Below, one piece after another: positions 1-64,000 of a DNA stretch of 64,000 nucleotides. The notes under the pieces were generated by a model, which saw only the letters and a program-made list of their open reading frames with translations, was not told the origin of the DNA and did not search any database. Positions within the stretch are counted from its first letter, which is position 1. Every line of letters begins with the position of its first letter. The stretch is from Haliclystus octoradiatus (lineage: Eukaryota > Cnidaria > Staurozoa > Stauromedusae > Haliclystidae), in assembly GCA_916610825.1 (NCBI GenBank), contig OU744451.1, positions 3,162,001 to 3,226,000 on the forward strand. Reading direction: 5' to 3'. The position numbers and the translations under genes were made by a program.

Positions 1-784
1 CAACAACAAGATCAATGGTTCATAGAAATAATACAAGGCTATTTACTAATGAAAAGAGGCAATTGAACCAATTTAATGGATTAATTTGAATGATTTCTTC
101 TTGGTGTGAAACTAAAGGCGGAGCAACAACAAAGCAAAGCAGTGTGAAGCCAGACTGTGATTGAAATGTTTCCCGCTGTGTTCCATTCAACCCCATCGTG
201 AATCTTGCAACATAAACACTATTTACTAGAAAGTTTGTTGGAAAAGACAAAAATGACAACTGCCTACGTCATAACACGGAAATTCTCTACACAATGGTAG
301 GCCTATGCAATAACACCTGATGCGTGAAGAAATGAAAATAAAATCAAACGCGATGTGAAAAGCGAATGACTTGCATCGCGCGTACAAATTTTCAAAGGCT
401 TATCATATTTTATTTACTTTATGTATCGAAATGAAACTTTACACAATGTTTAGACTATATAAGAACAATGTTCTGCACTGCAATTAGGTAATTTTTGAGT
501 CTTTAGAAGTTGTGCATTCCGATTCACCCCCGTTCCATTTCACCCCGCTCTCCCCTAGTTCTATAGATATTATTTGTAATCATAAAATACAAAATAGTTC
601 TTGCTTTAAACTTATCATAGCAATCTCATTAAATCTAATTTTTCAATTATTTCTTACTTATTTAAATTTATAATTACATTTAAAACTCTGTTATTATCCT
701 TTGTTAGTATGACGGCGTAATCTTTTGCAAAGTAGGTGTAGTGAACCATTTGATTATGTGACATGACTCAAACTTACTATCAAC

Positions 785-964
785 ACAGTCAAACCTGTTA
801 TAACGGTCACCTCTATACAGCGGCCACCTGTCTATAGTGGTCACTCTTCCAATGTCTAAAATAATATTTTCTATTGAATCAAACCTGTATATAAAGGCCA
901 CCTGTCTATAGTGGTCAATTTTTCTATCTCTCGTAGCTGGCCGTTATATACAGGTTTCACTGTA
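785..964. mobile_element. MITE family A (Tc1/mariner-like), full copy
   Basis: This is an element of about 180 bp whose ends read ACAGTCAAACCTGT and ACAGGTTTCACTGTA, so the termini are inverted repeats of CAGT(C/G)AAACCTGT. The inside carries two direct copies of CCACCTGTCTATAGTGGTCA. Other copies in this window are bordered by TA, which together with CAGT ends is typical of Tc1/mariner elements. It has no ORF and is non-autonomous. Further full copies lie at 10266-10442, 28209-28385, 33090-33265, 33266-33442, 34451-34627, 39072-39248, 51140-51316 and 53363-53539. Confidence 0.85.
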
Positions 965-1389
965 ATACTATCAATAACTTATTATCATCTAATTCATTAT
1001 AAGATGCGCGATCATGCCGTCAGTGTCAGGTCAAACAGGTCTCTAATATGTTCACCACACATAGGATCATTGGTTCACAGACATGTTTGTTGATTAATTT
1101 AATAACAACAATTGGGTATCTTTCTTACATGATTATTTTATTTTATCAACGGTTATTTGTTACAGTTCAAACAAAATTGATATTTAGATTAATGAAACAT
1201 TGATAATTTCAAGTAAGTAGTTTGCTTTTCGAATTCGGGTAATCGCCATAAAGGTTGAGCATCTTTGAATTGTAGAGACCTAGAACGGCTCTGTGTACCA
1301 CCTGTAACAACATCTGCTAGCTTGATAAACAAGATTATCTCTAACCTTATCCTTATTTAAGACAAATTTGATTCAGAAACCGTAACTTC

Positions 1390-1443
1390 AATTTTAAATC
1401 TGATAACTTTACCTTTAATTTTAAATCTGATAACTTTACCTTT
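1390..1443. repeat. Tandem duplication, 2 x 27 bp
   Basis: The 27-bp unit beginning AATTTTAAATCTGATAAC occurs twice back to back with no difference. It is a recent local duplication with no visible function. Confidence 0.9.
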
Positions 1444-1524
1444 GATGTTGTTTTGGCTTGCGTAGATTTGCGTAGAATGTTCTACTAAGATTCGCAATTG
1501 TTGGGAAAAATTTTTACTCGGTCC

Positions 1525-1812
1525 AGTCTTCAGGGGCGGCAACAAGTGGGAAAATTTCAATCTCGGGGGCGCAGCTGCCATGCTTTGCAGACCGGGTGGA
1601 ATCCATGTATGGTACGCCGGATATATCCAGAATCATTTTTAACTGCTGATTTAAGATGAAAACTGCAGCTCCAGGGGCGGCAATCACGAGAAAAATTTTC
1701 ATCTCGGGGGCGCACCTGCCATGCTTTGCAGACTGGTGTGCGGCACTGGCATAGCCCGGTCTGCAAAGCATCATGGCAGCTGCGCCCGAAATGAAAATAG
1801 CTCCAGCGCCTT
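1525..1812. mobile_element. Complex repeat with direct and inverted copies
   Basis: A GC-rich block starting CAGGGGCGGCAA and running to GCCATGCTTTGCAGAC occurs twice in the same direction (about 1529-1593 and 1671-1731). A third copy is inverted at about 1751-1810. The arrangement suggests a composite or foldback transposon remnant. No coding potential and no clear target-site duplication were seen. Confidence 0.6.
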
Positions 1813-2309
1813 GAAAAACTTGTTAAGGTTTTCACACTACTTGTGTATTCAATTAATGATAATAATTCTCAATATCAAACCTTATTTTTGCCATGATCGA
1901 TAGCTGTTCTTTTTGCATGTTTCTTATCTGCTTTTCCGCTTGTTTTGGATTGTTTTATCTCTTTCTGTTTTTGACCGACAGGAACTTTCGTTGCTTTGCT
2001 TGCTGATGACATAGCTCCTCCTCGGATGTAAATAGAATTATCAAAGCAAAGAAAAATTTTTATTAATCATATTCTCAAGTGTATATATCTTATTATTCTC
2101 CGTTAAAAACAAATCAAGTAACAGTTAAATAATTTCTTGCAACAAATTTGTCGGGTGTGAAATTTTTGTCGCCATTTGTTTTCTCTGGCATGTTGCACTG
2201 GTCTCTCTTTTTAGTTAAGCCTCACATGCACACGTCATCATCGTCAACAAATGCAAAAAACTGATGAAATTTCATTGGGACCTTTGCAGCAGAAGTGCCA
2301 CATATTATC

Positions 2310-5300
2310 ATGTCGTGGTTTGAAGATAAGAAGAAGCCAGGCTTCCTTATGAAGTTTTGCTATAACGTTATGAAAGCTGGAAAGATACCAAAGCATGTAG
2401 CTTTCATTATGGATGGAAATCGTCGGTTTGCTAAACGAATTCAAGTCGAGAAGAGTGTTGGGCATACAAAGGGATTTGATAAATTAACAGAGGTTGGTTT
2501 GGTCCATAGACCGTACACCGTATTATGGTCTATTATTTTATATAAACATGCGGCTAGTAGGAATAACCAGAATCTTTCTAGCATCGTCGGTATACAGATA
2601 CGGATCTGTTTATCGTTGGAGATACATTTCGGAGGAGCTGATTATTTGAGCTCAAAGTCTGCCCAGCCCAGATTTGACATATTTCTATTAAATTGAAGAA
2701 AAAAATAGCAGGAGGTCATGACATGAGCAATGACTCGTGTCAATTCCCTTTGTTACAATGCGGGTCAAGTTTAAATTGTGCGATTCCGAGAAGCAAGAAG
2801 GACCGACAAAATAATCATTATAATTTTACAATAAATGACTCTGAGTTTCGCGCTTATGCGCTCTTCAGACGGAATTTATTCTAATGAAAAACAAACCAGT
2901 AATTCTCATTATATACATGTATGAAAAATTGTGTTAAAGGAGCAAAATTGGCCGGCAGGCGCAATGCACTTTATGACAAAGGGAATTTTTGACATTGTCT
3001 TTGATTACAAATTAGAGCTGCTTGTAACAATTGTTTCAAATCGAGACGGTTGAATTACGTTAAGCATAAATTCAACTTGAGCTCGCAGCGGTCACCGTTC
3101 AATTTTGCCTCTATTATGATTTACACTTAGCTATATTGCTGCAATGTATTTACGGTACTTTGTATTTGTTTCCTTAAAGTTTTGCAGGTAATATTTATTT
3201 TTGTGGCGGCATTTCGAAATCAGTTCCGACCTTTTGTTTAATAAGTTTCTACTGTAAATCATTAACACAATTTTTCATCCATATATATAATGGGAGTTAC
3301 TGGTTTGTTTTTCATTTGAATAAATTTCTTCTGAAGAGCGCACATGAGTGAAACTCAGAGTCACGGTAAAACTTGACTTAGAATCTTTGTTTCATTTATA
3401 CATAGCTCTACTTAACTGTATCGAGCAACTGGTTTGCATTTTATTATTATTCTTATTATAATAAATATAATACAAATATTCTATAATTTTACAATATATT
3501 GAAATTTCATAATACTGTATCCAAGCAGTTGAACCATAGATTTTATTTCCTGTTGAATCGGGAAGTAGATTTAGAAGAAAAAGAAAAATTCAGAACACAG
3601 GATTTCACATGAAAAATTTATCCAGATATGCCCCAGCATGCATACTGACTTTTGAGATATCTAAGATACCTATTTAGAAGAATATTGAGTTATTCATCTT
3701 CACAAGTTTTAATTTGTTGTGTGTTTACAATGCCAACCCGAGTAGTCCGCATACCCGAGTTGAATCATTTGAAGCCAATCTAAGAATCGAAACAATTGAT
3801 AACTTGACCTGTCTACCGGAGATTCTCACATCTTTGTTTACAAGGCAAAAGTTGACCTTGTAAAAGAAACTCGAGTAGGCGAGTAGCCTGTGTGCAGACA
3901 GACTTTTTCTTGGTATAGTGAGTCTGCGCATTAAATCCAAGTTTTAGCGTACTGGTTATTCTTTCCACTGCCACTTTTTGGGTAGGATGTTGTCATTGGC
4001 TAATAAAACATGTGCACAATTGGAAATTATTTTGAAATAATGCAAATTGAGTATTGACAGGAAACCACATTACTTAAATATTTATTTAATGTGAATTCAG
4101 TACAAACACTTAATACTTGGTATTTGGCGCCAATACAGAGACATACTATAAAAAAGGAAAACTATGTCTACATGCAGACTAGTAGGCGGGTTAACTTTGT
4201 CACTTTCCTGACTTTTTAACTTTTTCCACTGACCAGTCTTGTGCACATGGCAAGGACACACTACAAAGTCTTAGTAACTGCAGCATGATGTATGTTTATT
4301 TGTCAATGACTGGCTCAATGACTGGATTTCGGCTCCCACTCATGTACATCTATTGGTATACAATTTCTAAAACTGGAATATAATAAGTTTGCGTCGATAG
4401 TTTTTGAGAAACAAGTGTTTGAAAAATTGAGAATTAAATTTGTGTTGCTGTGACAACAGATAGTCGTAATGCATGTTGCCATGACAACAATCCTGTGATT
4501 GTATTCAATAGCACTTCTACATTTTTCTATGTTTGCGTTTTATAGTACCTGTGTCATTTATATAAAACAAACCATGGATTGATGTTATGTCTCTCATAAC
4601 TATAGGTACTGCAATGGTGTTTTGAGTTGGATATCAAGGAGGTCACTGTCTATGCATTCAGCGTTGAAAATTTTAAAAGATCAAAAGATGAAGTAAATGC
4701 ATTAATGAAGCTTGCCAAAGAAAAATTTGATCGTCTTTATGAAGAACGGTAGGCTATAAACTTGAACACAATAATAGGGAAGGCTAGATATATTATTGGT
4801 AAGAAACCGGCTACTTACATATTAGCCTGCGTTACAGACCGCGATTCATTCACAAAGAATAGGGTCTGTGTGAATTGCTCACTTTCTCTGTCCGGGCCTC
4901 GTATCAGATTTTGATTGATGTCACATAATTATGCAAGATTAAGGTGATTCTCACCGGGATTCTCACATTACTTTGTTCACTTCAGTTGACATGATTGTAA
5001 TGATTCTATTTTAGCCTTCGTAGCTATGACAATCAATTGATCGAACAGAGGTGATGAATCTGTTATCTAAGAACAATAGATTTACCATGCATCGAACAGA
5101 AACTTCCGCTCTACGTTTTCGTAGAGTGGCTGGACAGAGAACTGTGCAAATCACACAGACCCTATTCTTTTGTGAATGAATCGCGGTCTGTAACGCAGAC
5201 TATTTACATATTTAATAGCAAAATTTATTAGCAACAGATTTTTTTTTTATCACATTTACAATTTATTGCCCTGTAGGCCTAAGTATAAAATGAGAGTCAA

Positions 5301-8300
5301 AAATGAAACATTCTAGATTTCAACTCAGGAGTTGAAATAAATCACGTGCTGATCACCTTCTGGTGTGAAACTTCAAGTAGTGGAAATCTAGCATGTTTCA
5401 TTTTTGACTCTCATTTTATATCAATGCTCTGATTAATTTCATTGAACACTATAGGCCTACTAAGAACTGGTGCGAAACAATCCCACTACTAATATTATTA
5501 TATTATTATTATTATTATAAATTTGCCCTGTAAGTATAATTATTTAAAGAAAAACATTTGATGACGATGTTAGTAACGTTGAAACATTATGATGGATAGA
5601 AACATCAATCTGTTGCCAATAACTGTTGTCATTAAATCCATATGATGTCATTGATTTTGAATAATTCCGATTGACATTTGAAAATTGAAAAATTCTGGTA
5701 AAATATTGTACAGTGTAACCCGCTTAAGTGCAGGTCAAAATTGTCAAAGTTTTTATTGAAGTTATCCGAAATTGTTTACTAAGGACTTGACCAGAAATAA
5801 TTTTTGGGGAGAGTTTCAAAGCTAGGTTGCAGATAAGCGGGAATTCCACCTATCCGAATTGCACTTAACCGGGTTGCACTGTATATAAAAGACACATATC
5901 TACATATAACAGACAGTTTTCTATAATAGCTGGCTGTTATATGTAGCTTAAACTGTAGTATGGAAAAATATACACCATTTTGTGACATGTGTGCACTGTG
6001 CTTTCTATTAATTATTTGATACTTTTTTAGTGAGCTACTTATGAATCACAAGGTCCGTGTTCAATTACTTGGGGATTTAACCTTGATACCAGAAGAGGCA
6101 AGAAGATCGATTGCAAGAATCATTCAATTAACACAAAACAACGACAGGTAATTTTTTCAATATACATCATCTTTTTCAAATTACTTACCGCTACGAAAAT
6201 TCAGTTATAATTCCCCATTTTATCTTATTATACAAAGTCTTTTAACCCTCATTCTCAGTCTCAGATGATCCGCTGCCATCGACAACCGATACTCCATTTC
6301 GTCATAGGATATATATTCAATCGTAGCCAAGGAATAAGGACTAAGGATTATTTGTTGTTGATCACGGAGAAAGTTCAGATTAATGTTATTCCTTGTTTAC
6401 TATGAATTGTGTAAATGAAATATTATACTGGTCAAAATCTCAGTCCACAGATCTATTCGAAGATTCAGTTGTTGGATTTACTTGAGAGCAATGACCCTGG
6501 CTTTGTTTTTAAACTGTTAAAACTTAGATTGTTGCTCCATTTTATGGTTCCAGTTTGATGAACTGTTTCATCGACATTTCATGGAAAGTTTATGAATTCG
6601 AATGTCCATGGACTTTTTATGAAGTTTTTATTAAAGAACTTAGAATGACCAGCAACCTCTGCATTATTCTGTTGTTTTGATTAAAAAAAAACAAGGCTAT
6701 TCCTGTGGAAAGTGACGTCAGCGCTCGCATCAGAACATTGTCCTCGCGGCCGTTGCTACGGAAAGACAAGACAGAAAGCTCGAGAAAATAGTTTGGTTTA
6801 TCAATTTCAGTTTTTAATCAAATCTTAATTCTTACAAAGATTGGTAGCTGCAAGTACACACCAAGATGTCGAAACGCAAAGTCTATGGCTATATATAGCC
6901 AACAAATCTATACGGCTCACAAATAAATAGCGAAATGGGATTCACAGTCCGATTATCTGTCTGAGAAGGTTTGACGCAAACCAAAACAACTTTAAAATTC
7001 AAAATCAAGAATTCACCTGGTGTTATAATTTCATTTGTTTTGGTGATAAATTTCGATTCTGAATGCTATCAAATCTCTTTCTGTTCTTTCAATCCCCAGT
7101 ATTCTTGTATCCGGTAAATGCAACATGAAATTTTGAATCAATTGAGTTCAGTTGTAGTTTTTAACTCTGTCTTCCGTCCTCAATTCGTATGACCTTTGTA
7201 ACTTGTGAATTGATTTTCGTGTTACAAACTTCTTAAAACGTCAAAAGCCCTTATGACCTCCACCTCTATTGCTCTTGTAACTTTCCAAACCAGTTTGTTG
7301 ATAAATAACTTGGCAGAATGCTTCCATGTTTGTTTTACAAAAAATAGTTTTACAAAATCGCTTGTGTGTGCAAAGGAGACACCATGTATCATGAAAACGA
7401 GATTGGATCCAGATATCAAAGACAAAAATACCCAAAGGTTGCTGGTCATTCCATGGTCTTTAACTGATTGCAAATGGTTTGTGAACAATTCTTGAACTTC
7501 TGACTATTTTCTTATTCAAAAATTGTAGATCTATGCCTTCACTGGATGCTAAGTAGTCAGAATTATGGCAAACCTAGCTTTAAAATTTAACTGGGTCAAA
7601 AATATTCGATCTCGTATAATACAAATGCGAGGTATTGCATCAATATGTGCATGCAGTATATATTCTATATTTATTCTCATTTTTTGTTAGACACACTTTA
7701 AATGTTGCAATGGCATATACGTCGCGCATTGAAATGACTGAATCTATCAAAGAAGTGGCAACCGCAGTTCAGAATGGAAGGCTTTTAGAAAAGTAAGTGC
7801 TGATTTTAAAATGTAATGGTTGACTTGTCCTTTGAAAGACAATAATTGATTGATAAACCGTGCATGAAAATTTACCTATTCAACATTTTTATAACTGTTC
7901 AAGAACCAGTTCATGAATTGTTCATGAAATGTGCATGAACTGTTCATGAACTCATGGATTTTTTTCGGAGGGGTGAGGCCAAATAAAAAAAATTACGGTT
8001 GCGTCCAGGGTCCGACAAAAGTGGGGATCCTGGGATCCTAGATCCCGGAAGGCTAGACAAAATTCAGAAAAAATTTGATGTTTTTAATGATTTTCTGGTC
8101 AAACCTCAACAAGAAAATTCAGAAGGTTGAAATGCCCCTAGGATTCCAGAAGGCTGAACCTTTTGTCAGACCCTGGTTGCGTCAAATTTGTATCCGCGCT
8201 GTATTTCATTTTATTTGTATTAATTTAAAGTTGATTTTTTCTTGTTTAAAGTTATAATTTTAATGTTAATTGTGAAAATATTGATCCGTATTCAAAATAC

Positions 8301-11300
8301 AGGTAGTCTCCAGTCGAAACTAGACGAACAAACCATTTATAATAATTATAACAATTTTGTAGTTATAGATTATGTCTGACATTGTATGTTTTACTTTGCC
8401 ACACACGTGACAAAAAAATCTTTAATTTCATTTACATTTTGATTTCTTTTTTCATGAGAAACCAGTATTTTTCATATTTTGCCTAATACAATAGGGTAAA
8501 AACTGTACCTTTCTACTTATCTTCCAAAGAAAGAAAGCAAATTGTTGTTTTTTTTTATTATAAAAAAACATGATCACATTACAACTATTTCCTCCACTTT
8601 CTTCAGGATTTGCGCTAGGCTTCCGGGGCTCTTAGTCGTGAAATCCCTCATTTTATTCAACCCATTGCATTCTCGTTCATAGGGTTTTCCCTTTTTCTTC
8701 ATTTACACATGACATCATGAAACGTCATCAACCTGTCTATAGTGGTCATTTCTCATATGTGTGAGCCTGTACTAAGATATCTGATTATTTTATTATTATG
8801 TTTCAGTGATGTAGATGACAGTTTGCTCAGAAAATGTTTTTACTCAAGTACTTCATATGATGTTGATTTATTAATACGAACGTCTGGCGAAATTAGACTC
8901 AGTGACTTCATGCTATACCAGGTAAATCTGAAAAATGTAAATTAATAACCGTTTGAAACTTTTTTTTCTCACAACATTTCAAAGTGTTAATACTGGTGGC
9001 TCTGACCTTTTGATACAAGATATAACTTATTTTTAATATGATATATAAAATATAGAGTCAGAAATCAGACAGTCATGTTTGCTACTCAAAGTTTCACGCC
9101 AACGCAGATCCGACAAAAGGTTTAGCCTGGCGGAATCTTTGGAAATTGTCTGCTTTTTCTTCTGAAGTTTTTGTTGATGTTTGACCAATAAATTTAAAAA
9201 TTATCAATTTTCTTTTAAAGTTTTTGTTGATGTTTGACCAATAAATTGAAAAAATTATCAATTTTCTTTTAAAGTTTTTGTTGATGTTTGACCAATAAAT
9301 TAAAAAAATTATCAATTTTCTTCTGAATTTTTTGTTGATGTTTGACTAATAAATTAAAAAATGATCAATTTTCTTCGGAATTTTTTGTTGATGTTTGACC
9401 AATTAATTAAAAAATTATCAATTTTCTTCTGAACTTTTTGTTGATGTTTGACCAATAAATTATAAAATGATCCATTGTCTTCTGAATTTTTTGTTGATGT
9501 TTGACCCATAAATTAAATAATGATCAATTTTCTTCTGAATTTGCTCTAGCCTTCTGGGATCTGGGTTCCCAAACTCCTTACTTTTGTCAGACCCGGCGCT
9601 AAGGCGATCATAAAGCAATCTATTCAATCAATTCATTAATTCAAATCGATTAAATCAATCAATATATGGAATAGATTGCTTAATGATCGCCTTGAGTAGT
9701 AAGCATGATATTATCTAAAGATTTTTAAACAATCCATAATATTATCTTACCTTTGTGAAAATCAACCAAATAAAGTGTATTTGACATCATAAGCATTGAA
9801 TAATTCAAATTTGAAAACGACGTCTTTGTCCGACATAAATAACATCCTCAAAAGTCTATCTTTGTTGACCCAATATTGATCATTTCCAAACATTTTGATC
9901 TGTTTTGCAAGGGCAAAATCACTGAGAATTGGCCTCAAAAGATATTTTAAGATCATCTCGTTTCGATGCGAAAAAATTTCCGGGGCTCAGATTATCAAAC
10001 AAACAAACTTACTTTCTTGTGAAAAGTAAAACATTTATTAAACATTGCTGATATTCAATATGTTTGAAATTTTGCGCGTGGCAAAAAATCAAACAGAACC
10101 GGGTTTCATGATTCCATCTGAACCGCGCCAAAAAAATGTTTTACTTTTCACAAGAAAGTAAGTTTGGTTGTTTGATATATATAAAGGCTTCATATAATCG
10201 TCAGCTTATCTACATCTCGTAGCTGTGTGTTAAATACAGTGTGTTTATGTACAGTTATCATTGTACAGTGAAAACTGAATATAACAGCCAGCTACTAGAG
10301 GTAGATAAATTGACCGTTATAGACAGGTGGCCTTTATATACTTGTTTGATTCAATAGAAAACACTATTTTAGACATTGCAAGAGTGACCACTATAGACAG
10401 GTGCCTGCTATATAGAGATGGCTGTTATGACAGGTTTGACTGTAGTTTATTTTATTCCGTAGAGTTCTTATGCTGTTCTGGTATTTCTCAAATGTCTTTG
10501 GCCTGAAATGAGTATCTGGAATTTCTTCTATGCAATCATTCAATATCAATTAGGATATACATACACAGATGTAAGTAAAAATCTTATACAGTAATATTGT
10601 TATGCTATCATCATACAAGTAGCTAACTAATGTTTTGTGTATTATGGGAGATGTTCAGATGACTAAGCACCCCGACTCCAAAAAATTTGAAGCAAAGATG
10701 TGCAAATTCGACTGAAGCCAACCCCGATGGGGATTCCATACTTCGGCTGTACAGGGACATGTCATTTTCAATTGATGCCTTTTCCAGACATTTAGGAAAT
10801 TTTACGGTTTCAGTTTCCAGATTTTCAAAATGTTTAGAACTGTTCTTTTGTTTTGCTCATAACAACATGAAATTTTAGGATCTTCATTCTTATTTACTGT
10901 GAAATTTTACAGTTTTCCTTAATTTTTGAAAATGGCAGATCCCCATCTAAAAGTTACCGACGTACCCCTGACCCCTCCCTGGGGAAGCTGGTTAGATTTG
11001 TGATTGGGTTCAGATTGACTTTCATCTTTCAAATCAGATCCGACTGACATGATTCTGTTGGATTAAATTGGATTTTGAGAATGTTTTTACATCATCTTTC
11101 ACTGAACTTCTACAGAAAATTTTAGCTTTATTTTGAATGTTCGTGTAGTGTTCTGTTTTCAGACCACTGGTACAGTGTAACCCGCTTAAGTGCAATTCGG
11201 ATAACTGAAATTCCCGCTTAACTGCAACCTATCTTTGAAAACAAATCAACTATTTTATGGTCAAATCCTTATTAAACATTGTCGGACAAGAGCAAATTCG

Positions 11301-11835
11301 GTTAACTGCAATGAAAATCGTTGGTGTTTTTGACTTGCACTTAAGCGGGTTACACTGTATCTATATATTATTAATATTTATTGTGGTTTACCCAAACTAG
11401 TGTGGCCATAACAAAACATTTCATGGAAAGTTATTAGCTTAATAATCATGACAACTTCATGAAAAGTTCATGGAAAATGGACATTTAACATTCGTGAACT
11501 GTTTATGCGATTCCTGAATTTTGATAAAGTGTGTGACTGGTTCATGAATATCTTGAACAGTTCATGAACACAACAAATATTTCACTAGAAAGAAGAACAT
11601 AACCTAATAGTGTGATTATTACTTGTTGATGTTTACTGTTTATTTTAAGGAAGCTAAGCATGAATCAAGAAAAAATAATATCTCTTCAGCTGACACAAGA
11701 CTAGATGCTTGGACTGATAGAAATAATAAAAACAGATTTTCTGGTGAAGGCTTGACAAGACAGCAAAGACAAGCTAACTTTTTATATGATCTTGAAACAA
11801 GAAGACGACAATACATTACTGATTGCTTGGATTAA
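2310..11835 (+). CDS. DHDDS: Dehydrodolichyl diphosphate synthase catalytic subunit (7 exons, 317 aa)
   Basis: Cis-prenyltransferase of the UPP synthase fold. With its partner NUS1/NgBR it extends farnesyl diphosphate with isopentenyl units at the ER to make the dolichol precursor for N-glycosylation. Exons: 2310-2492, 4606-4748, 6031-6147, 7691-7792, 8807-8921, 10463-10570, 11650-11835; all introns are GT-AG and phases agree. The start is the ATG at 2310 because MSW opens the family; an in-frame GTG lies just upstream at 2295. Visible motifs are [11 protein letters not shown] with the catalytic Asp at residue 35, [22 protein letters not shown] and [11 protein letters not shown] (residues 206-216), which binds diphosphate. 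The length is close to the roughly 333 aa of the human protein; the C-terminal helical tail is slightly short. The last exon is followed by AATAAA. The introns hold at least eight transposon copies. Confidence 0.97.
2837..3363. mobile_element. Foldback element with roughly 100-bp inverted arms (DHDDS intron 1)
   Basis: The left arm (2837 to about 2935, GACTCTGAGTTTC onward) is repeated in reverse complement at about 3265-3363. The match covers roughly 100 bp and includes GCTCTTCAGA and AATGAAAAACAAACCAGTAA. A solo end of the same type lies at about 16535-16620. There is no ORF, and superfamily and target duplication are unclear. Confidence 0.75.
4824..5203. mobile_element. Mutator-like foldback MITE with 9-bp target duplication
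   Basis: The two ends are inverted repeats over more than 50 bp, reading GCGTTACAGACCGCGATTC and then through GAATAGGGTCTGTGTGA. The nine bases TTACATATT directly flank both sides (4815-4823 and 5204-5212). Long terminal inverted repeats plus a 9-bp duplication are typical of Mutator-like elements. No ORF; lies in DHDDS intron 2. Confidence 0.75.
5284..5420. mobile_element. Small foldback MITE
   Basis: Arms of about 38 bp run from TATAAAATGAGAGTC to TCTAGATTTC and return inverted as GAAATCTAG to GACTCTCATTTTATA. A related one-armed fragment occurs near 25312-25400. Lies in DHDDS intron 2. Confidence 0.7.
5711..5881. mobile_element. MITE family B (Tc1/mariner-like), TA-flanked
   Basis: The ends are CAGTGTAACCCGCTTAAGTG and the inverse CACTTAACCGGGTTGCACTG, flanked on both sides by TA. 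It is about 171 bp with no ORF. A second full copy is at 11173-11357 and a broken one at 31560-31947. Family B differs from family A in sequence but shares CAGT ends and TA flanks. Confidence 0.85.
8006..8175. mobile_element. hAT-like MITE (family C) with 8-bp duplication
   Basis: The ends read CAGGGTCCGACAAAAG and CTTTTGTCAGACCCTG. GTTGCGTC flanks both sides (7998-8005 and 8176-8183). Terminal CAGGG and an 8-bp duplication identify a hAT-type element. The interior contains short CTAGATCCCGGAAGG and AAATTCAGAAG blocks shared by all copies. Lies in DHDDS intron 4. Confidence 0.85.
9108..9597. mobile_element. hAT-like MITE (family C) with internal 54-bp minisatellite
   Basis: The outer parts match family C (ATCCGACAAAAGG at the left, CTTTTGTCAGACCC at the right). 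The middle block, marked by TTTTTGTTGATGTTTGACC, is repeated seven times at about 54-bp spacing (about 9160-9545), making this copy nearly three times normal size. Some units are open in the reverse frame, but that is a by-product of the repeat. Confidence 0.8.
10266..10442. mobile_element. MITE family A copy (DHDDS intron 5), TA-flanked
   Basis: CAGTGAAAACTGAATATAAC at one end and AACAGGTTTGACTG at the other, with TA on both flanks. It is inverted relative to the 785 copy and lies just 5' of exon 6, ending 20 bp before the exon begins. Confidence 0.85.
11173..11357. mobile_element. MITE family B copy, TA-flanked (DHDDS intron 6)
   Basis: Starts CAGTGTAACCCGCTTAAGTG and ends CACTTAAGCGGGTTACACTG. 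The termini are near-perfect inverted repeats of 20 bp and TA is present at both ends. It looks like the youngest family B copy in the window. Confidence 0.9.
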
Positions 11836-11856
11836 ATTTTTTTTTTAAAGTTATTG

Positions 11857-11862
11857 AATAAA
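11857..11862 (+). terminator. DHDDS poly(A) signal
   Basis: AATAAA lies 22 bp after the stop codon of the last DHDDS exon. It is the first canonical signal and implies a very short 3' UTR. Confidence 0.6.
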
Positions 11863-11962
11863 AACATGATTTTGAATTGACTAGATGTATATATAAATAA
11901 TTTGATAATTTATTGGTATAAATTGATAAGATATTTGTAGAAAAATATTGATCAATAATAAC

Positions 11963-12146
11963 CAATTGGCGCACAGTCTCCTATGAGCTATTGATATTTG
12001 GCGCACGAGTGGCACGTAAGGAGAAAACGAGAAGACATCAGAGAGCTACTTGCCGCCTCAGGAGTAATTTTCGCCTTTGAGTTTTCTCCTGAAATAACTC
12101 GAGTGCGTCAATTATCAACAGCTCGTAGGAAACTGTACGCCAATTG
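11963..12146. mobile_element. 184-bp foldback MITE
   Basis: The left arm CAATTGGCGCACAGTCTCCT through GCTATTGATA is inverted at the right as GTTGATAATTGACGCACTC read on the other strand. Arms are about 47 bp with a few mismatches. The middle is more GC-rich than its surroundings. No target duplication can be told apart from the palindromic CAATTG ends. Confidence 0.7.
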
Positions 12147-12321
12147 CTTTGTATTGTATTTAGCTCAACCTTTACAGGCATTTACACGACTTTGTTGCTC
12201 ATAAAATGTTTTGAAAACTTCTGATCAAATTGCGAATTCTCATTTGTGATATCAAGTTCGAATTGTAAGATCGATTGTGTTTTCAAATCAAGTTTTGCTC
12301 AGTATGGTGATTTGGTAAAGG

Positions 12322-12425
12322 TGTCTAATAATCCTCCCTTGAGTGCAAATGAAAATCAGAATGTTCAACCAAATCAAATTAAATTCCAAATTCTAAAATC
12401 AACCGTTGAATTTGGTGTCAAACTC
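12322..12425 (-). mobile_element. SINE-1 5' fragment
   Basis: In reverse complement this matches the leader of the SINE at 15975. Shared blocks are GGAATTTAATTTGAT, ACATTCTGATTTTC and TTTGCACTCAA, followed by GGAGGATTAT. The tRNA-like portion is missing. Confidence 0.7.
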
Positions 12426-12942
12426 TAAACCAATCAGATTGATCGAATCATTTTCGTTATAATACAAAATATTTTCATTCATTGAACAAGTTTACATTGG
12501 TGATTCGAAGACAGCTAAACATAGATAAAACAATTTATACCAAAACTATAATAATCTTTAAACAAATTGAGCTGCAGCCGATCCAAACTGCATTCTACAA
12601 ACTGAATTCTATCAACGTTACCATTTCAACAGTTATCATTGCATGCTTATATGATTACTATTTCTGAAGTTAGTTAACGGTTGATGAGAACTGTAGAATT
12701 ATGTTGAAGAAATAATAATAACAACGTAGGTTGAATTGATTTGTATGGTATATTTCTTCTTATGAATAATAATATTAATTCCAAGTTGACATGTTGATAG
12801 TAGACTTTACATTAAGTTCTCATAGTTTTCATAGTTTTCATTTACTGTATTAATAGTGTTTAGATAAATGCTAGAAGCTGCTAGATCATGCATGGTCATT
12901 GTGAGTCATGCGGGGAGTCATGTAGGTTCTCCTATGATCTAG

Positions 12943-13242
12943 GTGGTTCAGGAAGGTTCCTACACGGTGTTAAAATATTATCAACAGGACCCACCCAAGT
13001 TTATTTTTGAAAGCATAGACTCTAAACCAATGTGTGATTTCTGCAGAGTTAAAAATAAAGCCTTAATAGACAAATACAGCCAATTTCTCAGATGGCGAGG
13101 AAAACACGTGTTCGAATTTTTATTCCAACTAAACTTGCGTCATGTGATATCAGAAGGGATCGATATTGACTATGAACTAATTACCGACCAGATGGCAAAA
13201 CACCCCCACATGAAAACCCACCATCATGGCATCATGATTTAG
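12943..13242 (+). CDS. Unassigned ORF or possible orphan exon
   Basis: A 100-codon open frame begins directly after a plausible splice acceptor (CTCCTATGATCTAG) and ends at TAG. The peptide contains CDFCRVKNKALIDKYSQF and FEFLFQLNLRHVISEGIDID, and its composition looks more protein-like than nearby chance ORFs. The first in-frame ATG (about 13030) would leave roughly 70 aa. I recognise no family and found no partner exon. It could be a 3' exon of an unseen gene, an alternative DHDDS exon or a transposon fragment. Confidence 0.3.
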   Translation: MVQEGSYTVLKYYQQDPPKFIFESIDSKPMCDFCRVKNKALIDKYSQFLRWRGKHVFEFLFQLNLRHVISEGIDIDYELITDQMAKHPHMKTHHHGIMI

Positions 13243-13525
13243 GATTTCTATACTTTATTCAATTGTTCACTTTATTTATTCATATTTTGGTCAACTTGAA
13301 ATATTAAGATTTTGAGAAATATTTTACTTGCAATAAGAATAGAATGTTTACTTGTGTGTAGACTGTGTTGCATGATTCTATTTCAAGTAAAAGGTTTATT
13401 AGAAGGTTTATTTAGATAAAAAGGTTGTTAGATCTAGATCATCTAGTTTATCTAGCTATTTCTCTGCAATGCTCTAGCCGATGTGCAATTGGTACTTTTA
13501 TTCAGAGAAAGTGAAATTAGGCAAA

Positions 13526-13610
13526 TTTCCAACATCAAATGAGTACCATCTTGGCACAATCAATCATTTATCGTGAAGCTTGGTGGTTGAAATGGTCAAG
13601 AGAATTATAT
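13526..13610 (+). mobile_element. SINE-1 body fragment
   Basis: CATCAAATGAGTACCATCT and GAAATGGTCAAGAG match the body of the SINE copies at 15975 and 61640. Head and tail are absent. Confidence 0.6.
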
Positions 13611-14213
13611 TATAAGGAGCTGTGGCATATCATTAAATTATTTAGAATTTAGTTTTCAACGTCATAAGACATTAATCAACCATTCTCTCGTACAAGTTTT
13701 TTTCAACACGTAATTAAATATAATTATATAATGCAATAAGCATGCAAGAATATTTTGCAGACGTTCAGTTGTAATGATGAAGCATAGACGAAAACATTTC
13801 AAACTTTGAATAAAAAGTTTTTCTGATAAAAGGTTTTGAGCAAAAACGTGACATTGTTAAGTAAATTGTTTACTCGTTGTCAATAGCAACAGTTTTAAAA
13901 ACTGAATAGGAGGCTCATGTTGGTATGGTAACCTCTTGTGCGAAATCGAAGGAAAAGTCGATCGAAGTCAACCATTTTTATGCAGCTGTTATATATCTCA
14001 AAATACGAAGAAAATATCAGAATTTTGTTATCAGTAAACATTTTGGTATCCAAAACACAAATCTTCGCAAAATATTTTTATGATATTATTATTTATTAAT
14101 TCAAGAGGTTTACATTGCAAGATTTTGGTGATATATTTTATGCTCAAAATTTATATCTCGATTTGTGAAGGAATTATATTGACGATGGCTTAGAATAACT
14201 TGTGGTTTAAACT

Positions 14214-23970
<9,757 letters not shown>

Positions 23971-24351
23971 ATATATTATATTAAAATACGACACAAATGA
24001 ATGTTGTCACGCTGGCCTCGTACAACTGCACAATGTTGCACATTATCATAACAAATCATAATGTAGGCCAACTGAGGTCGACCATTTGGGGTTCTTCACG
24101 CTATAGTTGATTTATAGTTACCTATTGTATAGTCATCGTTTAAATATATATTATACTAGTAATTAATACGGTAGATAATTAGATAGAAAGTGCATTAGTA
24201 TGAAAGGGTGTAGATATTCATCTATGCATTGTAAATAGCAGATATATATATATATACTATGTGAACATATATAAGGGGAACGTTTTAACAATTGGAGAAT
24301 TAGCTTTCAAAGTTACGAGTCTTCTTTTTTTCGTTTGATCTCTAACCTTTC

Positions 24352-24553
<202 letters not shown>

Positions 24554-25099
24554 TTTATTTGAGTCCTTTACTATATATATTCAATATTCCAGGGACTTTA
24601 AAATGTTTAAAAAACAGTTAGCTAAATTTTGTATGCTAACCTATAATAATGAGTTGAGCAATGCTTTAAATTGGTCAAGATTATTTGAGCGTTTTATAAC
24701 TATTGAAGTCCTTTAATACGAATCACAACAAGGATTACCTATATGCAAAACTATCAGATTTGACAAAGATCGATATATTGACATACTTTTTAGATAAGAG
24801 ACCGCTCATTATTAATGACAGGGATTGGGGCTGAAGAGATTGGGGTTGGGTAAATAATAAATTATTGTCAAAAAAAGGTTGGGTAAACAAAAAAAAATGA
24901 TGCAATGATATCACCAATTCCATTTAAGATAAAAGGAGCAAGGAATAGATGCATTTTAGCTCAAATTTCACCTCGATATTTTACTTAGGGTTGGGTAAAT
25001 TTTTTTTTGACGTTTTTCATGATTGGGTAAAAGTAATAAATAGCGAAAAAAATGGAGCTCTTCGGCTCCAACCCTAGTCATAAATAATGAGCGGTCCCT

Positions 25100-25235
25100 T
25101 CCAACTTTGAAATCAGTCAGGCAAGACAAGTGATATCCGGTCGAAACAATAGAAAAAAGATCATTAAATGTCTACGGCTGTGACCCAGGGCAAATGTCGC
25201 AGGCAAATTTGCTATATGGAAGCCAGGCTTATATA
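25100..25235. mobile_element. Single arm of the TTAA-type foldback
   Basis: Matches one arm of the element at 58465-58750, including TTGAAATCAGTCAGGCAAGA, GATATCCGGTCGAAACAAT and TTGCTATATGGAAGCCAGGC. The other arm is missing. Confidence 0.75.
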
Positions 25236-25442
25236 TATATGTATATATTTGTACATTAGCACAATGGCTAACAGGCAAATGAAACAAAGAAGGATATTTT
25301 AAATTGTAAAGAATAAGAGTCAAAAATGAGAAACATTCTAGATTTCCGCTACATCAAGTTTCGCAACAGGTGATCATCAAGCGATTTATTTCAACTATCC
25401 TACAAAAATTCATCCCTATCCTATATGAGCTACTAAGTTTAC

Positions 25443-25930
25443 TGTTGATTGATTATTAGTTATGCTAGTGGCCATGACACCAAACTTTCATATGCTCCTA
25501 GAAATACAAGCGACAAAACAAATAGAAGAAGCAGAAAAAGGAATATCATTTGGTTCAACCCATCTTACAATTACGCTAGCGTCGAAACCAAAGTCGGGAG
25601 GAATTTTTTAAAACTTGTAGAGAAACATTTCCCTAAATCAAAAAGTGTCTTACCACAAACCTTGTCTACAAAGCAAAAATAGCAACACAGGACAACCTAG
25701 AAGGCCACACCTACATCGGCCTCACTGAACAAACACACAAGAAATACAAACATAGCAGCGCACTTTCAACACATATATAATATATGGAATCTAAAAGAAA
25801 ACAGTAAACCATACAACATCAACTTGTCAATATTATCATTCAGTGCAGCCTACAGGCTACAATAACACCTCACATTACAACCTACAAGAAAGACAACCAT
25901 ACCTACTTAACAAAAGCTTAGATAGCTTAG
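25443..25930 (+). pseudogene. Penelope-like element remnant with GIY-YIG endonuclease signature
   Basis: Two frames carry adjoining pieces of a Penelope-like retroelement. The first, about 25449-25682, reads RKRNIIWFNPSYNYAS and KVGRNFLKLVEKHFPKSK, the region typical between reverse transcriptase and endonuclease. The second, from 25661 in another frame, reads NLVYKAKI, then GHTYIGLTEQTHKK, then SSALSTHI and WNLKEN. That order is the GIY-YIG nuclease pattern of this class. The linker between the pieces is missing and there are later frame changes, so the element is dead. Assignment rests on motif recall and is not proven by a search. Confidence 0.65.
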
Positions 25931-26282
25931 AATTGATATGTTTATTCCGCATTATGTAAAAATTGTTCCGTGTTATTGTATTAGTGTTATTTGGATTTTA
26001 GAATTACAGTAAATAGAATTTAGTATAAATATAGAGTAAATTGTAAATTTGAGAGTTGAAGTTAACAAGAGCATGAAGAAGCAACAAGAAGAATTATAGA
26101 CTGTATTATTATAATAATAAGGATAGATTTATCTATCGCCAGATGTGATAGTGCTCAATACCGATTAAACATTGGCAGAGCTGTAATACAGGATGGTGAT
26201 TGAGTCAAAGAAAACACATTCTTAATTTCTGTTACTATAGTTTCACGCAGTGTGCGATCATCAGACAGTTGATACTCAATAG

Positions 26283-26475
26283 TTGATAGACTGTATTATT
26301 ATTATGATTATTATTATTAAGATTTTTGATATTTTTAGAATACAAGTATTGGACACATAATTTGATAGACTTAATACTTGATACTGTATTATTATTATGA
26401 TTATTATGATTATTATTATTATATTATTAAGATTTTTGACATTTTTAGAATACAAGTATTGGACATATAATTTGG
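26283..26475. repeat. Tandem duplication of about 100 bp
   Basis: A block running from ACTGTATTATTATTATGATT through TAGAATACAAGTATTGGACA occurs twice with small differences in an ATT-rich run. No function is apparent. Confidence 0.8.
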
Positions 26476-27057
26476 TTGTCTTGATTGCGTATTGCCTTGG
26501 CTCCCGGAGTAATATATTATTAATATTGACTTCGTTAGTAAAGTTGAACTGGGTGAGTACTTTCTGATTTAAAGTTACATTGTCCGGGACCGCTGTTTGG
26601 CTATATTCAAGTTGAAGACTTGAATTATCTTAGCTCTTTGATCATTTTTATTGTCATAGTTGAAGGCACACTAGTATAGAGAAGCCTGACGCTTTCGATT
26701 TAGTACAATCCGCCCATATCATTTAGCGTGGTCTATCTAGGAGTGCGAGCCCCCAATCACAGTAACACCTAGGACAAGGTGAGTTACATTTTACACACAA
26801 GTGAAAAAAAATACTCAATCAAACCCGACAAATAATATATTATTTTTCTTAAGGAGATTAGATAAACTTAGAAACAATTAATACTGTAACAACTCTGAGC
26901 GATATCTTCTTATTGACCTAATTTTATGAGAATAAATAACTTTATACATTTTGATGGTCATATCTCAAATATATATATATATTTGACAAAAAAAGTAACA
27001 ACCTGATAAGATATATATGTGTTTACACAATAATTGATATATTAAACTAAGTCAAAT

Positions 27058-30000
27058 TTATTTCAAGTCATAAGGCAAACCAAGAAATTGATCTGCAATT
27101 CTTCCAGCTTCTCGCAATCCACTCAACAACGCACCATGAACAGTAGCTGGATAATTACGAATTGTATGTTCCCCAGCAAAAAATAATCTGGGCATATTAG
27201 AACCAGGGTGACCATTTGGAGCTCCAGGATTTGGGGGTGCAGCTACTGGGGCAGCCATTAGATCATAGTCGTTACCAGATGAACCTGCTGCGACATAGGA
27301 ATAAGACCCACGTGACCATTCATCTGATTTCCAGCGTGTAACAATACTTTCTTTTGGCTGTGGAATTGAGAAATAAAAGGATGATCAATTTTCGAATGAT
27401 GTTTCAAGAAATTGAGTGGCAAAAACACTTCATTAATTTGTTTGTGTCAAAGCTTCAAACTTCATACAAAAGAAAAAAGATTTTTCCTAAATCCAATTCT
27501 GAAGATTCGAAATGATATTCGGATTTTCTCAAAACAAGTTCAGCAAAATTATTTATAAAACTTGAATCACGTTATCGATATTTACAGGGTTGATTCAAAA
27601 TGTTGGGGCCACTTGGATCATCGGCGGTCGCACGTACGCACCAATATTGAACAATAGAGTTCCTGCAGGCACATTTTTTTTATAATTCAAAGCATTCTTA
27701 ATTTAAGACCGAATAGAAGGTATATAAGGATGAAACTAATTACTCCATGTATAAACAAGGTCAGTTTAAATTGCTTGACCAGGAAAATTTCCGGTAAAAT
27801 ATGAGGCAAAAGTGTGTGGTCGCAGGCACTGCAAAATATTTTTGACTCCTGAAATTACTATTTTTGAAATTGTGAAAGTGACCACTATAGACATGTAGTC
27901 GCTTTATAGACGTGACCATTATAACGGGATTTATCGTACCTTGTTCGGTTTTACAAAATAATCATATCAAATCCAATCTATTGTCTGGCCGTATGATTAT
28001 AGAAACAAAAATGACCAGTGGGCTCTACACGCTTAGAGTAACGTGAGTGTTTCACGTTCGTTTTGCTTCTACCATGTTGAAATTTGAAATTTGAAACCAT
28101 GACAAAGCCATGATTGACATTGATCGTTGAATTTAATCCAAGCTTAATTCATGTTGAGCTCGTAGTTACCGGCGGTCAATGTTGCTTCTTTAAAGTGAGA
28201 ACATAATACAGTCAAGCCTGTTATAACGGTCACCTTTATACAACAGCCACCTGTCTATAATGGTCACTTTAGCAATGCCTAAAACAGTATTTTCTATTCA
28301 ATCAACCCTGTATATAAAGGTCACCTGCATATAGTGGTCAATTCATCTACCTCTCATAGCTTGCTGTTATATACAGGTTTCAGTGAAATACAAAACTCAC
28401 CGTAGGTACACTGTTGCTTCCATAAATGCCTTTTAAAACAGCCAGAGCTCTACCAACAATAACATCATCAGAATATGTTTCTAATTTATTAGCAGCATCG
28501 CCAGCAACCAAAGCTAACAATACAGGTGATTTATAAATACTCCAAAATAAGAATAGTTCACCACGATTGGCTGTTGTACTAGCCACGTGACCAAATAGAT
28601 TGGTATTAGCATCCCAAAAGACACGGTCAAAGCATAAAACAACCTAGATAAAGAAAATGTCACCTCATTATATCAGTTACCTGTTTATAAAGACCATTCA
28701 AAGAGCCTTTTAAATAGATATAATATAATAAATCAGTCAATACTTTCTATACAAAATCCGTCTTCATTGAAATATTTGATAATGATGATGACAGAATAAA
28801 AAAAATATGAATAATTATTTGTTTACTGTTACTCAAGATTCAGGCCGTATAACAAATTATCAAACCTTTTTATCCAATCAAAAGACTGTTCAATAATTGA
28901 ATAGAGTGTACAGTCAAACATGACATAGAGGCCATAATAAAAGACCTAAACTTTAATCATTATTTTTTATAAGCTTGATATGAATAACCAAAAGAATTCT
29001 GAATCTAGAAGTAAAAATACAAGAAGAACATATTTTCTCTATCTAAAGAAGAAATCTCCCAATATCCGGAATATACACTTTAAATTTGTAAAATGTTTCA
29101 AAGATAGGGGTAGATCACTGAAAATGCAACAGAAAGTTGACCGAAATTCATTAATTCATCAAAGTTTTAGCAGATCATGGACTTGCAAACATGCCATACA
29201 AAGTTCATGAATAGTTAATTGATACTTCATGAAAAACAAGCCTTCGGCTTGCGGCCTGCGCCCGGGGCCAGTCAGCCTTCGGCTTCCTCAAAGAGGTCGC
29301 TTCGCTCCCGTTAGTAGCCTGCAGTATGTCTTGTCAAAGAGAATGTCAATGAAACAAAATAGTCATGAGAAGGAATTAAAAATGCAGAACAACACTGATA
29401 ATTCATTTCAGTTTTGATAATTAATCGTTACTCTATTGTACTACATGTTTCAAATCAAATATATTTATAAATATGGGTCATCCATAAGTACATTTTATGT
29501 TGATTACATAGTTCAAATGAAATAAATATGGATTGTAAGTTAGGTATTGCAGTTAATGAACTTGTTTTCACAATGAAAGGCATTGGTATGTAAATATTAT
29601 TGCTGTGTCGGTTGAGTTAATCTCAGCATGAGTCATTGAGTGATATTGGTAATAACAACAGGTGATTCTGAAATTTGATACAGTAAATTACATAAATGAG
29701 AGACCCAAACTCTAATATTTTATCAACTTTAGCCAACTTCTCACAGAGAGGACACATGTCTATAATGGTCACCATTCACATACCTCATATAATAATGATT
29801 AAAGTAAACAATGTGTGGACACAGTGGACGTTGTCAATGTATGGCACATTATAAATGTACATTTCGACAAAGGGATAAAAGGCAGCTAAAATTCTAAATT
29901 ACAACTCCAATTTTGGATTTGTAGGCCTACAACTTACAACTGCTTGACGATTGAAAAGTACCACACCAATTCTCTGAATTTGTTTATTTGTTATGGGTCA

Positions 30001-33000
30001 AATCTCTGTGTGTGCTGTGTGGATAACACTAACAGAACAGAACTGCTGACATGAAACGGTGACACAGTAAATCTTTTCTTGCAACGAAGAACAGTTCATA
30101 ACAAATCAAGCTAATATTGGCGATTCAGTGACACAGTAATCTCTTTTGCCAACGATGACTTGATAACAAAGTAGGCTATTTGGGATTATGATACTTAAAA
30201 GAAAACTAAAAGTAACAATTGCCATCAGAGTCCTGTAAGCCCTCATGCAACAGGGTAAAAACCACGGTAAAAGTGACTTCGACAGACTTCACATGAAGCA
30301 TTTAAACATTTAAGTTGTAAAAGACTTACCGAGAATTGTGTCTTCTGTTTGTGATGTAAAATGGAGTATTGTTGGACCACTTCTCTTTCTAGGCATATTG
30401 GAATACTTTTGCAAAATATGATGAAACACTTTTACAAAATATTGGCAGCCACTAAAATAAAGCATGCTCTAAAATTCGTGATGTTGCTAGGCATGACGGG
30501 ATACACCAAGGAAAGCAGTTTATTTTCACATAACTTCCGTCGAAATATCACGATTTTGGAAATTTTAATCGCAATTTATGAGCAATTTATAGCATTTTAA
30601 ACTGTAAAAACAAAACGTCGGATAGCCAAAGGCCTATAGATGACCCAGAACCGTATAAGAAGTTTGGAAAGTGCTCTGCGGAAAAGGAGTTTAACAATAA
30701 TGAAACAATGGTGATTTGATCACCGACACGGTTTGCGTATTATTATTATTAATTAATTGAAAATGTACGAGTGCGAAATAACACACTTCTTTCACGAAAA
30801 AATTGACATTTTACGTTCATGAACTTAAGTAAATTGTACTTGATCTATTGCTGCCAAAGAAGGGGGCGCCAATCTGGGTTTGGCAGTGTCCCTTCCAGGC
30901 CTGCCCGTCCTTGGAGATTTTTTAGCCGTAAATTGATACAATACACTTTTTTACAGGCATTTGAAAAACAATACTCCATATATTATTGATTGTGAAACTT
31001 TTGAATCATATCAACTTTTTAAGGACTTTTTATGGGAAATTGGCATGTCTCTGTATACCATCGATATGAACAGGGTCCAACAAAAGGTTTGGCTTTTCAA
31101 ATGATCGAATCCTAGCGGCATTTCAACATTTTCTTCTGAATTGTTTTGTAGATGTTTGACCAATAAATTATTAAAAGTATCATTTTTTTCTGAATTTGCT
31201 TTAACCTTTCGGAATCTAGGATTTCCAGGATTCCTACTTTTGTCGGACCCTGCATATGAAGTTACCAACAGAAAGATTCTTGTTTCGCTAAATCTTCCAA
31301 ATCTTTCTGCTTTACCTTATTTAGATTACCAAATCCCATACGTTCCAAAGCCCCATTTTTCCATTCTGGTAATGATGGCGTGAACTGTACAGCTGCAGGT
31401 TGATGTTTTAGAACGCCGAGTGGTAAAGTAACAAGTACTGCATCGCCTTTGAATGTTTGTGTTGTATTTCCTGATGATGATGATGACGGATTGTTCACTG
31501 TTACAATTTCAACACCTAAAAAAACACAATTCAATATTATAATTTATCTGAAAAATATAGCGTAACCTGCAAGTCGAAAGCGTCAACAGTTTTCATTGCA
31601 ATTACCCAAATTGGTAGTTATCCAAAATTGATTAACAAGCACTTGACCAGAAAATAATTCATAGGGTTTCAGAGACAGGTTCCCCTGCGAAAAAAATCCA
31701 TGAGTTCATGAACAGTTTATGAACATTTGTTTGTGGGTTCATGAACAGTTCAGGAACAGTACATGAACAGTCACAAAGAGCTCATGAACACTTCATGAAC
31801 TGGTTCATGAACGTGAAATTGCCCAAACGTTCATGAACTTTTGGGCAATTTCAAGTTCATGAACTCATGAACTTTCTCTCGCAGGAGTAGGTTGCAGATA
31901 AACGGATATTTTACTTATCAGAATTGTACTCCTAAGCAGGTTACCAGTGCCAGACAAAAGATTTAGCCTTGCAGGAATCTTGAGAAGTTTCAACATTTTC
32001 TTCAAAATTGTTTGCTGAGACTTGGCCTATAAATCAGAAGTTTTTTTACCATTATTTTCTTTTTTGTTCTAGCCTTACAGCAGGTAGCATCACAGGATCC
32101 AACTTCTGTCGGACTTTGTAGGATTGTCGAGTGAGATTCATCTGCAAACGAGGCTCACATTCACAATCAAAATGTAGCAGAGGAACCTTGTGGTCCTATA
32201 AATTGGTGAGTCCTGGGGCAATTACCCCGCTTATTCCATCCCCTTCGCACCCTGGCATTATCCATAGATACTATGATTGAAATCCTGCATTTCTTCAGCA
32301 TTGCAATCAGGGTCCGACAAAGTCCGGAAACTTGGAAACCTAGTTTGCGGAAGGCTAGAAAAATTCAGAAGGTTAGCCAAAATGTTGGCTACAAAGCTAA
32401 CATGAAGCTTCGATTTTACGCTTAAATTATGTCAATAAAATTACTTAAACATTTTTCTAACGTTTATCTAACAATATAAGGTTTGCGGAAGGTAAAACAT
32501 TTTGTCGGACCCTGATTGCAATTATCTCATACCTGTGCGAGTATATTTGACATTTTTAGCGACAGTGCTTAATCGTATATCAAGACCCTCAGCTAACGCA
32601 CCAGGAACACATGAGTAACCATTACTAACTGTCATGTGACTACCAGTAAATTCAAAATCATCATCCTGGTCCCAATGTTTTAATGATAACGCTGTCAATG
32701 GTGTCGCATTAGCAAATTCTAAATTAGCGAAATGCCAATCAAGAATCTGACGATCACGAAGGGATAGATAAATATCACTGAAATTTGAAAACAACAAATA
32801 AAATATTAATTAATTACTACCCCTGCGAAACTTCATGAACAAGTTCATGAACTGGATTCATGAATAAGTTCATGAATAAGTTCATGAACTGGGTTCATGA
32901 ATAAGTTCATGAACTCTTTATGAATGTTCATTACTGTTCTTGACCAGATACATTAGAATTTGCCTGAATGCAGATCAAAATTCTCTTTTTTAGGATTGTA

Positions 33001-36000
33001 CCGTATAATTCCAAACATTTAAAAAGATTAATTCAAATACTGTTCAATTTTGAATGTTATACCTCCAACATAAACGTAAGATTTCATATCAGTAAAACCT
33101 GTTATAACAGCCACCTCTACAAAACGACCACCTCTATAAAGTGGTGACACTTGCAATGTTTAAAACCGAACTTTCTATTGAATCAACCTTGTATATAGAG
33201 GTCAGCAGCAGATAGTGATTCATTTATCTATCACGTATAATTTATCTACTGCTGGCTGTTATATACAGTTAAACCTGTTATAACGGTCACCTCTATAGAG
33301 CAGCCACCTGTCTATAGTGGTCACTCTTGCAATGTCTAAAATAATATTTTCTATTGAATCAAACCTGTGTATAAAAGCCACCTGTCTATAGTGGTCAAAT
33401 TATCTACCTCTCGTAGCTGGCCATTATATACAGGTTTCACTGTACAGGTTTCATATGAACCCATTAAGTAATATATTGCAAAATATTATGTACTTATTAA
33501 TGGATGAGTATTGCATCTTATTAAAGTGCATTGGTAAGATACCTCGGTGGGTTTTCTTCTAAATCTTGTACTCGCACTTCGCATTCCCTTTGTTTTTCAG
33601 CAAACGAATCGTATTCCTATACAAGAAAGAATTATAGAATCGTATTCCTATACAAGAAAGAATTATAGAATCGTATTCCTATACAAGAAAGAATTATAGA
33701 ATCGTATTCCTATACAAGAAAGAATTATAGAATCGTATTCCTATACAAGAAAGAATTATAGAATCGTATTCCTATACAAGAAAGAATTATAGAATCGTAT
33801 TCCAATACAAGAAAGAATTATAGAAGTTACGAGATTATGAAAGTAGGAGCAAAGAGAGACTTTTTGAACAAAAGCGTTTCGGGACAATCCCTGTGAAAAC
33901 AAGTTTAGCAGTTCATGAACGCTAGATGGTCCCAAATTTTCATGAACCGTCCCAGACAGTTCATGGGCAGTTCATGAAAATTTGGGGGCATTTAACGTTT
34001 ATGAACTGTTCATGGACTGTTTTTCATAGGGGTAAATAGATATGGTTGTATAAAATTACCAATGAATAGTTCTATGCAGGTATCAACATGGGTCAATTGA
34101 GAAATGCATAAATCAAAGTAGCACTTGGACAAAAAATCCTTACATGGAAAGAAAATTTTATGATTGCTTTTGTAAAATTCATCTTATTGAAATCTGATTA
34201 AAATAATTTATTCTATATGAAGTTAAAACAACTTACTCTGAATAAGTTACACACGTCACGCTGTTTGCTTCGTACTTCAAATTCATCTGTCACCTCCCTA
34301 ACAAGTAAATAGCAATACAAATTAATGAGGTTTAACGGTTTGGAATAGTTGCCTGGAAAACCCAGTGAATATCAATCAATGGTGATCAGGTGATGTATAG
34401 AACAACAGACAGAGAATGAAAATCAAAGGAATGAAATGAAATCACAATTACAGTGAAACCTGTATATAACAGCCAGTTACGAGAGGTAGATCAGTTGACC
34501 ACTATAAACAGGTGGCCTTTAAATACAGGTTTGATTCAATAGAAAATACTATTTGAGACATTGCAAGAGTGACCACTATAGACAGGTGGACTATGTATAG
34601 AGGTGACCGTTACAACAGGTTTGATTGTAACTGTAGGATCATTGTGAACAAGTTTTCCTAAAATTCTAAATAAATTTGCTGTAGATTTAAAAGAAGCATT
34701 TCACAAAAGAGTATTATAGGTTATGTTTTTATGATTTGGTTTGGAATTAATTGTGTTTTATTGTTGCCAATTTGTTTTTGAAAGGTTATTATTGCCTGGT
34801 TATCCGTTATCATGGTCCAACAAAATGTTTTACCGTCCACAAACCTCAATGTTTTCGATAAAATTAACTATGGATGAGTAATTTTAATGACATCATTTTT
34901 ATATTTTCTATTGAATTTTGATTTATATTCAACATTTTGGTATATTCCTTCTGAATTTTCCTAGCCATCCGCAAACTACGTTTCCAGGTTTCTGGACCCA
35001 GTCGGTTGTGATCACCTACCTAGGTTCGGCCTTTTCTTGTGCTGTCACCCATTTAGCATGAGTTTCTTTTATTGTACCTTGAATAACTTCCATCTATAAA
35101 TAAATAAAAAATCAATGTAGGATACATATGAATCTTCAAAATGTTGTTTATCAAATTTCGATTTAACTGAGGTGTATAATTTGCTTATTTGGCTGATTTA
35201 CTGCATCATTTGCTCATTTTTACCACAAACAATGACCACTGCACCCCTACGAAAAACAGTTCAGGAGTTCATGAACAGTTCATGTATGTTAAATGGCCCC
35301 AAATTTTCATGAACTGTCCATGGGAGTTCATGAACAATTTATGAACGTTAAATGGCCTTAAATTTTAATGAACTGTTCATGAACTGTCCGTGGGAGTTCA
35401 TGAACTGTTCATGAACTGCCCATGGGAGTTCATGAACAGTTCATGGACGTTGAATAGCCCCAAATTTTCATGAACTGTTCATGAACGTTTAATGGCCCTA
35501 AATTTAATGAACTGTTCATGAACTGCCCATGAGAGTTCATGAACAGTTTATAAACGTTGAATGGCCCCAAGTTTTCATGAACTGTTCATGAACTCCAATC
35601 GACAGTTTTCAAACTAAACTGTTTTTCGCAGTTGAGCTCCTATAAAATTCTGGGAACTTCAATACTCGATTTATTAAGCACTCTTGTGATTGGGCATACC
35701 ATACTTTTGGCTTGTGGCACCGTGTTTTGAAGTATCGTGGTCCTTTCATTGAAGTATATTGCTGGAAATAGGACCAGGATGATACCATGTGGAATATTTC
35801 TAATGCTCAAGTTCTGGCTCTTCATGCCAATTTAGATTTGAATGATAATATTTCTTATTATTAATGGCAAGTTTTTCTGAACCTGTTCTTGCTTTCTATT
35901 GGTTAATCAAACACTGACAATTCAATTTGTCTTCAAATTTGACGTAATAATCCGAGACAATAGGGTAGAGCTGGAGACAATCAGGTTGTGATAAATAGAG

Positions 36001-39000
36001 GTAGGGACAATAGCATCTCCAACCTTGCAGGACTGACGTGATGGAAAAAATCTGTTTTACAAATTTTTCACTTCTTAAAATAAAGATTAAGTAACAGAAG
36101 TGGGAATCTCCTGGGATCCTAGATCCCGGAAGGTTAGAGCCAATGCAGGATAATTCAAAAGAATATGGAGAACTTTCTGATTTATAGGTCAAACCTCAAC
36201 AAAAAATTCAGAAGAAAATATTGAAAATCTTTTAAGATTCCGGAAGATTGAGACTTATGTCGGACACTGAGCTATCAACTTTATTAGATACAAAAGATGA
36301 CAAAGAGGACAACGAAATACAGAGAATTCTTCATCTAGTCAAATTGTACTGTTCCCATTGAAGTTTATACAGAAATTTAGAGTTTACTCACTTGCTGTTG
36401 TACTGCTTCTAAACTTCCTTGTATATCAATGATTTTTTTAGCGTGTTCACATTGTTCTTCTTTGATTTGTTTTTGCATAAGTCTAAGTGATTAAAATATA
36501 ACAATAAAATTTCAAAAAACAACAGGCAGTTGTAGCCAACCTTGCGAAAAACAGGTCAGGAGTTCACGAACAGTTCATGAACGTTAAATGGCTCCAATTT
36601 TCCTGAACTGTTCATGAACTGTCTGTGAACAGTTCATGAACCCTCACAGACAGTTCATGAACAGTTCATAAGAATTTGGGGCCATGTAACGTTCAGAAAC
36701 TGTTCATGAACTCCTGAATTGTTTTCGCAGGGGCAGAGTCATCTATTTACAAGACTTGAGACACTCTCTCATGTGCCGCTGTCAACTCCAATTGGACAGA
36801 TGCCAGTCACGTGATTTTATGGGCACCATTTTTGTTCCGTAAAACCCAGGCTCGCCAAATTTGAACAAAGCATAGGAAAATAATATTATGATTTCAAAAA
36901 ACTTTTGTTCAAAGCAAAACCTTGTTTCAAATGGAACGAAAATAGATGATTTTGAGCACTAAACGTTGCGTGTCCCAACTCGAATAAATAGATGGATATA
37001 TTTCTGATTGATAGGTCAAGAAATATTTTGGAACAAAAACATTGAAAAACGTTCTCGGATTTCGGAAGGCTAAACCTCTTGTATGACACTGGGTTATCTC
37101 AGATTCTTGTACAAAAAATACAAATAATGGTAAAGGTTAGTTTATTTTATGTAGCATTATTCTATGTGCATTTATGTGGCGACAGTAATTTTAATATTAT
37201 ATCACGGTGAATTGAAAAGTTCATCATTTGGAGGTGATAGTTTATAGTGACAGTTTTGTTAAAAGCCCTTGCGAAAAACAAGCATTAATCAAATAAAGTG
37301 ATTCTTAATGATGTTGATGGTGTTGTTTTTATTACCAATATATCCAATATTACAGGATGTGTGATAACTAGGCTATATATAAGTTATTATGTATCACAAT
37401 TTCTATACATCATGATGATGATGATAACGATAATGGAACTGCTCATGGTTGTATTAAAAGGGGCAAAGATGACTGGTGAGCTCTACGCGCTTAGAGTCAC
37501 GTGCATGTTTGTCTTTCGTATTGTTTCTGTGCCTAAACCCATGTTGAAACTGAAATTTGAAGCAATGATTGACGTTTGATTGTTGAATTTACGCTAAGCT
37601 TAATTCAAATTGAGCTCGTAGCAACAGCAAGTCAATGTTGATCCTTTAAATCGATCAGTATTTGACTTACTTGATAACAAGTTCTAATGCATGCCCCAAA
37701 GACAATGGTTTTTTGTTTAAATAATTGAAATCAAGAACATGAGATAGATATGATGTAGCTTCCAAAAGACGATTGAATTCACGTTCAACCATTTCATCTT
37801 TGTAGCGAGGAACCTACATAAATCGATATCAATATACAACATTAACCTAGTTCATATGTTTAACGGAAAAGTAGCTCAGAATATTGTATCCATGTGCGAA
37901 AAAAAGTCATTCTAAAAAAGACAGCTATTAATATTATGAGAGTCACATCTAGATGACACTGTGATCAATGCTACTTTCTGAGTTTATGAACTGGTTCATG
38001 AACTTGAAATTGCCCAAATTTATGTGGACACTTCATGAATACTTCATGAAATTTTCCTGCTGAAATCATGAGCTGGTTAATGTATGTGAGATTGCTCAAA
38101 TTTCCGTGAATACTTCATGAGAAGTTTTTGATTGTTTTAATCTGAGTTCATGAACAGTTCATGAAAAGTTCATGGACCAATTGGGGAATTTCATGTTCAT
38201 GAACATGCATCATGAATTGCAAACAAAAATATGAAGAACACACAAGTACGCAACATTGCAGCCTTGGTGTAGTGGCTAGGGTGTTAGACCACGGCCCGCA
38301 GGGTCTCGGGTTCAATCCCTGGCCGGAGCACTATAGGTTGGCGTCAGGAAGGGCATCCGGCTATTAAACACATACAAGCTTCAAAATACTAACAAATTAA
38401 CCAACCACCCCGGTGAAAAAAAGCTGCAAGCTTACCCGGTTTGTGGATAAATGATAAATCCAAAAAACGAAACAAAACAAAAAACATAAGGTTGAACAGA
38501 AATGACCATTAACAAATACGGATACACAAAATATATTACATACAATTTGTCCATTTGATTCATAGAGCGGACATTTCTGCCGTATTTTATGCAATTCAAC
38601 ATCAACCTGATTACTTATGATAGTCAATGGATTTCCACCTGAAATTTAATGTAAAAATTCAATTAATTATTTGAATTAATCATTGTATACGTATGTGAAT
38701 AAAATAACATAATTGTAAGAAAGGTTTTTCAGATTATATCTCACCAAGCCCTGTCAGCACCATGGCTCCAAGATCAGCTATGAATGGTCCACGTTTTGCA
38801 GTAGCGACACGTCCACCAACTCGGTCCTAAAATAATTGAATATAGTTGCTATGAATATTTCAAATGAAATCATAATGAAAGTCATGTTAATCAATCAATC
38901 TTTGTAAATCAGTCACCCAATAGAAGACTACACAGCGTAGAAAACAGGCACACAACAAAGGGCATAACAAGAAGAGCTTTAAAGAGCTACTTCAGAGAGC

Positions 39001-42000
39001 TGTAGAGTAATAATGATGTATAAAATTAACACATGACTCAGTCGATTCAGAAATTAACTTATTATGCTGTACAGTGAAACCTGTTTATACCAGCCAGTCA
39101 TGAGAGGTAAATGAATTGACCACTATGTGCAGGTAACCTTTATATACAGGGTTGAAGCCATAGATAATACGATTTTAGACATTGCAAGAGTGACCACTAT
39201 AGACAGGTGGCCGCATTATAGAGGTGACCGTCATAACAGGTTTGACTGTATATGCATAAGAGAATATGATATGTTAGGGAACTCCTTCAAGTTGAAATCA
39301 TCATCGTCATCATCAACAACACCAAAGTTAAAATCAGTCAAACATGAATTCTGCAATTGCCGGTGGAATGCATTGCTGAAGATTGCGCTTCTTCAAAAAC
39401 TGTTTCTGCTTTCAAGCAGTCTTTAAATAATGTCAATCTAACCACCCCTGCGAAAAAAGTTCAGGAGTTCATGAACAGTTCATGAACATTAAATGAAATG
39501 GCCCCAAAATGAACAGTTCATGAACAGTTCAGGAAAATTGGAGCCATTTAGCGTTCATGAACTGTTCATGAACTCCTGAACTGTTTTCGCAGGGGCAGTA
39601 TTACACTATCGGTACTGACTTAGTCTCAAATAAGCAGCATAATCAACCTTTCAAGATACTTATTATAATATTATAGGAAGGATTACATAGGATGGCAGGG
39701 TTAAGATCTGATCATATCTAATTGACTGTGGCTCAAACCCTGTTAAGATCTGTTCGATCATGTCTGATAAAGGGCATTCATAATCATTGCTCTTAGCAAA
39801 AAAGAACCGCTCATCTAGAAATAGAAGCGTGATTCGGGCACCTCGGGAAAGGCGATACCGTCTCAATTACAACTATTCTAATATTCTTATCTAAATCCTT
39901 TTTGTATAACAATTTTGTGACATTAATTATGAAAAATGTCATGCTTTGATTGACATAATGTTGATTGACATAATAATAATGTATGAATTTGTATGTCGTA
40001 ACATATTTGTTGAATTGATGAATTAATACTTACTCTCGCCTCTAATACAACCACATCACATCCAAATGATTGCAGTTGTCTAGCAGCCATTAAACCTGAG
40101 ATACCAGCACCCACAACAACAACTTTTGGTGCACATTTTACTAAAAACAAATATTCAAAATTCACACTACATTATTTTACAGTATATAAGTGACCATTAT
40201 TATAGAAGGTTTGACTGTATACCAGTCTTTTTGATGTCAGATAATTACATAAGCATGTGTTTAGATTTTCTAGATACAATATAACTTACGTTGAGGTGGT
40301 GGTTGAATGGTTGTGTATAAACCAAAATTGATTGAGCCATAGCGTTCCAAAAACGAGAGAATACGTTGAATTAACTTTTGATCATCTGAAATAAAAATGT
40401 TCAGTAAATTTATGCACATATGCACAGTAAAGTTTTCTAAATTGTTGCATGCAGTAGTAAAAAGTAATGTAGACGGTGTCGCCCTACCGAAGGCACCCGT
40501 ACCACTCCTCTCTTTCTAGATGGTTGTTTTTTTTTTATCTGAGAGCAATGATTTTAAACGCTCTTCAGTTGATCTCAGCTGCGACACTGCAGATCAATGG
40601 CAAAAGATTCCATAGCAGATATATCTTGATTGTCAATGTGCAACGATGCGCAGCAGCTGAATACATGCAGTAGGACATAGGTTAACATTGTCCCTGTACC
40701 TAACTGTTTCTAACCAATAGGGGTATGTGCATAAAACAAATATTGCTGTTTTTCTACACTGGTCTTGAAATATCACCAAAAAATACCCTATATAACAATA
40801 GACCAAGCGCCACAGAACTAAAACGGCAGGTTTCTCCGGGCAACTTGAAAATCGCATAAAAGTGTTCATAATAACATGCTAAACAATTACATATTTCTTG
40901 TTTTAATTAAATTCTATTGTAAAACCTTCAAAAATCCAATTTGTATTTCATGATTCATGGTCAAAGCCTTCTTATCATTTTTAGAAAATGCTGCATGTGA
41001 GCTTCATGGTCTTTGATTCTTTTGTTCTCCCAAGATTTTGCGAAACCATAGCAGCATGACGAAAACACAAAATGTATTGATCAAGAGGCTCTGACTGTTA
41101 AATGATTTATAAATTCATCTCTGGTGAGCTCCACAATAAAATTTGACCAAAACAAGGAATAGGTAATTGTTCAGCACATTTTTATGAACACTTTTATGTG
41201 ATTCTCAAGTGGCCCAGAGAAATCTGCCGTTTTAGTTCTGTGGCGCTTGGTCTAGAAGTTTCATCGGTATTTTCCAAGAGATGTGATAATTATGAGAGAT
41301 ATAATAAAGAATTTATCAGGATTTGTTGCGCTTCCAGAACGATTTCCCACATCATCTCTGTTTGGTTGATTGGTTGTGATTAAAATTGGCAGAGATGAAA
41401 CACGCCAGTAGCAAAGCGCCACCAATAATTAATATCCTGGGTTTAATAATTATCTGTCATTGTTTCTAGCTACTAGCTTACCATTATAATTAGGATCGAT
41501 TTTTGGAAATGCTAGAGACATTGTCAGTTGTTGTCTAGGCGATTCAATCCATAGTTGAAGCTAAATATCAAAACATAATAGTTGGTATATACTAGGTACA
41601 TCCAAGGTCCGACAAAAGTAGGAATCTTGCAATCATAGATTCCGGAAGATGGAATTTTTATGATTTATTGGTCAAACCTAAATTGGTAAGATTTATTGCC
41701 GTATATTATAATAGTAAAGCCCACAAAAATAGCAGGAAACTGTGAGAGCTGGATACATTGATTGCTATATGCAGACGACCTTTATAGACAGGGTTGACTC
41801 AACAGAAAAATACTATTTTAGACATATCTAGGATGAACAATACAGACGTTGGCTATACCTACCAGTCTATTTCTTATGTAAAGGAATTTCTTTTGAATGT
41901 GTGGCGGTGCCTGGGATACATCTTGAAAACATGATGCCTCTTGAGCGGTGAGACGATCATGCGGTAATCGACTGGCAAATGCAGCCCCTTCCAAAGCTGA

Positions 42001-45000
42001 AAAAAACATTGCTAATGTATAAAATAATAATAGCCTACTACCGGTAATGTTTTAGTTTACAAAATAGTAGTTGAGATAGTAGGTGAGTAGTTTGCCTTCC
42101 GAGATTCCATCTTTTTCTTCTAAATTTTTTCGGATGATTTCACCATGTAAACGTTTTCATAACTTTTTATTTTACGATTATCGTCAAAAAAAATATGATA
42201 AAAACTGCACAGCATTACTTTCCTATACAAGAAAAGAAAGCAAACTTGAATTCAACTATTTCTTCCACTTCCTTCTGAATTTTTGCTAGCCTTATGTGAC
42301 TCTCAGTCCCAGAATCACCCCTTTTACCGCACATTAAGACAAAGACGCAAAGACTTGAAGTTTTGTGTTTTATATGACTATCAGTCAGATACCATTCACA
42401 GCATTCAAATGAATCTATGCTGAAGATTACATAGAGCATATAACCTTGCATAAGACTTCAAGTCACAGTAAGAGAAGAATATGTAGCTTTGACTTAAGCC
42501 TAACTGATCAACGTATTATCAATGATGTGTCAAACATTAGGAAATAAATATATAAAACAGTCAAACTCAGTTAATATCCCCTAGATTTAATGTCCCACCT
42601 TGTTATTCCCACATAAAAACTGATTTCTATTTTCCAATTTCTATGCAAACTCTCATAATTCTACCTCGCTTAATGTCTCACTTTTCATCTGTAGTTCAGA
42701 GGGGGGACATTAAGCAAGTAGGCTACATAATAGGTTTGGTAACTTCATCAGAAATACATACTTTGAGCTGATAATCTCAGAACTTCAATTGGATCTACAA
42801 AAATCAAATCCATTTATTCAAAAATGAGAAAAATTAAAAACCGTAGATTAATAAATTATTTGCACAAATGTATGTAGCCTAGAAAAGCTCGATGTTTGTT
42901 AAACCATAGCCTGTGCGCAGATCCCATTTTTTTTTAGATTAGTAGGGTGTGCGTAATATCGACAGAAAGGCTGCGCTGGATTGAATTAGTAGGAGTGGCT
43001 AAACATGAGAAATCAATTGTTCCTCTATTGTTACTGTCACCCATTTTACTGCAAAAAAAAAGATTTGGGTCTACGCGCAGGCTCGTTAAACAACATCATA
43101 AATAGATTGACACCAAAGGCAAGGCAATGAATTTTCCCTGACATTGAAAGTCCGAGGCCTGGTTCATATGCCGTTCTGTACATGAGCCAATCCTATTCTG
43201 GTTGAGAACGCCTTCAGATGGACTACATCATAAACAATTTGGTTTCAGATACCGTTCCAAGCATTTCACGCGAGAATTCACATCTGATGAAGGCGTTCAG
43301 AAAGGGTTAGCAGGTGGTCGGAACGCCTGAACACAATCCAATTATTGAAGGTGTTCTAATTCGTTTCATACGCCGTTCTGAAGTTGATCTTTGAATTTTG
43401 GCTAGAGCATAATATGATCGTCATATATACAGAACGGCGTATGAACCAGGCCTGAGTTTCCATCTGAGTCATCATGGCTTCCAATAGATACCTTATGTTT
43501 GATTTTCTTATATTCTTTAAACGCAACGAAATGAATGCAAGTTTTAATCAAGCTAGTTTTGCAGCTTTCGATTTTTCGAGATCAAATTTTATCATGTATT
43601 GTTTTTAAAAATTTAGGCCTAGCCTTCAGATATCTAGACAATTGAAAATACAATTTCAGACATTGCTAGAGTGAAAACTATAGAGAGGTGACTGCTGCAT
43701 TAGAAGTGATTGTTACAACAGGCTTGACTGTAGCCTATAAATGGTTCACTTTCACTGACCAACAGGATGAGTATCTTCATCTTCTTCAATTTCTTCATTA
43801 ACGTCAGGCCCAGTTGAAGGAGCAGGAATAGGTTTATTTGAGCCATTTGTCATTGAGTTTAATTCGGCATTGGCAGTCATTGCTAAAAGCGACATTCCAC
43901 TTTCCTCTTCTGACATTTCTTCGTCTGTTAAATTTACAAGTTTTTCATCCACTTCTGAGTATTCTACCTGAATTGAAATTGACATCACATATTAGGCCTA
44001 GATTAATTGTTATGCTGTATATTAGCTGCGCCAAATTCTAACGGCTCTACTTCGCTGAGCCGTAAATGCCATGTTATCACAAGTTGTGCCAAAATAGTTG
44101 AGTCTAGATTTTGTGGATTTCATTTTTAGGCTAATCTTTTCGAGGAAGAATATTAGGCCTATAGGAAATTCTCAAAGCACAATTTTAAGAAGAATTCAGT
44201 TTCAGTAGCAAGGCAACTTTTGAGGCATCATTTTATTCATTTTATTTACTCACGTTCTGTTTGGTAGGCTCACAATTGTTGGGATTACGTTAGGCTACAT
44301 TAAACATCATTTTATAGAATACTGAACAATGTTGCCTCATACTTAGGTGCAGAGGGCTGAGTATGTAGGCGACCACGGTCACTAAGGGAAGGATCTAGCT
44401 TGTCTAATTGTGGGCTATAAAATCAACTGTACAATTAAATGGTAACAAAGAATGGTTAATTTGTATTTCAGCGATACTCTCCTTAAGGCCCAAGCAAACA
44501 ATCCAACTTTGTTGGTTCGACTTTGTCGGATGCAAAAGTCAAACGTTATTGGATGCGTGGGCAATCTGTTTTATAACCAACTGCATACAACTTTTATTTA
44601 AATCGTATATTTATTCGACCTGAATGCGTATTAAAAACTATTCAAATCCTACATGTCATCAAATATGAAAAGTTGAAGGAGACAAATAATTTAAAATGAG
44701 CATTGGCCTAAATTTTATATACTTTTTGTGTTTAGCTTTTGAATTAAACGTTTCTGATATCCTTATTGTTTACAAATTCTTAGTATTTTTGATTCAGAAC
44801 GATCGACTAATCCAAAGTCAACATGAGAAAAATTCAACCGGAAAGTATTCTAACTATTGCGTCTGCGTATCTACGCTTGCTTTCAATGTCCCAGACATCT
44901 CCGGACATAAAAATCTCATAAAATTCCTCAGCATCCGTCTGATTCTCAAAAAGCTTTTGAATTCAGTAAAAATCTTTTTCAGCCCGTTGGACTAGTCGAG

Positions 45001-45705
45001 ACAGCAATTATCACCCATTATCGACCATCCAACTAAGTTGACTGCATGGGCAAACGGTCCAACTTTCGAAATGACAGTTGAAACGTTTTCTTGGGCCTTT
45101 ACTTGAACATTCAGTACATTTTTGTCACTGTTACATGTGCTTTTAGTAGTCTAGCGTATTATACTAGCTTTTTAGGCCCTAGCCTGCTAGGCCTATCTAG
45201 TTCGAGTCCCAATATATAGTATATCATACGTTGAACAGTTAAAGTATTAACATAATTATAGCAATTCAATTACACGATGCCCCGAGATATGACTATAGGC
45301 AGTAATTCGGCTCTAACTTCAAAGTCCAATTTAGATAACATCATTGCTTTATTCGTGACTTAAAAGCTGAAACCAATTTGTAAAATTTATGGAATAAAGA
45401 AAATATAGTTACTTTTGTAATTGAAATATTTTATTTCTGGGGCTCGCAACATCATGTTATGCTTTGATTTTCAGAGCGTCTAAAGATAAGAAATGTTGAC
45501 ATAAGTGATATTATGCTTGTTGTTTTTCTGAGTATAGAAAGCATAGCTATACCTTAGCTTTTTTTCTTCTGCTTCGTCTTGAATTTGCCTCAGACTCCGT
45601 TTCTTGTAAATTTAACAATATGTTTTGATTTTGGACCACAGCCTCACTGGCTGGCGTTTCAGTAAACTCTGTTGGTTCTGTTTTAATAATATCAGGCTCA
45701 CTCAT
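27058..45705 (-). CDS. KDM1A: Lysine-specific histone demethylase 1A (17 exons, 794 aa)
   Basis: FAD-dependent amine oxidase that demethylates H3K4me1/2 in CoREST complexes. Exons in gene order: 45705-45553, 43967-43760, 41996-41863, 41560-41482, 40385-40290, 40140-40034, 38826-38745, 38638-38544, 37813-37671, 36482-36392, 35093-35020, 34297-34237, 33616-33543, 32777-32533, 31515-31316, 28643-28401, 27357-27058. All are GT-AG with consistent phases. Domains: nuclear signal [10 protein letters not shown] (residues 42-51), an acidic stretch, SWIRM from about 121 ([14 protein letters not shown]), FAD motif GAGISG at 234-239, an inserted Tower coiled coil at about 355-465, and amine oxidase lobes. 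FGNLNK ends at the catalytic-type lysine, residue 614 (human K661), exactly at an exon end. The C-terminus has [19 protein letters not shown]. The disordered N-terminus is shorter than in the 852-aa human protein. Confidence 0.98.
28009..28195. mobile_element. Dispersed repeat family E copy
   Basis: Shares AAAAATGACCAGTGGGCTCT, a CATGTTGAAA block and AAGCTTAATTCA...GAGCTCGTAG...GTCAATGTTG with a copy at 37453-37650. Weaker relatives are at about 2965-3140 and 17531-17650. Type is uncertain. Confidence 0.55.
28209..28385. mobile_element. MITE family A copy next to KDM1A exon 16 donor
   Basis: Begins CAGTCAAGCCTGTTATAACG after TA and ends ATATACAGGTTTCAGTG. Its end lies about 15 bp from the 5' splice site at 28400 (minus strand). 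Confidence 0.85.
31071..31252. mobile_element. hAT-like MITE family C copy (KDM1A intron 15)
   Basis: Ends CAGGGTCCAACAAAAGG and CTTTTGTCGGACCCTG. The flanks GATATGAA and CATATGAA match in 7 of 8 positions and look like an aged 8-bp duplication. Confidence 0.85.
31560..31947. mobile_element. MITE family B copy interrupted by a family D insertion
   Basis: The outer parts (31560-31680 and 31888-31947) align with the family B copy at 5711, including ACTTGACCAGAAA and GTTGCAGATAA. Between them sits a family D palindrome (31682-31887). The sequence AGGTT occurs on both sides of the insert where other family B copies have it once, suggesting a 4-5 bp target duplication. Confidence 0.75.
31948..32121. 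mobile_element. hAT-like MITE family C, decayed copy
   Basis: Left GCCAGACAAAAGATTTAGCC and right CTTCTGTCGGACTTTGTA match the family ends with several changes. It directly abuts the nested family B/D block. Confidence 0.65.
32308..32514. mobile_element. hAT-like MITE family C next to KDM1A exon 14 donor
   Basis: Ends CAGGGTCCGACAAAGTCC and CATTTTGTCGGACCCTG. A perfect 8-bp duplication ATTGCAAT flanks it (32300-32307 and 32515-32522). The 5' splice site of exon 14 is at 32532, only about 10 bp from the insertion. Confidence 0.92.
32820..32937. mobile_element. Palindromic MITE family D, partial (KDM1A intron 13)
   Basis: Starts CCCTGCGAAACTTCATGAAC and continues with TTCATGAA units spaced by AAG or TGGG. 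The right terminal CGCAGGG is missing. It sits 43 bp upstream of exon 14. Confidence 0.75.
33090..33265. mobile_element. MITE family A, older copy of a tandem pair
   Basis: Begins CAGTAAAACCTGTTATAAC and carries more changes than the copy that directly follows. The two share the TATATACAGT junction. Confidence 0.8.
33266..33442. mobile_element. MITE family A, younger copy of a tandem pair
   Basis: CAGTTAAACCTGTTATAACG to ACAGGTTTCACTG with TA on both sides. It inserted at or next to the end of the older copy, as expected for a TA-targeting element. Confidence 0.85.
33606..33822. repeat. Tandem array of a 3' splice site, 7 x 31 bp
   Basis: On the minus strand each unit contains TTCTTTCTTGTATAG followed by GAATACGATTC, that is, the pyrimidine tract and acceptor AG plus the first bases of KDM1A exon 13. 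The copy nearest the exon supplies the inferred real acceptor (exon starts at 33616). Five further copies keep the AG (alternative exon starts at 33647, 33678, 33709, 33740 and 33771). The most distal copy has AG changed to TG. Any upstream choice shifts the frame or, with three extra units, meets a stop. Confidence 0.95.
33889..34032. mobile_element. Palindromic MITE family D copy (KDM1A intron 12)
   Basis: CCCTGTGAAAACAAG at the left and TTTTCATAGGGG at the right around GTTCATGAAC-type repeats and AAATTTTCATGAACCGTCC. Confidence 0.8.
34451..34627. mobile_element. MITE family A copy (KDM1A intron 11), TA-flanked
   Basis: CAGTGAAACCTGTATATAAC to ACAACAGGTTTGATTG, flanked by TA. It is in the orientation opposite to the 785 copy. 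Confidence 0.88.
34813..35007. mobile_element. hAT-like MITE family C, decayed copy near KDM1A exon 11 donor
   Basis: The left end TGGTCCAACAAAATG matches the family; the right end is rearranged (CTGGACCCAGTCGG). It ends 10-20 bp from the 5' splice site at 35019. Confidence 0.6.
35244..35632. mobile_element. Palindromic MITE family D, expanded double-length copy
   Basis: CCCCTACGAAAAACAGTTC to ACTGTTTTTCGCAG encloses about four inverted modules of GTTCATGAAC separated by CAAATTTTCATGAACTG and TTAAATGGCCC. It is about twice the length of the simple copies, implying internal duplication. Confidence 0.8.
36093..36270. mobile_element. hAT-like MITE family C, decayed copy (KDM1A intron 10)
   Basis: Contains GGGATCCTAGATCCCGGAAGG and ends TTATGTCGGACACTG. 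The left terminal CAGGGTCCGAC is eroded. Confidence 0.65.
36541..36733. mobile_element. Palindromic MITE family D copy (KDM1A intron 9)
   Basis: CTTGCGAAAAACAGGTCAGG and GAATTGTTTTCGCAGGGG are the ends. The core is nearly the same as that of the 17291 copy, including CTCCAATTTTCCTGAACTG. Confidence 0.85.
37453..37650. mobile_element. Dispersed repeat family E copy
   Basis: GGGGCAAAGATGACTGGTGA at the left and AAGCTTAATTCAAATTGAGC with GTCAATGTTGATCC at the right, parallel to the 28009 copy. It lies just outside KDM1A exon 9. Confidence 0.55.
37978..38215. mobile_element. Palindromic MITE family D, degenerate copy (KDM1A intron 8)
   Basis: Several TTCATGAAC units with AATTGCCCAAATT and GGGGAATTTCATG blocks. 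Terminal CCCCTGCGAAAA sequences are not recognisable. Confidence 0.6.
38256..38480 (+). mobile_element. SINE-2, tRNA-derived with GTCAGGAAGGGCATCCGGC motif
   Basis: TGGTGTAGTGGCTAGGG fits a tRNA A box and GGTTCAATCCC fits a B box 43 bp on, so a pol III promoter is visible. It is followed by GCGTCAGGAAGGGCATCCGG, a block I recall from the 3' part of several animal SINEs. The 3' limit is uncertain. Antisense inside KDM1A intron 8. Confidence 0.8.
39072..39248. mobile_element. MITE family A copy (KDM1A intron 6), TA-flanked
   Basis: CAGTGAAACCTGTTTATACC to AACAGGTTTGACTG, with TA on both sides. Confidence 0.88.
39444..39595. mobile_element. Palindromic MITE family D, compact copy
   Basis: The ends CCCCTGCGAAAAAAGTTC and GAACTGTTTTCGCAGGGG are the best-preserved terminal inverted repeats of the family in this window. 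The interior is short. Confidence 0.85.
39655..39870 (+). mobile_element. SINE-1 copy (KDM1A intron 6)
   Basis: GGATGGCAGGGTTAAGATC, GACTGTGGCTCAAACCC (decayed B box), TCATTGCTCTTAGC and CTAGAAATAGAAGCG, ending GGGCACCTCGGGAAAGGCGA and CCGTCTCAATTAC, which is the family tail. Confidence 0.75.
40462..40660 (-). mobile_element. SINE-1 3' half (KDM1A intron 4)
   Basis: In reverse complement it shows the body and the tail GGTACGGGTGCCTTCGGTAG, GGCGACACCGTCTACATTAC, then TTTTT. The tRNA-like head is replaced or lost. Confidence 0.75.
41606..41690. mobile_element. hAT-like MITE family C, left-end fragment
   Basis: AAGGTCCGACAAAAGTAGG, ATTCCGGAAGATGG and TTATTGGTCAAACC match family C. The right half is absent. 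Confidence 0.65.
41725..41860. mobile_element. MITE family A fragment abutting KDM1A exon 3 donor
   Basis: AGACGACCTTTATAGACAGG, CAACAGAAAAATACTATTTT and AGACAT match family A. The recognisable part runs to within a few bases of the 5' splice site at 41862. Confidence 0.6.
43157..43451. mobile_element. MITE with 25-bp inverted ends GCCTGGTTCATATGCCGTTC
   Basis: The left end GCCTGGTTCATATGCCGTTC and right end GAACGGCGTATGAACCAGGC are inverted with one mismatch over about 25 bp. The interior repeats AACGCCTTCAG-like blocks. The first bases resemble the foldback at 58465. No clear target duplication. Lies in KDM1A intron 2. Confidence 0.8.
43631..43735. mobile_element. MITE family A fragment near KDM1A exon 2 donor
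   Basis: AGACATTGCTAGAGTGAAAA and ACAACAGGCTTGACTGTAG match the right half of family A. It ends about 24 bp from the 5' splice site at 43759. Confidence 0.7.
44486..45098. mobile_element. Harbinger-like non-autonomous element, TTA-flanked
   Basis: The left end AGGCCCAAGCAAAC is mirrored at the right by GTTTTCTTGGGCCT. TTA flanks both sides (44483-44485 and 45099-45101). GGCCC ends with a TTA duplication fit the PIF/Harbinger superfamily. It is 613 bp with no transposase. Lies in KDM1A intron 1. Confidence 0.7.
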
Positions 45706-46581
45706 ACTCTCCAACGTACGTTGAATTAAAAAACAGCAATTCCAACCAATTCTAGCTGTGATTGTCCTCCCGTATATCTTTTGTTAGACGAAAAAAACAA
45801 AATCCTACAAACGCTTCTTTTTCATTGTCATCTTTTGAACTCCATAAATGTTATATCTCATCGACTTCAGATAAATATAAGTTAAATCAACAATGATGGA
45901 GTACTTGATGACGTTACATTTTTAGTCACAACTTTATGTACGATGTAGTGAAAAAATGTACACAATGGTCACGTGACTATTAGTAAAAAGAGGCTGTTTC
46001 GACAGAGGGAGAAATTTATTACAGAACAATAAATTTCTACTTCTACCTGTTATTGTAATTTGTTGCTACTGCTGGTACTTGTTTTCGTTAGTTTATGATA
46101 TTCTTTTCTTATTTTGATACCTAATTAGCTCAGCTTATTGTTTAAAGGTGTATTTAGAAGTTGGCATATTTTCAGCCAAGACAGTTTTTTCTATCAGGTA
46201 AGGACAGACAGTCTGAGCTGGGTGTCAATGTGTCATCGACATCGTGACGTGATTTGTGTCAGTCAGTAGACAAAGAACAGTCAGAATCAGTAAGCCTGGT
46301 GGAGCAGAGCCGGAGGAGACAATTGCCACCTTGCTTTGTTGAACTAATTATAATAGACTTGAAACAGAAGACTTTTTAGGTATTTATTAACAGTCAAATT
46401 AGGAAATTTTTCTCAACTCAAATTTGTACTTTCTAGAAATAATGCTAGCTAGGCTATACCATAGGCCTACAGAACAGAGACATGTGTGTTGAGTTTAGCA
46501 TGTTGGAACAACGATATAGAGGCTATTAAGATATAGATTTGTTCGTTCAATTTTCTGCCATTTTGATACCATTATAGATTG
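45706..46581. promoter_or_regulatory. Divergent spacer between KDM1A and the TSP1 gene
   Basis: The two start codons are 876 bp apart on opposite strands, so both promoters and 5' UTRs must lie here unless there are untranslated upstream exons. No TATA box, CpG island or repeat family stands out. It is one of the few stretches in this part of the window free of recognisable transposons. Confidence 0.5.
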
Positions 46582-49500
46582 ATGAATCAATTCAAGCCTC
46601 AAAGTGTATTATATCATATTTTGTTAATGATATCATGGTCTCTATGTTGCCAGTATGTTGATCATTCAAGTTCAAGTAACACAGGTGAGCCATGCTAAAT
46701 CATAATAAAATGCTTGCTATACCAAATGATACAGGATCATTCCACGTCAATTCACAAACAAACAAAAACACGACCCTCTCAGAATTTTTTAACACTTATT
46801 TTACAAAGCATCATCATCATCATCATCATTTATTCAGAACCTGATAAGTTTTACAATAGCTTTTTTTCACAGGACTGATTTACGTAATAATATAGAGAAT
46901 AAACATAAAATAATTGATTACAATAATACATAGATATATGTAGCCTACAGCTGCAAGGTTAATTAAATACAAAACTTAACAGTTATTAGATGCTGTAATT
47001 TTATTGGTATTTAAATGCTTCTCAAGGAGACTTTTGAAATTTTTCCTTTTGGAAACTTCCTTCATTGTAGACGGTAGATCATTCCACTTATGAGCACCAG
47101 CATATTGAAATGAGTGGCGATGGCTTGACTTGATGTATATGTCATTATGGGTGTGAGATCTTGTCTTGGTCCTATTTGGTTGTTGAAATATATGGGAGAG
47201 CAGAGGAGGAGCTAGATGGAATTTTAGTTTGTGAGTGAGCATTAGTTGGTGTGAGGTTATTCTGTCTCTGACAGAAAGCCAGCCAAGCCGACTTTGCTGA
47301 TCAGAGATTCGAGTGCGATAATTACAACGGAGTACTGCCCTCATTCCTCTGTTTTGTAATCTCTGGAGGCGGTCAAGATGTTGGACTTTGCAATTCCCCC
47401 ATGCGACAGCGCAGTAATCAAAGTGTGGCAAAACAATAGAGTTATAAATTAATTGAGCTGATTCTTGCGGAATGAAACGTCTTATGAATTTGAGGACACC
47501 CAACCCTCTATTGATTTTCTTAATTATGCAATCAATATGGTCATCAAATAGCAGGTTTTCATCGATTAAGACACCTAAATACTTCAATAAATACACACGC
47601 TTAACAGGTTCGTCATTCAACTTCACTTGAAAATCATGGTTTGCATCTTGTTTTTTCAAGTTTGGTTTAGTGCCTATCATCATACAATTTGTTTTAACGA
47701 CATTTAATGTTAGTTTATTGGCACATAGCCAGCCGTAGATTTGGTTCAAGTCAGTTACTAAGGAATGTTCAATAATATTTACATCTTTTTACAATTATGT
47801 ACAGAATCAGAAATATCATTTATATAAATTAAAAATAGTAATGGCCCAAGGATCGATCCTTGAGGAACGCCATCTTTTATTGTAGGCCTACCTAAATTAG
47901 AATTAGTATTATTTATATTTACAATTTGTTTTCTATTTATTAAATATGATCTGAAAAAATTTAAGCTATTTTCATCACTACCGTATAATTGTATTTTTTC
48001 CAATAAAATATGAAAATTTACAGTATCAAAAGCTTTTTTTAAGTCAATGCTGACTACACCTATTAATTTATGATTAAATATATTATCGTAACAAAACTCT
48101 GAAAAGTTTAAAGTGCTAGTATCTGTTGAGTGATTTTTACGAAAACCATATTGAACTGTTGTGAGTAAATTATGAAGAGACAGATAATGGTTAAATTGCA
48201 TATATAGGCCTACAGCTTTTTCTAAAAGTTTCGAGATAACAGGGAGTACGGAGATTGGGCGATAGTTTGTTCTCTCGGTGATGGTATCTCCCTTGTGCAA
48301 TGGAGAAACCTTAGCAGTTTTGAATGCCTCCGGGAAGACACCACTACTGAGAGAAAGGTTAAATATTTTTGTTAAGGACGGTGCAATACTGTGCGCCGTT
48401 AGTTTCAAAATGCGCGTTTCGATTTGGTCAATACCAACCGACTGTTTTTGGGGAAGTTTAAAAATTAAGTGTTCCGTGTCTGAGTTCGAAATTAAACTAA
48501 ATTTAAATTGATTTGCTAGAGTGTGTATATTTGATACAGAATTTAAATAAGTTTTTGCTAAAGTAATTGGGTTGTAGTTATCTAACGATGGAATTAATGA
48601 GGCTAATTTGCTTGGTATTTCTAAAAAGTACCGTAACTATTAAATTCATTTGCTATTGTTAATGTATTCGTAATAGGTTTATCATCTATATTGATTTCAT
48701 TGATATTTACATTTTTTCTCTTGTTTGGTAATAATTGTTTTAAAAACTTCCACATTTGTTTTGGATTTTGTTTTGTTTCTAATATATTTTTACAATAATA
48801 AGTTCTTTTGCATAGCCTAAAATACTTTGTAAATTCATTTCTAGAATGCTTAAATAAATTAAAAAATGTTATGTCTTTAGTCCTAATAAATAATTTGTGG
48901 TAGTTGTCACGCTTATTCCTCAACATAATAGCATGATCATCTAAATAAATATGGTGGCTCCTTGATTTGATTCTAATTTTCTTGAGAGGAGCAAACTGAT
49001 TCACAATGGTGTTAAACAAGGATTGCCAAGCATAGTATGCCTCGTTCACATCCGTGAAATAATCTAGGAATTCCCAATTAGTTTGTTGTATGGCCAGATT
49101 AAGTGACTGTGTATCTAAATTTTTGTAATTGCGTATTAAGGTAAGTTTGTGGTTATGTACAGGTTTATGAGAAATAGTGTTATAAACTAAATAGTTCATT
49201 TGGTGATCAGCCAATATATCGAAAGTGACGCCTGCTTTGATTTGATCGCTGTCTAGATTAGAAATGGCTAAGTCAATGCAGGTGGACGATGAGCCGGTTA
49301 TTCGTGTAGGGGATATAATGTGTTGATCAAAACTGTTTTCTGTTAGGATTGAGGTTAACTTCCTTGTTAAGGATGAATTGATATTTAGTGTGTTCATATT
49401 AAAATCTCCTAAAATTACGCGTGATTTATTGTTATGGTCTAAATAATCTAAAAAATTGGAAAATTCGTCTAGATAATCTATGTGTGCGTGTGGATGTCTA

Positions 49501-52500
49501 TATATACATGTAATAAATAAATTGTTTCGAGTGTGTGGTATTTGGAGTTCTATTGTAGTACTCATTGAATTAAAATCATTGTATGTGGTTGGAACTTTAA
49601 ATAAATATCCTAATTTTACATAAATTAAAACTCCTTGTTTGCCAACAGATTTGACCACTGTTATCGAAGTGAGTTAGTACTCCTCTTTACCCAGAATTGA
49701 GATGGCAGATCTTCATGCCACTGGTGTCAGTGTAGACCTCTCCACCATCCACACATCCAGAAGTACCATCAGGGTTAGTTTCAATGTCTCCAGCCAGAAG
49801 CAAAATCAACAGCAAAAAAATTAAAAAAATTTACAGTATTTATATTTTATAACTAAATTAGGTTTAAATAAAAATAAAGAACTAGAGATTGAAAGAAAAT
49901 TATTGTTTTGTATATACAGAAAGTTGAAACCAGTTTTTGATGTATTAACAGTGGCTTGTGTTGATAAATTGCAGACATATGGACGACATTGACTTTGTAA
50001 TACGATAAGTGTTATAAGATAACTGACAAACATGATAAATCAATTATTAAACCAAACACCACAATGAGACAAATACAATAAAACCAATCAGAGAACAATA
50101 AATAATTGAATGTACAATGTTTAACGGACAACTTTAAAGAAAATTAACAAATAAAATTAACTTTGACAAATAAAATGTACAACCAGCCAGCGAACAATAA
50201 AACCAATGAATAAAATATTAAACCAAACACCACAATGAGACAAATACAATAAAACCAATCAGAGAACAATAAATAATATGATGTACAATGTACGGACAAC
50301 TTTAAAGAGTAACAAATAAAATTAACTTTGACAAATAAAATGTACAACCCAGCCAGCGAACAATAAAACCAATGAATGCATGTAATTGCATGTTGCAAAT
50401 TTGAATATTGGCGAATATTAGGGAGGTTTAGAGTTAGTACCGGTACAGCTACAAGTACAGCTTCCTCGTTGCACATCACTTCTGCACATTGAAGGGAGCC
50501 CTTTTTTCTCTGAAACCGGTACAAACCTCCTTCTTTCGGAACACCTTTTGGCGTGAAACATGAAACAGGGAGTACACGTTTTAATTTCACTGTTTTTTGT
50601 TTTGGTTTAACTTTTGCATTTACTTTTTACTTTTTATGAAGAAAATTATATTATCCCTATAAAATGTCTACATAAATCACGATGAATCTAAGAATAATGT
50701 CAGAATTTTGTATTCACCTGGGAAACATAAACTGGCATTTTATTTTATCGAATCTAAACGTCTTGTTTTGACACAACAAGTACCGGTAGAACCCAATCTT
50801 CCTATCCACTAAATAATTTTGGGCTAGAACTTGACCTTTTAAAAATGTACATGGCACAAAAAGGTTTTATGATAGATTGTAGTAGCTGAAGCAAAATTAT
50901 GAAGAAAGGTGACAATGATTTCTTAACTTTTGAATCTACTCTATTTTCGATCAGTCACTTTTTCCAAACTCTGCATCTTTTTCAAAGCTGTATATGACTA
51001 GAACACTCGATTTACATAGTCTCTGCTGAGCCACAGCGCCAAGGTCGATGAGGGTTTAGGTTATAAGTTAGTAAATAAGCATGACTGGGTAGTTATCACG
51101 TGATTTCACCCCAACGTCTAAAGGGTTCATACTGTGATGCAGTCAAACCTGTTATAACGGTCACCTCTCTACAGCAGTCACTTATCAATAGTGGTCACTC
51201 TTACAATGTCTAAAAAAGTATTTTCTATTGAATCAAACCTGTATATAAAGGCCACCTGTCTATAGTGGTCAATTTATCTACCTCTCGTAGCTGGCTGTTA
51301 TATACAGGTTTCACTGTAGGCCTACACATATTGGAATTTAGCCCCAACGACCTAGCGTGTGACGTCAGAAAGATCGATATTGACTAATACTGACCCTGTA
51401 GCCATTTCTGGTCTGTTGCAATTATACAGGTCTATTGTGCACTGCAAGGGGGACCAAGGGAGGTAATCATCCAAGCAAGACAAATAGACGAAGCATAAAA
51501 TGAAACAGGATGTCAAAAATAGAACGACGCATAAAATGAGAACTGACTCACGCAAATCATAGCATAAAATGAGAAACGGCACATAGAGACATCATGCATA
51601 AATGAGAATCAAGGAATGAAAATTATCGCATAAAATAACGAATGTTCATTATCAAACCTAGAAACATTGAAAGTTTACTAACTAAGAAAATGTGTAAGTT
51701 TCTCAGTTTCTCAGTTTGTTTTTTTAATGTTCAGAACTTCAGAATTGGAGACAAACTCTTTTCCCTTTTTATCTCGAAATCCAAAAGTTTCTTTCTATCT
51801 GTAGTCTATAGCAAGAGCAACCCTGTGAAAAAAATTCACGAGTTCATGAATGTGAAATTGCCCAAAAGTCCATGAACTGGTCATGAACTTTTAATCAATT
51901 TAATGTTCATGAACCAGTTCATAAACTGGTTTATGAACTGTTCATGAACTCATGAATTTTTTCATTCTTATTTCATTAGTATTAAATACTAATTAAGCGA
52001 AAAGAACCTGATCGATTGATGCCAAATCTTATTTTTACCTTTATTTGCATTAGGTGTTGACGTTGTCCCATTTTCATGAACACTTTGGGATTAATTTTGC
52101 CATTCCAAAAATAATGAAAACAGTAACAATCTTATTTTCATTTCCTAGGCCATTGGTCGTCATGGTCTGATTGGTCACCGTGTACTCTAAGCAGTTATTG
52201 TTATGCCGGTGTGAAAACACGTCAACGAGCATGTCATGATATTGATAAGTCATGCTGCAGTGGATCATACTCTGAATTGGACAATTGTCCAAGCACTAAT
52301 TGCAAAGGTAGGTTGTTATTGCTCTGTATTGGAATCAATAGCCCTAGGACTTTTCTCCGCCCTGGAATTTTGTTAGCCAGTACCACTGGTCCAATTCATT
52401 CTCGAAAGATTAACGTCTGTGTTGCATGCTTTGTTATTCTGCTTCGTCACCTCTACGCGCCTGGGCGGCAAATAATTTAGGCATGAAATTTGCTTAGCAG

Positions 52501-54082
52501 CTATAAAGTCGCCCCATCACAGTCAAATAGATCATTTTCACAGCAAATTGTCTCATAGCTGCATCTTTAACAATTCACAGTTAAAAAACAGTTCTCCACA
52601 ACTCAAATATATCACTTCTGCAGCAAATTGTCTTATAGCCGCATCTTTGAGAAATTGCACCTATAAAAGTCAATTCTGTCCAGCTAAATAGGCCTAGATC
52701 TTTTCCACAGCAAATTATCTAAAAGACACATATCTGCTAAATCACAGCATCTACTGTAATTGATCATCAGACAAACATCACTACGTTCCCCTATTTCATT
52801 CACTTTATTCACCAAGACTAGCTTCTGGAAACAACAATTATACCATCTGATAGGTTATTAGATAGATAGATATCCGTTGGATAGATATTCAGATTATCGT
52901 CTGAAGATCGCAATTAAGCGTGCAAAACTGTGAGTAACGTTAAAAAACTTTGCCTCATCTTTGTCTCTTATTATACCATTTGATAGTAGATTAAATAGCT
53001 AGGTACTGTAGCTGATGTGAGACAATTAAGGCAAGTATGAAATCTTCTTGCGCATAGATAAAAACTAACGTCTGTTGACAGTGTCCGACAAAAGGTTTAG
53101 CCTTCCTGAATCTTGAAAAATATTGCTCATTTTCTTCTGAGTTTTTTGTTGAGGTTTGGCCTATTAATCAGAAAAATATAAGAAGCATGTTAATAAATCA
53201 TGATGTTGTAAAACTACTCAGATCATTTATTGTAAATTCTATCAAAGAATGAATAACTGTTTAATGAGGGATGCAAAATGTGATTTGATTAATAATTAGC
53301 ATGCGATAAATCGGCAAGTAAAAGATCACAGAGCGTATACATAACCTGTTGTCACTGTAATACAGTCAAACCTGTTATAACGGTCACCTCTGTACAGCGG
53401 CCACCTGTCTATAGTGGTCACTCTTTCAATGTCAAAAATAGCATTTTCTATTGAATCAAACCTGTATATAAAGGCCACCTGTCTATAATGGTCAATTCAT
53501 CTACCTCTCTTAGCTGGCCGTTATATACAGGTTTGACTGTATAATAACAATGATGATAATTGAATTTTTATGTATTTCCTGTATTAAACAGTTATTCAAC
53601 CAATCATCAACAGTTCAGCATTAGACGCACCAACATCATCATTTATCTCTCAAGAATGTGATACTGATATAAAATATCATACATCAAGTAAACAATGGAA
53701 AAAATTGATACCATCAAGAATTGAGAAAATAGTTAAACATTCAAAATTATCCTTTAAATCTGGTTATTTTAACATCAAGTATTATAATGGTTCGATTGAA
53801 AATCCAAAATTGAAGCAACTGATTAAAATTTGTTTTGAACCTGTTCGACTGTCATGGAGTAAAATAAAAAATTTAGTGAAATTAAATCGAATCTACGGTG
53901 CTTCGATGTATAACTTAAAAAATGTAAAACCTGAGGAATATATTATAGGTTTTGCTATAGCTATTGAAATTGAAAGTAAAAATATTGCTTCAATATATGC
54001 CGCAGTAAAATCTCCTTTTATTGGATATAAATTAGTAGGAGTTGTACGTTGGAAAGGACAAGGTTATGATGAAACGCTATAG
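46582..54082 (+). CDS. Secreted single-TSP1-repeat protein with unknown C-terminal domain (3 exons, 250 aa)
   Basis: Exons 46582-46684, 52149-52307 and 53592-54082 join in phase 1 with GT-AG borders. Exon 1 encodes a signal peptide: a short basic start, a hydrophobic core VLYHILLMISWSLCC, then a polar stretch. Exon 2 is a complete thrombospondin type-1 repeat as a symmetrical phase 1-1 exon: HWSSWSDWSPC, then GVKTRQRAC, then paired cysteines up to NCPSTNCK. Exon 3 encodes about 163 residues with only two cysteines and no family I know (QWKKLIPSRIEKIVK, KICFEPVRLSWSKIKNLV, EEYIIGFAIAIEIES). It lacks the AMOP domain of isthmins and shows no somatomedin B region. A role in extracellular matrix or signalling is inference from the TSP1 repeat alone. 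Intron 1 (5.5 kb) contains an antisense LINE. Confidence 0.82.
46976..49658 (-). pseudogene. LINE ORF2 endonuclease/reverse transcriptase, disrupted
   Basis: Three consecutive frames make up one ORF. 49658-48621 is endonuclease (VILGDFNMN, STCIDLAISN, ILADHQMNY) plus the linker. 48620-47779 is the first part of the reverse transcriptase (NYRPISVLPVISKLLEK, SIDLKKAFDTVN, GVPQGSILGPLLF). 47764-46976 is thumb and C-terminal region (LKYLGVLIDE, FDYCAVAWGN, SRLGWLSVRDRI). Lesions: a frame change near 48621-48635; a small deletion with frame change near 47765-47780 that removes the YADD-type catalytic motif; and loss of the N-terminal half of the endonuclease upstream of 49658. It cannot encode an active enzyme. 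Confidence 0.88.
49765..49830 (-). other. Degenerate 2A-like motif in LINE ORF2 N-terminus
   Basis: Reading minus, a Leu/Ile-rich stretch (FLLLILLLAG) is followed by GDIETNP and then Asp-Gly, where functional 2A-like peptides have Gly-Pro. APE-type LINEs of several invertebrates carry such ribosome-skipping sequences near the ORF2 start. Here the last two positions are altered, so skipping would be lost. Confidence 0.6.
50046..50384. repeat. Tandem duplication, 2 x about 170 bp
   Basis: ATTAAACCAAACACCACAAT through CAGCGAACAATAAAACCAAT is present twice with a few indels. It lies directly 5' of the LINE and could be its promoter region, since tandem 5' units are common in LINEs. The minus strand is open across it (50590-50144), but the hydrophobic translation looks accidental. 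Confidence 0.85.
51140..51316. mobile_element. MITE family A copy (TSP1 gene intron 1)
   Basis: CAGTCAAACCTGTTATAACG to TACAGGTTTCACTG, followed by TA. Close to the 785 and 53363 copies in sequence. Confidence 0.88.
51821..51965. mobile_element. Palindromic MITE family D copy (TSP1 gene intron 1)
   Basis: Starts CCCTGTGAAAAAAATTCACG. GTTCATGAAC-type units are separated by AATTGCCCAAAAGTCC and TTTAATCAATTTAATG. It ends in CATGAATTTTTTCA without the CGCAGGGG terminus. Confidence 0.75.
53081..53170. mobile_element. hAT-like MITE family C, left-end fragment (TSP1 gene intron 2)
   Basis: GTGTCCGACAAAAGGTTTAG, TTTTCTTCTGAG and TTTTTTGTTGAGGTTTGGCC match family C. Confidence 0.65.
53363..53539. 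mobile_element. MITE family A copy (TSP1 gene intron 2), TA-flanked
   Basis: CAGTCAAACCTGTTATAACG to ATACAGGTTTGACTG, with TA on both sides. It ends about 50 bp before exon 3. Confidence 0.9.
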
Positions 54083-54104
54083 TACGAACAATGTTTCTAA
54101 CACG

Positions 54105-54110
54105 AATAAA
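54105..54110 (+). terminator. TSP1-gene poly(A) signal
   Basis: AATAAA lies 23 bp after the stop codon, giving a very short 3' UTR as for DHDDS. Confidence 0.55.
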
Positions 54111-55134
54111 TTTGTACTGCTAGCAATGTTGTCTTAAAGAAAGCATCAATTACTCCCTGTATTGGACGGAAGATTACAAAGAAATACAAACAAATATCAT
54201 TACACAGGATAAAATTGTTTGAGTATTTAATTAAAATTTATCTTCCTTGTTTCTATTCCTCTTGTCCAGGACTCATATGCAAATTATTATATTATATTTC
54301 ACAAAATGTAAATTATTCTAATAACTAAATTTCTTATTTAAAAAATCTAAATATTTATTTATTGGCTATATACATTTATATCTAATTTCAACCATCTGAA
54401 ATGTTTAACTTATGTTATGAAAATGTGTATTGTGCATTTCTAGCCTTACAATTATTTACAGATAATGTTCTGGCAAAATAGTTTTTTTCATTTTCCTTAA
54501 CATCGATGCAATTGAATTATTTTTTCATTGTCGCCATCATCCATGATATTATGAGGGGGGTTGGAACTGGTTATCTAACCCAATCCTCCTGCAACAATCA
54601 GAGTCGAGCTACTTCATTGTCGATCAATCAAAAGAAGGCTCATATTTTACAAAAATGTTCAAGGCAAAATGCAACTCATTTTGCCAGACAACATGAAAGA
54701 CATAGGTATATTAATCTCCCACACGCCCCTCCAATGCACTAACCAACTAAATAACTGCCCTAGTGAAGAAAATAAAAGCTACTATCTTAACCGATTTGTT
54801 GTAAAGTGATAAATTGTAACACACCCACACAAATGTGTACACAGTGTGTAAAATAAGTGACCATTTATTTGGATCGGGTCTATTTAAATATTAGTTATTT
54901 AATTTCTATATAATCAGATTTTAAATTGCTACTTGGTAATAAATTAGAGTATTGATAAATCATGTCCTGTTACAGGATTGCATAATCTTTTTTTCATGTT
55001 TTTGAATTGTAACGAAAATGTTTTGTTATCCTATACAATTATACATTTGATTTAATATAGCCTATTATATATCTTCATTCATTACTGAACACTTTAAATT
55101 CCTATAATAATCGATATTGGAATTATGTTGCATC

Positions 55135-55457
55135 CCAGGGGGGGTAACTTCCATTGCGCTTCGACGGGCCGTTCAAATGGAACTTTGACAGAATTACCAT
55201 AAAAAATTTTCACATGATGAAAAAGATACCCCAAATATAATTTTATGAATGGCAGATTGAATCAAAAGAGATTAAAGAAAAAAATTTCATATGCAAAATT
55301 TCTTGTATCATGAAAAACTTGCAAAGACGTCAAAAGGATACCTCAAAAAAAAATTATGCCTAAGCATACCCCAAAAATGTTTATGAATGTTGGGAAAGGT
55401 ACCCTTTAATATTTGAACGTCCCCGTATACCCAAAGTATGGAAGTTACCCCCCGGGG
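55135..55457. mobile_element. hAT-like MITE family F, 8-bp duplication
   Basis: Left CCAGGGGGGGTAACTTCCAT and right ATGGAAGTTACCCCCCGGGG are inverted. GTTGCATC flanks both sides (55127-55134 and 55458-55465). The interior has AAAGATACCCCAAATA-like repeats. It has no ORF. Confidence 0.85.
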
Positions 55458-57169
55458 GTTGCATCTTGTTTTTAATATTTCTAGACGTGCAATTTATACC
55501 AATTTCCAGAATTATTTCGAAAAAAAGACAGAATGATTATGAATAAATTAGCTGTTTTTGATAGAAAAACAAAAGCTGCTCGTATAGCTATCAAGTTCGT
55601 CATGATTATATCCATATATTTATTCAGAATTTCTTAATCAAAAGGGTCGCATTGATTCATTGAGTAGAATATGTTTAGTATTATTTATGTTTATTTACGT
55701 CAAAGATATAAATAAATACAAGTATACCTGATGGCAATATTTATGTATTCTCAGAATTCTGTGTTTTATATCAAGAAAAGGATTTACTTTTATAGAAAAT
55801 GAATCTACTTTACCATACATTCGATCATAATATGAATTATATCCTAGTAAGAATTATTCGAATAATAGACAATTTATATTTTATTCTTATCGGACTAATA
55901 CTGCCTTGTGATGAAATATGGTTGCTAATTTGTATTGATTGGTATATCAACGCAGAGAGCTCGTAATTATGTATATATATTTATTCGAAGATTTTGCCAT
56001 TCCTAATTATTATTTGGATCTCGTTCTTCTTTCTTATTTGGATATCATTTGGAAATGGTAAGATATATTCAATAAATAGCAGATGCCCACTGTGATCGAC
56101 TATTAGCATGTGGAAACTTTAACCGTTTTTTATTTTTGTAGCATAAGCTTTGTTATATTGATTTCCACCGGCTCCACTTCTCCAAATTATTTAAATGTGT
56201 TTGAATTCACCATATTGTTTCCTCATTGAATCGAATTGAAAAATTTTTTCGAACGCTAGAAATATTATAATTGTTATTTATCATAAATCATACGCTTGTT
56301 TTTCAATTCCATTTTAATTTTTTTGAATTAGATATACTTAAATCTAACTTCATTATGTTGATCAACGATAAGAAAATACACACTATTTCAGTCTCGGAAC
56401 TGTAATGCAAAACATTATATCTTGTTCTTATCGCTAATCAATATAATACAATTTTAATCTTAATAACTTTTATACAATATATACGTAAATTATAGACGTA
56501 GAATCTGAAAACCAACACATGCCCGCTTCTAAATCAAATTTTTCATATTGTTATGTTTAATTATAAATTATATAAATACTCTTGTGCAATGCATCGATTA
56601 ACTCTGTCGGAATTCTGTAATTTTAAATTGCCATGTGCCCGCCTTAATAATCTCATCGTACTTTGAATTTTTTTCGAATCAGTCAAACGCGACGTCATTT
56701 TAAAATTTTCTTGGAAGTTCTTATATTTTTCTGCCCTGCGCTAGATTGTTGGTTTCGTCTCCACGTCTGGCCTGCGTAGCTTTGATATCAAAACAGATTG
56801 TTTATATCAACGCCCCCATAGATTATACAGTGAAGTAACCCTTTTAAAAGAAGTGAAATGTTGTATTTCAATATTAAGAAAAGTAATAAACGGCATTATA
56901 TTTTGTTGCATTAATTAATTCAGGATTTAAAATATGTTTCATTCTCAAATCGTTTGTGCACCACTCTAGATTGCTGATTTCACTACTATATATACGTCTA
57001 TGTTTCTTTGATCTCAAAACATAGTTTGTTTGGTTTAGTTATCGTAGTATTTCAATGCAATTCAGTATTTTGTATTATTTAATTGTACTTATCATAAAAC
57101 TAATTGACTGGTCTAGTTTTACTAGTTTAATTTTTTTCCTCGCAGCTTCAATTCAAATAAAAAAATGCT

Positions 57170-57590
57170 TCCTGTGAATAATAATAATAATAATTATAAC
57201 TAAATTTCTATAGCGCTCTTACTATTATTAATCCAAGAGCGCATTACAATATTCTAAGCGTATAATGAGAATTTTTTTTTTTTTCTTTATTTTTTTCATT
57301 TTTTTTTTAGGAACTGTAAATTGAAATAAAATGTTGATCTTATATAAATATAAATATAAATTTTTCATTAAGAATAAATGGGTTTTTGTTTCTGACTTGA
57401 ATTCATCCAATGTGTAGCAGTTTAAAATTTGACAAGGTAGTGGATTCCAGTGTTTTGGCGCTAAATATGAAAAGGATCTTTCACCGTATGATTTTAATTT
57501 GAAGCATGGTCGGTGAAGTAGATTTTTGTTACTTGAGCGTAGAGTTCTTTTTGTAGTGTATGGAAGTATAAGATCTTTCATTCCACTTTC
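57170..57590 (-). pseudogene. 5'-truncated LINE, C-terminal region and tail
   Basis: The minus frame 57581-57228 reads TTKRTLRSSNKNLL, KLKSYGERSFSYLAPKHWN and LDEFKSETKTHLF, the familiar extreme C-terminus of CR1/L2-type LINE ORF2. It is followed by AGAGCGCTATAGAAATT and an ATT-rich tail ending near 57175. The A/T run at about 57270-57310 has lengthened the frame. Confidence 0.75.
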
Positions 57591-57650
57591 GATTTTATAT
57601 ACCCGCTAAACGATCAACCTATGACTAAATTGTGAAAATCAATTTGTTAA

Positions 57651-58460
57651 AGGGAGAATACTGACCGGGGAACGTTGCGCGCGGAACTTGAATTCTTCAT
57701 ACCAAATTCAAGTACTCGTTTTGAAACAGAGTCGGCCTCGCCTTAATTCTATTGTTTTGAACGAAATAATCAAAAGCACGAGACAGGAACAAATGTCGAA
57801 GCCGTGAACTCGTGACAATCATCAACGAATCAATGTTTTTGAACAACGATTTATTCCATGCATTTAACTCAGATTCGCATAGTTTTATTGAATTATCACA
57901 TTAGTTTGCTTTTGGTATATTTATCCTTGGTTATATTTACTGAAGTTGCCTTGTTATTAGTTGGCAAGCTTTTATGGACCGATCGTTACATCAAAAACAT
58001 GAAAAAGAACGATAGTCGATACGCAAGATGACCTAAGATGTCAAGAAACACAAGGATTTGGCTTTATAACGAAAATAAAAATGTTAAACAAGGTTCTTGT
58101 TTAGTGTTACTTTCGTTCAACATATCAATCGAACTGATCGAACTAAAACCGCTTCTGCACATCATACTTTTTATACTGTTGATCACATAGTAAACAATAC
58201 ATTAAAGTCCAGAACGTGATAAAATAAGTACGTAGTATAGCTCCCAAATTGCGATTTTAATTTGTTCATTTGAAATGCTTTACCATAAAATCAACATACG
58301 GCCAGAATAATAAAACGAAGCTCACCTAGAAAAAACCTTGGGGCTGGTACGCAGGCTAGCTAGGAACTCACACGCACGGCAGCTTTCCTCAAGGCTTTGT
58401 TTAAATTGATGACGTATGAGTTGGTTGAGCGCGCAATGTTCCCCGGTCAGTATTCTCCCT
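57651..58460. mobile_element. Non-autonomous TTAA-flanked element, 810 bp
   Basis: The ends AGGGAGAATACTGACCGGGG and the inverse CCCCGGTCAGTATTCTCCCT continue as AAC(G/A)TTGCGCGC, giving inverted repeats of over 30 bp with one mismatch. TTAA lies on both sides (57647-57650 and 58461-58464). TTAA targets point to piggyBac or Kolobok. No transposase frame is present. Confidence 0.85.
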
Positions 58461-58464
58461 TTAA

Positions 58465-58750
58465 GCCTGGTTTTCATATAGCAAGTTTGCCTGCGTCGTT
58501 GCCTGCGGCATTTGCCTGGGTCACAGCCGTAGACATTTAATGATCTTTTTTCTATTGTTTCGACCGGATATCATTAGTCTTGCCTGTGTCATTTCAAAGT
58601 TGAACTCACTCCAACTTTGAAATCAGTCAGGCAAGACAAATGATATCCGGTCGAAACAATAGAAAAAAGATCATTAAATGTCTACGGCTGTGACCCAGGT
58701 AAATGTCGCAGGCAACGACGCAGGCAAATTTGCTATATGGAAACCAGGCT
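58465..58750. mobile_element. TTAA-flanked foldback element
   Basis: Two arms of about 130 bp face each other. Each has GCCTGGTTTTCATATAGCAA, GCATTTGCCTGG, GTAGACATTTAATGATC and GACCGGATATCATT, with a short centre near 58600. TTAA is at 58461-58464 and 58751-58754, so its left target site is also the right target site of the preceding element. A single arm occurs at 25100-25235. Confidence 0.85.
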
Positions 58751-59225
58751 TTAACTCCATAATAGGAATTAAAGGTTATTTCAACGTAAATACTTGCTTT
58801 AACTCCTGACAACGGATTGTCTGTATTGTATTATTTCGCCAGTGAAATGTACATAGGTCACATAGGTCGCAGCCAGAACACACATATACAGATATACAAA
58901 TATAGAAATAATTTATTAACAAACAGACAATACTATTAATATCAAGATCAATTTCAAGCGAAAGAGAATAAGTTTAAAGTTGAAATGGTATGTTTAATAC
59001 AGAAATTAATCTAATTTGTAAAATTTATTGTATCATAATAACAATAGACCAATTCAAGAAAGAAATCACGTGAAACCTAGGGGTGCTTATATCACATGAC
59101 TCGCGTAAAATATCAAATGAACTACTGCAAATTATAGCAATTACATGTAGGTTTATGTTCAAGTTTATTTTTCTACATATTTTTTATATAGTCAAGTCAC
59201 AAAAATCCTTTAAAATGCTACCCAA

Positions 59226-59634
59226 AAAGGCCAGGGAGGGTACTTCCATGAAGGCTCTGTAATGTTCTTATGTTATTAAATACGAGGTAAGTAGAAGACA
59301 GAGCCACGAGACACGTGTTGTTAGTCAGCCATCTTAGTGTGTCTAATGACTTAAGCGTAAGAGGTCTGGTAATGGACTAATAGTGACAAGATAATTTATG
59401 TCTAATTATATAAGAATACTACAGGCTCTATCCGGGGATGTTTCGTTTTTATGGGTAAAAATTCGAATCCTGTTTTCAATTTTCAGCCTTCAAATTCAGT
59501 TTTTCCCAAATTCTCTAGAAAATCGAAATGGGACCCAAAACGTTTAATATTCTGAAATTTCTCAGCTGGAGTTTGGACCCAAAAAAATTGGCGCGTCCCC
59601 GTATAGCAGCAGTATGGGAGTTACCCCCCGGGAA
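59226..59634. mobile_element. hAT-like family F, second copy (diverged)
   Basis: Left CCAGGGAGGGTACTTCCATG and right GTATGGGAGTTACCCCCCGG match the ends of the 55135 element. The interior differs and includes AAAATTGGCGCGTCCCCGTA. No duplication is evident. Confidence 0.6.
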
Positions 59635-59859
59635 ATACTGTTGAGTCTTGCAAAAATTAGATTTAGTTTCTGTAGCTTTTCACCACAGTTGGGACACTGT
59701 TCACATTTTACACGGCAATCCATGTATTTCCATATAAGCCAGATAATACATTAAACTGTAGTAATACTACGAGTGGTTTGGGTTTCATGGCTTTTTGTGA
59801 AGTTAACATTAGAATTATATAGCATTTCTTGAAAGGGATACAAGACAATAGTGTCACTC

Positions 59860-60391
59860 TTACTTATACCGAAATACATCAATGAATAACTTAGACTTCA
59901 TTGAGTCAGTTTGCACGTTTAATGTGGGGTGCAACTCCATGATGGCTAGCTTGTCTTGTATAAGGCAATCAAATTTTTTGACAAATGTACACATGCTTTT
60001 TTCGTTTACAACGCTATGTCCGTGACTTCTTAGATATGCGCCGACAGTCGACACCTTGATAAATATTTTGACGAGTATAGCCAACATTTACAGTACACGA
60101 GTCACACTTCAAAAAATCTACAACGAATTGCTTAGTCAGTAGCCAGGCCTTAGCTCACGTACTCTTGAATCATCTATTAACTTTTTACTTGGTTTAACTG
60201 GTCTGTAATTGAACGAATTTTTCAACTTTTTACGAATTTCAGCATTCCTTGGAAATTTATGCAATTATATTCCTGGAGAATAGGAGGTATTTTGTGCAGC
60301 TGACATTGTTTGGATAACCAGCAACACGGTATTTCCCCCCTCTACGAACAGCATTCAATCCTGAATTTGACATATCTCCCTCGTCCGCCAT
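59860..60391 (-). pseudogene. Broken THAP-domain protein, probably transposon-derived
   Basis: A minus-strand frame starting with ATG at 60391 encodes GGKYRVAGYPNNVSC, like the start of a THAP zinc finger. The next frame continues NTSYSPGI, a stop, then LHKFPRNAEIRKKLKNSF and the P-x-K segment expected inside the domain; the usual C-x2-H pair is lost. Further on, a frame at 60087-59860 reads LRSHGHSVVNEKSMCTFVKK and ends with a stop. At least two frame changes and one stop break the gene. THAP domains occur in P-type and Kolobok transposases and in host proteins derived from them. Confidence 0.55.
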
Positions 60392-60985
60392 GATAACACT
60401 TCGACCGCGCTTAGAAAACATTGTCAAAAATGAGTCTGCAAACCTTGTGACGTCACGCAAATCGGAAAAATGGCTCACAAAAAACAGCAAAAACAGCTAT
60501 TTCAAACGTAATTTTGAAAAGTTTATCAAAATATAATGTCGATAATATTCATATCATTCGAATCAGCGCAGAAAATTCTACAAAATTACCTGATAATACG
60601 GAAGGGTGAAATTTCGATGCATAGGCCCTTTAATGCCTTCATTTAAAGCACTCACTGTCTCCTAAGTGAATTCTGTATCTTGTCCTTAAATTGCAGTATA
60701 TTGTTAGGAGTCTTACTGTTGTCAAGAAATGGCTTATCTACTTCTACATTATTATTAATGTTAGATAAAATTTTCAAAAACATAATATTAATTAATGTTA
60801 CAGGATAAGCTAAATTTAAAAAGTAGGCTTCACTCTATGACCATTTAACATCAAAACGCTCTTGTTATAAGATAATCGATGCGGTCGATTGAGCATTGTC
60901 CATACAAGTCCTTACTTATACGGGTCATCTACCTGACTTGATTGTGCAGTACCAGTCCTTAATCTGTTGATTTATGAAAAACATG

Positions 60986-61640
60986 GTAAAAAGTAATGTA
61001 GACGGTGTCGCCCTACCGAAGGCACCCGTACCACTCCTTTATTTTTTGATTGATTGATTGAAAACATTTACTTCCGTAAAACAACAATGATTGCGATTTA
61101 CTTACAGAAATTGAATAATAGATTGACTAATAAGTAAGGTATATTTACACATATTTGAGATAATCTGTTAGATTCTCAGAATTAAGTCTAACTTTAAAAG
61201 TATATAAATTAGGGGCACAGCGAGTTTCAACTGATAAAGAATTGAATATAAAGAATTGTATTTATACATCGTACAGAGAAAGAATTACGATAAAGATTAG
61301 TGTTACATTTCGGCATTAATAGGCGTCCATGTGATGAAATTATTTCTAGATTAGTGGCTTATTCGCTGATAGTAATGATTTTAAACGCTGCATATCAATT
61401 TCAACAGATTTCATGGAAGATTTCATTTCTCGATTGTCAATGCGCAACGATGCGTCGCAGCTACTCACAATACAATTCCCTCTGGACCATTCCATCTGCC
61501 ATCCTCAGATGGTACTCATTTGATGTTTCAGATAAAGTCAAGGCTGAGTTGACCTTAAGGGGATTTGAACCACAGTCGATCAGATATGATCCAATCTGAA
61601 GTTCAGTTGCTCTGCCATCTGAGATAATCCTCCTCGCAGA
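60986..61640 (-). mobile_element. SINE-1 copy split by an insertion
   Basis: In reverse complement, the head GGAGGATTATCTCAGATGGC with GTGGTTCAAATCC and the body lie at 61640 to about 61340. The tail GGTACGGGTGCCTTCGGTAG with ACACCGTCTACATTACTTTT lies at 61040-60986. About 300 bp of unrelated sequence (about 61041-61335) separates body and tail. Its minus frame (RNSFSVRCINT) looks like a LINE C-terminal scrap. Confidence 0.75.
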
Positions 61641-62897
61641 CATGGTATACTAGATTGATTGACATTATCGTGTAACATAATCCTGACAAATTATGAATAA
61701 TTCTGCTCTTGCATTTCTGTTGTGAATTCAAGATATGGTATATACTATTCAATGTTGTCAAAATATTTTTCTAGTTTTCTCTTCTAGAGATCGAAACGTT
61801 GCAATTCTCAGTGTTTTACTAAGAAGCTTCAAATAAATAATTGATCTTTGCTGGCATTCTGCAATTACAATTACCATATTTACAATTCTGTAAAATAACA
61901 TATGTTTGTTGAATCATTATATGAAGTCTCGTAAATTTCTACTCAAGGACTCAAATCCACATAGTTTATAGGGAAGATCTATTTTCTATATTTGAGAAAT
62001 GTTTTATTGGAATAATATGATCACAAGAAGATTTGTGCTTAAAATAAGAAGATAATTTCTTCAACGTTTTTATTCATTAGAAATATATAAGTCACGTGCC
62101 TTAAAATGGAAATCAATTATATTTTACGTGTAGTGCAGGAAACAGCCTCGTTTCCATATTAGTACATTAGCCTCGTAAAATAATTAATTAACATATATAA
62201 CGTAATTATAGCTGACAAAGTTGATTGAGGTCAGTCGATGTAAGCTCAAGCTAAGAGGCAGTTATATATATTTACCGATATCAATAAACACAACAACATG
62301 AATCGTTTTGTCGTTATTGATATGCCTACTACATACGAAATTATAAAATGCAATTTATTAATACTTTCAACTGTACACCCCTGTTGGCCGTGCCAATGGT
62401 TTTTTTTATGACAAGAATAATTTTTCAAGATTATAAAGAAACTTTGGTGACAATTATTTATTTACAAACGGATGTGCAACAATTAACAAAAATATTGTTC
62501 TGAGGTGCAAATGCTGTAATTAATTATGTAGAGAAAAAATTCCAGCCCGCATGTCTTAAAAGCATGTTTAAAAGTAGAATGCCGTAAATACACACACTAA
62601 ATGTAATATATAATGCATGTAATATTTTTTCTCAAGTCATATTTTTAATTTGAATTTTTTGAAAACGATCGAGTGATAAGTTATCAGTCTTACTTCCATT
62701 TAAGGGCAGGTATAGCTTATCGTATTATGATTATAAGATTGGAGTCGCTATTCAATGGACCCTGATCCACTACTCGGGACCCTACAACTGTGATATTCCG
62801 TATAAATTATTAATCAACACCCTACCTTCTTCCTGATGTAGCCGGTTCTTTTTATATGCAGTGGATTTTTTTCGCTGAGAGCAATGACTTAATAAGG

Positions 62898-63075
62898 GAT
62901 TACATCACTCTTGTGAGTGGGTTATCGGAGTTTACATTTACGAGTTCACTAACAACAAACTCGAAATCCATATCGTAAACGAGGCGACCTCGTTTACGAT
63001 ATGGATTTCGAGTTTGTTGTTAGAGAACGAGTGGATCTAAATTTCGATGGACCACACGATCAAGAGTGATGTAAT
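62898..63075. repeat. Long palindrome with perfect 36-bp core stem
   Basis: The core 62949-62984 pairs exactly with 62988-63023 around the loop CGA; each arm carries AACAAACTCGAAATCCATAT and CGTAAACGAGG. Outside the core an imperfect match continues to GATTACATCACTCTTG and its inverse. It is a foldback of about 178 bp, beside a SINE-1 body fragment (about 62838-62890). Confidence 0.92.
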
Positions 63076-63721
63076 CATTTTAATAACATGTCACATAACC
63101 TTTGTCTGGAACATTAATTATCTCTCATCAATTTCACTACAACAATGATTTGTTTTCTAATTTAATGGGTCATTGACTTTTCATTAATACAATTTGAATG
63201 AAATTGTTACGAATATCATTTAAATATATAAAGCGAAAAATTCAACAGAACTGTTGTTCAAATATGTTTGCAATATCAGAAGTATAGTAAAAGTTACATC
63301 TGAATATAGCAAATCCCAAGAAGTTACTTTTTTAATTTCTCAATTGAATTTTCAATTACAGAGTATACATTTAAATTGATTTTATGAAAAAATATTCAAT
63401 CTGTCGCAGCTAGTCGCCATTTTCAAAACATGTGTTCTTGCTGTTTGGTTAAACTGTGCAGGTATAGGTCTATAACCGCATACGTGCGGGTATAGACCAT
63501 AGACTTATTAGAACATCTAGACCGCTAACTTCTGACGTCACAGTGTCCGCTCGAAAACCATCGAATAAACGAAATCCGCCATGTTGGCCTCACCACATTT
63601 TTAAAACGCCATTTAAAATATTAGGAAACTGACAAATGGAGTGAGGGTAATAAGCTATTGTGAGCGCAATTGAATACCGATCGTCATCAAATTTCAATAA
63701 TTTGAAGATCATAGATTTTGA

Positions 63722-63999
63722 TAGGCAATGGAAGTGTTCAATCCGATTGGTAACTGAGAGATCAGCGAAAAAGTAGAACGAACTACTTTCAGAGATATTG
63801 TTGTAAATATATTCAAAATTCTATTAATGATGTAAACATATTTCAAAGTATCTGAATCAATAGATAATCATGATCGCATAATTATTCATACAGATTAAAG
63901 AGGAATAATCCATTTAAATGTTACAAAAATTGTATGTTCAGCTAAAAATTACGTGTTAATTCATTTATGTCACCAATCGGATTGAACACGTCCATTGTC
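63722..63999. mobile_element. Inverted-repeat element at the window edge
   Basis: GTGTTCAATCCGATTGGTAA near 63735 is inverted at the right edge (CACCAATCGGATTGAACACG), with matching flanks GGCAATGGAAG and GACAATGGACG. About 30 bp of terminal inverted repeat around 280 bp. The right border may lie beyond the window. Confidence 0.75.
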
Positions 64000-64000
64000 T

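Follow-up and report, generated by a model that had tools for sequence, protein, structure and literature searches.

Minisatellites that lie across an intron-exon boundary have been described in amphioxus as mirage minisatellites, in the globin genes BflGb6 and BflGb9 and in Adh3 and TnC (PMC3087553). The Adh and TnC cases appear likewise in a second report, which adds PGBD5 as similar (PMC3902484); Canestro et al. 2002 is cited there. As described in these two reports, the mirages neither disturb splicing nor give aberrant mRNAs. Two human systems are related. Intron 18 of ABCA7 contains a VNTR of 25-bp repeats, each with a splice-site signal, beside an exon (PMC5954066), and human duplicated genes are described as containing variable internal tandem repeats with units averaging 30 bp, some of them at exon-intron boundaries (PMC2812944). 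As to how one acceptor is taken among several, a scan that starts at the branch point and takes the first AG has been reported for mammalian introns whose branch point is distant (PMC1431707, where Smith et al. 1989 and 1993 are cited for AG scanning and competing 3' splice sites).

Here we describe an array of acceptor copies in the KDM1A gene of the cnidarian Haliclystus octoradiatus. It lies in a window of 64,000 nucleotides, by which we mean the whole stretch of DNA that was analyzed. The window lies on chromosome 6 of the assembly jrHalOcto1.1 (PMC9975415). The relevant features, with the evidence for each in brackets, are the following:

27064..45678, minus strand: KDM1A gene, coding extent by human homology; beyond 43970 a weak match (E 6.1) (tblastn, spliced alignment)
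34237..34297, minus strand: KDM1A exon 12 (spliced alignment)
33617..34236, minus strand: KDM1A intron 12, 620 nt, with donor AGA/GTAAGT (spliced alignment)
33826..33841, minus strand: candidate original branch points TTCAT (A at 33838) and GTAAC (A at 33827) (motif)
33823..33825, minus strand: TTC, identical to the end of every unit and likely the microhomology of the first duplication (TRF, flanks)
33792..33822, minus strand: unit 1, the distal one, which reads TG for AG and has no acceptor (unit table)
33637..33791, minus strand: units 2-6, five identical acceptors giving premature stops if used (unit table, translations, scores of 5.5)
33606..33636, minus strand: unit 7, exon-proximal, the sole acceptor giving an open frame; the intron ends at 33617 (translation, LSD1 alignment, spliced alignment)
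33543..33616, minus strand: KDM1A exon 13, 74 nt, coding for 24 residues plus two bases of the next codon, its first 11 nt in unit 7 (translation, LSD1 alignment, spliced alignment)

Read on the minus strand from 33822 to 33606 and cut into units, the sequence consists of seven head-to-tail units of 31 bp (7 x 31 = 217 bp). Each unit contains the 20 bases of the intron end, TATAATTCTTTCTTGTATAG, followed by GAATACGATTC, the 11 bases with which KDM1A exon 13 begins; the tandem repeat hence spans the exon-intron boundary, and unit 7 runs into the exon. Units 2-7 are identical. The single substitution in all 217 bp changes AG to TG in unit 1 (33822-33792), the outermost unit and the one farthest from the exon, removing its acceptor and leaving six AGs in the array. 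It is by this one change that the edge unit deviates from the uniform inner units 2-7. TRF reports the array at 33606-33825, with 7.1 copies, 99% matches and a score of 433; its three extra bases are a TTC directly before unit 1, identical to the last three bases of every unit. Such an array cannot have arisen by chance. The first-pass annotation had claimed a seven-fold copied KDM1A acceptor at 33606..33822, which unit cutting and TRF bear out to the base. Its 31-bp unit with intron end, acceptor AG and first 11 exon bases is confirmed in the unit table, and so are the six remaining AGs and the TG of the most distal unit.

Repeats are a usual site of assembly error, and one published amphioxus mirage was misassembled in a draft genome (PMC3087553). 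An artefact in which the copy number was inflated or collapsed is nevertheless extremely improbable here, given HiFi sequencing of 12-20 kb fragments to 68-fold coverage and a QV of 56.6 (PMC9975415) against an array of 217 bp, and given that array DNA matched one place in the genome in a search that skips very common words. With this one genomic match and an exon belonging to KDM1A, we rejected an unrelated repeat as the source. When the window was compared with the array unit, allowing up to one mismatch, a single hit fell outside the array: at 42234 (minus strand), upstream in KDM1A, TTTCTTGTATAGGA is a 14-base exact match.

By tblastn with the human protein, KDM1A lies on the minus strand between 43970 and 27064, and a further weak match is at 45678-45550 (E 6.1). 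A spliced alignment of that protein, for which coordinates were not supplied, gives 17 introns, two of low confidence near the N terminus, and puts intron 12 (phase 0) at 34236-33617 and exon 13 at 33616-33543; all introns are homology models. The protein of exons 12-14, spliced at unit 7, aligns end to end and without gaps to human LSD1 (E 3e-58), whereas its match to KDM1B reaches only 4e-10, making KDM1A/LSD1 the closer relative by similarity. The Pfam domain Amine_oxidase was matched in three of the six window ORFs scanned, and the exons are colinear with those of human. When the same protein was searched against the whole genome, with the best candidates scored, it matched four places: the three exons of the gene itself and, on another contig, a 41% match that is probably KDM1B. 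No second close copy of KDM1A was found among the candidates scored. The number 13 given to the exon in the first-pass annotation holds only where the weak N-terminal exon near 45.6 kb is taken as exon 1 and, in addition, a low-confidence exon near 42.3 kb is omitted. In the same assembly, the COX1-bearing contig shows 8 in-frame TGA codons. COX2 on that contig stays equally open, with 249 aa, whichever of codes 4, 5, 9 and 13 is applied; we take its AGA and ATA codons to be best read as arginine and isoleucine, that is, code 4, as in cnidarians.

What an acceptor of the array would yield depends on its position. That of unit 7 leads into an open frame, and exon 12 joined to it continues GAATACGATTCGTTTGC in the predicted mRNA; joined to an upstream unit, it continues GAATACGATTCTATAAT. 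The acceptors of units 2-6 add 155, 124, 93, 62 and 31 nt, respectively. Unit 6 (+31) is out of frame and meets a stop in exon 13 just past the array; unit 5 (+62) is also out of frame, with a stop toward the end of exon 13; unit 4 (+93) stays in frame yet runs into two stops within the array, where translation from units 2 and 3 ends as well. The stop is premature for all five and precedes later junctions, with four modelled introns lying downstream. The earlier claim that only the exon-proximal acceptor is productive is upheld by these translations. The open frame and the human colinearity suggest that unit 7 must be usable.

We consider it likely that the array is a 'mirage'-type minisatellite, a young product of slippage, in which the last copy, adjoining the exon, does the work. 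Slippage or unequal exchange between two TTC triplets would have doubled a 31-bp stretch with the whole acceptor (a possible branch region, the pyrimidine tract, the AG and 11 exon bases), and amplification to seven copies would have followed. The TTC before unit 1 is what a first duplication between two such triplets, 31 bp apart, would leave. Since the exon start is part of every unit, whichever copy adjoins the exon re-creates the original acceptor, and the coding sequence is unharmed. Splicing would then take place mainly at unit 7, from a putative branch point in units 6-7, and the exon-proximal choice would probably be aided by exon 13 and its donor. The upstream acceptors would be passengers, whose use would lead to a premature stop and probably to decay.

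The competition of six identical acceptors, with early stops for every upstream choice and introns still to come, may also be read as leaky or regulated unproductive splicing, in which a sizeable share of KDM1A transcripts joins units 2-6, stops early and is degraded, so that the array would reduce or adjust KDM1A dosage, perhaps through its copy number. We consider this unlikely. That the sole substitution of the array removes an AG hints at selection against the upstream acceptors: for a random hit, the chance of striking the AG of unit 1 is 2/217, and it is 12/217 when all six AG positions that are non-productive are counted (post hoc, n=1). One substitution is no statistic, however; homogenisation also spares edge units in an amphioxus mirage (PMC3087553), and the absence of aberrant mRNAs in the amphioxus reports (PMC3087553, PMC3902484) also speaks against a leak. 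It would be a distinctly improbable case that the array serves as a copy-number rheostat, the number of units varying between animals or cells and setting the fraction of KDM1A transcripts destroyed via upstream acceptors, with the loss of the outermost AG reflecting selection on the leak.

The first-pass annotation had seen a paradox in this arrangement, in that scanning from a branch point should favor the first AG. We compared AG distances and acceptor scores in modelled introns of KDM1A (17) and EEF2 (9). Of these 26, 23 were used; the array intron and two low-confidence KDM1A introns (43893 and 42228) were left out, and intron 45552, next to a weak exon, was kept. The nearest AG upstream of the acceptor lies at a median distance of 40 nt, and at 31 nt or less in seven of the 23 introns (6/22 without intron 1, that is, 45552). 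Each unit could therefore act as a self-contained acceptor. To judge from these models, branch points in this genome probably often fall within the span offered by one unit; the AG of the preceding unit would then be no necessary obstacle, and the AG belonging to each unit could be selected from a branch point within that unit or directly ahead of it. The paradox, as put, is thus not supported, a spacing of 31 nt being ordinary. In sum, the array is real, its kind has already been named, and its splicing situation is less paradoxical than first claimed.

Acceptor strength and branch motifs do not by themselves decide among the six. Splice signals are carried by most units (the AG by six of seven), and the unit acceptor scores 5.5 bits on the matrix of 23 modelled acceptors, whose native leave-one-out scores range from 0.1 to 12.7 with a median of 6.0. 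The six acceptors are identical over positions -20 to +11, and no difference within that span marks unit 7. Matrix scores alone do not decide use, because the highest score in intron 12 falls outside the array: at 33891 (minus strand), upstream, lies the acceptor-like TGCTAAACTTGTTTTCACAG/GGA, with 7.2 bits against 5.5. Splicing at that site would carry translation on into the array, where all three frames contain stops. The exact branch motif YTNAY is absent from the unit and from two joined units; it is likewise absent from 6 of the 23 native introns at -15 to -46. By estimate, YTNAY is expected often by chance in AT-rich introns. With the motif absent from the unit and its chance occurrence frequent, we rejected YTNAY as the decider.

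Just upstream of the array, the motifs TTCAT and GTAAC are candidates for the original branch point, lying 35 and 24 nt, respectively, from the G of the lost unit 1 acceptor and 66 and 55 nt from the AG of unit 2. The first AG scanned from either would therefore be that of unit 2, and the message would be ruined. If this branch point were still in use, with scanning to the first AG as in mammalian introns whose branch points are distant (PMC1431707), transcripts would be mostly non-productive and the allele harmful or recessive. We hold this to be very improbable: barring rescue by the other haplotype, it would leave an animal taken from the wild with a disabled chromatin gene for which no second close copy was found, and in other modelled introns a branch point within about 31 nt seems to be enough (7/23).

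Predicted folding gives unit 7 no privilege either. The array region folds somewhat better than shuffled sequences (z -2.0; 1 of 100 shuffles as good), and a two-unit stretch may form a hairpin, TTCTATA / TATAGGA, around the pyrimidine tract. In four contexts, the predicted probability that the AG is unpaired is 0.00 in units 2-7 alike; predicted openness of the pyrimidine tract is 0.24-0.43, and greatest in unit 2. Unit 7 being no more open than units 2-6, we rejected RNA structure as the selector. The explanation by a mirage-type minisatellite with a working last copy must therefore be weighed against the lack of a local difference or folding advantage of unit 7, the absence of YTNAY from the units together with upstream candidates that point to unit 2, and the better-scoring acceptor-like site at 33891.

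Minisatellites are frequent in the 244 kb sampled. Counting arrays with a period of at least 10, at least 3 copies and at least 90% matches, we found that they cover 4095 of 243,988 bp (1.7%) of the window, 17 sampled stretches and the EEF2 region. The 26 modelled introns have 52 boundaries, of which about 0.9 should fall inside an array in the absence of constraint; one of 52 did. Since the window had been chosen for its array, this comparison shows only that array and boundary can coincide without any special mechanism. A second array of the boundary type was not found among the 9 further arrays in the 244 kb: none of 10 flanking ORFs, out of the 18 (40 aa or more) touching these arrays, matched Pfam at E 0.01.

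Other repeats are present in the window. Palindromic TTCATGAAC repeats are numerous in KDM1A introns at 31703-38174, where they also form short arrays, and related copies of an element (AACCTGTTATAACAGCCACC...), recognized by eye, flank exon 13 at 33086-33406 and about 34450-34620. A 67-bp minisatellite lies at 17732-18141 (6.1 copies, 100% matches), a TAT run at 18618-19148 (176.7 copies) and an ATA run at 24353-24553 (67.0 copies). Two adjoining ORFs at 46976-48636 (minus strand) make up a predicted retroelement upstream of the first KDM1A exon found: the ORF at 47779-48636 matches RVT_1 (E 7e-22), and the other has no Pfam match.

Six identical acceptors, set apart by position alone within a gene whose function is needed, amount to a clean natural test of 3' splice-site choice, one that distinguishes the first AG, a local branch point and exon proximity as the decider. 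Older experimental constructs with duplicated or competing 3' splice sites ask the same question, namely which AG is joined, and the KDM1A array is a natural sevenfold version in an endogenous gene. In ABCA7, an isoform keeping one repeat unit shifts the frame, as joining at unit 5 or 6 of KDM1A would; there, however, the repeats carry a donor signal and isoforms were measured, whereas the KDM1A units carry an acceptor and exon sequence (PMC5954066). The repeats of human duplicated genes are tied to new introns or lengthened exons (PMC2812944), in contrast to the unchanged productive exon of KDM1A.

On the sequence features compared, the KDM1A array fits the mirage minisatellites. Like BflGb6, it consists of copies of an acceptor plus the start of an exon; as in amphioxus, inner units are uniform and an edge unit deviates, and many but not all copies have splice signals. 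Its 31-bp unit falls within the 10-72 bp range of the Adh3 mirage (PMC3087553). Among the open-access matches listed, most of them from queries not specific to cnidarians, no cnidarian mirage was seen. The host here is a cnidarian and the gene a different one; a structure described in amphioxus is extended to one cnidarian species. Six of the seven KDM1A acceptors are intact and identical, whereas BflGb6 units are less uniform (81-100%; PMC3087553). Finally, the amphioxus reports cover splicing outcome and length variation, and the KDM1A array is known from one assembled sequence.
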